Assembly (NCBI GenBank): GCA_012841375.1
Contig: DUUV01000078.1
Span: 1-54,882, forward strand
Origin: Candidatus Fermentithermobacillaceae bacterium
Lineage (GTDB): Bacteria; Bacillota; Sulfobacillia; Fermentithermobacillales; Fermentithermobacillaceae
Reading direction: 5' to 3'
DNA length: 54,882 nucleotides
The notes beneath the pieces were generated by a model. That model ran no database searches, was not told the DNA's origin, and was given only the letters and a program-made list of their open reading frames with translations. Below, piece after piece: positions 1 to 54,882 of this stretch; position 1 is the first letter of the stretch, and each line of letters begins with the position of its first letter. Made by a program: the position numbers and the translations under genes.

Positions 1-109
1 TCAACAACTTGGCTTGCGGCGGGACCTTGATAACATGAATTTCCAGATGAACCGGGGATGCGGCTTTTCACCCACGTTCACTTGACAGTCTCGTTGAAGA
101 GTCGCTTCA

Positions 110-139
110 TTGGCACGAATAGCCAAGACAGGCTATACT
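110..139 (+). promoter_or_regulatory. Probable sigma-A promoter of the RNase J gene
   Basis: TTGGCA (110-115) and TATACT (134-139) are separated by 18 bases, so both hexamers are five-sixths consensus. Transcription would start near 146, leaving a short leader before the ATG at 161. The -35 box includes the TTG at 110 that would otherwise be read as an upstream start codon for the same frame. A TTGACA at 82-87 has no good -10 partner. Confidence 0.55.
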
Positions 140-160
140 AGTGAACTGGTGAGAAAAAAC

Positions 161-1816
161 ATGACAAGAGACGTACGTCTGATACCCCTGGGCGGCCTTG
201 GGGAGATCGGTAAGAATCTCATGATCGTCGAGACCGCCAACGATACCATCGCAGTTGACTGCGGGCTGTCGTTCCCTGAGGATGACATGCCCGGCATCGA
301 TCTGGTCATCCCCGATGTCTCCTACTTGATTGAGCGCAAGGAGCGACTGAGGGGCATAGTCCTCACTCACGGACACGAAGATCACGTGGGGGCTCTTCCT
401 TTCGTCCTGAAGGACATCAATGTGCCCGTCTACGGCACCCGCCTTACTCTGGGTTTGGCCAGGAGAAAGCTTGACGAGAACTTCGAAGGTGAGGTCGACT
501 TCCGCGTATTTGAACCGGGAGATGTAATCGATTTTGGCTCCATCCAGGTGGAACCCTTTCGCGTGACCCACTCGGTTTCCGACTCTGTAGGACTCATATT
601 GCGCACTCCTGCCGGAACCATCATACATACCGGAGACTTCAAACTTGACCAGACACCCGTTGATGGAGAGCCGACCGACTATTCCCGGCTGGCGCGCGCG
701 GGAGACGAGGGAGTGCTGGCGCTTCTCTCCGACAGCACCCACGCTGACCGCCCCGGGTTTACACCATCCGAACGGGTAGTCGGGGAGTCGCTGGACCGGG
801 TGTTCCAGAAAGCCAAGGGCAGGATCATCATTACGACTTTCGCTTCCAATGTTCCCCGTATCCAACAGGTCATCAACGTGGCCAGCCAGCACAACCGCAA
901 AGTGTGCGTCATCGGGCGCAGCATGGAGATGGTCGTCGAGGTTTCTCTCAACATGGGCTACCTCCGCGCTCCGCTGGGAACCCTTGTGGACGCGTCGGAC
1001 TTGGGCAAGTACCCCCACTCCAAGATGGTGATCTTGAGTACCGGCAGCCAGGGCGAGCCTTTGTCCGCGCTGGCCCGGATGTCGGCGGCAGAACACAGGA
1101 AGGTCGAGATCATAGAAGGCGATCTCGTGATCATGGCCGCTTCGCCGGTTCCGGGCAACGAGACCATGGTTTCAAAGGTAGTCGACAACCTGTTCAGGCG
1201 CGGTGCCGAGGTCATCTACGAGCCTGAATCGGAGGTCCACGTCTCAGGCCATTCCAGCCAGGAAGAACTCAAGGTGATGCTCAATCTCACAAGGCCCAGG
1301 TACTTTGTGCCCGTCCACGGCGAGTACCGTCACCTGATCAAGCATGCCCAGCTTGCGGTGGCCACGGGTGTTCCTCCGTCCAACGTGCTCATCGGAGAGA
1401 ACGGCGCGATCTTCTCGCTGTCGCCCGAGCACTGTGAGATCATTGGAGTCATCCAGACCAAGAACATAATGGTCGATTCCAGCGGTGTGGGAGAGATAGG
1501 AGACCCCGTTCTCAAAGAGCGCAAGTACCTAAGCGACTCAGGGGCCATCTTCGTGAGCTGCGTGGTGGCTTCGGAGACCGGCACCTTGGTGGGGATGCCT
1601 TCGGTGAAGAGCGCCGGCTTTATGAAGAGCGTGAGAGGTGAGGCGCTTCTCATGGAAGCGGCGAAACGGATAAAGGAACACTTCGACTCTTTGCCGGTGG
1701 AAGCGCTCTCGCGACGGGAGTTTATCGAAGAAGAAGTAGCTACTCTGGTCCAGAAACTCGTGAGGAGCGAGACGGGAAGACGGCCGGTGGTCATGTGTTC
1801 TTTGAGCATCCTGTAG
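161..1816 (+). CDS. rnj: Ribonuclease J
   Basis: Metallo-beta-lactamase/beta-CASP ribonuclease of mRNA turnover and rRNA maturation, with 5'-3' exonuclease and endonuclease activity in the family. With the start at 161 the protein has 551 residues, close to the usual 555. The zinc motif HGHEDH is at residues 70-75. It is followed by HTGDFKLD, the beta-CASP segments SDSTHADRPGFT and STGSQGEPLSALARM, then SGHSSQEE and PVHGEYRHL, and a short C-terminal domain. The frame stays open to a TTG at 110. I prefer the ATG at 161 because GGTGAG lies seven bases upstream and the TTG coincides with a promoter -35 box. The gene heads a co-directional run with deoB six bases downstream. Family assignment is certain; RNase J1 versus J2 is not resolvable here. 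Confidence 0.95.
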   Translation: MTRDVRLIPLGGLGEIGKNLMIVETANDTIAVDCGLSFPEDDMPGIDLVIPDVSYLIERKERLRGIVLTHGHEDHVGALPFVLKDINVPVYGTRLTLGLARRKLDENFEGEVDFRVFEPGDVIDFGSIQVEPFRVTHSVSDSVGLILRTPAGTIIHTGDFKLDQTPVDGEPTDYSRLARAGDEGVLALLSDSTHADRPGFTPSERVVGESLDRVFQKAKGRIIITTFASNVPRIQQVINVASQHNRKVCVIGRSMEMVVEVSLNMGYLRAPLGTLVDASDLGKYPHSKMVILSTGSQGEPLSALARMSAAEHRKVEIIEGDLVIMAASPVPGNETMVSKVVDNLFRRGAEVIYEPESEVHVSGHSSQEELKVMLNLTRPRYFVPVHGEYRHLIKHAQLAVATGVPPSNVLIGENGAIFSLSPEHCEIIGVIQTKNIMVDSSGVGEIGDPVLKERKYLSDSGAIFVSCVVASETGTLVGMPSVKSAGFMKSVRGEALLMEAAKRIKEHFDSLPVEALSRREFIEEEVATLVQKLVRSETGRRPVVMCSLSIL

Positions 1817-1822
1817 GAAGAT

Positions 1823-3016
1823 ATGCGCGTAGTCCTCATCGTCTTAGATAGTGTTGGCATAGGTGCGCTTCCAGACGCGGGTTTGTACGGTGACGAGGGT
1901 TCCGATACCCTGGGCAATATCGCCAGGGCCGTCGGGACCCTCCATCTGCCTAACATGGCCGCTCTCGGACTTGGGAACTTGGCGCACGCACCTCGTGCCA
2001 TTCCCGGTGTACCTCCGCTCCCGCCCGCCGGCGCCTGCGGCAGGCTTGCCGTGAAGTCTCCGGGCAAGGACACTACCACCGGTCACTGGGAATTGTGCGG
2101 CATTATCTTGGAACGTCCGTTTCCCACATATCCGGAGGGCTTCCCACCCAGGGTGATCCAACCTTTTGAGAGGCGTGCCGGACGCCGGGTTCTAGGGAAC
2201 CGGGCTGCTTCAGGCACCGAGATCATCAAAGAACTAGGTGAAGAACACCTCCGGACAGGCCGTCCCATCGTCTACACCTCTGCGGACAGCGTTTTTCAAA
2301 TCGCTTGCCATGAGGATGTTGTCCCATTGGAGACCCTCCATGATTGGTGCCTGATCGCCCGGAGCATCCTTCAAGGCGAAGACGCGGTGAGCCGTGTCAT
2401 CGCTCGCCCTTTCATAGGGTCGCCCGGGGCGTTTGTGAGGACAGCCAACCGGAAGGACTTCTCCCTGGCTCCTCCGGTGCCCACACTGCTTGACTACTGC
2501 ACGGACTCGAAGATAGCCGTGACCGCCATCGGCAAGATAGAGGATATATTTGCGGGACGAGGGATTCAGAAGTCCATCCACACCTCCAATAACAAATCAG
2601 GGGTGGAAGCCATCCTTCGGGAGATGGCCTGTATAGAGCATACTCCGGCAAAGGGCCTCATTTTCGCGAACCTCGTGGACTTCGACATGTTATACGGACA
2701 CCGGAACGACGCCGGAGGGTTCGCCCGCGCGCTGGAGGAGTTCGACCGGGCTCTTTCGAAAATCAAGTCCGCAATGGACGAGAGAGACATCCTTGTGATT
2801 ACGGCCGACCACGGCTGCGATCCCACTACTCCGAGTACCGATCATTCCAGGGAATACGTTCCCATGATGATGTACGGAAAGGCCATAAAGCCCGGGGTTA
2901 TCTTGAAAGATCGCGAGAGCCTGGCGGACTTGGGAGCCACGGTGGCCGAGATCCTGGGTGTCAGTTACGGTGGCCAAGGAGTCAGCTTCTTTTCGGAAGT
3001 CGTAGGGAGCACATAA
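1823..3016 (+). CDS. deoB: Phosphopentomutase
   Basis: Interconverts (deoxy)ribose 1-phosphate and 5-phosphate, feeding pentoses from nucleoside breakdown into central metabolism. This is an alkaline-phosphatase-superfamily enzyme needing manganese. The N-terminal metal motif [11 protein letters not shown] starts at residue 9. The nucleophile loop [10 protein letters not shown] (Thr near 85) and the C-terminal [10 protein letters not shown] and TDHSREYVP metal-binding segments are all intact. Its 397 residues fit the family. The ATG lies six bases after the rnj stop, with GGAAG close upstream, so translation is likely coupled. The next gene is a nucleoside phosphorylase, the enzyme that produces its substrate, which makes a salvage function convincing. 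Confidence 0.96.
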
Positions 3017-3130
3017 GCGCAGGTAGACACTGGAAAGTGTGGGTCAAGGTAACGGGCGCGGTCGCGTATTGGGCTCAGAAAGGCCCGTAGGTTTTGGAGA
3101 GCGGCGGAGAGAGGAAAGGAGGCGCACCGG

Positions 3131-3910
3131 ATGTCTTACGAGTATACCCAGCACCATATCAAGGCGCGGGACGAGGATATCGCCCGGTACTGCCTGATCC
3201 CGGGCGACCATGTGCGGGGCAGGAAGATAGCCGAGAAACTTGATGGGATGCGGGTTGTCTCGGAAACGAGGGGTTACCTGGTATACACAGGCACGTACCT
3301 TGGGACTCGCATAACCGTGTGCTCGACGGGCATGGGGGGACCCCAAGTCGCCATCGCTATGGAAGAACTAGGGAATATGGGGGCGGACACATTTGTGCGC
3401 CTTGGGTCGGCAGGCGGGCTGGAGGACCGCACCGGCGTAGGTGACATCGTTATCGCCACCGCTGCGTACAGAGGTGGGGGAACGGCCGATGAGTACCTGC
3501 CCAAACCGTTTCCGGCAGTGGCGGATTTTGAGGTCACCCGTGCCCTGTATGAGACCGCTTCAGAGATGGGGATCGATGCATTGGTGGGGCCTTGCGCTAC
3601 GGTCGACGCCTTCTACCGGCCTGACAACGAAGAGCACAACGCTCTCTTGCGGGAAGGCCGTATCCTGTGTATCGAGATGGAAGCCGATACCGAGTTCGTG
3701 GTAGGACTCCGTCGCGGTTTCAGATGTGGTGCCGCTTTCGTCCTGGACAACGGCCCCAGGACGGCAAGCGTGTCTGTACGCTCGGGGACTATGAATATCG
3801 CCCATCACGCCAAGGACCCCGCGTTCCTTGAGGGAGAAGAACGGCTGATAGAGATGGGTCTCCGCGCCGTCCACCGGTTGGCCCGTAGGAACCTGCGCCT
3901 TCCCCGTTGA
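3131..3910 (+). CDS. Uridine/purine nucleoside phosphorylase (PNP_UDP_1 family)
   Basis: Phosphorolysis of nucleosides to a base and (deoxy)ribose 1-phosphate, which the adjacent deoB would isomerise. The 259-residue protein has the family's phosphate-binding start (LIPGDHVRGRKIAE), the CSTGMGGPQVAIAMEEL segment, the LGSAGGL loop and the EMEADTEFV stretch that contacts the ribose. The order and spacing resemble uridine phosphorylase more than hexameric DeoD, but base specificity cannot be fixed by eye. A strong SD (AAAGGAGG) precedes the ATG. The 114-base gap from deoB contains a small GGGC/GCCC hairpin without a T-run, so read-through is likely. Confidence 0.85.
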   Translation: MSYEYTQHHIKARDEDIARYCLIPGDHVRGRKIAEKLDGMRVVSETRGYLVYTGTYLGTRITVCSTGMGGPQVAIAMEELGNMGADTFVRLGSAGGLEDRTGVGDIVIATAAYRGGGTADEYLPKPFPAVADFEVTRALYETASEMGIDALVGPCATVDAFYRPDNEEHNALLREGRILCIEMEADTEFVVGLRRGFRCGAAFVLDNGPRTASVSVRSGTMNIAHHAKDPAFLEGEERLIEMGLRAVHRLARRNLRLPR

Positions 3911-3944
3911 ACTGTATGGCAGTGGCGACGTCGGAGGTGTTTAG

Positions 3945-6900
3945 TTGAGCCTCAGGTTTATCGCCGGCCCTGCCGGTTCGGGGAAGACGACCTACATAAC
4001 GAGTGAGATAGTGAGCGAGCTGTTGCGCCGTCGCGGGCGCCCAAGCGGGGCGCCGGCCGGGGTGAGGAGCTCCGGTTTGCCTGTGGCGAGTCCCCCTCTG
4101 CTACTCATAGTCCCTGACCAAGCTACTTTTCAGATGGAACGAAAGGTCCTGGAAGACCCTCGCCTGGATGGATTCGTCGACCTCAATATCTTGAGTTTCC
4201 GGCGGCTCTGCTTCAAGGTGCTCGAGGAGTGCGGTGGGGTCTCGCTTCCCTTCATCACCCAGGTCGGACGCAGCATGGCTATTCAGTCTGTCCTCTGGGA
4301 GCATAGGAAAGACCTGACCGTTTTCGCTCCCATGGTGGATTATCCGGGGTTCAGAGAGACGCTTGGGAAGACATTGCAGGAGCTTTCCTTGTACGAAGTG
4401 ACCCCCGGCGATATGCGGCCGGCACTAGGGAGCGCCACTCACTTGCCCTATCTTGAGCAGAAGGTCCACGACCTTGAGGTCGTGTTTAGGGGATACAGAG
4501 AGTTCCTTGCCGGAAGGTTTTTTGACCCTGAAGACTACCTTGACATGGCGGCCGCCAAGATCCCCGGCTCATCTCTTGTCAGAGGATCCACCGTGTGGAT
4601 AGATGGGTTTTCGGGCTTCACGCCCAAGGAATACAGGGTTCTCCGAGCCATAATGGAATCCGCGGAGCGCACGAATGTGGCTCTTTGCCTGGACAAACAG
4701 GAACTCTCCAGGCCGCCTTCCACATCCGGTTTGTTTCACCCAACCCGACAGGTCTACGAGAATGTTCTGGCCCAGGCCAAAGACGCGGGGGTCCCCATCG
4801 AACCGGTGGTTCACCTCGGAGAAGACGGGGTTCTGCCAAGGTTTCGAGGGTCACCTGACCTGGCCAGGCTTGAGATGTCTGTCCGGCTCTCCCGAGATCA
4901 TTCCGGGCCATCCCCGGGAAACCCTGATTGGACTCCATCAAGTAGCCCCGGGACTACTCACGCCGGAGCCCAACTGAACTCGCCGGAACAACCCGGAGTG
5001 GTTATTGTTTCGGCCGCCAATCCCCTGGCCGAAGTGGAGTACGTCGCCAGGGAGATCATAAGGCTGGTAAGAGACGAAGGGCTTCGCTACCGGGATATCA
5101 CAGTCGAGGCCCGCGATCTCTCGGGGTACGCCGAGCTGGTTGAGCTCGTATTCGCCGATCACGAAATACCTTTTTTCCTGGACCGGAAGCGAGCGCTTTC
5201 CCATCACCCCCTGTCTGAGTTGGTCCGGTCCGGTCTTGAGGTAGTGACGGGCTCCTTCCCCTCAGATAGCGTCTTTCGTTATCTGAAGACCGATCTGGTG
5301 CCCGTGGAAAGGGAAGTTGTGGACAGGCTTGAGAACTACGTGCTCTCCCACGGGATTCAGGGGGAGAGATGGATATCGGACCGGCCTTGGAGCTACGTCC
5401 GGAGATCGATGGTAAGCGATGAGAAGGCAGTCTCCGAGAGCGAGGACGCCCAGTTCGCCGACGCCGCAAGGCGGCAGGCCGTCCTGCATCTCGAGAAGTT
5501 CTACCGCAGGCTGAAGGGGAGAAAGGGCGGCCTTACGGCGAGCGAGGTGTCCAAAGCCATCTACGACCTGCTGGTTGACCTTGATGTGCCCGCGACCCTG
5601 GAACACTGGCAGTCCCTGGCCGAAGAGTCCGGGGCTCTCGCTGAGGCGCGGGACCACGCAGGGGTCTGGGACAAGGTCATGGAGATCCTCGAGCAAGCCG
5701 AGGAGATCCTGGGAGAGCGTGAGGTGGACCTCAAGACTTACGCTGTTCTCGTGGAGGCAGGTCTGGAAGACATCCGTCTTGGTGTCATACCCCCCTCGTT
5801 GGACCAGGTCCTTGTCGGGACTCTCGATAGGTCCAGACAGCCTGAGTGCAGGGCGACGTTCTTGATCGGCGCGCTCACGGGGGTTTTCCCCAGGCGGCAG
5901 TCTGAAGACAGCGTGTTCACCGATGAGGAACGGGCCCATCTCGAGGAAAGAGGCATGGAACTGGAGCCCGATTCCAAGATCCGGCAGTTCCACGAGCAAT
6001 ACTTGGTCTACATAGCCCTCACAAGGCCGTCCATGCGGCTGTACATTTCGTATCCCCTGGGCGACGCGGAGGGGAAGGCCGAAACCCCGTCACATGTTGT
6101 CGGCATGGTCAAGCGGGTGTTCCCGGGTAGGGGAGAGGTTATGGCGGCCATGGAACCATCAGGGAAGTGGCCAGATGATCTGGATTATGTCGTCCCGGCA
6201 CGCGCCCGTGGGATTGCCGCCAGGAGGCTCTCGTTCTTGCGGCAAGGCTTGAGGGCCGGAGAGGTTTGGGCCGAAACGTACCGCTGGCTCATCGAGCCGG
6301 AGCGGCTGGATGTCTCTCGTGTGGTGCTCGGCTCTCTCTCGTTCACCAACAAGCTGCGTCCTCTGGACCGGTCTCTCATCCGGAAACTCTACGGCACCGC
6401 GCCGGTAACCAGCGTGTCCAGGTTGGAGCGGTTCGGAGCGTGCCCCTTCTACCACTTCGCGGCCGACGGTCTCGGGCTCAAAGAGAGGGACATCTACCGG
6501 CTTGAGCCGACCGATGCCGGCACTTTTCTCCACGATGCCATGAAGGAGTTCGTCGAGAGGCTCGGGGCGTCGGGCGCCGACTGGAGTGACTTGACGGAGA
6601 CGGATGTAAGGTCGCTTGCCGGCTCGATCGTGGACGAGCTGGTCCCGGATGTGAGGAACGAGCTGTTCATGAGCTCGGCCAGATACCGGTACGTCGCCGG
6701 TGTCCTAAAGCGGATAGTCGGGCGTGCCGCCTCGGTTACGGCTGAGCATATGAGGCGGGGCGGGTTCAGGCCTGTATGCACCGAGGTCAAGTTTGGGATG
6801 GAGGGCGGGTTGCCTCCTTATAGGATAAAGGTGGGCTCAAGGGAAGAAGTCCTCATCCGAGGTCAGATCGACCGGGTGGACCTGGGTTTTTCCCGGGGAC

Positions 6901-7553
6901 AGCCCTATGTGAGGATCGTGGACTACAAGTCATCGGGCAGGTCGCTGGACCTTGTTGAGGTGTGGAGCGGGCTTTCTCTGCAGCTCTTGGTATACCTCTT
7001 GGTGGCGCTTGAAAACTGGCCGCTCATAGCCGGGATCACCTCGCCCGACGGCCCACTGCCGATATCCGAGCCGCTTCCTGCCGGAGCCCTGTATTTCACC
7101 CTTCGCGATCCGATGATATCCGCGCAGGGCCCTGTTCCGCCCGATTTATCGGCAAAGAACGTCACCAAGGCCCTCCGCATGACGGGCCTTCTGATCGATG
7201 ACCCGGATGTTTTGAGGGTGATGGATTCCGACAGCCGGACGCACTCGGACATCATCCCGGTAACCTTCACCTCTAAGGGAGTGGGCGCTAGGTCTTCCGT
7301 TGCCGGATTGGCCGATTTCCAGGCGCTCCTAGGGTATGTCCGGCGCAAGGTGAAAGAGATGTGCGACCGCATATTCTCGGGCGACATCGAGATTGCCCCC
7401 TACAGGCGTGGTCAGGTAAGGGCCTGCAGGTTTTGCCCGTACGGCCCGCTTTGCTCCTTCGATATCCTGGTGCCCGGCAACAGGTACCGGGTTATAGTGC
7501 CCCCTCCGGGAGGCATCTGGGAAGAGATTAGGGGAGGTGACGCACGTGGCTGA
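3945..7553 (+). CDS. addB: ATP-dependent helicase/deoxyribonuclease subunit B
   Basis: Subunit of AddAB, which processes DNA double-strand ends for recombination, the Gram-positive counterpart of RecBCD. The 1202-residue protein begins with a helicase Walker A (GPAGSGKTT, residues 8-16). Its C-terminal RecB-type nuclease shows GQIDRVD, IVDYKSSG and a Q-x3-Y segment. Four cysteines, C833, C1161, C1164 and C1170, match the C...CxxCx5C pattern that holds the AddB iron-sulfur cluster. The TTG start is preceded by GGAGGTG. The 3' end overlaps addA by eight bases if addA starts at 7546. A Pro/Ser/Gly-rich stretch near residues 315-345 looks like an interdomain insertion. Confidence 0.95.
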   Translation: MSLRFIAGPAGSGKTTYITSEIVSELLRRRGRPSGAPAGVRSSGLPVASPPLLLIVPDQATFQMERKVLEDPRLDGFVDLNILSFRRLCFKVLEECGGVSLPFITQVGRSMAIQSVLWEHRKDLTVFAPMVDYPGFRETLGKTLQELSLYEVTPGDMRPALGSATHLPYLEQKVHDLEVVFRGYREFLAGRFFDPEDYLDMAAAKIPGSSLVRGSTVWIDGFSGFTPKEYRVLRAIMESAERTNVALCLDKQELSRPPSTSGLFHPTRQVYENVLAQAKDAGVPIEPVVHLGEDGVLPRFRGSPDLARLEMSVRLSRDHSGPSPGNPDWTPSSSPGTTHAGAQLNSPEQPGVVIVSAANPLAEVEYVAREIIRLVRDEGLRYRDITVEARDLSGYAELVELVFADHEIPFFLDRKRALSHHPLSELVRSGLEVVTGSFPSDSVFRYLKTDLVPVEREVVDRLENYVLSHGIQGERWISDRPWSYVRRSMVSDEKAVSESEDAQFADAARRQAVLHLEKFYRRLKGRKGGLTASEVSKAIYDLLVDLDVPATLEHWQSLAEESGALAEARDHAGVWDKVMEILEQAEEILGEREVDLKTYAVLVEAGLEDIRLGVIPPSLDQVLVGTLDRSRQPECRATFLIGALTGVFPRRQSEDSVFTDEERAHLEERGMELEPDSKIRQFHEQYLVYIALTRPSMRLYISYPLGDAEGKAETPSHVVGMVKRVFPGRGEVMAAMEPSGKWPDDLDYVVPARARGIAARRLSFLRQGLRAGEVWAETYRWLIEPERLDVSRVVLGSLSFTNKLRPLDRSLIRKLYGTAPVTSVSRLERFGACPFYHFAADGLGLKERDIYRLEPTDAGTFLHDAMKEFVERLGASGADWSDLTETDVRSLAGSIVDELVPDVRNELFMSSARYRYVAGVLKRIVGRAASVTAEHMRRGGFRPVCTEVKFGMEGGLPPYRIKVGSREEVLIRGQIDRVDLGFSRGQPYVRIVDYKSSGRSLDLVEVWSGLSLQLLVYLLVALENWPLIAGITSPDGPLPISEPLPAGALYFTLRDPMISAQGPVPPDLSAKNVTKALRMTGLLIDDPDVLRVMDSDSRTHSDIIPVTFTSKGVGARSSVAGLADFQALLGYVRRKVKEMCDRIFSGDIEIAPYRRGQVRACRFCPYGPLCSFDILVPGNRYRVIVPPPGGIWEEIRGGDARG

Positions 7554-10500
7554 TACGCTCTGGACTAAAGAGCAGGAGGCGGCAATAACCCTTACGGGTA
7601 ACAACATGCTCGTTTCGGCGGCGGCGGGAGCGGGCAAGACTTCGGTTCTGGTGGAGCGGATCATCCGCAAGGTGCTGTCCCCCCGCGATCCTCTGGATCT
7701 CGAGAGGCTCCTCGTGGTCACCTTCACCGAGAAAGCGGCGTCCGAGATGAAAGAGAGGATACGCTCTTCCCTAGAGGCGGCTGTACGGAAGTCGCCCGGC
7801 GACACCCGCATTGAACGCCAGCTGGCGCTCCTCGACCGGGCTCAGATCTCCACGATCCATGCCTTTTGCTTGCGGGTCCTCAGAAGGTATTACTTCAGGG
7901 TGAATCTTGACCCGTCCTTCAAGGTCCTGGATGCCAACGAGGCCGAGCTCATCAGGATGGAGGCGCTGGAGGAGCTTTTCGAAGACCTATACGACGATCC
8001 GTCTCCGTACGGAGACCTCTTTCGTTCACTTGTAGAGCGCTTTGGAGGGAGAGCCGTAGATGAAGGTCTACAATCCACGGCGCTGAGGCTCCATGAATTC
8101 GTCCGGTCGCAACCTTCGGTGACCGAGTTTTTCCAACTTGCCAAGAAGAGGGCTTCGGGCCATGATCTTATCTGGCTCACGTGCCTTGCCTCCCGGGCCC
8201 TCCAAGATATCAGGCGGGCAAAAGCCCTGGTAGAAGAAGCCAAGGGTTTCTGCGTCGCCCCGGGTGGGCCACATTCTTACCTCAAAGCCCTGGACGACGA
8301 CTTACTCTTGTTCTCAGGAGCCGAAGTGTTGGTGGACGGGTTGCTCAGGGAGGCCAAGGCGGCGGCAGGTGGCGAGGGTGGCCTCACAGGCGTCCTTCGT
8401 GAAATGGCCGGCGCGGTGGCTTCTCACTTGTCCGCCGCGTCGTTCACCAGGCTGAGTCCCGCCAGAGACTGCGATCCCGACCTCAAGAGCAGGGCATCGG
8501 CCCTTCGAGACCTTGCCAAGAAGGCTTTCGGCAGAGTCGGAGACTACGCGTTCACCCGGCCCTTGGATGAGGTCATGAGCGAGATGGCCGAAGTCGCGCC
8601 CTTCACTGCCGGATTGTGTGACATCGTAGAGGACCTGGACCGGCGCTATACCGCGAAGAAACGGGCCAAGGGAGGCGTGGACTTCGGAGACCTGGAGAGA
8701 TATTGTCTGGAGATCCTCGAGATGGACGGCGGAAGGCTTGCGGCGGATGTGAGGCGAGAGTTCGACTGGGTGCTGATCGACGAATACCAGGACACAAACC
8801 CCCTTCAGGAGCGGATCCTTACGCTGGTATCGCGGAAGGACGAAGGACCGGGCAATGTCTTCATGGTCGGTGACCTCAAGCAGAGCATCTACCGGTTCAG
8901 GTTGGCCGAGCCGGGGCTCATCTTGGAGAAGTCCAGATCGTACGTGCCCCCCGGTGGAGTCGAACGCGAGAGTGTCCCGGGCATCCGCATAGACCTCACC
9001 CATAACTTCCGGAGCAGGGTAGAGGTGCTGGATGCCGTCAATGCCATCTTTGCGGATATCATGAGGGAAGAAGTGGCCGATATCGACTATGCTCAGGGGC
9101 ACGAGCTCAGGCCCGGCGCGTCATATCCTCCGGCCGCGGGCGAGTACACGACAGAGCTCCACCTGGTGGAGAGACTGGCCGGGACGATGCCGGAAGCGAG
9201 TGACTGCGGCGACTCTGAGGGGCGAGATCCTTCACCACCCGATCCATCGTTGGCGGCCAGTGACCTAGAGGAATATGAGGCGCTGGAGAAGGAAGCCCTG
9301 GTGGCCGCCGCCCGCATTAGGAAGATGGTGGACCTCCGTGACCCGCTCTGGATCTGGGACCAAAAGACCAAGACCCGGCGCCCTTGCTCTTACCGGGATA
9401 TCGCTATCCTGATGCGCTCGACCAAGGAGAGAGCCAACGCTGTGGCGGAAGTCCTGCGGAGATGCGATATCCCGTGCTACGCGGAGGCCGCGACCGGCTA
9501 TTTTCAGGCTCGCGAAGTGGAGATCGCTCTCTCGCTCCTTTCGGTGATCGACAACCCGCTCCAGGACATCCCGCTTGCCGCCGTCTTGCGTTCTCCCATC
9601 GCAGGCCTGGAACCCGGCGACCTGGCTGCCATCAGGGCATCTGCCAAGAAGGGAGCCTTCTACGATGCGGTGACTTCGTTCTGCCTCTCCGAAAGTGCGG
9701 AACCACGCCTTAGGGACACTTTGAGGAGATTCTTGAAGGACCTGGACCGGTGGCGGACCGCCGCCCGCAGGCGTCCCTTGGCCGAAGTCTTGTGGAACAT
9801 ACTGAGGGAGACGGGCTACCACGATTACGTAGGCGGACTCCCGGGAGGAGGACAACGACAGGCCAATCTCAGGGCTTTGTGCGACCGGGCCCGCCAGTTT
9901 GATTCCTTCGGCCATCACGGGTTGCCGCGATTCTTGAGGTTCATAGAGCGGCTGCGCGAGTCAGAGGGTGACCTCGGGACAGCGCGCGCCCTGGGCGAGC
10001 ATGAGGATGTCGTCCGCCTCATGTCCATCCACAAGGCCAAAGGACTCGAGTTCCCGGTGGTGTTTATCCTGGACCTCGGGAAGAGGTTCAACAAGGACGA
10101 TTTGCGTGAGGACATCCTGTTCCACAGGGAACTTGGGTTGGGTGCCGTCTATGTGGACTTGGAGAACAGAGTCAAGTATCCCACCGCTCTCCACCAGGCC
10201 ATCGCGGCAAGGATTGACCGGGAGAATACGGCCGAAGAAATGCGGGTATTGTACGTTGCACTCACCAGAGCCAAAGAGAAGCTCGTGATGGTCGGCTCGG
10301 CCCGGAGCATCGAGAAGACTCTACAGCGCTGGCAGCGAAGCGATCCTAGAGGCGCGGGCACTTATCTGGACTGGATTTGCCCGGTGGCGCTAGGCGGAGG
10401 ACGGGCGGATCTCTTCACGGTGAAAGTGTGGGGTACCCCGGATGGAGAGACTGTGCCGCCTCCCTCGAGTAGTCTCTCTCTGCCTACGGACCTCAATTGG

Positions 10501-11319
10501 GACGATGTAAAGAACCTGGCGCCTCCGCCGCCTGTCGATCCGGAGGTGAGCCGGGAGGTCCGGAGGCGGCTGGAGTGGCGTTATCCCCTTGGTTTCTTCA
10601 CTACCGTGCGAGCCAAGATGTCGGTGGGCGAACTCAAAAGGCGTCTTGACGGCGACGATGATGATGAATCCTGGCGCTTCCTGCCGCGGCCGACCGGGCG
10701 CATGGGGATGGACGATGCCGAAGGTTACTCAACCGCGGTGGAGCGGGGCATAGCGGTGCACGCGTTCTTGGCCCGGGTCCGGCTGGAGATGACTCACAGC
10801 CCGGAGGCCCTAGCGGCTGAGAACGCAAGATTGGTGAAAGCCGGCTATCTCAGGCCTCCCGGCCTCGATCCTGCGGATATCGCCCGTGTGGCTGCCTTTT
10901 TCGCTTCGCCTGCGGGGGTCGCCATACGCGAGTCCCCGGGGCGTGTCCTCCGGGAACTGCCCTTTACCGTCAAGCTGCCCGCCAGTGTCTTCGCGGCCGG
11001 CCTTCGGCGGCCGGAGGGTTCCGCCGGGGAGGAGGCCGGCGAGTCCGGAGCGGACTTCATCATCGCCCAGGGCGTCATCGACATGCTGCTGGATGAACCC
11101 GATGGGCTCGTCATACTTGACTTCAAGACTGACGACATCTCAGGCGACGAAGTCTCTAAGAGAGCCCTTGCCTATACCTCTCAGATCGCCCTGTATGCTC
11201 TGGCCGCAGAGCGCATACTCGGGAAGCCGGTACAGAAGGCGTCCATCTTTTTCCTAGGGCCGCTCAGGGAGGTTCAGGTGGACTGGCTGTCGTACAAGAG
11301 GTCACGAGGACTAGCCTGA
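7546..11319 (+). CDS. addA: ATP-dependent helicase/nuclease subunit A
   Basis: UvrD/RecB-type 3'-5' helicase and nuclease partner of AddB. Walker A (AAAGAGKTS, Lys31), the FTEKAASEMKERI motif, Walker B DEYQDTNPLQE, the VGDLKQSIYRFR motif, the late helicase motifs IHKAKGLEFPVVF and LYVALTRAKEKL, and the C-terminal nuclease GVIDMLL...DFKTD...QIALYA are all visible. The frame opens at GTG 7537, but GTG 7546 has GGGGAGGTGA directly upstream at ideal spacing, so I place the start there (1257 residues). Translation is coupled to addB. The last 46 bases overlap a convergent small gene on the reverse strand. Confidence 0.95.
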   Translation: MADTLWTKEQEAAITLTGNNMLVSAAAGAGKTSVLVERIIRKVLSPRDPLDLERLLVVTFTEKAASEMKERIRSSLEAAVRKSPGDTRIERQLALLDRAQISTIHAFCLRVLRRYYFRVNLDPSFKVLDANEAELIRMEALEELFEDLYDDPSPYGDLFRSLVERFGGRAVDEGLQSTALRLHEFVRSQPSVTEFFQLAKKRASGHDLIWLTCLASRALQDIRRAKALVEEAKGFCVAPGGPHSYLKALDDDLLLFSGAEVLVDGLLREAKAAAGGEGGLTGVLREMAGAVASHLSAASFTRLSPARDCDPDLKSRASALRDLAKKAFGRVGDYAFTRPLDEVMSEMAEVAPFTAGLCDIVEDLDRRYTAKKRAKGGVDFGDLERYCLEILEMDGGRLAADVRREFDWVLIDEYQDTNPLQERILTLVSRKDEGPGNVFMVGDLKQSIYRFRLAEPGLILEKSRSYVPPGGVERESVPGIRIDLTHNFRSRVEVLDAVNAIFADIMREEVADIDYAQGHELRPGASYPPAAGEYTTELHLVERLAGTMPEASDCGDSEGRDPSPPDPSLAASDLEEYEALEKEALVAAARIRKMVDLRDPLWIWDQKTKTRRPCSYRDIAILMRSTKERANAVAEVLRRCDIPCYAEAATGYFQAREVEIALSLLSVIDNPLQDIPLAAVLRSPIAGLEPGDLAAIRASAKKGAFYDAVTSFCLSESAEPRLRDTLRRFLKDLDRWRTAARRRPLAEVLWNILRETGYHDYVGGLPGGGQRQANLRALCDRARQFDSFGHHGLPRFLRFIERLRESEGDLGTARALGEHEDVVRLMSIHKAKGLEFPVVFILDLGKRFNKDDLREDILFHRELGLGAVYVDLENRVKYPTALHQAIAARIDRENTAEEMRVLYVALTRAKEKLVMVGSARSIEKTLQRWQRSDPRGAGTYLDWICPVALGGGRADLFTVKVWGTPDGETVPPPSSSLSLPTDLNWDDVKNLAPPPPVDPEVSREVRRRLEWRYPLGFFTTVRAKMSVGELKRRLDGDDDDESWRFLPRPTGRMGMDDAEGYSTAVERGIAVHAFLARVRLEMTHSPEALAAENARLVKAGYLRPPGLDPADIARVAAFFASPAGVAIRESPGRVLRELPFTVKLPASVFAAGLRRPEGSAGEEAGESGADFIIAQGVIDMLLDEPDGLVILDFKTDDISGDEVSKRALAYTSQIALYALAAERILGKPVQKASIFFLGPLREVQVDWLSYKRSRGLA

Positions 11320-11621
11320 GGCACCTGGGCAGGGCGTGTGAGCACCAGTGACGTACCGTTATCCAGCGTGATGTGAAGGTAGGTTCCGTCTTGAGGGCCT
11401 TCGGGCTGGACGTAGGATATTTGTTCTTCGTCCAGGTACAGGCTGCTTCCGAGAGGTCCGGTAAGCGCGAAACTCGAGAAGGGGCGACCCGGCCCAAGAG
11501 GCGAGGGCGGCGAGACCTCCGCCACCATGAAACTGGCCTCTGCGCCTTGTCCCAGGTCTATCTTGAGCATTGCGGGTCCTTGTTGGACGAATGCAGCTAT
11601 GGCCATGTAGCTCTCTGCCAA
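11274..11621 (-). CDS. Small hypothetical protein convergent with addA
   Basis: A 115-residue frame on the reverse strand with no family I recognise. It is the only reasonable coding frame between addA and the next gene. Its TTG start has a clear SD (GGGGAGG, nine bases upstream). The product reads like a real protein: an N-terminal MAIAAF segment, then a beta-rich C-terminal part containing YLHITLDNGTSLVL. No signal peptide, membrane helix or catalytic motif is apparent. The 3' end overlaps the last 46 bases of addA tail to tail, so part of the composition is constrained by addA. It could still be spurious; homologues with the same start would settle it. Confidence 0.55.
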   Translation of the reverse strand: MAESYMAIAAFVQQGPAMLKIDLGQGAEASFMVAEVSPPSPLGPGRPFSSFALTGPLGSSLYLDEEQISYVQPEGPQDGTYLHITLDNGTSLVLTRPAQVPQASPRDLLYDSQST

Positions 11622-11760
11622 TGACGCGAGCCTCCCCGGAGTGGTGGTTCAATACGTAAGTAGTATGCACGGTCTTGCGAGCGTTGCCTTACCGGCGGTT
11701 TGTCCGTACGATATTAGGGGGCTTAGCCCCGAAATCCACATTCCTCGGAGGTGAAGGCTG

Positions 11761-12738
11761 TTGCCTGCCAACTTGGGACCCCTCTACCACGTGGCCGAAG
11801 AGCGTTACCGGCAGGCCATAACCGATGAGGAGAAGATGGCTGCCCTGGAAGAGATGATGGCCACCATCCCCAAACACAAGGGGACCGAGAAGATGCAGGC
11901 GGACATCAAACGCCGCATCGCCAAACTCAAAGAAAGCATGAAGGGCGGCACCAAGGGTCCCAGGCGCAGGGAGTTTTTCCGCATCGACAAGGAAGGCGCA
12001 GGCCAGGTAGTCCTGGTTGGGCCTCCCAATTCAGGCAAGTCCTCGATGCTCAAGAGGATGACCCGTGCCGTCCCGGAGGTAGCCGATTACCCGTTTACGA
12101 CCCGTATGCCGCTTCCAGGCATGGCTCAGTGGGAGAACGTGCAGGTACAGCTCATCGACATGCCCCCGATCGCGCCGGAGACATCCCAGTCCTGGGTATG
12201 GGCGCTCCTCCGGATGTCTGACGGGCTCCTGGTTGTGCTTGACGCAGGCGATGACGATGTCCTTGACCAGACCGAAAACCTTTTCTCATTCATGGAAGAG
12301 AACAACGTGTTCATAAAGAATGACGGCGAACAGGGTTTCAAAGAAAAGAAGGCCATTTGCGCCGCAAACAAGTGCGACATGCCCGGGGCAAGCGAGAGGA
12401 TCGAACTCCTCAAGGAGGTAATTGGGGACAAAATGGACATCGTTCCCTGCTCGACGGCGACGGGCGAAGGGCTCAGTCTTCTCCTCTCCAGAGTGTTTTT
12501 CGAAGTGCTGGGGAGAATTCGCGTCTACACCAGACCTCCAGGAAAGAAGCCTGACTTCTCGCAGCCGTTCATACTTGACAGAGGCACCACCGTCATCGAC
12601 GCGGCTCGCGAAGTCCACAAAGAGATCGCCGAATCGCTGAAGTACGCCAGGGTATGGGGGAAAGGCGTGTTTGAGGGCCAGATGGTACCACGTGACCATG
12701 TCCTGAGCGACGGTGACGTGATTGTGTTCTACACGTAA
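11761..12738 (+). CDS. DRG/OBG-like GTPase with TGS domain
   Basis: Predicted ribosome- or RNA-associated GTPase. The N-terminal 70 residues form a basic helical region of the DRG type (KHKGTEKMQADIKRRIAKLKE). The G domain follows, with P-loop GPPNSGKSS and guanine motif NKCD. A C-terminal TGS domain (from about residue 255) ends in LSDGDVIVFYT. The G3 motif reads DMPP rather than the usual DxPG. The TTG start has a good SD (GGAGGTGA). A GGGGCTTAGCCCC hairpin lies about 30 bases upstream. The ATP-grasp gene follows four bases after the stop. The molecular role of bacterial members is poorly known. Confidence 0.85.
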   Translation: MPANLGPLYHVAEERYRQAITDEEKMAALEEMMATIPKHKGTEKMQADIKRRIAKLKESMKGGTKGPRRREFFRIDKEGAGQVVLVGPPNSGKSSMLKRMTRAVPEVADYPFTTRMPLPGMAQWENVQVQLIDMPPIAPETSQSWVWALLRMSDGLLVVLDAGDDDVLDQTENLFSFMEENNVFIKNDGEQGFKEKKAICAANKCDMPGASERIELLKEVIGDKMDIVPCSTATGEGLSLLLSRVFFEVLGRIRVYTRPPGKKPDFSQPFILDRGTTVIDAAREVHKEIAESLKYARVWGKGVFEGQMVPRDHVLSDGDVIVFYT

Positions 12739-12742
12739 CGCC

Positions 12743-15397
12743 ATGCAGCCGAGAGAGCTTGTACTCCGGATATTGCGTCTGAACCTCATACCCGCTCCCA
12801 GGGTGATCGCGCCCGGACCTGCCACCGAGTTTCCCGTTTTGCACGTAGACGCGCAAGGTTCCGGGCGGGTTGTGAAGACCTTGGACGAGGCCAGGGCCTT
12901 ATCCCAAGCCGTGGCAGGCGTCTCGAGAGACCGGAGTGCCGGAGATTTCTTCAGCGAGATCCTCCCCATAGAAGAAACGGCCGAGGTGGCCGTGTCGGGC
13001 CTTGCAGGCGAGTGGCACCGCATGAGATGCGGCACATCTCAACCGGAGCGTGTGAAGGCCATTTCTCTGGCGGTGCGGGCGACTTATGCGCTGGGTCTTT
13101 ACCGGGCCCTCGTAACCATCGGTTTCGGGCCCGGCGGGCCATGGGTGGTCCACGTGGAACCCGGGAATCCCGAAGGGTGTCGGAGTCTCAATGGAACGAG
13201 ACAACTAGACTCTCGCATCCGGTTTCTGGGGGCGAGAGCAGAGTATATAGCCGTTGACCCGCGGACCGGCAGAGGCCTCGACGAATTCTTTGACGTTTGG
13301 GTTAAGCCGGATGGCGAGCCGGCTCTTCCTCTCGCCGGAGAGGTTGCTCCCGGCGGCGATTGGCGTACTCCGCCGGCAACCTACCTGTGGATCTCGTCAC
13401 CCGTGCCGCGCCGGGATATGCCTCTTTCCACGAGGTTCATGTTTCAAGGAGAGCCCAGCTCCGGATTCCTGCGCGCTCTTGACAGATCCGTCGCCGTGCT
13501 GGGGATGATGGTCTGCCGGCCCGATGACGTGCGGGAACGTAATGGGACCGGAGAGGGGCTTCTCGGGTCCTACCGGGTTACCGGCGAGGGCTCGTTTGAA
13601 TACACGACGGTACCCAGCCTCCTCTGGAGCCCCCGGGCGATGAGGCGGGTCTGTGAGGCCGTGGCCGGTGAGGTCGAAAGATACAACGGGGCCCAGGGAG
13701 CCGGAGCATGCATTGAGAATGGAACCCCGGGCACCGGGTCGGCTGCACGTCACGGGGATCCCGGTGAGATGGGCAAGTTCAAGGGAAAGCATGAGATCTG
13801 GTCCTCACACCTGGAGAGGCTCTACCGGTGGCAACGCGCCTATTATCACGCCGACAAGACCTTCTTTTCCGTCCCTCCCTGCCTTCCACTGGACTCTGCG
13901 CCGGGCGGTGATTTTCGACCTCTTTGGGGGTTGGATGCGCCCGCGTTCAGCGACTCATGCGTGACGCTCGGGACCGACATTGTCTCCGCCGGCCACAAGT
14001 CCCAGGGGAAAGGCGTGATGGTAAGAGCGGGGGTCCGTTCCGCCTTAGTGGAGTGGGAAAACGTGCTGAGCCCGGACGTCCTCGAAGCAGACGATTTCAA
14101 CGGCGGAACCTCTGCCTGGGCCCCGGCGACCTTGATCCGCCCCAATCCGACGGCGGCGCGCACGCTCACGCTTCCGGAAGGTGCAATCTTGAGGGCAGAC
14201 GTTACCTCGAACGTGCGGTGCCTGCGCGTGGGTCCGATCATAGGGATCATGGCTCCCAGACTCGGAAAAGGCCAGAGGTTCGGCATTGAGACCGACCGGT
14301 TCAGGCACATGGTCCGGCTCGGCGCCGAAATGGGTCTCTTGGTGTACGTGTTTTTCCCGGAACCTGCTCCCGGTGAGGGCCCCACTTTGGACCCTGTTGC
14401 CGGCTTTGTGAAAGGCTGGACCCACCGGGACCGCCGCGGCTGGTCGGCAGAGTGGCTGCCTCTCCCCGATGTGGTTTACGACCGTCACATACCGGACCCA
14501 GTGACAGGCGGCGCGAGAGATGTCGCCCAAGAGTTCTCCGGCGCTTGCCCGCAAGCGGTGTTCATCAACTCTCTGCCGCTCGTGCGATTGTGCAGAGACA
14601 AGCTTATGACTCATGACGTCTTGTCCGGCGTCCCTGAAATCGCGGCGCACCTGCCCGTCACAGAGGCGGTCAGAGAGGCGTCTCAGGCCGCGCGTTTTGC
14701 CTCTTTTCGGCGAAGAGCCTTTCTGAAACTACGTGGCGGCACCGGCACCAAAGGACTCGCGCTCATCGAGAACCTGGGCTCCCGGTACCGGATCACCAGG
14801 CGCGAAAAGGGCGCTCCGCCCAGAGTGGACGAGGTTCAGGGACAAGCCAGTCTCTTGAGATTCCTCTCGGACGTCCTCCAAATACCTGCCCCGGGGACTC
14901 CCCCGAGGCGCGAACCGTGCCCGGAGTTCATCATCCAAGAGGGGATAGACTTGGCGCCCCTCCCGGAAGGTGCAGGCAGCGCATTTGAAGTGCGGGTTGT
15001 GTATCAGAAAGGTGGAGCGGGCGTCTGGTTGAGGACCGGCATGGTCGTCCGCGCCAATCCCGAAGCCGAGGGCTTTGTGCTGCCCGGCGTGGAACTCCAC
15101 CATAGGGTCGGTGATTTCCTTGAACTGGCGCTGCCCGGCAGAGTAAACGAAGTGAAAGCGGCGGTGAGGCGAGTGGCCAGGATGATCCCCCCCGTATTGG
15201 AGCGGCACTCGGGCCGGGGAGGGGAGATCTCGGTTGATTTCGGGATAGACAGGAACGGGAAGCCTTGGCTTATCGAAGTGAACTCGAAACCCGCCACGCT
15301 GTTTAGGGATATCGGCGCCTTTGAACTCAGGAAGCTGACTCTACTCCGGGTCCTGAACTACGCCGTCGCTCTGCACCGGGAACTCCGTGGCATCTGA
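12743..15397 (+). CDS. Multi-domain amidoligase: COOH-NH2-ligase-like region plus YheC/YheD ATP-grasp
   Basis: About 884 residues, with three regions as I read them. Residues 1-150 resemble the tail of an ATP-grasp domain (YALGLYRALVTIGFGPGG, then HVEPGNP). Residues about 155-330 look like the glutamine-synthetase-fold COOH-NH2 ligase seen in phage and Firmicutes amidoligases (FLGARAEYIAVDPRTGR, then SFEYTTVPSLLWSP). From about residue 485 a complete YheC/YheD-type ATP-grasp follows (GPIIGIMAPRLGKGQRFG, PDVVYDRH, FLKLRGGTGTKGLALI, ISVDFGIDRNGKPWLIEVNSKP). YheC/YheD proteins are linked to the spore coat, which suggests a spore-former. The frame opens at TTG 12722; I prefer ATG 12743, four bases after the GTPase stop. 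The substrate is unknown. The ATP-grasp call is firm; the middle-domain call rests on remembered motifs. Confidence 0.75.
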   Translation: MQPRELVLRILRLNLIPAPRVIAPGPATEFPVLHVDAQGSGRVVKTLDEARALSQAVAGVSRDRSAGDFFSEILPIEETAEVAVSGLAGEWHRMRCGTSQPERVKAISLAVRATYALGLYRALVTIGFGPGGPWVVHVEPGNPEGCRSLNGTRQLDSRIRFLGARAEYIAVDPRTGRGLDEFFDVWVKPDGEPALPLAGEVAPGGDWRTPPATYLWISSPVPRRDMPLSTRFMFQGEPSSGFLRALDRSVAVLGMMVCRPDDVRERNGTGEGLLGSYRVTGEGSFEYTTVPSLLWSPRAMRRVCEAVAGEVERYNGAQGAGACIENGTPGTGSAARHGDPGEMGKFKGKHEIWSSHLERLYRWQRAYYHADKTFFSVPPCLPLDSAPGGDFRPLWGLDAPAFSDSCVTLGTDIVSAGHKSQGKGVMVRAGVRSALVEWENVLSPDVLEADDFNGGTSAWAPATLIRPNPTAARTLTLPEGAILRADVTSNVRCLRVGPIIGIMAPRLGKGQRFGIETDRFRHMVRLGAEMGLLVYVFFPEPAPGEGPTLDPVAGFVKGWTHRDRRGWSAEWLPLPDVVYDRHIPDPVTGGARDVAQEFSGACPQAVFINSLPLVRLCRDKLMTHDVLSGVPEIAAHLPVTEAVREASQAARFASFRRRAFLKLRGGTGTKGLALIENLGSRYRITRREKGAPPRVDEVQGQASLLRFLSDVLQIPAPGTPPRREPCPEFIIQEGIDLAPLPEGAGSAFEVRVVYQKGGAGVWLRTGMVVRANPEAEGFVLPGVELHHRVGDFLELALPGRVNEVKAAVRRVARMIPPVLERHSGRGGEISVDFGIDRNGKPWLIEVNSKPATLFRDIGAFELRKLTLLRVLNYAVALHRELRGI

Positions 15398-15509
15398 GAC
15401 CGGGTCCCCTTAGACCCTGGAAATGAACGACACCCGCAGGAACCGCCTCCTCCTGTAAAGAACAAGTTCAAGGATATGGGAGCCGACCGGGTCGGACAAA
15501 AAGGAACAA

Positions 15510-15526
15510 GGCCCAGCAAATGGGCC
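15510..15526 (+). other. Short stem-loop just upstream of the SD of the serine hydrolase gene
   Basis: A perfect GGCCCA/TGGGCC stem with a five-base loop abuts the GGGGAGG ribosome-binding site (15527-15533). It covers an alternative upstream ATG at 15520. No T-run follows, so it is not a classical terminator; it could modulate translation. A second short stem (GGGTC/GACCC, near 15402-15417) lies directly after the preceding gene. Confidence 0.35.
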
Positions 15527-15540
15527 GGGGAGGAGCGCGC

Positions 15541-17031
15541 ATGAAGTCTTTCGCCACTCAATTCGAACCGTATATGCAGCAATTTCTCGAGGAGACGAAG
15601 GCTCCCGGGATGGCCGTCGCTGTGGTGTCAAGAAATGAAGTGGTCTACGCTCGCGGATTCGGCGTGAGGGACCGGGATACGGGCGCGGCAGTGACGCCTG
15701 AGACCATCTTCGGCGTGGCGTCAGTGTCCAAATCCTTTACGTGCCTTGCCATTATGCAGCTGGCTCTGGCGGGAAAGCTTTCTCCCGACGACCCCGTACA
15801 GAAGTACCTTCCTGCTTTCGACTTGCCGGGAGGAGGCGGTGGTCGAGTCACTATCCATCACCTGATGACTCACGCGGCCGGCATGCCTCCCTTGCCGGCG
15901 CTCAACTACTCAATACGGGGTAACACTCCGAAAGATCCCGAAGAGAGCGTAGAGGCGCAAAGGCCCGGCCTGGACGCCTCACCTGAGACGCACGGGGAGA
16001 AGCAAAGCGAACAACCCGGCGAGGCGCACGAGTCGAAGGTTTCCGGGAAAGGAGAGCCCCGCGAGAAGTCATTCCCGAGGATTGATGATTTCGATCAGCT
16101 CATAGGATATATCCGGACCGGCGACTACAAGGTCCTGGGAGAACCGGGCCAATACGTGAGCTACTCCAACGACTGCTACGGCCTCTTGGGAGCCATTATC
16201 GAGAAGGTGAGCGGCCGGAGGTTCGAGGACTACATGGAGGAGAACGTGCTGGCACCTCTCGAGATGGGGAGAAGCATGTACGACCTCTCTGACCTTCAAG
16301 GGTTTGACAATGTCACTTCTCTCTACATCAAGGACGGAGAAGAGGTGAAGCATAAGCGTCATTGGCAGGTAGCGCCTCCGTTCACTGCATGCGGTTGGCT
16401 CAAGTCGACCGTCCTTGATCTCGCCAATTACCTCCGGATGTACCTTGGGAAAGGTAGCTGGAACGGCAAGCAGATCTTGTCGCCGGACGGAATCGAAAGG
16501 ATGATTCATCCTCACGCGCCGTACTCTCGCGACCGGAAGTACTGTTACGGCTTCACCCGCCTGGATGACTACCACGGCGTTACTTTGATCGAACACAGCG
16601 GCAGCCTGAGAGGCGTCGCGTCGAATATCGGGTTCATACCGGAAAAAGGGCTTGGGGTAGCGGTGCTCTCGAACTTGACCGGGACTCCATCATCCAGGGC
16701 CTGGCTGGCAGCCGTAAACCTTCTCTTGGGGCTGCCGGTGGAGACTCCAAGGAGCGTCTACAAGAAGGAAGCCTGGCCGCCTGAGGATGTGGCAGAGTAC
16801 GCCGGTACATTCAAGTCCGGTGAGGGAGTCACTCTCAAACTTTCGGTCAAGGATGGCTCGCTGGTCGCCACCGTAGACAAGAAGGAGTATGAGGTGAAGC
16901 GAGACAGCGAGGACTTGGGGACCCTTCATTTGAACGGGCAAGACTCAGAGGTTAGGTTCTTAAGAGACGGAGATGGCAGAATCTGGGCAGTTGGGTGGGG
17001 TGGACGGATCATCCGGAAGACCTCCGGCTAG
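15541..17031 (+). CDS. Beta-lactamase-fold serine hydrolase (class C/PBP4*-like)
   Basis: Serine hydrolase of the AmpC/esterase/D-aminopeptidase superfamily. The catalytic set is present: SVSK in ASVSKSFTCLAIMQ, YSN in VSYSNDCYGLLG, and HSG in IEHSGSLRG. A C-terminal beta domain (from about residue 410) resembles the lipocalin-like tails found on such hydrolases. Between HHLMTHAAGMPP and the YSN motif sits a charged, Glu/Pro/Ser-rich insertion of about 55 residues, probably a flexible loop. No signal peptide is seen, so the enzyme may be cytoplasmic. The start at 15541 is chosen over ATG 15520 because GGGGAGGAG precedes it. The substrate (peptide, ester or D-amino acid compound) cannot be deduced. 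Confidence 0.88.
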   Translation: MKSFATQFEPYMQQFLEETKAPGMAVAVVSRNEVVYARGFGVRDRDTGAAVTPETIFGVASVSKSFTCLAIMQLALAGKLSPDDPVQKYLPAFDLPGGGGGRVTIHHLMTHAAGMPPLPALNYSIRGNTPKDPEESVEAQRPGLDASPETHGEKQSEQPGEAHESKVSGKGEPREKSFPRIDDFDQLIGYIRTGDYKVLGEPGQYVSYSNDCYGLLGAIIEKVSGRRFEDYMEENVLAPLEMGRSMYDLSDLQGFDNVTSLYIKDGEEVKHKRHWQVAPPFTACGWLKSTVLDLANYLRMYLGKGSWNGKQILSPDGIERMIHPHAPYSRDRKYCYGFTRLDDYHGVTLIEHSGSLRGVASNIGFIPEKGLGVAVLSNLTGTPSSRAWLAAVNLLLGLPVETPRSVYKKEAWPPEDVAEYAGTFKSGEGVTLKLSVKDGSLVATVDKKEYEVKRDSEDLGTLHLNGQDSEVRFLRDGDGRIWAVGWGGRIIRKTSG

Positions 17032-17180
17032 ACCTGTGTGTAGCACGGAACGGTATCCGAAGGAGTCGGGCGTCCAGGTGTAGAAAACGAGCATGCAAAA
17101 AGCTGCCGCCCGGTTGCTTGCAGATCATCTCACGGGAAAACGGTCTGCGCGTAGTCGTATAGGAGAGGGAGGATGATCGG

Positions 17181-18221
17181 TTGAGAGCTGTCCTCAAGAA
17201 AGATCCTGCTCCGGGTGCTGTGTTGGTGGATGTCCCCGTGCCGAAGCCGGGGCCGGGAGAAGTCCTGGTTAAGATCAAGGCAACGTCCATATGCGGTACC
17301 GACCACCACATTTATATCTGGAACGAGTGGTCCCAAAACCGGATCAAACCTCCGAGAATCATGGGCCACGAATTCGCGGGCGAAGTGGTCGAACTCGGCA
17401 GCGGTTGCCTTAAGGCCAAGGTGGGTGACTACGTGTCTGCCGAAACCCATGTAGTCTGTGGCCTCTGTATCCAGTGCATGCTCGGAGAAAAGCATGTGTG
17501 CCAGGACACGCGGATCCTGGGAGTAGACACAGACGGCGTCTTTGCCGAGTACGCCGTTGTACCGGAGGAGAACCTGTGGTACAACGACCCAAGCATCCCG
17601 CCCGATGTAGCGTCGATTCAGGAACCTCTGGGAAACGCGGTCCATACCGTCATGTCGGGCGAGACCCGCGGGAAGTCTTTCGCGGTCTTCGGATGCGGTC
17701 CGATAGGTCTCATGGCTATCGGAGTAGCCAAAGCCGTGGGCGGAACGTTCGTGGCAGCGGCCGACATCAACGAGTATAGACTCGGTCTGGCCCGCGACAT
17801 GGGAGCCGATCTGGTGATAAACAGCATGAAGGATGACCCGGTTCAGGCGATCATGGATGCCACCAAAGGAGTCGGAGCGGATGTGGTTCTGGAAATGTCC
17901 GGGGCCGCGCCCGTGTATGTCCAGATGCTGAAGGTAGTGAGACCGGGCGGTCGCGTAGCGCTTTTGGGATTGCCGTCCAAGCCGCTTACCGTGAACTTTT
18001 CCGATGACATCATCATGCGTGGGGTTGCCTTGCATGGGATCACCGGCCGCCGGATGTGGGAGACATGGGCCATGACCCGCGAGCTCCTGCGTTCGGGCAA
18101 GCTGGACCTGGAACCAATCATCACTCACCGCCTGGACCTTGCCGGTTACGCTCAGGGCATGGACCTCATGACTAGCGGGAACTCGGGCAAGGTTATCCTT
18201 TATCCGGAGGGGTTGAAGTAA
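17181..18221 (+). CDS. tdh: L-threonine 3-dehydrogenase
   Basis: Zinc-dependent medium-chain dehydrogenase that oxidises L-threonine to 2-amino-3-ketobutyrate with NAD+. Catalytic zinc ligand Cys38 lies in SICGTDHH and GHEFAGEV follows. The structural zinc cysteines are at 93, 96, 99 and 107, the same positions as in the E. coli enzyme. The nucleotide fold [11 protein letters not shown] is intact. Its 346 residues are typical. The TTG start follows GGGAGG. The stop overlaps the kbl ATG by one base (TAATG), so the two enzymes are made together and probably channel the unstable intermediate. Confidence 0.95.
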
Positions 18222-19402
18222 TGTCCAAATTGAGCTTTCTGGCCGACGAACTTCAGAGTCTCAGGGAGTCCGGGCTCTACAACAACATCCGTTCCATCAC
18301 CGGGCCTCAGGGCGCATGGTTTGTAGTTGACGGGAAGAAGGTCTTGAACCTTTGCTCCAACAACTATCTGGGATTCGCCAACATGCCCGCGCTTAAAGAG
18401 GCAGCGAAAAAGGCCATTGACGTGTACGGAGTTGGGCCGGGCGCCGTTAGGACAATCTCGGGCACCCAGGATATCCACCTGGCCCTCGAGAAGAAGCTCG
18501 CCGAGTTCAAGCACGCTCCCGCCTGCATAGTCGTCCAAGCGGGTTTCACAGCAAACACGGTGGTTATCCCCACCATCACAGGCCAGGGAGACGTGATCTT
18601 TTCGGACGAGTTGAATCACGCGAGCATCATTGACGGGTGCAGGTTGTCCAAGGCGCGGGTCGTGAGATACGCGCACAACGATGTAGGTGACCTCCGCGCC
18701 AAGATTCTGGAGAACAAGGAGAACGCCCGTAGGATGCTGATCATCACCGACGGCGTTTTCAGCATGGACGGAGACATCGCTCCCCTTCCCGAGATCTGTG
18801 ATGTTGCCGACGAGTTCGGCGCCATGGTGATGGTGGACGACGCCCACGGCGAGGGAGTCCTGGGAGACAGCGGCCGTGGTATCGTCAACCACTTCAAGCT
18901 TGAGGGTAGGGTTGAGGTGGAAGTCGGTACGCTTTCCAAAGCGTTCGGTGTGATGGGCGGGTACGTCACCGGCGAAAAGGTGCTCATCGAGTATCTCAAG
19001 CAGAGAGGCCGCCCGTTCCTGTTCAGCACCGGTCTCACTCCCGCCGACACGGCGGCGGCCATTGCCGCGGTGGATGTACTCCTCGAGTCTGACGCCCTCG
19101 TCAAGAAACTTTGGGACAACGCCGCTTACTTCCGGGCGGGACTCCAGAAGGCCGGATTCGACACCGGCAAGACGGAAACGCCCATTACCCCCGTCATGCT
19201 TGGCGACGAAAAGGTGACGGGCGAGTTTTCCAAGCGGCTGTACGATGAAGGCATATTCGCCTCGGCGATCACTTATCCCACGGTGGCGAGGGGTAAGGCC
19301 CGTATCCGCTGCATGTTGTCGGCAGCCCATGAGAGAAGCGACCTGGACTACGCAATCGATAAGTTTACGGTAGTAGGCAAGTCGCTAGGCGTGGTGAAGT
19401 AG
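18221..19402 (+). CDS. kbl: Glycine C-acetyltransferase (2-amino-3-ketobutyrate CoA ligase)
   Basis: PLP enzyme that cleaves 2-amino-3-ketobutyrate with CoA into glycine and acetyl-CoA, the second step of threonine catabolism after Tdh. The alpha-oxoamine synthase signatures are present: [51 protein letters not shown], and the Schiff-base lysine at about residue 240 in [13 protein letters not shown]. Length (393) is standard. The gene overlaps tdh by one base. BioF is the main alternative, but the tdh linkage and [16 protein letters not shown] favour Kbl. Confidence 0.95.
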
Positions 19403-19432
19403 CCTAGATAGGCTTCTTGCGAAGACCTGAGA

Positions 19433-19518
19433 ACCCGCCGTCTGGCGTACACCCGGTGGTCGAGATCCGCCGGGACTCCGGCCAGTCAAACCGGATCGGT
19501 GTACGTGAGGCGGCGGGT
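19433..19518. repeat. Long imperfect dyad between convergent kbl and the HD-GYP gene
   Basis: The 20-base arms 19433-19452 and 19499-19518 are complementary at 17 of 20 positions (ACCCGCCG...CGTACAC against GTGTACG...CGGCGGGT). Inside the loop are further CCGG-rich half-sites (CCGGT...ACCGG). There is no T-run, so this is not a standard intrinsic terminator, although its place between convergent genes suits a bidirectional transcription barrier or a REP/MITE-like element. Confidence 0.6.
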
Positions 19519-19560
19519 CACCTTTCCCAATGAGGGTTCAGCCTGCCTCCAGGGAGGGAG

Positions 19561-20697
19561 TCATGAGGACGGGGTTTCTCCCTGTCCGGACGTCTCCGCG
19601 ATATCGCCCATATCAGATATGAGCCTGCGGGTTTCAGGAGGATAGTCGTCCAGGATCATGTTGATCGTCATCTCGGGGCGTTCGTAAAGAGCAATGTCAG
19701 TCGCCCGGTGTATGCCGGGGCCGCTGACTATGCGGACCACGGGCCTGTGATTCGCCCGCGGGTCCTGTTTTACCACAACTCCGACGTATCCGCCCCACAG
19801 CGACAAGATGGTGCCGGTGGGATACAGCGCGACCCGCTTGAACATGGCCTCAACCATGTCTCCGTCAAACAAAGTCCCCCGCTTCTCCATAAGGAACGCC
19901 TGTACCGCTTCAGGCAGGACCGCACGGCGCTGGGGCCTGTCGGCCGTCATAGCCTCGTACACGTCGGCCACCGCAACCATCCGCCCGAAGTCGGTGATGC
20001 TGTCGCCTTTGACCTGCCTGGGGTATCCCGAACCGTCCAGCCTCTCGTGATGGTCCAGCGCCGAATGGGCGATGACCGGCCCGATGTTGTAGCACTGCTG
20101 GAGCAGTTCGAAGCCTTTCATCGAATGGGTCTTCACCAGGTCGTACTCTTCGTCGGTCAAGAGCGCCGGCTTGTTTATGATGTGCTTGGGGATAAGCACT
20201 TTGCCTACGTCGTGAAGCAGAGCGCCCAGCCCGAGGTCTTTGAGCTGGGAGACGGACCAACCCAGGACTCCGGCGGCCGACAGACTGAGCACGCATACGT
20301 TGATGCTGTGGGTGTATGTCTCCTCATCAAAGGCGCAAAGGGAGTAGAGGCCGATGGTGGCCTTGGGGTTATCCCTTAGGTCTGCGATTATGGCATCGAT
20401 AGCGTCCTTGATCGGTCGCACGTCTCCGGGAGTGCCGCGCACGATATTTTTCATCACCGTGTCCATCACGGATATCGTCATCTGGCGGGTCTCTTCCTGA
20501 ATGGACTCGTCGATCTCCATGTCGTCGGTCAGGCTGTCTTCCAGCGCGACCCGCGTATAGCCCCGTCTGCGAAGGACATCTATGAGCACGGGGGTGAGCT
20601 TCATTCCTCTGGCAAGCATGAGGCGTCCGCCGTCGCCGTGAACCGGCATGGCAAGGCTTTCGCCTGCTAACTTGTCATGTAGTGCAACGACCCTCAT
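19561..20697 (-). CDS. HD-GYP domain cyclic-di-GMP phosphodiesterase
   Basis: Predicted to hydrolyse c-di-GMP. The HD dyad is at residues 162-163 (LLHDVGKVLIPK). The GYP signature HHERLDGSGYP is complete, as is FGRMVAVADVYEAMT. Both are diagnostic of active HD-GYP proteins. The N-terminal ~110 residues begin with a segment often found before HD-GYP domains (LARGMKLTPVLIDVLRRRGY) and carry no recognisable receiver or PAS domain. No membrane helix is visible. The ATG has GAGGAG upstream. The gene is transcribed divergently from the MFS gene; a perfect 19-base palindrome lies between them. Confidence 0.92.
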   Translation of the reverse strand: MRVVALHDKLAGESLAMPVHGDGGRLMLARGMKLTPVLIDVLRRRGYTRVALEDSLTDDMEIDESIQEETRQMTISVMDTVMKNIVRGTPGDVRPIKDAIDAIIADLRDNPKATIGLYSLCAFDEETYTHSINVCVLSLSAAGVLGWSVSQLKDLGLGALLHDVGKVLIPKHIINKPALLTDEEYDLVKTHSMKGFELLQQCYNIGPVIAHSALDHHERLDGSGYPRQVKGDSITDFGRMVAVADVYEAMTADRPQRRAVLPEAVQAFLMEKRGTLFDGDMVEAMFKRVALYPTGTILSLWGGYVGVVVKQDPRANHRPVVRIVSGPGIHRATDIALYERPEMTINMILDDYPPETRRLISDMGDIAETSGQGETPSS

Positions 20698-20780
20698 TTG
20701 CTCTCCTCTTTTCTTCAGCGCGAAGGTCGCAGCGCTCTCCTGTGTATCGGCTGCGATTGCCCAGTAAGGTTATCGAAACG

Positions 20781-20799
20781 GTCTCAATACTGTTGAGAC
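20781..20799. promoter_or_regulatory. Perfect palindrome, candidate operator between divergent genes
   Basis: GTCTCAA-TACTG-TTGAGAC is a perfect seven-base inverted repeat with a five-base spacer. It lies 84 bases upstream of the HD-GYP start and 62 bases upstream of the MFS start. Size and symmetry fit a dimeric repressor site. No regulator gene is adjacent, so the cognate protein is unknown. Confidence 0.45.
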
Positions 20800-20860
20800 G
20801 CCTACGTGAAAGGAAGCTTCGAGAGGGGTAGGAGCTCTCGGTGTCGTAATCTTTTATGTC

Positions 20861-22105
20861 ATGAGATTTCAGCGTAATGCCAGTTTATATCTTCAATCGG
20901 TCTCCATGGGAGCCCTCGCCAGGGGCGCGTTCGGCGTGATACAGGGCCTCTACATACTGTCGCTGGGCTTCAGCGAAACGGTTCTGGGAACGATCCTCTC
21001 GGCCCGGATGCTGTCGGCGGCCATCTTCTCGCTGCCGGCCGGGATGTTCTCGGATAGAAGGGGCCGCAGGCCGGTGCTTGTAACGGCCGGTTTCCTTACC
21101 ACCATCGGCTACTTGGGGATGGCGATCGCTTCTTCCTCGGGGTTGATGATACTCTTCTCGTGCATTTTGGGTTGCGCCGAGGCCTGCCAGGTGACATCGG
21201 GGGCGCCGCTCCTGGCCGAATCGAGCACTTCCGAGGATAGAGGGCGGCTTTTCGGCGTGAACTTCTCGTTGTCCATGGGAGTCAACATGGTAGGGAGCCT
21301 CTTGGGTGGGTTTCTTCCGCGACAGCTCCGGTCGTTGGGGATGGTCAGGTCGTACAGGCTTTCGCTGGCTCTGTTCTCCCTCGTCACCCTTCTGGGCGTC
21401 ACTCCGACCCTGAAGATGAAGGAGGAGAAGAAGTCAAGAGCCGGCGCAGCTGAGCTCATAGGCGGGGCGGGAGATGAGATACGACAACTTGTCCAGACCG
21501 CTTCCAGCCGGGCAGTATGGAACCTACTGTTCTACAATGTCCTCATTGGGTTTGGGGCAGGGATGGTGATCCCGTATTTCAACGTGTTCCTGACCAGGAA
21601 ATTGGGTGTCGAGTCTGACTTGGTGGGCCTCATACTGTCTCTCAGCCAGGGCGCCACCGCCGTCGCGGGTCTCATCGCTCCTATCCTGGCCAGGAGATAC
21701 GGTACGGTTGCCACGGTGGTTGGCACTCAATTGGCTTCCATCCCGTTCCTGCTCCTCATCGCCTTGCCGCCCAACGTATACTTGGTCTCATTTGCCCTGT
21801 TCATGCGCTCGGCCCTCATGAATATGTCCAACCCGGTGGCCTCAGGCTTTTCCATGGAGATCGTAGACGCGGAGAAGAGGGGCAAGATGTCGAGCCTCAT
21901 GCGCATAGCCGACAACGTGACCAGGTCGGCCAGCGCCGTCGTGGCCGGGTACGTCATGGCCAACTGGAGCTACGAAGTGCCTTACTTCTTTACCGCCATC
22001 CTCTATGTACTGGCGAGCGTCATATACTGGCGCGCATTTCGGCACTGGAATCGTGAGGACCGTGTCTCTTCCAGGCGAGCCGCGGATGCCGCCGGCGCCC
22101 AGTAG
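20861..22105 (+). CDS. Major facilitator superfamily transporter
   Basis: A 414-residue, strongly hydrophobic protein with the MFS motif A GMFSDRRGRRPVLV between the second and third helices and a charged central loop (KMKEEKKSRAGAAE) separating two halves of about six helices. A second motif-A-like segment (GLIAPILARRYG) occurs in the C-terminal half. The substrate is not identifiable; multidrug or sugar exporters look similar. No SD lies close to the ATG; the nearest GGAG is about 27 bases away, so initiation may be weak. The gene ends just before an independent promoter. Confidence 0.88.
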   Translation: MRFQRNASLYLQSVSMGALARGAFGVIQGLYILSLGFSETVLGTILSARMLSAAIFSLPAGMFSDRRGRRPVLVTAGFLTTIGYLGMAIASSSGLMILFSCILGCAEACQVTSGAPLLAESSTSEDRGRLFGVNFSLSMGVNMVGSLLGGFLPRQLRSLGMVRSYRLSLALFSLVTLLGVTPTLKMKEEKKSRAGAAELIGGAGDEIRQLVQTASSRAVWNLLFYNVLIGFGAGMVIPYFNVFLTRKLGVESDLVGLILSLSQGATAVAGLIAPILARRYGTVATVVGTQLASIPFLLLIALPPNVYLVSFALFMRSALMNMSNPVASGFSMEIVDAEKRGKMSSLMRIADNVTRSASAVVAGYVMANWSYEVPYFFTAILYVLASVIYWRAFRHWNREDRVSSRRAADAAGAQ

Positions 22106-22138
22106 GCTTGGAAATATCTGCCTGATGGCGTGCCCGCC

Positions 22139-22168
22139 TTGACATTCCCTGGAAGGTCAGGATATGAT
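22139..22168 (+). promoter_or_regulatory. Strong sigma-A promoter for the riboswitch operon
   Basis: TTGACA (22139-22144) matches the -35 consensus exactly. After 18 bases comes TATGAT (22163-22168), five-sixths of the -10 consensus. Transcription would start near 22175, just ahead of the riboswitch, giving a leader of about 385 bases before the first start codon. Confidence 0.75.
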
Positions 22169-22189
22169 AAGACATACGTTTAGCAGTGG

Positions 22190-22330
22190 GTAGTACGCCT
22201 GATCGCTGAATCTCCTGGATTTGGAGAGCGGGGGACCCAATCGTTCAGGGGCTAATCGCAAAGCGTAGGGCCAAACCTTTTCGGCCCGAGCCCGTCAGCT
22301 AACCTCGTAAGCGTGGAGAAGGAAGACGGC
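22190..22330 (+). ncRNA. c-di-AMP riboswitch (ydaO/yuaA type)
   Basis: The conserved blocks of the ydaO/yuaA aptamer appear in order. These are ATCGCTGAATC (from 22202), GGGGGACCCAAT (22230 onward), CAGGGGCTAATC, a GGGCC/GGCCC hairpin (22268-22286), then the hallmark GCCCGTCAGCTAACC (from 22290) followed by TCGTAAGCGT and GAAGGAAG. This class binds cyclic di-AMP and usually turns expression off when c-di-AMP is high. Regulated genes are often concerned with potassium, osmolytes or cell wall. Here it heads a Ddl-like ligase, opine dehydrogenase and B12-protein operon. A covariance-model search with the ydaO family would confirm the exact ends. Confidence 0.93.
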
Positions 22331-22558
22331 TACGTTCGGCGGCTATTCCCGCCCCCTCGTCTTCCCCCAAGGCAGTAACTGCGTGCCATTTGGTGTGTCC
22401 GGGATCTTTTGCTGATCTCCGTGAGTCTCTGCGCGGGGTCACTCTATGCCTGCAGCCGGAGACGCGCAGAGGCACGGTATCCGCTTGTCCAAACAGTGAA
22501 GCTCAGGCGACAGCATACCTTGAACCCACTGCCTCGAGTTTTCAAGGAGGAGAGGCCC
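22331..22558 (+). other. Long leader between riboswitch and first gene
   Basis: 228 bases without a convincing gene. They contain several possible expression-platform stems: GGAAGACG (22321-22328) pairing with CGTCTTCC (22358-22365), a GGCA/TGCC hairpin followed by ATTT (about 22371-22391), and an eight-base CTCTGCGC/GCGCAGAG stem (22427-22434 with 22464-22471). None has a long T-run, so control by a weak terminator, Rho, or translation is all possible. The frame of the next gene is open from 22409, but the good SD is at 22543-22549. Confidence 0.5.
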
Positions 22559-23533
22559 ATGCGTGTATGCGTCATAACGGCGCCCACCGGTGATTGTCCG
22601 CTCAACCGGTACGATCCTCACGCCCGTGAACAGACGAGCCGGACAAGGGACGCGGTAGTGAAGAGCCTTAAGGAGCTAAGCTATGAGGTGAGCGTCATCG
22701 AGGCAGGGCCGTCCATGCTCTTGGACATAGAGAGCACGAAACCGGAGGTACTGGTGAATCTCGCTACGGGGTATCGCTCAAAAAGAGACCAGGCGAACGT
22801 AGCGGCGATGTTGGAACTAACTGACATCCCTTTCACCGGCCCGACGGCTCACGGTCACATCGTCGGACTGCACAAGCATTTGGCCAAGATGGTCATGAAT
22901 ACCGTGGGCGTACCGACGCCACCGTTCCGGGTGGCTTTTGGCGAAGGAGACCTAAATGACGGTCTGACTCAGGGACTCAAGTTTCCAGTCATCGTGAAAC
23001 CCGCGGCCGAGGGTTCCAGCGTAGGCATCACGACTGACAGTGTGGTTGCTGATCACTCGGGAGCGCTCCGGGTAGCATCCGAAGTGCTAAGGGACTTTGG
23101 GCCACCGGTCCTTGTGGAGGAGTTCATCTCCGGTCGGGAATTCACGGTCGCTCTTTTGGGGTACCCCAGGCTCAAGGCCTTGCCTGTTGAGGAAATCATT
23201 TTCAAAGAGGGTACCATGTACACCTACGGAGTCAAGGCGCGTGACAACGTCACCGTCCGGTGCCCGGCCGACATCCCCGGAGATCTGGCGGCTTCTCTGC
23301 AGGCTATGGCCGTGAGAGCGGCCTCGGCAGTAGGGTGCAGAGACGCGGCGAGAGTGGATATCCGCCTTACCGGTGACGGGGTCCCCTATGTGCTTGAGGT
23401 CAACACCCTACCGGGCATGATGCCCGATTACAGTGAGTTTCCACGCATCGCGGCGGAGGTCGGCATTTCGTACACGGAGATCGTGAAGACCCTTGTCGAT
23501 GGAGCGATCAAGAGAGCGGCGGGAGACGATTGA
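22559..23533 (+). CDS. D-alanine-D-alanine ligase-like ATP-grasp ligase
   Basis: ATP-grasp carboxylate-amine ligase of 324 residues with the Ddl arrangement: FTGPTAHGHIVGLHKHLAK, the ATP-binding PVIVKPAAEGSSVG, VEEFISGREFTVALLG, and the C-terminal DIRLTGDGVPYVLEVNTLPG metal-binding stretch. The Ddl omega-loop region YGVKARDNVTVRCPAD is recognisable. The usual substrate loop after LPGM reads MPDYSEFP instead of the typical T.xSxxP, and the N-terminal region is divergent, so the product may not be D-Ala-D-Ala. The start is ATG 22559 (AAGGAGG nine bases upstream) rather than the open frame to 22409. First gene under the c-di-AMP riboswitch. It makes an ATP-dependent peptide-like bond; the substrate is unknown. 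Confidence 0.85.
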   Translation: MRVCVITAPTGDCPLNRYDPHAREQTSRTRDAVVKSLKELSYEVSVIEAGPSMLLDIESTKPEVLVNLATGYRSKRDQANVAAMLELTDIPFTGPTAHGHIVGLHKHLAKMVMNTVGVPTPPFRVAFGEGDLNDGLTQGLKFPVIVKPAAEGSSVGITTDSVVADHSGALRVASEVLRDFGPPVLVEEFISGREFTVALLGYPRLKALPVEEIIFKEGTMYTYGVKARDNVTVRCPADIPGDLAASLQAMAVRAASAVGCRDAARVDIRLTGDGVPYVLEVNTLPGMMPDYSEFPRIAAEVGISYTEIVKTLVDGAIKRAAGDD

Positions 23534-23632
23534 CCCGAGACCCGACAGGCGCCGGTGGATTTCCACAAACATTTGCGGTGAGACCCAGGGATTTTATTGA
23601 GCCCAAGAAGACAAGAGAAAGGGGGCAGTCAA

Positions 23633-24757
23633 ATGGCAGAAGAGCTGCACATTGACACCGGTCTGGACAAAGCGGACTTCACCATCATAGGAGCAGGCAA
23701 CGGAGGCACGGCAATGGCCGGATATCTGGCCATGCGTGGATATGTCGTCAACCTGTGGAACCGGTCGGCGAAGCCGATTCATGACATAGAGACATGCGGT
23801 GGCATATTCCTCGAAGGGGAGATCAGAGGAGCCGCCATCCCGAACAAAGTGACAACGGACATAGGAGACGCTGTGGCAGGCGCATCCGTGATAATGGTGA
23901 CGGTACCTGCTTTCGGCCATGAGACCGTAGCGCGCCTCATGGCGCCCCATCTGAGCGATGGACAGATTGTCGTGCTGAATCCCGGCAGGACCGGAGGAGC
24001 CCTTGCCTTCCGTGCCACCCTTTGGAGGGAAGGGTGCACATCCTCGGTAACCGTAGCCGAGGCAAACACCTTTGTATATGCAAGCAGGACTGTGGGAGCC
24101 GCCCGTTCACATGTCTTCGGCATCAAGAAGACGGTGAGCGTAGCCGCTCTTCCTGCCACGAGGACCATTGACGTGGTGAGGGCTTTGAGGCCGGCGTTCC
24201 CTCAATTTGTGCCGGTTGAGAACGTCATGGTCACCAGCCTCGACAATATGGGCGCCGTGTTCCATCCTGTGCCGGCTCTCTTGAACGCCGCCAGGATCGA
24301 CGCGTCGGTCCCGTTTGAGCATTACACAGACGGTATCACGCCAAGGGTGGCATCGGTACTCGAGGCTCTCGACGCCGAGAGAGTAAGTATAGCAGGCGCT
24401 CTGGATGTGCCTGTCAGGTCGGCTCTGGACTGGCTGCGTGAGACGTACGGCATTCGAGCCGACAATCTGTACGACGCCATCCAGGCCAACAAGGCTTACC
24501 ACGGTATATCGGCTCCTACTTCGCTCAATTGCCGTTATATCACCGAGGACGTGCCCTACAGCCTCGTTCCCATGCTCTCATTGGCCCAGGTGGCCGGCGT
24601 CAAGACGCCTGCTATCCGGGCAGCCGTGAACTTGGCGTCGGCCCTTACGGGCGAAGACTATATAGCCGAAGGCCGCAATGCCGCGAGCATGGGGATAACC
24701 GGCATGGCCGGCTCGGAGCTGACCGAACACGTGGTTCAGGAGGTGTGGCAGGGATGA
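23633..24757 (+). CDS. NAD(P)-dependent octopine/nopaline dehydrogenase family protein
   Basis: A 374-residue two-domain dehydrogenase. The N-terminal Rossmann fold begins with TIIGAGNGGTAMAGYLAMRG (about residues 17-36). The C-terminal opine-dehydrogenase helical domain has SLDNMGAVFHPVPALLNAARID with the conserved HP and N, then RYITEDVPYSLVPM, which matches the family pattern. Opine dehydrogenases reductively join an amino group to a 2-oxo acid; some members act on other metabolites, so the substrate is open. The start at 23633 has AAAGGGGG upstream and beats the open frame to 23597. The TGA stop overlaps the next ATG (ATGA), showing tight coupling to the B12-type gene. Confidence 0.85.
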   Translation: MAEELHIDTGLDKADFTIIGAGNGGTAMAGYLAMRGYVVNLWNRSAKPIHDIETCGGIFLEGEIRGAAIPNKVTTDIGDAVAGASVIMVTVPAFGHETVARLMAPHLSDGQIVVLNPGRTGGALAFRATLWREGCTSSVTVAEANTFVYASRTVGAARSHVFGIKKTVSVAALPATRTIDVVRALRPAFPQFVPVENVMVTSLDNMGAVFHPVPALLNAARIDASVPFEHYTDGITPRVASVLEALDAERVSIAGALDVPVRSALDWLRETYGIRADNLYDAIQANKAYHGISAPTSLNCRYITEDVPYSLVPMLSLAQVAGVKTPAIRAAVNLASALTGEDYIAEGRNAASMGITGMAGSELTEHVVQEVWQG

Positions 24758-26511
24758 GTACAAAGGCCGGGACTCGTACGGGCAAGGGTTTCGAGGCGAA
24801 GAGAGGCAAGAGCATCCTGGGCGCATCCATGGGTGATTGCGTGCATGTGGCAGGAGTGCTCAACTTCTTGAGGCTGGCAGAGAGTCAAGGGTACTCGACC
24901 GAATTCGCCGGAACCGCCGTGTCACCGGAAGAGCTCGCCGCGCTGGCGAAGAGAAAGAGACCGGATTACCTGGCAGTGGGGTACCGGCTGGACCCTGAGG
25001 GCGCCAGGCACCTCATAAGGAGACTGAAGTCCGCCCTCAGTGCAAAGGACGCGGCTCCGCTGCTCCTCTTTGGGGGGACGCCTCCGGTGGCGGAGGTGGC
25101 CAAGGAAGAGGGAGGTTTCGACGCCGTCTTTTCCGGGAAGGAAGACATCGACGAGATCATCGCTTACCTGAGAGGAAAGCCTGTCTTGCGGGACATCCCC
25201 AGGTATCCTGACACCCTAGGCCAGCGGATTCAGTGGAAGGAGCCGTACCCGATTCTGAGGCACCACTTCGGGCTTCCTTCTGTGGAGAGAACGGCCGAAG
25301 GTATCAGGCAGATCGCTGAGGCGGGCGTCTTGGACGTGATCTCTCTGGGGCCCGATCAGAACGCCCAGGAGAGGTTCTTCCACCCTGAGGAGATGGACCA
25401 CGATCAGGACGGAGCCGGCGGGACGGCGATACGGTCTAGAGAAGACTTTGAGAAGCTGTACGCGGCCTCCCGGACGGGCAACCATCCTCTAATGAGGTGC
25501 TACAGCGGGACGCGCAACGTCATCCGTTTCGCTCGCCTCTTGGCGGAGACGATCAAGAATGCGTGGGCTGCCATCCCTCTTACCTGGTACAACGTTCTGG
25601 ACGGGCGGGGTCCAAGATCCGTCGTCCGGTCGATAGCCGAAGGTCAAGAGGCCATGGCTTGGCACGCCTCAAAGGGGATCCCCGTAGAGGTCAACGAGTC
25701 TCACCATTGGAGCTTGAGAGACGCTCCCGATGTGGTGGCGGTAGCGGCTGCCTACCTGGCTGCATACAACGCCAAGAAGGCCGGGGTCGGCGAATACGTG
25801 GCCCAGTTCATGTTCAACACCCCTCCCGGCACCAGCCCTGCTATGGACCTGGGCAAGATGCTGGCCAAGGCCGGACTCATAGACTCCCTTGCCGGAGAAG
25901 ACTTCAGGGTGTACCGCCAGGTAAGAGCCGGATTGGCCAGTTTCCCCATCGACCTTGACCAGGCCAAGGGGCACCTGGCCCTTTCTACGACCGTGTCCAT
26001 GGCGCTCAGGCCCCACATTCTACACGTCGTGGGCTACTGTGAGGCCGACCACATTGCCGGCCCGGCAGAGGTCATCGAGAGTTGCCGGATCGCCAGGGGT
26101 GCTATCCGCTCCTGTCTGCAAGGTATGCCTGATATGGCCCAAGACGATTCCGTTGTGGCCAGGCGGGACGTTTTGATGAGGGATGCCCGGGTCCTCCTGG
26201 ATGGAATCGCCGAGGTTCACCGTCTTTTGCTGTCAGGAGTGATCCCCGTCGATAGGAGGGCCGGCTATCTGGAGGTCGGACCGGATCCTTTCACTGACCC
26301 GGTCACCTTGGCTACCGCCATCGGACTGGGGCTCTTGGACGCTCCCCATCTGAAGGGCAATCCCAGCGCCTGCGGAGAAGTCGTGACGGCCATAGTGGAC
26401 GGCGCCTGTGTGGCAGTGGACCCCGTAACGCGGAATCCTGTTCCCGAAGACGTGCGCGTCGAAAGGATACTTGATGTGTTCAAGAAGAGACGGGCAGTGG
26501 AGGCCAGGTGA
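24754..26511 (+). CDS. Cobalamin-binding-like domain fused to a mutase-like TIM barrel
   Basis: 585 residues. Residues 20-150 look like a B12-binding Rossmann domain: the region GDCVHVAG (28-34) keeps the HxxG of DxHxxG with the aspartate one position earlier than usual, followed by FLRLAESQGY and a FGGTPP loop near 115. The remainder resembles the barrel of glutamate-mutase-type enzymes (SLGPDQNAQERFFHPEEM, CYSGTRNVIRFARLLAE, PVEVNESHHWSLRD, FMFNTPPGTSPAMDLGKMLAKAG, VVGYCEADHIAGP). A carbon-skeleton rearrangement or a related radical reaction is a reasonable guess, but I cannot name the substrate. The ATG overlaps the preceding stop and has AGGAGG upstream. An upstream in-frame extension to 24529 lies wholly inside the dehydrogenase gene and is rejected. 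Last gene of the riboswitch operon. Confidence 0.65.
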   Translation: MSTKAGTRTGKGFEAKRGKSILGASMGDCVHVAGVLNFLRLAESQGYSTEFAGTAVSPEELAALAKRKRPDYLAVGYRLDPEGARHLIRRLKSALSAKDAAPLLLFGGTPPVAEVAKEEGGFDAVFSGKEDIDEIIAYLRGKPVLRDIPRYPDTLGQRIQWKEPYPILRHHFGLPSVERTAEGIRQIAEAGVLDVISLGPDQNAQERFFHPEEMDHDQDGAGGTAIRSREDFEKLYAASRTGNHPLMRCYSGTRNVIRFARLLAETIKNAWAAIPLTWYNVLDGRGPRSVVRSIAEGQEAMAWHASKGIPVEVNESHHWSLRDAPDVVAVAAAYLAAYNAKKAGVGEYVAQFMFNTPPGTSPAMDLGKMLAKAGLIDSLAGEDFRVYRQVRAGLASFPIDLDQAKGHLALSTTVSMALRPHILHVVGYCEADHIAGPAEVIESCRIARGAIRSCLQGMPDMAQDDSVVARRDVLMRDARVLLDGIAEVHRLLLSGVIPVDRRAGYLEVGPDPFTDPVTLATAIGLGLLDAPHLKGNPSACGEVVTAIVDGACVAVDPVTRNPVPEDVRVERILDVFKKRRAVEAR

Positions 26512-26600
26512 CCCGGTACAGGGTACCGCAGGCCAAGGCGAGCGCCGGAGTAGTAACCGGGACGCAAGGCACTCCCGCTCCTGGTCCGGATTGAGAAGAG

Positions 26601-26640
26601 AGAACAGGCAACCTGGACCGGGTTGCCTGCTCTTTTCGTT
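26601..26640 (+). terminator. Rho-independent terminator of the riboswitch operon
   Basis: A CAGGCAACC/GGTTGCCTG stem (26605-26613 with 26621-26629) is extended by AGA/TCT and followed by TTTTCGTTGTT. It lies 90 bases after the stop of the B12-type gene and before the convergent S9 peptidase, so it closes the operon that starts at 22175. Confidence 0.85.
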
Positions 26641-26677
26641 GTTAAGGGAGAGAAGTCTCCGCCTGCTTTCCTTAGAC

Positions 26678-28768
26678 CTACCCTTTCAGGTATTTCTCAA
26701 ACCACCTGACGATGTGGTCCAGCCTTTCCACCCTGTTACAGGGTTTGCCCGAGCGGGATAGTTCGTGGTTCTCTCCTCTGAACTTGACGAACTCCACAGT
26801 CTTCCCCAGCCTCTTGAGGGCCACGTACCACTGTTCGGCCTGTTCCAGCGGGCAGCGGTAATCCTGCTCCGAATGGATGATGAGGAGCGGGGTGGTGACA
26901 TTGGGAGCGTACCTTATGGGCGACCGCTCCATGATGAAGTCTTCGCTGTCCCAGAGGTCTCTGCCGCCGAAGCCCCTCTTGTTGCCGAACCAGCCGATAT
27001 CAGATACCCCGTATTTTGTGTACATGTTGGAGATGCTGCGGAGAGTCACCGCCGCGGCGAACTCGTCGGTGTGACCGACTATCCAGTTGGTCATGTATCC
27101 GCCGTAGCTGCCTCCAATGACGCCCATCTTCCCGCTGTCAACCCAAGGCACTTTGTCGGCGTAGTGTTTGAGGGACATGATGTCCTGGTAATCCATCCCG
27201 CCCCAGTCCCCTATGACGCCGTCGGCGAACTTCTTTCCGTAGCCCGAGCTCCCCCGCGGGTTGCAGTAGAAGACGCCGAACCCCCTGGAACACAGGAGCT
27301 GGAACTCATGGAAGAAGGCCTCGCCGTAGGCCGAATGGGGCCCGCCGTGGATCTGGATGATGGCGGGGTACTTGTTGCCCTCCTCGAAGCCTGCCGGCTT
27401 CATCATCCACCCGTCCAGCTCGAGGCCGTCGGTTGAACGGAAGGTGAAGGGTTCGGGGGTTACGAGGTAGAGGCCTGACAAGACATCCTCGTTGACCGCC
27501 GTCACCTGCTGCAGGGGGCAAGACTCCGAGATCGGGCCGCAGATATCGCCGGGCATCTCGATTGCGTAGATGTCGCCCGGGTTCACCGGCGAGTTGCAGT
27601 TGATCCCAAAGAGAAGTTTCCCGTCTTCGAGGGCCCGCATGACAAATGAGTTGGTGACCGGCGGGAACTTGCCGCAGTAGTTGATGTTACCGGGAACCGC
27701 CCCGGCCACCAGCTCAACATGGGGCTTATCCAAGGAAGTCTTGTAGATCCCTGAAGTGCGCTTGTCGGTCAGTGTGAAGTACAGGGCGCGGCTGTCGCTG
27801 GACCAGTAGGGGCCCGAGCGACCCGCGTCGGACCTGCAATCGGACCCAAGCCCCGAACCTATGCTCCGGTCGATGTCCCAAAGGTGCTTGACTTCACCGC
27901 CTCCCGAGGGGATCACCATGACCTCCGTGATCGCTGTGCTCACCTCACCCTTCTGGTGACCCACTATCGCGATCCATTTGCCATCGGGCGAGTAGACAGG
28001 GGAATGGATGGGGCCCTTTCCGAAGGTATACCTTTTCGCCTCCCCGCCGTCTGACGGGATCACCCACAGGTCAGGCACCATCCTGAGCTCCCTGTCGGGT
28101 TCTCTTGAGGATATGAAAGCTATCATTTTCCCATCGGGAGAGAAGGCGGGGCTCATGTCGTGGAAGTCGCCTGAAGTCACCTGACGGACTACGCCGGTGG
28201 CGATCTCCACGGTGTAAATATGGACGGGGCGCGGATCGACGGTTCCGGGAACGCCGTTTGCTTTGTAACGGAGGTGGGTTATGACGGTGACATCCTTCGA
28301 GGTGTCTATGTCACCGGGTTTTGTCTCTTTCTTGGGCTTGGGTTCCCGCGAACAGAAGGCGATGCGCTTTCCGTCAGGCGACCAGGCGAACTGGGAAAGG
28401 CCGTCCTCCAGGTTCGTGAGCTGTCGTGCCTCGCCTCCCTCTTTCATGTCGAGAAGCCAGAGCTGGGTCTTGCCCGAGCGGTTGGAGGTGAAGGCTAGGA
28501 GCGAACCATCAGGCGAAAACCTGGGTGAGCGGTCCATGGCTCCGTCTCCGTCCGGTCTCTTCCCATAGGTGAGCCGGGTTGGAGTCCCGAACACGCCGGC
28601 CTTGTCTCTCCTTGAAATGTAGATGGCCGATTCATAGTGATTCTTCTTCGCGTTAATCCAAGTCTCGACCCAGACGAGCTCTCTTCCGGAAGGAGACAGC
28701 TCCGGATCACCTGTGAACCGTAGGGACCAGAGGTCACGGGATGTGACCGGGCGCTTGTGCTTTTTCAA
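26678..28768 (-). CDS. S9 family peptidase (acylaminoacyl-peptidase/prolyl oligopeptidase type)
   Basis: Serine peptidase of 696 residues with an N-terminal beta-propeller built from WD40/TolB-like repeats (SPDGSLLAFTSNRSG, SPDGKRIAFCSRE, SPDGKMIAFISSRE, SPDGKWIAIVGHQ) and a C-terminal alpha/beta hydrolase. The triad is Ser554 in GGSYGGYMTNW, Asp in HSEQDYRCP and His in GENHELSRSGKP. Such enzymes trim short or N-acylated peptides in the cytoplasm, and no signal peptide is visible. The TTG start follows GGGAGGGTGAGG. The gene is a single transcription unit, convergent with the riboswitch operon and divergent from guaA. Confidence 0.95.
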   Translation of the reverse strand: MKKHKRPVTSRDLWSLRFTGDPELSPSGRELVWVETWINAKKNHYESAIYISRRDKAGVFGTPTRLTYGKRPDGDGAMDRSPRFSPDGSLLAFTSNRSGKTQLWLLDMKEGGEARQLTNLEDGLSQFAWSPDGKRIAFCSREPKPKKETKPGDIDTSKDVTVITHLRYKANGVPGTVDPRPVHIYTVEIATGVVRQVTSGDFHDMSPAFSPDGKMIAFISSREPDRELRMVPDLWVIPSDGGEAKRYTFGKGPIHSPVYSPDGKWIAIVGHQKGEVSTAITEVMVIPSGGGEVKHLWDIDRSIGSGLGSDCRSDAGRSGPYWSSDSRALYFTLTDKRTSGIYKTSLDKPHVELVAGAVPGNINYCGKFPPVTNSFVMRALEDGKLLFGINCNSPVNPGDIYAIEMPGDICGPISESCPLQQVTAVNEDVLSGLYLVTPEPFTFRSTDGLELDGWMMKPAGFEEGNKYPAIIQIHGGPHSAYGEAFFHEFQLLCSRGFGVFYCNPRGSSGYGKKFADGVIGDWGGMDYQDIMSLKHYADKVPWVDSGKMGVIGGSYGGYMTNWIVGHTDEFAAAVTLRSISNMYTKYGVSDIGWFGNKRGFGGRDLWDSEDFIMERSPIRYAPNVTTPLLIIHSEQDYRCPLEQAEQWYVALKRLGKTVEFVKFRGENHELSRSGKPCNRVERLDHIVRWFEKYLKG

Positions 28769-29015
28769 TTCCTCACCCTCCCGCCTCTTGTTTCTTCACA
28801 CGTGTGCCGTCATCCTCCGACGCCGCCGGTCAAGTCCGTCGGACATGAGGATGGATCCAGACAGTCATTGAATGTTTCATGGCCCAGTGATAGAGTTTCC
28901 TTGGAATTGTTGTGCGCCGGGCAAAGTGTCATAAATGTGTACACAATTTAACCCGGTATGGCAGGAAACCATAATGTAGATGCAGGGCACCTTCTATGAA
29001 AGAGAGGTGTGGGAT
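28769..29015. other. Intergenic region between S9 peptidase and guaA
   Basis: No gene found. It contains a perfect ten-base palindrome TGTGTACACA (28936-28945) about 70 bases before guaA. Only a weak promoter-like pair is visible, TTGTTG (28909-28914) with a poor TAAATG (28932-28937). I looked for a guanine/purine riboswitch, which often precedes purine genes in Bacillota, and saw none of its conserved blocks. Confidence 0.4.
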
Positions 29016-30575
29016 TTGAGAAACCAAGTGGTTATCCTCGATTTTGGAGCCCAGTATACCCAACTCATCGCCAGGAGAATCCGAGAGCAAAAGGTCTATT
29101 GCCAGGTGATCTCCGGCGACGCTTCGGTCAGCGAGATAAGATCCGCCGTGGACCCGGCGGGTGCCGATATTCCGGGCGCCGTCATCTTGTCGGGGGGACC
29201 TGACAGCGTCTACGAGGATGGCGCCGTGCTGCCGGACCGGGCGGTCTTTGAGCTCGGATGCCCTGTCTTGGGTATCTCATACGGCATGCAGGCCATGGCA
29301 AAGGTCTTGGGCGGAAGAGTTGTGGCAGCCAGAGGTGCCGGCAGGACCAGGGAGTACGGTCCTGCAGTCCTCCGTGTCGCGTCGAGAGACGGCATATTTG
29401 AGGGCTTTCCGGCGGAGACCCGAGTGTGGATGGGCCACGGCGACATCGTGGACCAAGTGCCCGAAGGTTTCTCCGTCACGGGGTCGACCGGGGACACGCC
29501 TGTGGCGGCAATGGCTGACCTGTCCAGGAGACTGTACGGGGTGGAGTTTCACCCGGAGGTCACTGACACCTCCCTTGGGAAGGAACTGATCGCCAACTTC
29601 CTGTTCGGGGTCGCGGGACTCGCGCCCGACTGGACCATGGAGCGGTTTGTGGAAAATACCGTGAAAGACATTCGAGAGCGGGTAGGTAACGCTCACGTGG
29701 TAGCAGGTGTCTCAGGAGGGGTGGATTCCACCGTATGCGCAGCGTTGGTGCACAAGGCCATAGGAGACCACCTGCATCCCATCTTGGTCGACCACGGCCT
29801 CATGAGACAGGGCGAAGCCGCTTATGTGGTGGAAGCCATGTCAAGGCTGGGAGTCCGCGTCAAGCTGGTGGATGCCCAAGACCGGTTTCTGGATAGGCTC
29901 TCGGGAGTTTCAGATCCTGAGCGCAAGCGCAAGATCATCGGGGAAGAGTTTATCCGGATCTTCGAGGAAGAAGCCAGGCACCTTGACGGCGTAGAGTACC
30001 TTCTGCAGGGGACCATCTACCCCGACGTCATCGAGTCGGGCTCCAGGACCCGCAAGGTGATAAAGAGCCACCACAATGTGGGAGGCCTTCCCGAGCGTAT
30101 GAACCTGAAGCTCCTGGAACCCGTCCGCGAGCTTTTCAAAGACGAGGTCAGGCTCGCCGGCAAGGAGATGGGGCTCTCGGACGAGTTCCTCGGCAGGCAC
30201 CCCTTCCCGGGGCCCGGCCTTGCGGTTAGGGTCCTGGGCGAGGTCACCCGCGACAGGATCGACGTGGTGAGGAAGGCCCAGGCTGTTCTAGACGAGGAGA
30301 TACGCCGGGCGGGATGGTATGACAGGCTCTGGCAGTGCTTCTGTGTGCTCCCCAATGTGCGCACGGTCGGCATGACGGGAGACCAACGCACATACGGCCA
30401 CGTGATCGCCATCCGGGCGGTACACTCGGAAGACGCCATGACGGCAGAGTGGGCCAGGCTGCCCTGTGACGTCCTGGAAAGGGTGTCGGCCCGCATAACA
30501 AGCGAGGTCAGCGACGTTAACCGGGTGGTCCTGGACATTACTTCCAAGCCCCCGTCAACAATTGAGTGGGAGTAA
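29016..30575 (+). CDS. guaA: GMP synthase with Ser in place of the glutaminase Cys
   Basis: Converts XMP to GMP with ATP and an amino group from glutamine or ammonia. The N-terminal class I amidotransferase domain, the PP-loop ATP pyrophosphatase domain (GVSGGVDSTVCAALV) and the C-terminal dimerisation domain (ending STIEWE) are complete. The nucleophile elbow reads LGISYGMQ instead of LGICYGMQ: the codon at 29277-29279 is TCA, Ser88. The later His and Glu of the triad (GVEFHPEVTDT) remain. The TTG start has GAGGTG upstream; the frame is open to 28980. First gene of a long purine-gene run. Hydrolysis of glutamine should be abolished or very poor, so the enzyme may rely on free ammonia. Confidence 0.93.
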   Translation: MRNQVVILDFGAQYTQLIARRIREQKVYCQVISGDASVSEIRSAVDPAGADIPGAVILSGGPDSVYEDGAVLPDRAVFELGCPVLGISYGMQAMAKVLGGRVVAARGAGRTREYGPAVLRVASRDGIFEGFPAETRVWMGHGDIVDQVPEGFSVTGSTGDTPVAAMADLSRRLYGVEFHPEVTDTSLGKELIANFLFGVAGLAPDWTMERFVENTVKDIRERVGNAHVVAGVSGGVDSTVCAALVHKAIGDHLHPILVDHGLMRQGEAAYVVEAMSRLGVRVKLVDAQDRFLDRLSGVSDPERKRKIIGEEFIRIFEEEARHLDGVEYLLQGTIYPDVIESGSRTRKVIKSHHNVGGLPERMNLKLLEPVRELFKDEVRLAGKEMGLSDEFLGRHPFPGPGLAVRVLGEVTRDRIDVVRKAQAVLDEEIRRAGWYDRLWQCFCVLPNVRTVGMTGDQRTYGHVIAIRAVHSEDAMTAEWARLPCDVLERVSARITSEVSDVNRVVLDITSKPPSTIEWE

Positions 30576-30620
30576 TCGCCTGTAAGCCATCAGTATGAGA
30601 CAGGAGAGGGGGAGGCGGTC

Positions 30621-31919
30621 TTGATACTCCGTTACACCCGGGCACCTATGGAGAAGATCTGGAGCCGGGAGAACAAGTACGGTCGCTGGCTGGAAGTCGA
30701 GATCCTGGCGCTCGAAGCTTGGGAGACCTTGGGCGCGATTCCCAAGGGGACGGCCGCGGCGGTAAGGGCCAAAGCCAAGGTGGACCCGTCGAGGATTGAC
30801 GAGATTGAAGCCCAGGTGAGGCACGATGTCATCGCTTTCGTAAGCCAGGTGGCGGAGACGGTGGGCGAAGAGGGGAAGTACATCCATTACGGCCTGACTT
30901 CGTATGACGTGGTGGACACTGCCCTGTCGTCGCTCTTGCGAGAGGCCCTCAAGACGATCCTCGGAGGGATAGACGAGATGCTCCGGGTCCTCGCCCAGTT
31001 GGCGCTCGGGTACAAGGACACTCCCTGCGTCGGGCGCACCCACGGAGTGCACGCAGAACCGGTGACATTTGGGCTCGTGGTCGCTCTCTGGTATGAAGAG
31101 ATGAAAAGGAACCGGGAGCGGGTCCAGAACGCCATGGCAGACATATCGGTGGGTAAGCTGTCCGGCGCGGTCGGCACCTACGCTCACGTCGACCCGTTCG
31201 TCGAAAGGTATGTGTGCAAGAGGCTGGACCTTTCGCCCGCGGCCATCTCCAACCAGATAGTCCAGAGAGACAGGCACGCTTGGTGCATCTCCACTCTCGC
31301 GGTAGTAGCGGGGACACTGGAGAAGATCGCCTACGACCTCAGGGGATTGGCAAGGACGGAGGTCAGGGAGATCGAGGAACATTTCCGCCCCGGGCAGAAA
31401 GGGTCTTCGGCCATGCCCCACAAGAAGAACCCAGTAGGACTGGAGCAGATCTCCGGCATGGCCAGGCTGATGCGCGGGTATGCCCACGCCGCCCTTGAGA
31501 ACAACCTTCTGTGGCACGAGCGGGACATATCCAACTCGTCGGTGGAACGCATCATCCTCCCCGACGCCACAACCCTCCTGGATTACATGGTGCACAGGAT
31601 GACAGGCATCCTTCGGGACATGAGGGTTTATCCCGAAAGGATGCTAGAAAACCTGAACATGACCGGAGGGCTCATCTTCTCTGAGGAGGTCCTCCTGGCC
31701 CTTGTCCAGTCGGGCATGAAGCGCGAGGACGCCTACGCGGTCGTACAGCGCCACGCCATGGCCGCCTGGGATGGCCCGCCCACTTTCTACGAGCGAGTCA
31801 CCGGCGACGAGGAAATCCTGGAGATGGTAGGACGAGAACGGATTCTCGAGTGTTTCAGCCTATCGCGGGCGCTCAGGTCCGTGGATTTCATCTTCAACCG
31901 GTTGGGCCTTATCATCTGA
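30621..31919 (+). CDS. purB: Adenylosuccinate lyase
   Basis: Fumarase/aspartase-superfamily lyase that acts twice in purine synthesis, releasing fumarate from SAICAR and from adenylosuccinate. The superfamily signature GSSAMPHKKNP is followed by the helix LMRGYAHAALENNLLWHERDIS typical of PurB. Upstream, TSYDVVDTALS and GRTHGVHAEPVTFG give the catalytic His region. Length 432 residues. The TTG start has GGGGAGG upstream. It lies 45 bases after guaA and 75 before purS, in an evident operon. Confidence 0.95.
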   Translation: MILRYTRAPMEKIWSRENKYGRWLEVEILALEAWETLGAIPKGTAAAVRAKAKVDPSRIDEIEAQVRHDVIAFVSQVAETVGEEGKYIHYGLTSYDVVDTALSSLLREALKTILGGIDEMLRVLAQLALGYKDTPCVGRTHGVHAEPVTFGLVVALWYEEMKRNRERVQNAMADISVGKLSGAVGTYAHVDPFVERYVCKRLDLSPAAISNQIVQRDRHAWCISTLAVVAGTLEKIAYDLRGLARTEVREIEEHFRPGQKGSSAMPHKKNPVGLEQISGMARLMRGYAHAALENNLLWHERDISNSSVERIILPDATTLLDYMVHRMTGILRDMRVYPERMLENLNMTGGLIFSEEVLLALVQSGMKREDAYAVVQRHAMAAWDGPPTFYERVTGDEEILEMVGRERILECFSLSRALRSVDFIFNRLGLII

Positions 31920-31994
31920 AACAGCGAAAAGAACAGGGTAGCACGAGGAGTCATGGAGACAAGGAGTCGAGGCGAGAAGAGGGGGTACCGTCAA

Positions 31995-32264
31995 ATGAAG
32001 TTCAGAGGAACAGTCACCATCTGGCTTAAGGAAGGGATTTTCGACCCGCAGGGGGCCGCGGTCAAGGGGTCATTGGAGACAATGGGGTTTCGGGAAGTCG
32101 AAAAGGTAAGGATCGGCAAGAGCATCGTGATAAGTCTAGAGGCCCAGGGTGTGGAAGAGGCCGGGAAAATGCTTGAGGAGATGGCCGGGAAGCTCCTTGC
32201 CAATCCGGTGACGGAAGCCTACCGCATCGATGTGGAAGAGGAGAAGGCTGGTGCTGACCGATGA
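31995..32264 (+). CDS. purS: Phosphoribosylformylglycinamidine synthase subunit PurS
   Basis: Small structural subunit that joins PurQ and PurL in the three-part FGAM synthase of Gram-positives. With ATG 31995 it is 89 residues, in the usual range. It shows the family pattern: [18 protein letters not shown], then [20 protein letters not shown], then [16 protein letters not shown]. The frame is open to 31953, but that would add 14 atypical residues. The TGA stop overlaps the purQ ATG. Confidence 0.93.
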
Positions 32265-32971
32265 GATTCGGCGTAGTCGTCTTTCCCGGATCCAACTGTG
32301 ATACCGATGCCTACCACGCGATAAAGGATGTCGCAGGCGTTCAGTGCGAGCATGTATGGCACACGACGACCGACCTTTCAGGTTTTGACGCTATTGTGCT
32401 CCCGGGCGGCTTTTCCTACGGCGACTACCTGCGGTGCGGCGCGCTGGCGAGGTTTTCGCCCGTCATGGAGTCCTTGTACGGATTTGTGGAGAAGGGCAGA
32501 CTTGTGATCGGCATCTGTAACGGGTTCCAGGTCCTCTTGGAGGCAGGGCTCTTGCCGGGCGCCATGCTCGCCAACGATGTCCTTGAGTTCCGGTGCCAGT
32601 GGGTAAACCTGAAAGTGGAGAACAACAAGACACCTTTCACTCTCCTTTACGATCCGGGAGAGGTGATCCGGTTCCCCATAGCCCACGGCGAAGGCAATTA
32701 CTACGCAGAACCGGACGTCCTCGACGAATTGGAGCGCACCGGGCGGGTAGTCCTGAGGTACGTCGACGGCTCCGGCCGTCCTACGCGGGAAGCGAACCCA
32801 AACGGCGCCGCGCGCAACATCGCCGGGATCATCAACGAGAAGGGCAACGTCCTGGGGCTTATGCCCCATCCGGAGCGGTGCGCCGAGTCGATCTTGGGTG
32901 GCGAGGACGGCAGACGAGTCTTCCTCTCCATGATCAAGAGCCTCGAGTCGGGCGCGCTGGCGTCTCGTTGA
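32261..32971 (+). CDS. purQ: Phosphoribosylformylglycinamidine synthase subunit PurQ
   Basis: Glutaminase subunit of FGAM synthase, supplying ammonia to PurL. Class I amidotransferase of 236 residues with the nucleophile Cys intact in [19 protein letters not shown], the N-terminal [15 protein letters not shown], and the His/Glu pair in MPHPERCAE. The ATG overlaps the purS stop by four bases (ATGA). The intact Cys here contrasts with the Ser in GuaA from the same operon. Confidence 0.96.
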
Positions 32972-32990
32972 AGAAAAGGAGCTGGATGAC

Positions 32991-35252
32991 ATGACAGGTA
33001 TTCCCGAAACGGCGTCCTGGCGCGAGATGGGGCTAAAGGATAAGGAGTATGAGCTGATCAAGGAACGGCTCGGACGCGAGCCAAACTACACAGAACTGGG
33101 TATGTTCGCCGTGCTCTGGTCCGAGCACTGCGCATACAAGCACTCCAAGCATCTGCTGAGAACCCTTCCGACCAAAGGGGCTCGCGTGCTCGTCGGACCC
33201 GGGGAGAACGCCGGAGTTGTTGATATAGGCGATAATCTGGCCTGCGCGTTCAAGATCGAGTCCCACAACCACCCCAGCGCCGTCGAGCCTTACCAGGGGG
33301 CGGCCACCGGCATCGGCGGCATCGTCCGCGACATCCTTGCCATGGGCGCCCGGCCGGTAGTGCTCCTTGACTCACTGCGCTTCGGCCCTCCGGACGACCC
33401 CAGGTCAAGATTCCTGTTCGGAGGCGTGGTCTCGGGCATCGCAGGCTACGGCAACTGTCTGGGGATCCCCACCGTGGGCGGCGAGGTTTTCTTCGCAAGA
33501 CCCTACGCCTTGAATCCTCTAGTGAATGTCTTTTGCGGCGGCATCATGAAACATGAAGACCTGCATAAGGGACAGGCTTACGGAGTGGGAAATGTGGTCA
33601 TGGTTGTCGGTCATTCCACCGGACGCGACGGCATCCACGGCTGCACCTTCGCTTCCGACGTGCTGGATGAGGACAGCGAATCCAAGCGGCCAAACGTTCA
33701 AGTGGGCGACCCGTTCATGGAGAAACTCCTCATAGAGGCCTGTCTGGAGATGATGGCCAGAGGCGCGGTAGTGGGCATCCAGGATATGGGCGCGGCCGGC
33801 ATCACTTCTTCATGCGCCGAGACGGCGGCGCGGGCGGGTACCGGTCTGGTCATAGACGTGGGCAAGGTCCCCATGCGTGAAGAAGGCATGAACGCGTATG
33901 AAGTGATGCTCTCAGAGAGCCAAGAGCGCATGCTGCTCATCGTAAGTCCCCAAAAGGTCCACGAAGTGAAGAGTATCGGCGCGAAGTGGGGGCTCAACGT
34001 AGCCGAAATCGGGCGTGTGACTGACAGCGGAAAGCTGCAAGTCTTCCACGACGGAGTCGAAGAGGCATCGATCCCGGTTTCCCTCTTGGCAATGGGCTCG
34101 CCCGAGTATACACCGGAGGCCCGTGAGCCTGAGTATCTCCGGGAGACCAGGGAGCTCGATTCCGGAAGCGTGAGGGCTCCTGAGTTTCCTGAGATGAAGG
34201 ACATCCTGCTTAAGTTGCTGGGATCTCCCAACATAGCTTCGAAAGAGCCTATCTTCAGGCAATACGATCATATGGTCCGCACCGACACTGTCGAAGGTCC
34301 GGGTCAAGGGGCGGCGGTCGTGAGGGTCAAGGGCACCAAGAAGGGGCTGGTCTTCACCACTGACTGCAACGGGCGCCTTGTGTATCTTAATCCGAAGGGC
34401 GGTGCCGCCTGGGCGGTTACGGAGGCGGCCTTGAACGTGGCCGTCACCGGCGCTAAGCCCTTGGCGATCACCAACTGCTTGAACTTCGGCAGCCCTGAGA
34501 ACCCGGAAATCTACTGGCAACTCAAGGAGGCCGTTCAGGGCATGGCAGAAGCCTGTCAGGCTCTGGACACCCCCGTCACCGGAGGCAACGTAAGCCTCTA
34601 CAACGAGACCGAGGGCGAAGCCGTCTACCCGACTCCTATAGTTGGGATGCTCGGGCTGTGCGAAGATATCGAGAAGCGCATCACCCCCGGCTTCAAACGG
34701 TCAGGCGACGTGGTGGCGGTCTTGGGAAAGGTGTGGGGAGACACAAGGTCTCTATCGGGCAGCGAGTACCTGGAAGTGGTGCACGGAATGGTGGCCGGCG
34801 ACCCGCGGGAGCCCGATCTGAACCTTGCCCGGGGCATCATCGAAGTCTTGACGGAAGGTGCGCGTGACGGGCTGTTCGGCTCGGCCCAAGACCTGTCTGA
34901 GGGCGGGCTTCTGGTCGCGCTGGCCGAATCATGCATCCACGCCGAAGATGGCGCCACGGGGTGCGTCGTTTCACCCAAGGCCTTGGGCTGCGGCGGCAGG
35001 GAAGACGTCCGGGCTGACGCCATGCTCTTCGGCGAGTCCAATACGGCCGTAGTGGTCTCATTCCCTGAGGACGTCGACGAGCAGGTGGCCGCTCTGTGCC
35101 GGCGCCACGGCGTGCCCTTGTCGGTCATAGGGCGTGTTGACGAATCGGTCGTGGCTGTGGAAACATGTGGAGGACAGCGTGTGCTGGAGGTTCCGATAGC
35201 TGAGATTGCAGGAGCTTACGCGCGCGGGCTTGAGACTGCGCTCAAGAGGTGA
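32991..35252 (+). CDS. purL: Phosphoribosylformylglycinamidine synthase subunit PurL (short form)
   Basis: Synthetase subunit converting FGAR to FGAM with ATP and ammonia from PurQ. At 753 residues it is the Gram-positive short form. Diagnostic stretches are [55 protein letters not shown] and [20 protein letters not shown] precedes the ATG, 20 bases after purQ. An ABC transporter gene follows after 27 bases with its own SD and no terminator between them. Confidence 0.97.
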
Positions 35253-35279
35253 GCGTCCCAACCAGGAAGGAGTTCTGCC

Positions 35280-36044
35280 ATGCTAAAGCTCAGCGGTGTG
35301 TCCAAGTCCTACGGTTCCGGAGTCAAGGCCGTCGACAAACTTGACCTTCACGTCCGCCCGGGAGAGATCTTCGGCTTTCTAGGCCCAAACGGCGCAGGCA
35401 AGACGACTACCATCAAGATGGTAGTCGGCGTCCTCAAGCCCGACGAGGGCCAGATCGAGATAGGCGGGGTGAGTCTTGCCGGTGAGCCCGTCCGGGCCAA
35501 GCTCATGACCGGGTACTTGCCGGATGAGGCGGCTCTCTGGGACAAACTGACCGGAGTGGAGTATCTGAACTTCATGGGTGACGTCTACGGAGTTTCCACC
35601 GAGGAGCGGCGGAATAGGGCGCTCCCTCTCCTTGAGACGTTCGAGATGACAAAGGCCGCGGCGGATCCCATCGGGAGCTACTCGAGAGGTATGCGGCAGA
35701 AGATCGCCCTGATCGGTTCCCTTCTCCACCGGCCGAGGTTTTGGATACTCGATGAGCCGATGATGGGCCTCGATCCCCGTTCATCCTTTCTCTTGAAGGA
35801 ACTCATGCGTGCCCACGTCCGTGAAGGCGGATCGGTCTTCTTCTCCACCCACGTCATGGAAGTAGCCGAAAGGCTTTGCGATAGGCTGGGGATCATCAAC
35901 AAGGGAAAGCTCATCGCCGTAGGGACGACCGATGAAATCCGCAATTTGTTCGCCCAGGAAGGTGACAAGACTCTGGAAGAGATCTTCCTGAAGATCACCG
36001 AGGCGAAACTTCCCGAAGACCAATTGGCCTCACTTGCCAAGTAG
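35280..36044 (+). CDS. ABC transporter ATP-binding protein
   Basis: ATPase subunit of 254 residues with Walker A GPNGAGKTTTIK, signature YSRGMRQKIALIGSLL, Walker B FWILDEPMMGLDP and H-loop STHVMEVAERL. The layout is that of the NatA/CcmA-like export ATPases in which a single ATP-binding protein pairs with a large permease. The partner is the next gene, 27 bases downstream. AGGAAGGAG precedes the ATG. No substrate can be predicted; co-transcription with purine genes may only be read-through. Confidence 0.93.
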   Translation: MLKLSGVSKSYGSGVKAVDKLDLHVRPGEIFGFLGPNGAGKTTTIKMVVGVLKPDEGQIEIGGVSLAGEPVRAKLMTGYLPDEAALWDKLTGVEYLNFMGDVYGVSTEERRNRALPLLETFEMTKAAADPIGSYSRGMRQKIALIGSLLHRPRFWILDEPMMGLDPRSSFLLKELMRAHVREGGSVFFSTHVMEVAERLCDRLGIINKGKLIAVGTTDEIRNLFAQEGDKTLEEIFLKITEAKLPEDQLASLAK

Positions 36045-36071
36045 ACACAGCCGGGATGGAGGGTGAAGCCA

Positions 36072-37862
36072 ATGACTAGAACCGCGATTTCACGATTGGG
36101 CGGGGCGAAGATGAAGTCCCCCTTCGGATCCCTTGTCTGGACACAGATGAAGATGGCCTATGGCACCAAGGGAATGGCCGAAAAACTGGGGCTCGGCAAG
36201 AAAGACAGGTACGCTTATATCTACTTCCTCCTTATCGCCCTGGCCTTTGTCCCGTTGGTGGGCCAGATCTACACTCTGGCCAAGGCAATAGCGGCTCAGT
36301 CCATCGCCATCAACCAGCCGGGGCTTCCGGCCGTACTGGCCGTGGCCGCAGGTCAATTCCTTGTGTTCTTCCTCGGAGTGAGCTCGGTCATGTCGGTTCT
36401 CTACTACGCCAACGACATTGAGACCCTTCTGGCCATGCCGCTGGCTCCGTGGCAGATCATGCTGTCCAAGATGACTGTGGCTTATGTCGCCGAGCTCCTC
36501 ATTGGGTTGCTCATTACGGGTCCATTCCTGGTTGCCCTGGGCGTTCAGATCGCCGTACCTGAGTTTTGGTTGTATACGGTCCTCATTGAACTCGCGATTC
36601 CGGCCATACCCCTTGCTCTGTCTCTCTTGGCCACAGTCCTCATCATGCGGTTCACCAGGGGTTCCCGGAAACGGGATATGTTCCGCGTCGTCTTGGGCCT
36701 CGTCTTCTTCACCGTCATCATGGGGCTCAACTACCTGAACTCGACAATGGCGGTCAAGGGGCCCGAGGAGGCCATGAGGATGCTTATGGAGCGGAACGGC
36801 CTGCTCCAGGCTGCCGCAGGGTATTACCCGCCCCTCAAGTGGGCGGCCCGGGCGCTTACATCTGACACGCCTCTTGAGAGGCTTGGTGGAATGCTCTTGT
36901 TCTGCGGGGTGTCCTTTGGCGTTCTGGGCGGCATAGCCGCCGTCTCTCAGAAGTGGTTCCTCGGAGGGTACACCACGGATGTCGCCTCTTCACGCGCCGC
37001 GGTCGGGAGGCGTCCCGGTCTCTTTCGGCGTCAAGGCGCCCCTTCGGGTGGAGATGAGGCCGGGGAGGTCGGAGTTGCCGGTACTTCCCGGGATCATGCC
37101 GCCGCCGTTTCGTCGGCCTTCCGGGCGAGGCGACCTTCGTTCGCCGTGGCGCTCCGCGACCACTATATGCTTGTGAGGACTCCGAACTTCCTGCTTACCG
37201 TGCTCATCAACCTTGTGGTGTTTCCGATGATCATCACCCTGAGCGCCGTCACCAGCCAGGGCCAGATCCCTTATCTTGTAGGCGGGGCGACGGGATACGC
37301 GCTGGATATCATGACTCTCGTCATCGTCGCGATCCACGGGCTTATTGTCGCAGGCAACCAGGTGGCGTCAACGGCGATTTCCCGCGAAGGACGGGCGTTT
37401 TGGGCCAGCAAGATGATCCCGGTGTCGCCCCGAGACCAGTTCAAGGGGAAGATGGGCTACAGTCTGGGCTTTGCGATGTTGCAGCTTATCATCCTGCTGG
37501 CAAGTTGCGCTCTGATCCTCAAGGTCGACGCCTTGCATCTCGGCCTTATCGCGGCCCTGGGGATTCTGGTTTCGGTGCCGGTCACGGCGATAGCCATGAT
37601 GAATGACCTGTACAAGCCCAAACTGACCTGGGAAGACCCTCATCAGGCAATGAAGGGCAACTTCGGGACGCTCATAGCCATGTTGTTCGCCGGGGCGTAC
37701 TTGGCTGCGCTCGGCTTTGCCGTGAAAGTGATGCTGTCGTCGGGCCTGTCCGTGAATGCCGTATACATGATAGCTGCCGCTTCTCTACTTTCGTCCGCCG
37801 TCATCCTCGTGAAGATCGCGTTTTCGTGGGCCGAGAAACGTTATGCCGAACTTGAGGTGTAG
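36072..37862 (+). CDS. ABC transporter permease (large exporter type)
   Basis: About 596 residues with many hydrophobic segments: roughly six helices in the N-terminal half (for example LLIALAFVPLVGQIYTLAKA and VLAVAAGQFLVFFLGVSSV), a hydrophilic linker around residues 310-355, and further helices to the C terminus (AVILVKIAFSW). It partners the preceding ATPase. The frame begins at GTG 36063, but ATG 36072 has GGAGGG eight bases upstream and is preferred. The family is uncharacterised; export of a drug, lipid or peptide are all possible. Confidence 0.85.
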   Translation: MTRTAISRLGGAKMKSPFGSLVWTQMKMAYGTKGMAEKLGLGKKDRYAYIYFLLIALAFVPLVGQIYTLAKAIAAQSIAINQPGLPAVLAVAAGQFLVFFLGVSSVMSVLYYANDIETLLAMPLAPWQIMLSKMTVAYVAELLIGLLITGPFLVALGVQIAVPEFWLYTVLIELAIPAIPLALSLLATVLIMRFTRGSRKRDMFRVVLGLVFFTVIMGLNYLNSTMAVKGPEEAMRMLMERNGLLQAAAGYYPPLKWAARALTSDTPLERLGGMLLFCGVSFGVLGGIAAVSQKWFLGGYTTDVASSRAAVGRRPGLFRRQGAPSGGDEAGEVGVAGTSRDHAAAVSSAFRARRPSFAVALRDHYMLVRTPNFLLTVLINLVVFPMIITLSAVTSQGQIPYLVGGATGYALDIMTLVIVAIHGLIVAGNQVASTAISREGRAFWASKMIPVSPRDQFKGKMGYSLGFAMLQLIILLASCALILKVDALHLGLIAALGILVSVPVTAIAMMNDLYKPKLTWEDPHQAMKGNFGTLIAMLFAGAYLAALGFAVKVMLSSGLSVNAVYMIAAASLLSSAVILVKIAFSWAEKRYAELEV

Positions 37863-37923
37863 GACGAAGCATGTGGCCCGCGGCACGGCATATTGAACTG
37901 GATATATAGGGGGAAGAGATACC

Positions 37924-39123
37924 GTGCGTGAAGCTGCCAAGACCATAGAGAACCAGATCATCGCTTGGAGAAGAGAGATCCATCGACATCCGGAGATCGG
38001 GCTGGAAACGACTAGGACTGCCGCGCTGGTATCGTCTGCCCTAAAGGAAATGGGCATCGAGGTGCGGGAGGGAGTTGGAGGGCATGGAGTGGTGGGACTC
38101 CTTCGAGGAGAAGGGTCCCCTGGTCAAGAGGATTCAGGCGGCCGGGCCCGCACCATCGCCCTGAGAGCCGATATGGACGCCTTGCCCGTGCAAGAGGAGA
38201 CCGGTCACCCGTACGCTTCCGAGGTGCCGGGCCTTATGCATGCCTGCGGACACGACGGTCACGTAGCCATGCTGCTGGGGGCGGCCAAGATCTTGTCCGG
38301 CATGAGGAATAGTCTCAAGGGGAACGTGAAATTCATCTTCCAGCCTGGAGAAGAGGGCCCCGGCGGCGCACGGCCTATGATTGATGACCGTGCCTTGGAG
38401 GATCCGCGTCCTCAAGCCATAGTCGGGGCTCATCTCGGCAGCTTGTGGAACGTGGCACACGGCAAAGTAGGGTTCCGGGCAGGACCTCTGATGGCCGCGA
38501 CCGACCGGTTTGATGTGCTCGTGCAGGGTATGGGCGGCCACGGGGCTGCCCCTCATACGTCGGTTGACCCGGTGGTGGTCGCCTCGCACATCGTGGTGGC
38601 TTTACAGACTATAGTCTCCCGCGAGATCAACCCGACCGAGCCTGCCGTTGTCACCGTTGGCGTGATTGAGGCCGGCTCGGCCAACAACATTATCCCCGAT
38701 AAATGTGTGATGAAAGGCACCGTCCGGTATATGAACAAGGACTTGGGTCCCTTTGTGTCCCGGCGGATCAAAGAGATCGCCGAAAGCATGGCCTCCGGCA
38801 TGAGGGCTGAAGCCACCGTACAGTATCACTTCGGCTATCCGCCGCTCGTGAACGACGCCGAGATCACGGAAAGGGTGAAGATGTCCGCAGCCAAGGTTGT
38901 CGGGGCAGAGAACATCGTAGTCGCGGGCCAGACCATGGGCGCCGAGGACATGTCCTACTATCTCGATAAAGTCCCCGGGACGTTCTTCGCCATCGGAAGT
39001 TCCAGCGAGGCCAAGGGCATCGTGTATCCGAATCATCACCCCAAGTTTGACATCGACGAGGATGTCCTCCACTTGGGTTCCGCCATCTTCGTTCAGGCAT
39101 GCCTTGATTTTCTGGGCGGTTGA
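37924..39123 (+). CDS. M20D amidohydrolase (IAA-amino acid/hippurate hydrolase type)
   Basis: Metal-dependent hydrolase of N-acyl amino acids or related amides. The motifs are WRREIHRHPEIGLET, LRADMDALPVQEETG, HACGHDGHVAMLLG with metal-ligand Cys and His residues, FIFQPGEEGPGGA with the catalytic Glu pair, and AEDMSYYLDKVPGTFFAIG near the C terminus. Its 399 residues are typical. GTG start with GGGGGAAGAG upstream. The neighbouring gene is a second M20-fold amidase, suggesting a shared role in amide salvage. Exact substrate unknown. Confidence 0.92.
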   Translation: MREAAKTIENQIIAWRREIHRHPEIGLETTRTAALVSSALKEMGIEVREGVGGHGVVGLLRGEGSPGQEDSGGRARTIALRADMDALPVQEETGHPYASEVPGLMHACGHDGHVAMLLGAAKILSGMRNSLKGNVKFIFQPGEEGPGGARPMIDDRALEDPRPQAIVGAHLGSLWNVAHGKVGFRAGPLMAATDRFDVLVQGMGGHGAAPHTSVDPVVVASHIVVALQTIVSREINPTEPAVVTVGVIEAGSANNIIPDKCVMKGTVRYMNKDLGPFVSRRIKEIAESMASGMRAEATVQYHFGYPPLVNDAEITERVKMSAAKVVGAENIVVAGQTMGAEDMSYYLDKVPGTFFAIGSSSEAKGIVYPNHHPKFDIDEDVLHLGSAIFVQACLDFLGG

Positions 39124-39174
39124 CGCAACATGTAACCGGCTTTGCCCTTCCAGAGCCGGCGAGGAGGGATTGAA

Positions 39175-40464
39175 TTGACCCAGCCAACTGATCGTGAACC
39201 AGACCCCCGCACACTCCGGGTTAACGTCGACCGGCTGTGGGATGATCTCCACCGCCTCTCCGAGATAGGCCGCGGCGACAGGGGGATCTCTCGATTGGCT
39301 TTCAGCCCTCAGGATATGGAAGCGCGGCAGTGGCTCCTCCGAAGGTTTGAGGCGGCAGGGATCCCCGCGCGGATGGATTCTTACGGCAACGTCTTCGGCC
39401 GGTTGGGAGGAGTTCAGGAGGGGGATCTGGGCGAGCGTTCGCCCGGAGCCGCACCGGTCCTAATGATAGGTTCTCACGTGGACACAGTGCCGGAAGGCGG
39501 GATGTTCGACGGAGCTCTAGGCGTTTTGGCCGGTCTGGAGTGTCTCAGGACCCTCAAAGAGTCAGGCGTGCGACTTCCGTTTGCCGTCGACGTGGCCGCC
39601 TTTTCCAACGAGGAAGGGGCTCGACTGGGTCCGGGGACGTTCGGCTCTAGAGTCCTGTTGGAAGGCATTTCCGACGACGAGTGGATGAAAGTGAGTCCGG
39701 TACTCAAAGAGGCAGGTCTCGGCCACGGAGTAGAGGGAGGTCCGTCCCTTGACCCCGCTCATTTGCGGGCGTACCTCGAGCTTCATGTGGAGCAAGGCGG
39801 AGTGTTGGACGCTTCCGGCGAGGACATTGGGGTTGTTCAGGGGATTGTCTGCATCAAGTTGTTCTACGTCACCTTCAAAGGAGTACCGAACCATGCCGGT
39901 ACCACCCCTATGGGGCACCGGAAAGACGCGTTGCTCGGCGCGGCGGAGCTTGTCCTTAGTGTACCTAAGGTCGTCCGCGAGGTTGGTTCTCCCATCACGG
40001 TAGGCACTTCCGGACAGATCAGAGTTTCACCGGGTGGAAGGAATATCATCCCTGGTGAAGCGGAGATTAGCATCGAAGTCCGCGATCTTGATGACGAAGT
40101 AGCCTCGCGCGTGGTTGAGTCGCTTAGGAACAAGGCTTCTGAGATAGCCTCGTCCCGCGGGCTCCGGGTTGAGATGAGCAGGGTAGCATCGACCGCCGGT
40201 GCCGGGATGGCGCCGGAGATTCAGGACATAATCGAGCGTGAAGCCGCGGCGTTGGGTCTATCCACCCGCAGGATGCCTTCAGGCGCCGGACACGATGCCA
40301 TGACCTTTGGGAACAAGGTTCCTTCGGGCATGATCTTCGTCCCCAGCCGGGGAGGTATTAGCCATAGCCCGGAGGAGTGGACATCCAAGGAGCATTGCGG
40401 AAACGGGGCGCAGGTCCTTCTGAGGACTGTGTTGGCCTTGGCGGCAGGTAGGACCGGCCGGTAG
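39175..40464 (+). CDS. Zn-dependent hydantoinase/carbamoylase family amidase
   Basis: M20-fold amidase of about 429 residues, like N-carbamoyl-L-amino acid hydrolase, ureidoglycolate amidohydrolase or beta-ureidopropionase. Metal-site segments are GSHVDTVPEGGMFDGALGV, AFSNEEGARLGPGTFGSR and ELHVEQGGVLD. VPNHAGTTPMGHRKDALLGA and GAGHDAMTF complete the family pattern. The start is TTG 39175 (GAGGAGGG upstream) rather than the open frame to 39142. The gene follows the M20D gene by 51 bases. A role in pyrimidine or purine catabolism or carbamoyl-amino acid use is possible, but no hydantoinase gene is adjacent. Confidence 0.9.
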   Translation: MTQPTDREPDPRTLRVNVDRLWDDLHRLSEIGRGDRGISRLAFSPQDMEARQWLLRRFEAAGIPARMDSYGNVFGRLGGVQEGDLGERSPGAAPVLMIGSHVDTVPEGGMFDGALGVLAGLECLRTLKESGVRLPFAVDVAAFSNEEGARLGPGTFGSRVLLEGISDDEWMKVSPVLKEAGLGHGVEGGPSLDPAHLRAYLELHVEQGGVLDASGEDIGVVQGIVCIKLFYVTFKGVPNHAGTTPMGHRKDALLGAAELVLSVPKVVREVGSPITVGTSGQIRVSPGGRNIIPGEAEISIEVRDLDDEVASRVVESLRNKASEIASSRGLRVEMSRVASTAGAGMAPEIQDIIEREAAALGLSTRRMPSGAGHDAMTFGNKVPSGMIFVPSRGGISHSPEEWTSKEHCGNGAQVLLRTVLALAAGRTGR

Positions 40465-40499
40465 GGCTGCCTTCCACCATGCGCTACGCCGGCTCTCAT

Positions 40500-41909
40500 C
40501 TATACGGGATACCCGGCCGCTTCGCCGATGATCTTCACCAAGGACACCAAGTCTTGTACTTCTTTCCTCAGCCGTTCCGGGTCTAGAGGAAGGTCAAGTG
40601 CCTGCTTGAGGGTGTGCCTGGGGATGCCGATCACGATTCCGGCGTCAACTACCGAGATGCTTGTGACTCCCATCCTCTTCAGGCCTTCGCGCAGAAGGTG
40701 AGTCCCCGCCGCCGCGTCCTCTGCAGAGAACACGGGGAAGCCCATGGAGTCATTCCAGGTGTCCTCGTAGTTTATCTCTACCGAGAGCGTGGCGTAGTTC
40801 TTCATGAACCGGAGGGCTCTCTTGAAATCATCGTTGAGATGGGCGAACTCGGAGGTGGCGATGTCGTATATCCTGTCCACGACTCTCCCGAAGCGCTCGG
40901 GATTGTGCCGGGTTTCGTTCATAAGGCCCAGCATGTCCCGCAGGGTGTCCTTACCGGGGAGGACGGGTGGGGCCACATGCATTCCGGAAGTCGCTTTTCC
41001 GGCCCTATGGCCTGCGGCTCCGGCCAGTTGGAGGATGGGGAGGACAAGCTCCTCAACTCCGATCACCAACCCGGGACCTCCGGGGCCGAACGGTCCGAAG
41101 ACGGCGGCAGATATCATGGCTTTGCCGAGGTCAGGGCCGAGAAACGGGATCCCGGGGCTGTTGTCTATTATAAAGGGCACGTCGTACTCGGCTGCCATCT
41201 CCCCCAAACCCACGTGAAGCTCAGGCAGTCCGTCGTCATTGGCTTCGGTGAAGCCGCATCCCGGCACGGAGGTACCTAAGGCGAAAATCGCCGCCAGATG
41301 GGGGAGGCACGCTTCGGCCGTGGCAGCCACGGCTTCGAGCGATGGCTCCGCTTGGGCTTTGGCCACCATCGCCACCGGTCCCGGCACGATGCCGTGATAT
41401 GAATACGACGCGCCCACAAGCGGCACAACCGCGGCAGCAAGGTCGGACGAGGCGGCATCGGCATTACCGTGGGAGCGGAACTCAGGCAGCAGGCTGTACT
41501 TGGGCGGCAGGGGGCGAGACTCCGCAAAGAGCTCCGACGGCTTCTGGCGAGGGACGACGGCCACGCCGGATGCCCTCAGCCTTCCTTTGTGCTCCCGGAT
41601 CGTCCTGTCGGGTACGGCTATCGCCCGGCAGAGGGCCAGTCCCGCACTCGTTGAACCTATGGGGCAAGCGTCGTACGAATCGCCGTATGTGTCTTTCACG
41701 AGTTCGCGTATACGACCGATAAGATCCTGGATATCCGCCGGATCGTCGTCGGAAAGACGAGACGGCTCAGACATTGACACTGCCTCCGGAGGGCGAAGAG
41801 GGGCGTTAGGTGCCCCTTCGCCAGCCGCCCCCTGGGCCTTGTCGAGAATGGTCCGCGCCGCCTTCGCCAGACTTTCGTACATACGGAACCTGTATTTCTC
41901 CCGCGCCAT
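40500..41909 (-). CDS. Uncharacterised protein, possibly a fold-type-I PLP enzyme homologue without its lysine
   Basis: 469 residues with no confident family. The middle looks like the large domain of SelA/aminotransferase-type PLP enzymes: VPFIIDNSPG would hold the PLP-nitrogen aspartate, and ISAAVFGPFGPGGPGLVIG has the spacing of the lysine loop (for SelA roughly FSGDK..GGP.AG.IVG), but with Phe where the Schiff-base Lys is expected. SYHGIVPGPV and GSTSAGLALCRA fit other parts of the fold. If so, this may be a non-PLP or regulatory homologue. The frame starts at 41918; I prefer ATG 41909 because GGAGGG then has normal spacing. A Pro/Ala-rich linker lies near residues 30-50. Convergent with the amidase gene. 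Confidence 0.6.
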   Translation of the reverse strand: MAREKYRFRMYESLAKAARTILDKAQGAAGEGAPNAPLRPPEAVSMSEPSRLSDDDPADIQDLIGRIRELVKDTYGDSYDACPIGSTSAGLALCRAIAVPDRTIREHKGRLRASGVAVVPRQKPSELFAESRPLPPKYSLLPEFRSHGNADAASSDLAAAVVPLVGASYSYHGIVPGPVAMVAKAQAEPSLEAVAATAEACLPHLAAIFALGTSVPGCGFTEANDDGLPELHVGLGEMAAEYDVPFIIDNSPGIPFLGPDLGKAMISAAVFGPFGPGGPGLVIGVEELVLPILQLAGAAGHRAGKATSGMHVAPPVLPGKDTLRDMLGLMNETRHNPERFGRVVDRIYDIATSEFAHLNDDFKRALRFMKNYATLSVEINYEDTWNDSMGFPVFSAEDAAAGTHLLREGLKRMGVTSISVVDAGIVIGIPRHTLKQALDLPLDPERLRKEVQDLVSLVKIIGEAAGYPV

Positions 41910-41998
41910 CCGGGTCATCCCTCCGCCGAGTCCTCTACGGGCGATTGTTCCCCCATGATGGGCAGGGGATACTGTCGAGAGTCGGAGGCGCTATCCAC

Positions 41999-42463
41999 CT
42001 AATCGCTGATTCCGAAGCTGCCCCAGAATTCCTTGAAGTCGGCCTCGGCCTTGCGGAATGTCGCCTCGCGCTCATCGAATTCGGCTTGGGTGATCTCTCC
42101 GTCGCGGAGCCGGTACTTGGCCAGTTCGAAATCGGCTTTCTTCGCCAGATACTCCTGCTTCATCAGGGTACCTTCGATGGCTCCGGTCCAGTTGTTCATG
42201 GCCATCGCCGCCTCGCCGGTGGCAGTGGATGATTCCCTGATCTGGTCTACTCGCCGGAGGGCGTTCTCAAGGGAGAACCGCTCATTAAAGGTGTGCTCCG
42301 CTGGCTCATCCGGATGGACCGGCTCCAGGCTTCCGAGAATGGAGGGTTCAGGCTGGATGGGCTCCCTTGGCTCCGCTTCTTGCCGGCATCCAACGGCCCA
42401 GAGCGCCAGCGCCATTGCCACGAGAGAGATTACGACTACAGTCCTGTTCTTCATCTTGGTCAT
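41999..42463 (-). CDS. Small lipoprotein with SHOCT-like C terminus
   Basis: 154 residues. The N terminus is a lipoprotein signal (MTKMKNR, then hydrophobic TVVVISLVAMALALWAVGC, with Cys as the likely lipidation site). An acidic Pro/Glu-rich linker follows, then a helical C-terminal half ending in LRDGEITQAEFDEREATF, reminiscent of short SHOCT-type modules (GxIT..EF). AGGAGGAGG precedes the ATG. Function unknown; a membrane-anchored extracytoplasmic protein is the safe description. Confidence 0.75.
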   Translation of the reverse strand: MTKMKNRTVVVISLVAMALALWAVGCRQEAEPREPIQPEPSILGSLEPVHPDEPAEHTFNERFSLENALRRVDQIRESSTATGEAAMAMNNWTGAIEGTLMKQEYLAKKADFELAKYRLRDGEITQAEFDEREATFRKAEADFKEFWGSFGISD

Positions 42464-42543
42464 AGCTGTGACCTCCTCCTAATCAAGACCCTAGATCTAG
42501 ACCTAATTCGGACAAAATGAGTTCCGGAGCTCCCCTTAGGGGA

Positions 42544-42571
42544 TTGTGTTCATTCCCGTCTATGTCATACT
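42544..42571 (+). promoter_or_regulatory. Candidate promoter giving a leaderless ECF S-component transcript
   Basis: TTGTGT (42544-42549) and CATACT (42566-42571) are 16 bases apart, and the ATG of the next gene begins six bases after the -10 box. There is no SD before this ATG, so a leaderless mRNA is plausible. A perfect CTAGATCTAG palindrome (42491-42500) lies in the same divergent intergenic region. Confidence 0.4.
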
Positions 42572-42577
42572 AGACGC

Positions 42578-43075
42578 ATGAGAAAACTCGTGCTGACCGG
42601 CCTATTTACAGCGATGGGGATTGTACTCCCCATGGGGTTCCACGCTGTCGGTATGGGAAGGACTTTCCTTCCGATGCACATCCCGGTGCTCCTCGCCGGA
42701 ATCTACGTGGGTTGGAGAAGCGGTTTGGCCGTGGGCGTGGCCACGCCGGCTCTCTCTGGGCTGCTCACGGGGATGCCGCCCTTTGTGCCCCCTACGGCGT
42801 TTGCCATGATGGTCGAACTCCCTGTGTACGGCGTACTGGTCGCTCTCTTCTACAGGCGGATGAGACTACACCCGGCGTGGGCCGTCACACTTGCGGCGTT
42901 GGCAGGGAGAGTCGTGTACGGACTTATCGGCTACTCGGTGTTTCCTCTCATGGGACTTCCCGGGGTTTCGCCGCTGTACCCTGTTACCGCAGGACTCGCG
43001 GCCTCGATCCCAGGGGTTCTCCTGCAGATAGTGTTGGTCCCGGTAATAGTGATTCGCCTGAAGCCGGCTGAGTGA
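42578..43075 (+). CDS. ECF transporter S component family membrane protein
   Basis: 165 very hydrophobic residues with about five or six helices. The layout MHIPVLLAGIYVGWRSGLAVGVATPALSGLLTGMPP is typical of substrate-binding S components of energy-coupling-factor transporters. It would work with shared EcfA/A'/T modules, which are not in this window. Vitamin specificity cannot be inferred. The BioY gene 2 kb downstream is a second S component. No SD precedes the start. Confidence 0.75.
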   Translation: MRKLVLTGLFTAMGIVLPMGFHAVGMGRTFLPMHIPVLLAGIYVGWRSGLAVGVATPALSGLLTGMPPFVPPTAFAMMVELPVYGVLVALFYRRMRLHPAWAVTLAALAGRVVYGLIGYSVFPLMGLPGVSPLYPVTAGLAASIPGVLLQIVLVPVIVIRLKPAE

Positions 43076-43163
43076 GATACCGTTCCGCTACAATGCTTCT
43101 CCGCGGGCGCTCTTGGAGTGTCCCCGCAGTTAACCCTAACGATTTCCGCTCCGGTCGCCGATG

Positions 43164-43190
43164 TAAAGAATAGACAAGGCCTCTCGATGG
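43164..43190 (+). promoter_or_regulatory. Weak sigma-D (SigD)-like element upstream of fapA
   Basis: TAAA (43164-43167) followed after 15 bases by CTCGATGG partly matches the flagellar-type consensus TAAA-N15-GCCGATAT. The 206-base region 43076-43281 contains no gene and no better promoter that I can see. Confidence 0.2.
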
Positions 43191-43281
43191 TTTTAGCCTG
43201 CCGGTTGTGCTCTGTGACATCCGGTGATTGTTCTGCCGGAGCAGGGACTTTTCATGTTCTCGGTGCTCGAGGGGGATGCGC

Positions 43282-45081
43282 ATGTCAAGAGAACAAGGTG
43301 ACGTGAACGGGCTCGCCTGGGTAAAAGACGGAAAGGTTTTCGTTCAAGACCCCAAGCCCGGCGGTGAACCCGCGTCGATTCTACCTCATAAGGATATCGA
43401 TATCTTCATCTCGGGCCGCAGGATATCCGGGGAGGAGCCGTTGACATCTTCATCCGATGTTCAGGTGCGTTTGCCCTCTCAAGACCCCGCAGTCACGTAC
43501 TCTGTGGAGATCCAGAAGGGCGGTCTGGAGGCCCAGGCAAGGATCGAGGTCCGCGAAGGGTCTAAGTCCCATCTGATTGATACGCCTCCCGCGAGGCGCC
43601 TGGTGCTCAAGTACGAATCTGAGCCGGTGACGGTTGCCCCCGACCGTGACCGGCTTCTTCAGGTCTTGCGTGAAGCAGGCGTCGAGTTCGGAATTGACCG
43701 GGAAGCCATAGAGGCGTGTTGCGAAAGGCCGAGCCGCCGGCCGTTCGTTGCCGCTCGGGGAGACCCGCCTGTGCCGGGCAAGGACGGTGAGATAAAGTTC
43801 CTGGTGCCTCTCGAGCGGGTTGTGGACTTGCCGGCCGACCTCCTGCAGGTCGACTTCCGGGACGTAACTAAGTTTCCCGATGTAAAGCAAGGGCAGACCA
43901 TCGCCGTGAAGACCCCGCCTGTGCCGGGGAGCCCTGGAAAGTCGGTCACCGGCATCCACCTTCCGGCTCATCCTCCGCGAGACCCCAGGTTCAGGGCCGG
44001 AAAAGGAGTGGAAATCCAGGAGCGCGACGGCGGACTACTCATGGCCGTAGCGACCGTGTCCGGCTACCCCATGTTTGCCGAGGACTCAGGGACCGTAAGC
44101 GTGGACCCTGTTTTTACCCATAGGGGCGACGTGGATATGTCGTCGGGCAACATCAGGACATCGGGAAGCGTCAGCATCTTGGGACAGGTCACCGAAGGTA
44201 TGCGGGTCGAGTCCGAAGGGAATCAGGAGATCTCGGGCGCCGTCACCGAGGCCACCGTGAAGGCCTGGGGCAGCATCAGGATCAGCGGCAATGTCTTCAA
44301 GTCCACAGTGACGGCGGGAAAAGATTCCACTTGGATACGATGCATGGATACTCTCCTCCGCAGCGTAGAGGAGCGAGCCGAGTCTATCCTTTCCATTGAA
44401 CAGATACACGGGGAAGCTTTGGAGAGAAAAGATAGAGGAGAGCCTGCTCTTGGCGACGATGCCATCCTTGACGAGAGCGCCCAGGTTGAGCGGTTCCGGA
44501 ACTTGGCACTCGCCGTGTCCGCCCTCCTCAAAGAAAACATCAAGGCGTTTCCTGCAGACATAGCGGAGCAGGTCCGGCAAACCAGGCAGATGCTGTCCGC
44601 TTTTGGCGCCAGTATCTTTGAGAGGGCTCGGGGCATCTCCGACTTGCTCATAGATGCGCGGGATTACATAGATGCAGAGCTGCTCCAAGGAAAATCAGAC
44701 GTCATCCTTCCCTACGCCCAGAGTTCAACCATCGAAGCCTCACGGGATATCACCATCACGGGGCAGGGAGCTTTCTACTGCCAACTCCTCGCCGGAAGAG
44801 CCGTCAAGACAAGCGGTTCCCCCGGATTGGTGAGAAGCGGCGAGGCAAGGGCTAGGGAACTCATCCAGGTGAATGCAGCCGGCGGCCAGGGCGCCGCGCC
44901 CACAGTCCTGGTCGTGTCGCCGGGCGGGCAAATTCTGGCCAATACCATATATCCGAATACGGTGCTCACTATCGGTCACTTGAGTTTCAGGACCGAAGAC
45001 ACGCTAAGGGCGGTCAAGGCCAGCCTCGTTGAGAACCGGCTTGTGGTCGCCACCGCGAATGGGCCTATCGAAGTTGACTGA
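43282..45081 (+). CDS. FapA/DUF342 family polymer-forming protein
   Basis: About 599 residues. The central part has the DUF342 beta-helix pattern (PPVPGKDGEIKF, then DVKQGQTIAVKTPPVPGSPGKSVTG, GYPMFAEDSGTVSVDPVF, and the glycine-rich turns SSGNIRTSGSVSILGQV and AWGSIRISGNVFKSTVTAG). A coiled-coil-like segment near residues 370-470 follows, then more beta repeats (ASRDITITGQGAFYCQLLAG). Members of this family are linked to cell envelope, flagella or c-di-GMP-related processes, but their role is not well defined. The start is ATG 43282, where GAGGGGG is properly spaced; the frame is open from 43228. Confidence 0.85.
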   Translation: MSREQGDVNGLAWVKDGKVFVQDPKPGGEPASILPHKDIDIFISGRRISGEEPLTSSSDVQVRLPSQDPAVTYSVEIQKGGLEAQARIEVREGSKSHLIDTPPARRLVLKYESEPVTVAPDRDRLLQVLREAGVEFGIDREAIEACCERPSRRPFVAARGDPPVPGKDGEIKFLVPLERVVDLPADLLQVDFRDVTKFPDVKQGQTIAVKTPPVPGSPGKSVTGIHLPAHPPRDPRFRAGKGVEIQERDGGLLMAVATVSGYPMFAEDSGTVSVDPVFTHRGDVDMSSGNIRTSGSVSILGQVTEGMRVESEGNQEISGAVTEATVKAWGSIRISGNVFKSTVTAGKDSTWIRCMDTLLRSVEERAESILSIEQIHGEALERKDRGEPALGDDAILDESAQVERFRNLALAVSALLKENIKAFPADIAEQVRQTRQMLSAFGASIFERARGISDLLIDARDYIDAELLQGKSDVILPYAQSSTIEASRDITITGQGAFYCQLLAGRAVKTSGSPGLVRSGEARARELIQVNAAGGQGAAPTVLVVSPGGQILANTIYPNTVLTIGHLSFRTEDTLRAVKASLVENRLVVATANGPIEVD

Positions 45082-45134
45082 TAGAGTCACTGCCGGCCCG
45101 GTTGACAACCGTCCCGGTGCTCCTACTCGCCTCC

Positions 45135-45692
45135 CTAGCGAAGAGCCCGGTGATACCTATAGGCGACAAGTGACGCCAGGACGACTTTGACGACATCTCC
45201 GGCCAGAAAAGGTATGGAGCCGGCCAGAAGGGCTTTATGAAAGGACATGCCTGTCTGCCAGGCCAGATATAGAGATCCGGCCCCATGGACTATGAGTATG
45301 CCGCCGGCCACCGATGCCAGGATGAGGCGCCACATGCCCGGAGGTTCCGGTTTGTTCCCCGAGTTGGTCCGGTCCATGCGCTGTCTCGCGGGCGGTGACG
45401 CGATCAGCCCGGTGATGAACGCCGCCGGAAGGAAAGCCAAGAGATATCCTCCCGTGGGCCCGAGAATCGTCCCCGGCCCAGACCTCCCACCCGAGAAAAT
45501 GGGCAATCCCGCTAACCCTGATGCAAGGTAAATGCCGATTCCCGCTGTGCCCCACCAAGGCCCCAGACAAAGCCCCGACAGGCAGACTCCCAGAGTCTGA
45601 CCAGTGACCGGTACCGGACTAAAGGGGAGCGGGATCGTCACCAACGAGAGGACCGCGGTGGTGGCTGCAATCATGGAGGCCTTGAGCATCAT
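45135..45692 (-). CDS. bioY: Biotin ECF transporter S component BioY
   Basis: Biotin uptake S component. The 185-residue product from ATG 45692 has the BioY signatures ISLVTIPLPFSPVPVTGQTLGV (shown approximately; VTGQTLGV is exact), LASGLAGLPIFSGGRSGPG, LGPTGGYLLAFLPAAFITG and the C-terminal GSIPFLAGDVVKVVLAS. The open frame to 45884 adds a charged extension that BioY proteins do not have. A hydrophilic loop of about 20 residues (PPARQRMDRTNSGNKPEP) sits between helices. The SD is weak (GGTGAG, 12 bases away). The biotin ligase gene lies 1 kb away on the same strand; no biotin synthesis genes are present. Confidence 0.92.
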   Translation of the reverse strand: MMLKASMIAATTAVLSLVTIPLPFSPVPVTGQTLGVCLSGLCLGPWWGTAGIGIYLASGLAGLPIFSGGRSGPGTILGPTGGYLLAFLPAAFITGLIASPPARQRMDRTNSGNKPEPPGMWRLILASVAGGILIVHGAGSLYLAWQTGMSFHKALLAGSIPFLAGDVVKVVLASLVAYRYHRALR

Positions 45693-45808
45693 GGATAGTC
45701 TATTCTCACCGGCTGGTCTCGTGAGGGGTCCCTCCTCGTTGCCCGTGTCTTCCAGGTCTTGAACTGGGTGGCGCGCGATGTAGAAGCGATCAGCGCGGCA
45801 CTCTGAAC

Positions 45809-45837
45809 AGTATAGCAGGCGCCCGGCGGTTCGGGAA
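45809..45837 (-). promoter_or_regulatory. Possible bioY promoter
   Basis: On the reverse strand TATACT (45814-45809) is preceded 17 bases upstream by a poor -35, TTCCCG (45837-45832). Transcription would start near 45802, giving a leader of about 110 bases before bioY. The leader contains a GAGGG/CCCTC hairpin but no riboswitch I recognise. Confidence 0.3.
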
Positions 45838-45929
45838 GGTCCGTCAGTTCGGGGAGGCTCGGCAGGATAACCGCCTCCGACCAAGAATTCCGTAAAGGAT
45901 CGACAATTGTGGGATGGGAGGCTTGAATA

Positions 45930-46733
45930 GTGAAGGTTTTCATTTCAGTGGACATGGAAGGCGTCTGCGGCGTTGTCAACTGGAACCAGACACAGCACGG
46001 CAAAGAGGACTATGAACGTTTCAGAAGACTCATGACCCAGGAGGTCAACGCGGCAGTTGAGGGGGCGTTCGCCGCGGGAGCCAAGGATATCGTGGTAAAC
46101 GACTCACATGGCTCGATGAGAAATGTCGTGATCGAAGACTTGAACCCGGACATCAGGCTGATTACCGGTTCTTCAAAGCCGATGTCCATGATGGAAGGCC
46201 TGACCGCTGATTTTGATGCGGTCTTCCTGGTCGGATACCACTCGCAAGCGTCGTCGACGGGTGTGCTCAACCATACATACACAGGCCGCGTAGCCCACTA
46301 TTGGGTTAACGGCATGGTGATGGGCGAGACCGGGATGAACGCGCTGATTGCCGGGCATTACGGAGTTCCCGTGGTCCTTGTGACAGGCGATAGCGTGGTC
46401 ACCAAGGAAGCCGAAGAGCTCTTGGGCAAAGTGACCACCGTGACCGTCAAGGAACCCAGAAGCCAGTTTTCGGCCCTTTGCCTGCATCCGTCGAAGGCGA
46501 GGGAGATCATCAAAGAAGGCGCTAAGAGGGCACTGGAAAATCTGGCGGAGGCCAAGCCGCTGGTCCCCGTTACTCCGTCCACTGTAAGGCTGCAGTTCCA
46601 CACGTCGGGTCAGGCCGACGGGGCGGCCATCATGCCCGGCGCGGTCAGAATCGATCCGGTGACAGTGGAGTTTACCGGCAAGGACTATCTGGAGGCGTAC
46701 CGCGGCGCGCGGACGATGATGACACTGGCATAG
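45930..46733 (+). CDS. D-aminopeptidase, M55 family (DppA-like)
   Basis: Zinc peptidase releasing D-amino acids from the N terminus of short peptides such as D-Ala-D-Ala. The M55 N-terminal motif SVDMEGVCGVVNW gives the metal ligands. VNDSHGSMRNVVIEDLNPD follows, then VGYHSQASSTGVLNHTYTG and NGMVMGETGMNALIAG. Length 267 fits. GTG start with GGGAGG eight bases upstream. It converges on the peptidoglycan-recycling operon, whose pathway yields D-amino-acid peptides, so a functional link is plausible though not shown. No signal peptide, as in cytoplasmic DppA. Confidence 0.93.
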   Translation: MKVFISVDMEGVCGVVNWNQTQHGKEDYERFRRLMTQEVNAAVEGAFAAGAKDIVVNDSHGSMRNVVIEDLNPDIRLITGSSKPMSMMEGLTADFDAVFLVGYHSQASSTGVLNHTYTGRVAHYWVNGMVMGETGMNALIAGHYGVPVVLVTGDSVVTKEAEELLGKVTTVTVKEPRSQFSALCLHPSKAREIIKEGAKRALENLAEAKPLVPVTPSTVRLQFHTSGQADGAAIMPGAVRIDPVTVEFTGKDYLEAYRGARTMMTLA

Positions 46734-46741
46734 GCGGCCTA

Positions 46742-47632
46742 CTAGAGCAAAGGACGCAGGGATAGATCCCCGGCGGAGAAGGGCACAACCCCTTCGCCGG
46801 GGATTTCAATGAGTGCCCTTCCCGTGTCGTCTACTCCCCTGAAGCGACCTGTCACTTTGGCGCTGTCTTTCGATGACCGGTTCTGAAGACAGACGTCCCG
46901 GTCTAGGAAGGCCCACAGGCCGGCTAAATCGTCACGCATCCCGGCAAGGCCCTCGTCGTTGAATCGCCCAAGGGCGACCTCCATCTCGTTCAATACGGTC
47001 GCTATCAGGAGATTCCTATCTATCGGGCCCCCCATGAGTATCCGGATCGATGAAGCCGTCTCCCTCAAAGACGGGGGGAAGTCCGAGTCCGTTTGATTGG
47101 CGTTGATCCCGATCCCGCAGATTACATAGCGGAGATTTGGCGCGCACGGAGTCCCGGGCTCGATGGCGGCTTCGCAGAGTATCCCGCACACCTTCTTGCC
47201 TGCTACCAGCACGTCATTAGGCCACTTGACCCGGGTGTCAAGACTTGTGAGCGCCCTGATGGCGGAGGCGACGGCATAGCCCGCCACGATTGCGAGGAGC
47301 GGCGCGCGCTCCGCGGGAATCTCCGGACGCAGGACTACCGATATGAACACACCGCCTGCAGGCGATTCCCAACGCCGGCCCAGGCGGCCTTTCCCCCCGG
47401 TCTGCACCTCGGCGAGCACCACGGTGCCGGCCGGTTCCTGTCCGGCGAGAAGTCGCGCATCGTCGTTGGTCGACCCGGTGACCGGTTTGTAGATGATGGG
47501 CCTCCCCAAATAAGAGGTGGTCAGCATCCCTGTTATGGCTTCCACCGAGAGGCATTCTGCGGCCTCTCTTTCTTCACATCCTGGCTCCCGATGGGCACCG
47601 GGAGATTTGGGCGATCCGTTATGGCAGCGCAA
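46742..47632 (-). CDS. birA: Biotin-[acetyl-CoA-carboxylase] ligase, without DNA-binding domain
   Basis: Attaches biotin to carboxylase carrier proteins through biotinyl-AMP. The catalytic motifs are VTGSTNDDAR, GGKGRLGRRWESPAGG (biotinyl-AMP loop), VKWPNDVLVAGKKVCGIL and ICGIGINANQ. A C-terminal SH3-like domain ends FSAGDLSLRPLL. There is no N-terminal helix-turn-helix, so this is a class I ligase and not a repressor. The start is uncertain: TTG 47632 overlaps anmK by 14 bases without an SD, while GTG 47545 or ATG 47530 would give a more typical N terminus. Last gene of the reverse operon. Confidence 0.93.
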   Translation of the reverse strand: MRCHNGSPKSPGAHREPGCEEREAAECLSVEAITGMLTTSYLGRPIIYKPVTGSTNDDARLLAGQEPAGTVVLAEVQTGGKGRLGRRWESPAGGVFISVVLRPEIPAERAPLLAIVAGYAVASAIRALTSLDTRVKWPNDVLVAGKKVCGILCEAAIEPGTPCAPNLRYVICGIGINANQTDSDFPPSLRETASSIRILMGGPIDRNLLIATVLNEMEVALGRFNDEGLAGMRDDLAGLWAFLDRDVCLQNRSSKDSAKVTGRFRGVDDTGRALIEIPGEGVVPFSAGDLSLRPLL

Positions 47633-48821
47633 TCTTGCCCATCACCACCGCTCTCCTGGCGCCGGTCGCCGACGGCAGATTGTTCGTTCGCCCTGACAGG
47701 AGTTCGTTCCCCAGGATAGCGAACGCCAGCGCCTCTTTGGCCTGATTAGGGATGCCCAGCTCCTCGTGGGTGATAACCCTTACGTGGCCGAGCTCCTCGC
47801 GGAATCGCCTCATAAAGTAAGGATTGCTGGCGCCTCCTCCTCCGACGACGACCTCATGGACTGGGCCTAACGGAAACACGAAATCCCTGTAGGCCCGCAC
47901 AACGCTCTGTACGGTGAGTTCCGAGGCCGTCGCCACGATATCTTCCGGGGACGCGCATCCCGACTCACTGGCCATGTGAATGAGCGATTTGGAGTACTGA
48001 ATGCCGAACAACTCCCTGCCTGTCGATTTGGGCGGGGGTTTTCGGTAGTAAGGGTGCTCCAGCAGGCGGTCTAGGAGCGCCCGGTGGACGCATCCGGATG
48101 AAGCCATCCTGCCATCCCTATCCATGGTCTGGCGTCCCTGCGTCAAGAGTGACACGACTCCGTCCACCACCATGTTGCCCGGACCGGTATCGAACGCAAT
48201 CACCGCATCGGGAGAGGCGTTCGGGGGCAAGTACGTAAGGTTGCCGATGCCGCCCAGGTTCTGCATCACTCTGCCCAGGGTAGGGTGGGTGATGAGAAGG
48301 TAGTCCACATAAGGCACCAGAGGAGCGCCCTCGCCTCCTTGAGCCATGTCGGCCGGACGGAAGTCGCCGACCGTCAGTATCCCCGTCTTCTGGGCGATGA
48401 CCGAGATGTCGCCTATTTGCAGCGTGGCACGGCTTGGGATCGCGGGGTGATCGGGCTCGGGGAAGTGCACAAGTGTCTGGCCGTGGGAGCACACTGCGTC
48501 CACATCTGAGCGGCTGAGCCCGGCTTCCGCAACGCACTTGAGTGCGGCTTCCGCGAAAATGTCCCCTATCAGGAAGTTGAGGCGCGCTACTTCTTCGCAT
48601 GAGAGCAGCCTGAGATCGCCCAACAAGAGGCGCCTGATGGCAGGCGGATACTCCACGGAGGCAAGATGGACTACTTCGGCCTTGGTGTCTCTTCCCGCGC
48701 CCGTGATCCGGCATAGAGCGGCATCGACTCCGTCCGCGGAGGTCCCCGACATGAGGCCTATCAAGAGTCGAGTGCTTTTCTTCCGTATGGTCTCCAGCAT
48801 GGTTCTCAAGTCGGCTGTCAT
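47619..48821 (-). CDS. anmK: Anhydro-N-acetylmuramic acid kinase
   Basis: Converts 1,6-anhydro-MurNAc, from lytic transglycosylase products, into MurNAc 6-phosphate, the MurQ substrate. About 400 residues with the N-terminal phosphate loop LMSGTSADGVDAALCRI, the catalytic-region segment VGDFRPADMAQGGEGAPLVPYVDY, DTGPGNMVVDG, and the C-terminal VVGGGGASNPYFMRRF. The start is ATG 48821 (GGAGGAG, six bases away), not the open frame to 48878. It lies downstream of nagZ in the recycling operon. Its presence beside MurK implies two routes into MurNAc 6-phosphate. Confidence 0.95.
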   Translation of the reverse strand: MTADLRTMLETIRKKSTRLLIGLMSGTSADGVDAALCRITGAGRDTKAEVVHLASVEYPPAIRRLLLGDLRLLSCEEVARLNFLIGDIFAEAALKCVAEAGLSRSDVDAVCSHGQTLVHFPEPDHPAIPSRATLQIGDISVIAQKTGILTVGDFRPADMAQGGEGAPLVPYVDYLLITHPTLGRVMQNLGGIGNLTYLPPNASPDAVIAFDTGPGNMVVDGVVSLLTQGRQTMDRDGRMASSGCVHRALLDRLLEHPYYRKPPPKSTGRELFGIQYSKSLIHMASESGCASPEDIVATASELTVQSVVRAYRDFVFPLGPVHEVVVGGGGASNPYFMRRFREELGHVRVITHEELGIPNQAKEALAFAILGNELLSGRTNNLPSATGARRAVVMGKIALP

Positions 48822-48914
48822 CGGCATCTCCTCCAAGGTCCCGGGAGACTCTCCGGCGCTATTCCCGGCAATATCCAAGGACGCTCATAGTGTTCATGGA
48901 AAGTCCATTGACGC

Positions 48915-50444
48915 TCACTGAAGCATAACCGGAAGCTTGCCTTTCCCCGGAGCCGCGCCCGTGATCACCTCTGCGAGAGCCTGAAGCGCCTCCGGCCTGT
49001 GACTGTACGAGCAGATGAAACTCCGTGCCTCCGGAAAGACACGGAAGTCGTACGGGTCCCGGGTGGCAACCACTATGGCGTCGGGCTTCTCCTGAAGGAT
49101 GGACTTGACGTGGGCGGCGTGCTCAGCGTCCTTCCACGCGTTCTGGGTGAGAACAACGACCGTGGCGTCGTGAGAGCCGGAACCTGTATCGCCTTCGTAG
49201 ATCCTGTGTACAACCTGGGCTCCGCGTCTCGTCAGCGCTTCGACCAGTGCCGTCGCCGGATAGGGCGAGTGGATGACGAACCGTGACCCCGGACCGCCGG
49301 GACGCGGAAGCGTGTCGTCCTTGAGGACCGTGATGGAGCGAAGGTGGGCTTCGGCCGACAGCCTCCGGAATTCCTCGGTAAGGGCGGCGTCAGGGGGGAG
49401 CGGGTTCGGCACCTTGAGGGCCTTTTTCATCGACAAGACCCGACGCACGGCATCATCCAAGCGAGATAGCGGTATCTCTCCAGTCCTCACCGCCTCAACG
49501 ATCATCTCGTACGCTTCCCTCTGATACCGGCTCGTGTGCGATATCAGCACCATGTCTGCTCCGGCCTTGAGGGCGAGGACTGCGCCCCTGGCCGTCCCCG
49601 GGTTCTTTGAGATGGCGTCCATCTCCATGCAGTCGGTCATTATGACGCCTTGGAATCCCAGGGCTCGCCTAAGCAGACCTTGCAGTACCGGCTCTGAGAG
49701 CGTCGCCGGACGTTCCGGGTCAATTACGCTGAACAGGATGTGAGCGGTCATGATCGCCGGCACCCCTGCCCTTATCGCCGCTCTGAATGGCCTGAGTTCG
49801 ACTTCCTCCAGACGTTCCATCGTATGGGGGAGGACGGGTAGATCAAAATGAGAGTCTACTGACGTATTGCCGTGGCCGGGGAAGTGCTTGCCCACCGGGG
49901 CGACTCCGGCCGACATGAAGCCCTTCACCGCTGCCGCCCCGAGTGTCTCCACCAGGGAGGGATCGCTGCCGAAGGAACGGACGCCGATGACCGGATTGGC
50001 CGGATTATCGTTAGCGTCCAGAACCGGGGCGAGGTTGATGTTGATTCCTGCTGCTCTCACCTGCGTGCCGGTTGCGCGGGCCACTTTGAACGCGAGGTCG
50101 GGGTCGCCGGTCGCCCCGAGAGACATGGGACCGGGCATGAGAGGGAGTCCCCGGTCCAGCCTGACAACGGGCCCGCCTTCTTGGTCGATCGATATCAGGA
50201 GCGGCAGGCTCCCGCAGGCGGCGGCCATATCCTGAAGTGTTTGAGATAGGGTGGCGGTCTCCGGGATCGAGCCTGTGTTACGCGCGAAGTAGATGATCCC
50301 GCCTACTTTGAGGTTCACAATCGCGTCCCGGGCGCCCTCGGCGTCTTTTCCGGCGAAACCCACCATGAGGACCTGTCCCACTTTCTCTGGAAGGGACAGG
50401 TCGTTTACTTCCACTTCCCGGAGTCTTGCGTTCAGAGTAGTCAT
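48915..50444 (-). CDS. nagZ: Beta-N-acetylglucosaminidase NagZ (GH3)
   Basis: Removes GlcNAc from GlcNAc-MurNAc fragments. Glycoside hydrolase family 3 of 509 residues: ISIDQEGGPVVRL, KHFPGHGNTSVDSH with the catalytic His/Asp dyad, and MTDCMEMDAI with the nucleophile Asp. The C-terminal domain (about residue 350 on) matches the longer Bacillus-type NagZ rather than the short Gram-negative form. Unlike the secreted Bacillus protein, no signal peptide is visible, so it should act in the cytoplasm. GGGAG precedes the ATG, seven bases after the murQ-amiE stop. Confidence 0.95.
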   Translation of the reverse strand: MTTLNARLREVEVNDLSLPEKVGQVLMVGFAGKDAEGARDAIVNLKVGGIIYFARNTGSIPETATLSQTLQDMAAACGSLPLLISIDQEGGPVVRLDRGLPLMPGPMSLGATGDPDLAFKVARATGTQVRAAGININLAPVLDANDNPANPVIGVRSFGSDPSLVETLGAAAVKGFMSAGVAPVGKHFPGHGNTSVDSHFDLPVLPHTMERLEEVELRPFRAAIRAGVPAIMTAHILFSVIDPERPATLSEPVLQGLLRRALGFQGVIMTDCMEMDAISKNPGTARGAVLALKAGADMVLISHTSRYQREAYEMIVEAVRTGEIPLSRLDDAVRRVLSMKKALKVPNPLPPDAALTEEFRRLSAEAHLRSITVLKDDTLPRPGGPGSRFVIHSPYPATALVEALTRRGAQVVHRIYEGDTGSGSHDATVVVLTQNAWKDAEHAAHVKSILQEKPDAIVVATRDPYDFRVFPEARSFICSYSHRPEALQALAEVITGAAPGKGKLPVMLQ

Positions 50445-50451
50445 GTCAGCG

Positions 50452-52575
50452 TCACTCCCGTTTGCGCTTCACCGATGCCGCCACGGCGTTGGCAAATCGC
50501 GCCCGCAAGCGGATGTGGTCGTTGCCTTCTCGCCCGGCGTGCACCCGGTTTGTGAGCAATATGGCCGCGGTACCGGTCTCAGGATCGCACCATATGCTGG
50601 TCCCCGTGAAGCCGGTATGCCCAAATGCCCTGTCCGGCATAAGGTCGCCGCCTGAAGACAAGATCCTTGAACGGAGCTGCCACCCCAAACCGCGCCGTTC
50701 ACCTACTGATGCTTGTTCCCTTGTGGCTTCCAGAACAGTCGATTCTCCGAGCACCCTTGTTCCGCCGAAGGAGCCTTTGCCCAGCCACATGAGAGCGTAC
50801 CTGGCAGCATCGTAGACCGTGCTGAAAAGCCCCGCGTGCCCGGCCACGCCTCCCAGGCAGAAGGCGTTCTCATCGTGCACTTCGCCCCACATGGTCCGCC
50901 CCAGATCGGCTCTGTACTCGGTGGCGGCTATCCGGTACCTGAGAGAGACGTCCGGCGTGAAGCAAGTGTCTTTCATACCCAGGGGGTCAAACACCACTTT
51001 TCTGGCGAACTCGTCCAGCCCAAGTCCGGTGACTGTCTTCAACAGTTCGCCCAGCATGATGAAACCGAGGTCGCTGTAGACCACCTTTTCTCCCGGTGCC
51101 GTGCCCTCGTTGAACCCAAGGGCGCAGATGGCCTCGATGATCTCTCGATCTTGAAGGCCCTGCTCGTAGAACTTAATGTGCGCTGGCAGGCCGGAAGTGT
51201 GGGTCAAGAGATGCCGTATGGTCACTCTTTCTTTGCCGCCTTGCCCGAACTCGGGGATGAACATGGAAATTGGGTCGTCGAGGCGAAACTCTCCCTGCTC
51301 GAGGAGCTTCAGGATACACGGCAGAGTCGCGGTCACTTTTGTCAAGGAGGCCATGTCGAACATGGTGTCGGGAGTGACCGGTATGCGCTCCGGAGTCCGC
51401 ACTGCCCAACCGAAGGCCCTGGGGTGCAGCATGATTCCCCGATGAACGATGGTCGCGACGGCACCCGGGATGCGCCCCTCTCCATCACCGATTGTCTGGG
51501 CTACGGTACGGAACGCCCGCTCTACTTGGGCTACATCCAGACCTACGTCCTGGGCTTGGCCCATGGGCAGGCACGGTGGGGTAGACCCGGAGGTTCCGTG
51601 AGGAGACCTCCCACTTGCCGTAACTTGGGCTGCCACCCGGTCTTTGTTCGGGCACGGTGCGTCCCCAAATCTCTCCTTAGCCAGGAGGACAGCCTTGCGG
51701 ATGGCCCCGCCGCATTCGTCGAGCAGGGCGATCGCGTCGCGGACCCCGGCTCCGGAGATGAGACTGATGAGCGCTACGCCGATGTCTCCCTGAGCCTCGT
51801 CGAAGACGCGTTCCACTTCGGGTGATGGCCTTCCTGTGGCTTGGGTGAGGATCCGGAGCGCCCTGCCCGCCAGTTTGGTGTTCCGCGGTGTGGTACCGGC
51901 CATGAGGTTCGAGTAGGTGCGTCCGGCGATAATCATCGCCGTCGTGGACATCGTGTTCAGCACCAGCTTCTGAGCCGTTCCGTTCTTCATCCTGGTAGAC
52001 CCCGTCACCACTTCCGGACCCACATCGGGGGCTATCACGATCTCGGCGCTCTTGGCGACGGCGCCGGTGGCGTCGCCCACGACGGCCACAGTCCTGGCCT
52101 GCCGGCTCCGGGCTTCGGACAATGCCCCTGCCACGTAGGGGGTGCGGCCCGAGGAGGCTATGCCGATGACCATGTCGCCGGGGCCTACTCCTCTTGTGAC
52201 CATCTCGCTCCGGCCGTCTTCGATGCTGTCCTCAGAACCCTCCGAAGCCTTGGATATGGCTTTCTGGCCCCCGGCCATAATGGCCGTCACGTTTTCTCCG
52301 ATGGAACCGTAGGTCGGCTCCAACTCCGAGGCGTCGAGCACTGCGATTCTCCCGCTAGTGCCGGCTCCGATGTAGAAGACCCGGCCGCCGCTCAGGATGG
52401 TCTCGGCCATCATCTCGGCTGCCTTTGCGATATTCGGGAGTTCAGCGGCCACTGCCGGAGCCACCCTGTGGTCTTCGGCGTTGATCACCGAGACAATCTT
52501 CTCGGCCGGCCAGGTGTCAATGTCTTTGGTGAGCGGGTTATCCCACTCGGTCCTTGGGATACCGGGCGACTTCAT
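50452..52575 (-). CDS. murQ: MurQ etherase fused to an AmiE-like serine hydrolase
   Basis: One 707-residue frame with two complete domains. Residues 1-300 are N-acetylmuramic acid 6-phosphate etherase: GAGTSGRIAVLDASELEPTYG, the SIS-domain IASSGRTPYVAGAL, and VVTGSTRMKNGTAQKLVLN. It cleaves the D-lactyl ether of MurNAc 6-phosphate. After a linker (about 310-350) comes a beta-lactamase-fold hydrolase: SLTK with Ser410, YSD in VVYSDLGFIMLGELL, and HTG in FGHTGFTGTSIW. In Bacillus subtilis the equivalent functions are separate neighbours, MurQ and AmiE (a MurNAc-L-alanine amidase). No stop, frameshift or internal SD-ATG separates the domains. The ATG overlaps the kinase stop (ATGA). No signal peptide. 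Confidence 0.92.
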   Translation of the reverse strand: MKSPGIPRTEWDNPLTKDIDTWPAEKIVSVINAEDHRVAPAVAAELPNIAKAAEMMAETILSGGRVFYIGAGTSGRIAVLDASELEPTYGSIGENVTAIMAGGQKAISKASEGSEDSIEDGRSEMVTRGVGPGDMVIGIASSGRTPYVAGALSEARSRQARTVAVVGDATGAVAKSAEIVIAPDVGPEVVTGSTRMKNGTAQKLVLNTMSTTAMIIAGRTYSNLMAGTTPRNTKLAGRALRILTQATGRPSPEVERVFDEAQGDIGVALISLISGAGVRDAIALLDECGGAIRKAVLLAKERFGDAPCPNKDRVAAQVTASGRSPHGTSGSTPPCLPMGQAQDVGLDVAQVERAFRTVAQTIGDGEGRIPGAVATIVHRGIMLHPRAFGWAVRTPERIPVTPDTMFDMASLTKVTATLPCILKLLEQGEFRLDDPISMFIPEFGQGGKERVTIRHLLTHTSGLPAHIKFYEQGLQDREIIEAICALGFNEGTAPGEKVVYSDLGFIMLGELLKTVTGLGLDEFARKVVFDPLGMKDTCFTPDVSLRYRIAATEYRADLGRTMWGEVHDENAFCLGGVAGHAGLFSTVYDAARYALMWLGKGSFGGTRVLGESTVLEATREQASVGERRGLGWQLRSRILSSGGDLMPDRAFGHTGFTGTSIWCDPETGTAAILLTNRVHAGREGNDHIRLRARFANAVAASVKRKRE

Positions 52576-53612
52576 TTTGATCCCGTTCCTTTCAGAAACC
52601 AGTCTCTTGCTCTTGCGAGTATCGCGGCGCCTTCCGATGCCGGACGGGCAGAATGAAAAAGCTTTGCCCCGGGAAACGAGCTTGCCAGCTCATCCTGAAG
52701 CGCGGCGAAATATGTGGCGCTCTGAAAGCACCCGCCTCTGGCTGCGACTTCCGGGGAGGCAAGTCCCAGACCTCTTGCCACTGCGGATACCAACTCGCCC
52801 AGTTTGCGGGCCTCGTTCCGGAGGATGGACATCGCTCCGGAGTCGCGGAGATCATCGGCCGCCCGGAACACATGACGTGAGAGAGCCGCGATGGACGTAC
52901 GGTCCATCTCCAGCGTCAAACCGATGAAGTCACGAGGGTTTTCGAGCCCGGTGCCCTTCAGAAAGAGGTCGGTGAGCACGGTTGGCCGTTCTCTCCCGTC
53001 AAAAGCGCGCATCACTTTCCGGAGCCCTTTCAGCGCGATGCTGTAGGCGCTGCCCTCATCGCCGAGGAGGGCGCCGTATCCTCCTGCGGAAGAGTACTTG
53101 CCGTCCCTCATGCCCAGACAGTTGGAGCCCGTTCCGGCGATTACGACTATGCCGTCTCTGCCTCCATGTGCGGCAGCCAAGGCCGAGTAAGTGTCCTCGA
53201 CGATGATGAAAGGGCGGTCGCCAAAGAGAGATGACACGGCGTGACGGATCCGTCGGGGGTTGTCGCCTCCTGCGCCGGCGAGAGCCAGGCAGGCCCCGGC
53301 AATGTCGTTCATGGATATGCCGCCGCAGTCCAGGCAATGACGGGCGGCAGTCGCCAGGGACTTCACCAAAACATCTTCAGTCACATAGTTGATGTTGGAG
53401 GGACCTCCCCGACCCCTTCCCAGAACGGTCCCCTGCGCATCCACAAGGCATGCTTCTGTACCTGTCCCGCCGCCGTCAATACCCAAGAAGAGAGGGGGCT
53501 GTATGCTCCGTGGGCTCTGGGAGTGACAGGAGCCGCAACTAGTACATGAGATAGGCTTGTCGCCTTCGCGCAAACTCCGACGCCTCCTCCCGCCATTTTG
53601 AGATGAGGTCAT
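52572..53612 (-). CDS. murK: BadF/BadG-type amino sugar kinase (MurK/NagK-like)
   Basis: Predicted kinase for MurNAc and/or GlcNAc at O-6, like Clostridium MurK. ASKHA-fold motifs: LGIDGGGTGTEACLVD (phosphate 1), VIAGTGSNCLGM (phosphate 2), GDEGSAYSIALKGL and ARGGCFQSATYF. No PTS gene (murP) is nearby, so this kinase would provide the MurNAc 6-phosphate for the coupled MurQ. GGGAGGT supports the ATG at 53612, which gives a 74-base overlap with namZ and a 40-residue N-terminal extension containing SCTSCGSCHS. A TTG at 53489 would remove the extension but has no SD. Confidence 0.88.
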   Translation of the reverse strand: MTSSQNGGRRRRSLREGDKPISCTSCGSCHSQSPRSIQPPLFLGIDGGGTGTEACLVDAQGTVLGRGRGGPSNINYVTEDVLVKSLATAARHCLDCGGISMNDIAGACLALAGAGGDNPRRIRHAVSSLFGDRPFIIVEDTYSALAAAHGGRDGIVVIAGTGSNCLGMRDGKYSSAGGYGALLGDEGSAYSIALKGLRKVMRAFDGRERPTVLTDLFLKGTGLENPRDFIGLTLEMDRTSIAALSRHVFRAADDLRDSGAMSILRNEARKLGELVSAVARGLGLASPEVAARGGCFQSATYFAALQDELASSFPGAKLFHSARPASEGAAILARARDWFLKGTGSK

Positions 53613-54684
53613 CGGGCGACCTCCCGCTCATGAGCGTCTCTCGGAGCTCGGGACCTCCTCCCAGGCGGTCAAGGTAGTCCTTGGACCCCTCTTCGTGGTT
53701 CCTGAGGGCGAAGTCCCGGAAAAGGTCGCGTGCGGCGAAGAGCAGTCTCAGTCCCAGTTCTACCGGGCGGACCGCCCTCTTGTCCACGACGTGGAACTGC
53801 ACGCCTCCGCACACCTTTCCGACGTGCTTCCAATACCACGGAGTGAAGTAGGTTGGACGGATCAAAACCCCGGGTAGATTTTCTTCACGGAGAACCCGTG
53901 CAAGGGCGTCAGGGTCTACGTAGGGCGCTCCAACTGTCTCAAAGGGACTTGACGTCCCGCGGCCTTCCGATAGATTGGTCCCCTCAAGTAGACATGTTCC
54001 CGGGTACAGGAGGGCCATGTCCTGGGTCGAAGCGGCAGGCGACGGCGGCACCCAGGGCCCCAATCCCGTGTCGTCATAGTACATGTCCCGTTTCCAGCCT
54101 TCGGCCTTTATCACCCGGGGAGTAGGGAGGTTCAGCCTGTCGGATTCCATGAGGGCTATTTCCCCCAAAGTCATCCCGTGGCGGATGGGAACCGGAGCGT
54201 AACAGACGAAAGACAAGTCATCACACGAAGGGACGTTGCCCTCGACCGCAGCGCCGCCTACTGGGTTTGGCCGGTCCAGTACCACAAACGGGATACCGGA
54301 GGATGCTGCGGCCTGCATCGACCCGAGCATAGTTGACGGATATGTATAGTAGCGGGCGCCGATATCCTGGATGTCGAACACAAGGACTTCGATCTTCTCG
54401 AGACTCTCGGCGTGAGGTACCCGGGACTCGCCGTAGAGGCTGTACACGGGTATCCCTGTCCGCGGTTCTGTCTCGTCACCGACCCGGGCACCCTCGGCGA
54501 CATCACCGCGGATGCCGTGTTCGGGAGAAAAGAGGGCCCTCACCCGGTAACCGTGTTCCAGCAGCACTTCATAGTTCTGCCTGAGGTTCCGGTCAAGGCC
54601 CGTGTGGTTGGTGATGAGACCGATTTCTCTGTCCTTATACAGCCCTTCTTCCAATAGCTTTTCGAGGCCGGTCTTTACTCTCAC
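53539..54684 (-). CDS. namZ: Exo-beta-N-acetylmuramidase NamZ (DUF1343)
   Basis: Releases terminal MurNAc from peptidoglycan fragments; the Bacillus YbbC/NamZ family (GH171). 381 residues with the family stretches GLITNHTGLDRNL, FSPEHGIRGD, VFDIQDIGARYYTYPSTM, LDRPNPVGGAAVEGN, PVPIRHGMTLGEIA, EGTNLSEGRGTSSPFETVGAP and FTPWYWKHVGKVCGGVQFHV. GTG start with GGAGGAGGTG seven bases upstream. There is no signal peptide, unlike the secreted Bacillus enzyme, so it probably acts on imported fragments. First gene of the recycling operon in the window. The 198 bases upstream contain no gene. Confidence 0.95.
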   Translation of the reverse strand: MRVKTGLEKLLEEGLYKDREIGLITNHTGLDRNLRQNYEVLLEHGYRVRALFSPEHGIRGDVAEGARVGDETEPRTGIPVYSLYGESRVPHAESLEKIEVLVFDIQDIGARYYTYPSTMLGSMQAAASSGIPFVVLDRPNPVGGAAVEGNVPSCDDLSFVCYAPVPIRHGMTLGEIALMESDRLNLPTPRVIKAEGWKRDMYYDDTGLGPWVPPSPAASTQDMALLYPGTCLLEGTNLSEGRGTSSPFETVGAPYVDPDALARVLREENLPGVLIRPTYFTPWYWKHVGKVCGGVQFHVVDKRAVRPVELGLRLLFAARDLFRDFALRNHEEGSKDYLDRLGGGPELRETLMSGRSPDDLISKWREEASEFARRRQAYLMY

Positions 54685-54784
54685 GGCAATACACCTCCTC
54701 CGTCCACCTCAAGCGGGGATTCGGTGTCTCGGGAGGCAGTTCCTCCATTTGAGCCCGTGTTCCGGGCTACCGGTAGTCTTCCGT

Positions 54785-54882
54785 ACGTCCAGACGGTGTG
54801 CCGGCAATACCGCCAGACTATGCTATCTGACGGTGCTGCCGGAAGGTGCCGCCAGACGATGTTGTGAGAAGGTGCCGCTAGA
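54785..54882. repeat. Degenerate short tandem repeats at the window edge
   Basis: Two 35-base units beginning at 54809 and 54848 match at 24 positions, sharing CCGCCAGAC...ATG and GGTGC...GC. A third, shorter related piece (CGTCCAGACGGTGTGCCGGCA) starts near 54786. The array runs to the end of the window and may continue. It sits upstream of namZ; it could be part of a repeat family or of a regulatory region. Confidence 0.4.

Follow-up and report, generated by a model that had tools for sequence, protein, structure and literature searches.

In Dehalobacter, the gene of an osmolyte aminomutase is already known to be governed by a c-di-AMP OFF switch (PMC9337991). In opine dehydrogenases from hot springs (mODHs), mutagenesis has established that an Arg/Gly pair sets the preference for aspartate or glutamate plus pyruvate, and the accessible portion of that report gives neither a genomic context nor a physiological role for these enzymes (PMC10787698). 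Here we describe an operon that touches on both systems: in a 54,882-nt stretch of DNA from a Candidatus Fermentithermobacillaceae bacterium (contig DUUV01000078.1, positions 1–54,882, termed here the window), a predicted c-di-AMP riboswitch precedes genes for a putative ligase (LIG), opine dehydrogenase (ODH) and B12-dependent mutase (MUT). A search of the open-access literature returned no description of such a pathway, a bare listing of its genes in the supplement of Nelson 2013 being possible, and the operon is apparently undescribed so far.

Results

All elements of the operon lie on the plus strand. An initial sequence-only reading had proposed a near-consensus promoter, and there is indeed a sigma-70-type, promoter-like site (TTGACA-18-TATGAT, 22139–22168) that agrees with 11 of 12 consensus positions, a consensus match only. 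Downstream of it are the aptamer of a c-di-AMP (ydaO/yuaA) riboswitch (22194–22327) and a leader or expression platform (22328–22558) ending in a Shine-Dalgarno-like AAGGAGGAG. The genes that follow encode LIG, a Ddl-like ATP-grasp carboxylate-amine ligase (22559–23533, ATG start, 324 aa), ODH (23633–24757, ATG start, 374 aa) and MUT, which consists of an N-terminal B12-binding domain and a glutamate-mutase-like TIM barrel (24754–26511, 585 aa). The strong terminator claimed by the same reading is present as an intrinsic terminator at 26605–26640, with an 11-bp stem (26605–26629) and then a T-rich tail. Its description of three tightly spaced genes holds only for ODH and MUT, whose reading frames share an ATGA overlap, but not for LIG, which is separated from ODH by 99 nt.

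Sequence evidence supports the predicted identity of the riboswitch: in a covariance-model search, the aptamer scored 85.3 bits against RF00379 (E 1.6e-18; gathering score 38), covered model positions 1–134 of 134, and was the sole Rfam match in the window. Relatives carry an RF00379 aptamer at the same place, directly upstream of the operon in 36 of 64 loci and, among 61 relatives that overlap in part with these, in 31 of 47 standard operons; by a rough estimate that assumes about two riboswitches per 2-Mb genome, the probability of such placement by chance is well under 1%. The other 28 of the 64 loci had no detectable riboswitch, nor was one detected in any of five operons in which MUT is fused to MutL. 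A terminator hairpin follows the aptamer in 28 of 37 riboswitch-bearing leaders, as judged by a crude scan in which a few matches are loose. In the window, a scan of the interval between aptamer and LIG found no intrinsic terminator, and the sequence there therefore does not reveal how control is exerted. The expression platform folds no more stably than its shuffles (z 0.83), and the window's clade offers no terminator that would point to repression by c-di-AMP rather than activation. For the window, we infer repression as the direction of control.

Other genes under c-di-AMP riboswitches in the same genomes encode the trehalose synthase OtsA, OpuA/OpuAC, an amino-acid permease and a cell-wall hydrolase, and in the window's own genome an SBP_bac_5 peptide-type ABC importer is controlled in this way. 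Because the operon thus shares its regulon with trehalose synthesis, glycine-betaine uptake and a peptide-type importer, a role in osmoadaptation is favoured.

The operon is real and widely conserved, not a local oddity. MUT is present in 78 genome loci and in 46 of the 61 genomes of the class, and of 72 complete loci, which come from Bacillota, Armatimonadota and a few other lineages, 70 have ODH next to MUT (68 scored by script, plus L023 and L076, in which ODH overlaps an over-long MUT frame). A ligase partner is missing from the neighbourhood in most loci (49 of the 72), which hold ODH and MUT alone. The expectation that all three genes are conserved together is strongly borne out for ODH and MUT but in part only for the ligase: a minority of loci encode it inside the operon or next to it, in others an AsnB homologue replaces it, and in others again it lies elsewhere under a riboswitch of its own. 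A PduO or CobA adenosyltransferase is encoded in 44 of the 46 MUT genomes (tables compared by eye); genomes lacking MUT often encode one too, so this co-occurrence counts as consistency only.

The assignment of ODH to the opine dehydrogenases, by class, is supported by its sequence and agrees with the fold named in the initial reading. The protein matches PF02317 (Octopine_DH; E 2.7e-46), has 1bg6 as its best PDB match (E 2.5e-86), retains G20, G22 and G24 of the Rossmann NAD(P)-binding motif, and carries a catalytic dyad, H211/D306, that is invariant in 90 of 90 sequences; together with R301, likewise invariant, these residues align with H212, D329 and R324 of OcDH. Its putative determinants for acidic substrates, R119 (89 of 89 sequences) and G207 (90 of 90), correspond to the Arg at ArODH position 111 and the Gly at 198 that mark the acidic subclass, a function established in homologous enzymes and transferred to ODH by alignment. 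An NADPH-type N-R signature, present in 81 of 89 ODHs and represented in the window by N43-R44, suggests that NADPH is the cofactor.

MUT is best regarded as an adenosylcobalamin-type mutase of a predicted new kind, with a fold nearest to that of glutamate mutase. Its B12-binding domain (PF02310) occurs in 48 of 48 members with the B12-ligating His31 and with Gly34 invariant, as anticipated for a B12-type mutase; the motif reads CxHxxG, with C29 nearly invariant and the Asp of the canonical DxHxxG absent. The barrel of the window's MUT had no Pfam or NCBIfam match beyond B12-binding. The top fold match of an AF2 model (pLDDT 88.8) was glutamate mutase (Z 33.3 to 1cb7_B, rmsd 3.0 over 374 residues). 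When profiles of MUT and GlmE were aligned, the match was weak (E 1.9e-4, probability 48%); the residue mapping was therefore taken from a MAFFT alignment that included the MutL-fusion forms, and the structural alignment checks this mapping in overall range only. On this mapping, a remote one at about 14–19% identity, R66, R100, R149 and E171 of glutamate mutase correspond to H171, Q205, Y250 and A272 of MUT, with a small residue at the E171 position, and D201, Y279 and E430 are kept as the equivalents of D96, Y177 and E330. With the arginine claw (R66/R100/R149) and Glu171 replaced, we rejected the candidate that MUT is a true glutamate mutase; the predicted loss of glutamate specificity is evident from these substitutions. 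The reactivase MutL is fused to MUT in variants of 1220–1355 aa and adjoins it in locus L095; in the window it is not adjacent.

LIG contains the C-terminal ATP-grasp domain of Ddl (PF07478, E 5.5e-43), but its NCBIfam Ddl scores fall below the cut-offs (182.7 vs 243). Every LIG lacks the Ddl first-subsite motifs GGRSGEHEVS (with E15) and LHGxxGEDG, whereas both occur in each of eight putative true Ddls used for comparison, one of them a separate Ddl of the same genome. This pattern argues for a loss of Ddl specificity, and the suspicion that the ligase is other than an ordinary Ddl was well founded. In three genomes LIG stands alone under its own c-di-AMP riboswitch, followed in two of them by an SBP_bac_5 importer. 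Other lineages have as third gene an asparagine-synthetase (AsnB) homologue instead of LIG; in Thermoanaerobacteraceae and Armatimonadota, among others, it lies directly 3' of MUT, and in L077 it has a riboswitch to itself. The tree requires at least five changes each for the linkages of LIG and AsnB. Several AsnB homologues are without the glutaminase Cys, which suggests a changed job; that of Thermoanaerobacter exceeds the cut-off of the NCBIfam model for ordinary asparagine synthase B and could simply supply asparagine.

Discussion

The output of the operon is probably a small molecule that guards cells from osmotic stress. With the riboswitch, gene set, conservation and predicted enzyme classes read from sequence, we propose substrates, an order of steps, a product and an osmotic role as follows. 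At high c-di-AMP the leader riboswitch would turn the operon down; when c-di-AMP drops, upon osmotic upshift or at low K+, the operon would run. ODH would use NADPH to join pyruvate to aspartate, glutamate or a closely similar acidic L-amino acid, forming an N-(1-carboxyethyl) acidic opine; MUT, as an AdoCbl radical mutase with a re-laid substrate pocket, would act on the opine or on its amino-acid moiety and rearrange the carbon skeleton; and LIG would activate a carboxylate with ATP and cap it with an amine, an amidation for which the AsnB-type enzyme would be the equivalent in other lineages. We would expect the end product to be small and polar, an opine derivative in zwitterionic or anionic form. 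We lean, with moderate confidence, towards this pathway, in which c-di-AMP represses synthesis and an acidic opine, once rearranged and amidated, acts as osmolyte or K+ counter-ion. The early guess that the product resembles a peptide or an opine and is an osmolyte gains support, with the product itself a prediction. The wider proposition, that opine formation, a new AdoCbl mutase whose substrate is a secondary amine (an opine), and amidation constitute a new osmolyte class under a c-di-AMP riboswitch, widespread in anaerobic Bacillota and other lineages, we put forward tentatively.

Alternatively, the ODH–MUT product could itself be the osmolyte, a tricarboxylate opine acting as K+ counter-ion, with LIG and AsnB serving a neighbouring branch (asparagine or peptide). 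That most loci (49/72) hold only ODH and MUT, that the AsnB of L019 scores as an ordinary AsnB, and that ODH carries the acidic-substrate determinants (PMC10787698) all speak for this; yet LIG and AsnB recur beside the pair or under their own c-di-AMP riboswitches in unrelated lineages, and the loss of the glutaminase Cys from several AsnB homologues also weighs against it, so that we consider it rather unlikely. An unusual building block of the cell wall or envelope, which LIG would couple to peptide and whose c-di-AMP control would mirror a wall role, is retained from the sequence-only reading as an improbable rival to the osmoadaptation that the shared regulon favours: the Ddl-type C-terminal fold of LIG and the cell-wall hydrolase under c-di-AMP riboswitches in the same genomes fit it, but LIG lacks both Ddl substrate motifs, a peptide-type importer lies 3' of LIG in two genomes, and the recurring neighbours (clusters read by eye) included nothing recognised as a Mur-type ligase, flippase or racemase.

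Most hosts are anaerobes, invertebrate opine dehydrogenases are redox sinks, and glutamate mutase is a fermentation enzyme, all of which would suit a fermentative or catabolic unit in which ODH is a redox sink or opine degrader and MUT supplies fermentation with amino-acid skeletons. We give this little credence, in view of the prevailing NADPH-type signature of ODH, the c-di-AMP control in the company of osmolyte genes, and a third step that consumes ATP. An opine metallophore system akin to those of staphylopine or pseudopaline is very improbable: it shares the opine-dehydrogenase fold, and an MFS gene (20861–22105) lies upstream of the operon in the window, but a conserved exporter was not seen among the neighbours, and a staphylopine-type route offers no step for a B12 mutase. 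That route was rejected on the lack of nicotianamine synthase (PF03059), for which the genome (97.8% complete) holds no match; the analogy drawn in the initial reading is thus weak, and the absence of this enzyme that it remarked on extends genome-wide. That the operon centres on an ordinary D-Ala-D-Ala ligase, with the other genes as unrelated passengers, is hardly credible: the PF07478 match speaks for it, the sub-threshold Ddl scores oppose it, and the missing substrate motifs led us to reject LIG as an ordinary Ddl.

If c-di-AMP-repressed synthesis of an amidated opine is right, c-di-AMP would govern, beyond K+ and betaine uptake, how anaerobes, many of which are thermophiles or live exposed to salt, make a new solute of the opine type. 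One more reaction would join the few known for AdoCbl carbon-skeleton mutases, and opine dehydrogenases, hitherto studied mainly as biocatalysts, would acquire a physiological role. The idea is open to direct testing, since several of the hosts, among them Thermoanaerobacter, Caldanaerobacter and Thermoanaerobacterium, are in culture.

The Dehalobacter system, in which a c-di-AMP/Na+ riboswitch controls a lysine 2,3-aminomutase for the osmolyte N-epsilon-acetyl-beta-lysine (PMC9337991), likewise sets a riboswitch before the isomerase of an amino-acid-derived osmolyte, but it relies on a radical-SAM aminomutase, has no opine dehydrogenase and yields a different product, whereas the window's operon encodes a predicted AdoCbl-type mutase. 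ODH has its fold, dyad and Arg/Gly acidic-substrate determinants in common with the mODHs (PMC10787698), and its fold and dyad with ArODH/CENDH (1bg6), although ArODH prefers apolar amino acids and NADH. MUT resembles GlmES/MutL in its B12 domain, its TIM barrel, the D96/Y177/E330 equivalents and, among relatives, a fused or adjacent MutL/GlmL partner; it differs in being a single fused chain with the B12 domain first, in the replaced claw and Glu171, and in the Cys that stands for Asp in DxHxxG. LIG and Ddl share the C-terminal ATP-grasp catalytic domain but not the N-terminal substrate motifs. Synthesis of N-acetylglutaminylglutamine amide (TIGR03104) provides a functional analogy, an AsnB-like amidation within an osmolyte route, though the AsnB homologue falls far below the family cut-off (295 vs 570 bits) and that route has no opine or B12 chemistry. 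With staphylopine and pseudopaline the window's system shares an opine dehydrogenase; it lacks nicotianamine synthase and instead joins a predicted B12 mutase to c-di-AMP control.

Operon layout and conservation

The sequence-only reading had proposed a c-di-AMP-controlled three-gene unit, and its coordinates proved correct for every element, all on the forward strand: a promoter (22139-22168, 11 of 12 consensus matches), a c-di-AMP aptamer (22194-22327, 85.3 bits, the single Rfam RNA in the window), genes for a Ddl-like ATP-grasp ligase (LIG, 22559-23533), an opine dehydrogenase (ODH, 23633-24757) and a B12-mutase-like protein (MUT, 24754-26511), and the stem of an intrinsic terminator (26605-26629). 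LIG and ODH are spaced by 99 nt, and ODH and MUT overlap at ATGA. A scan of the aptamer-LIG interval found no terminator, and the window leader folds no better than shuffled sequences. Just 5' of the promoter lies an MFS transporter gene (20861-22105, forward strand) that is not recurrent beside ODH-MUT in relatives, and two genes upstream of the operon is an HD-domain protein resembling c-di-GMP phosphodiesterases (19561-20697, reverse strand). The window also encodes an 891-aa protein (12722-15397, forward strand) with a YheC/D-like ATP-grasp at its C-terminus only, its remainder being unexplained.

Scanning the GTDB genome collection with MUT as query returned 78 loci, with hosts including Candidatus Fermentithermobacillaceae (85% identity), Thermoanaerobacter, Thermoanaerobacterium, Caldanaerobacter, Thermosediminibacter, Fervidicola, Tepidanaerobacter, Halanaerobiales, Tissierellia, Fusibacter, Formimonas and Armatimonadota, among others. 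ODH lies directly 5' of MUT in 70 of the 72 loci complete enough to judge (68 scored by script, plus L023 and L076, where ODH overlaps an over-extended MUT frame); the two exceptions are L008, with no ODH nearby, and L058, with a convergent ODH. Ten aptamers were used to build a covariance model, which placed a riboswitch directly upstream, on the correct strand, at 36 of the 64 loci with sufficient upstream sequence, and among 61 relatives searched as whole genomes (partly the same genomes as the 64 loci), MUT was present in 46 and 31 of 47 standard operons had a riboswitch just upstream. Because there are only about two such riboswitches per genome, this association cannot be due to chance. 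A crude scan of 37 riboswitch-bearing leaders detected a terminator hairpin and T-run 3' of the aptamer in 28 (a few of these hits being loose), and about 23 of the hairpins have in common a compact stem built around a CTATRG core; c-di-AMP OFF switches have this same aptamer-then-terminator architecture (PMC9337991).

Several loci depart from the common arrangement. L094 (G058 contig 58) carries tandem ODH-MUT copies, each with one c-di-AMP riboswitch and with a LIG-like gene in between, and a riboswitch-less pair near a contig start (L026:2552-5324) falls in a bin assigned to Methanomicrobia archaeon JdFR-19, and is either archaeal or misbinned. A conserved protein of about 136 aa without a Pfam match (L039:7900-8310, with relatives at six other loci) lies 3' of MUT, chiefly in Tissierellia-type loci.

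Predicted reactions of ODH and MUT

ODH matches PF02317 (E 2.7e-46), and its closest solved structure is the opine dehydrogenase ArODH/CENDH (PDB 1bg6, E 2.5e-86). Residues H211, D306 and R301 align with H212, D329 and R324 of octopine dehydrogenase and show no variation across 90 family members; R119 (89/89) and G207 (90/90), which correspond to ArODH positions 111 and 198, are likewise invariant. Telek et al. (PMC10787698) showed that mutating these two positions together flips the preference for phenylalanine versus aspartate; the hot-spring opine dehydrogenases of that study pair pyruvate with L-Asp, L-Glu and cysteic acid, and for most of them the kinetics favour NADPH. Because the Arg and Gly determinants match those tested in homologues, the predicted ODH product is most likely an N-(1-carboxyethyl) acidic amino acid; an N-R-S/T motif at residues 43-45 points to NADPH as cofactor.

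The N-terminal B12 domain of MUT (PF02310) was found in 48/48 members, with the cobalt ligand His31 and Gly34 invariant and the Asp of DxHxxG replaced by Cys. The AlphaFold model (pLDDT 88.8) is structurally closest to glutamate mutase E (Foldseek 1e-15; Z 33.3), followed by lysine 5,6- and ornithine 4,5-aminomutase. In a remote joint alignment, glutamate mutase D96, Y177 and E330 are retained as D201, Y279 and E430, Glu171 is replaced by a small residue, and R66, R100 and R149, the three arginines that bind glutamate in its structures, become H171, Q205 and Y250, invariant across all MUT and fusion sequences; new invariant arginines, R169 and R248, each stand two residues ahead of former arginine positions. 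With its glutamate-binding residues replaced, MUT is a predicted AdoCbl mutase acting on a substrate other than that of glutamate mutase.

Five genomes carry a variant operon in which a distant second ODH (~29% identity) precedes a single chain of B12 domain, MUT barrel and MutL (L090:5938-9597, L089:3825-7559, L091:5234-9301, L092:6206-10018 and L093:6317-9979), with no c-di-AMP riboswitch found near any of the five, and at L095 MutL lies immediately 5' of ODH-MUT. As glutamate mutase has MutL for its reactivase, the fusion or adjacency of MutL in relatives supports real radical chemistry by MUT. Two genomes with the fusion type also encode, immediately behind a c-di-AMP riboswitch, an acetyltransferase-like protein that has no Pfam match (L169:1953-2594 and L175:1952-2593, reverse strand).

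A variable, probably amide-forming step

LIG retains the Ddl C-terminal ATP-grasp domain, scores under Ddl cut-offs and lacks two motifs, GGRSGEHEVS and LHGxxGEDG, that occur in 8/8 putative true Ddls compared, including the window genome's own; judged by these motifs, it is a predicted carboxylate-amine ligase for a non-Ddl substrate. It sits inside the operon in the window's family, and 3' of MUT or divergently in others. Three genomes (G041, G042 and G060) have a solitary LIG behind its own c-di-AMP riboswitch, and in G042 and G060 the next gene encodes an SBP_bac_5 importer that shares 67% identity with the riboswitch-controlled importer of the window genome. A second Ddl-like paralogue of the window genome, 39% identical to LIG and distinct from the true Ddl, adjoins a lon-like gene (contig C25, L231:2997-4034, reverse strand).

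The gene directly 3' of MUT encodes an asparagine-synthetase homologue (AsnB) in Thermoanaerobacter, in Caldanaerobacter and in several unrelated lineages; at L077 a separate c-di-AMP riboswitch precedes the AsnB gene. The Thermoanaerobacter form is a normal AsnB by score; in four homologues following MUT (L055, L064, L065 and L066) the glutaminase Cys2 is Gly (MGGIA), which would fit an amine donor other than glutamine. The MUT tree requires at least five gains or losses each for the LIG and AsnB partnerships, a count in which one LIG label (L025) is doubtful and may denote a true Ddl. Because two unrelated ATP-dependent amide-forming enzymes fill one slot, the ODH/MUT product appears to be amidated.

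An osmoadaptation regulon

Elsewhere in genomes that carry MUT, further c-di-AMP riboswitches lie 5' of OtsA trehalose synthase, glycine-betaine transporters, an amino-acid permease, a cell-wall hydrolase and a peptide-type importer, and these targets constitute an osmoadaptation regulon. G025 has a second ODH and a class III aminotransferase of putrescine/acetylornithine type (L194:1301-2509 and 1-1158, reverse strand) behind a c-di-AMP riboswitch of their own, with no MUT alongside. In G042, trehalose-6-phosphate synthase (OtsA) and a probable phosphatase follow a c-di-AMP riboswitch (L192:782-2446, reverse strand), a predicted case of direct c-di-AMP control over trehalose synthesis.

Proposed pathway and relation to known systems

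The sequence itself establishes the riboswitch, the association of the genes, the classes of the enzymes and the specificities they have lost. With substrates predicted from determinants tested in homologues, we infer the following order of steps: low c-di-AMP would permit operon expression, ODH would condense Asp or Glu with pyruvate to an acidic opine, MUT would rearrange it, and LIG or AsnB would amidate the rearranged opine, yielding an end product that may serve as an osmolyte or K+ counter-ion. Both the enzyme families and the riboswitch class have been described before; no earlier description appears to exist of the pathway or of the mutase subfamily, and in the open-access literature we found no paper uniting these elements. 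The nearest precedent to the operon is the lysine aminomutase of Dehalobacter, which is likewise c-di-AMP-controlled and belongs to an osmolyte route (PMC9337991).
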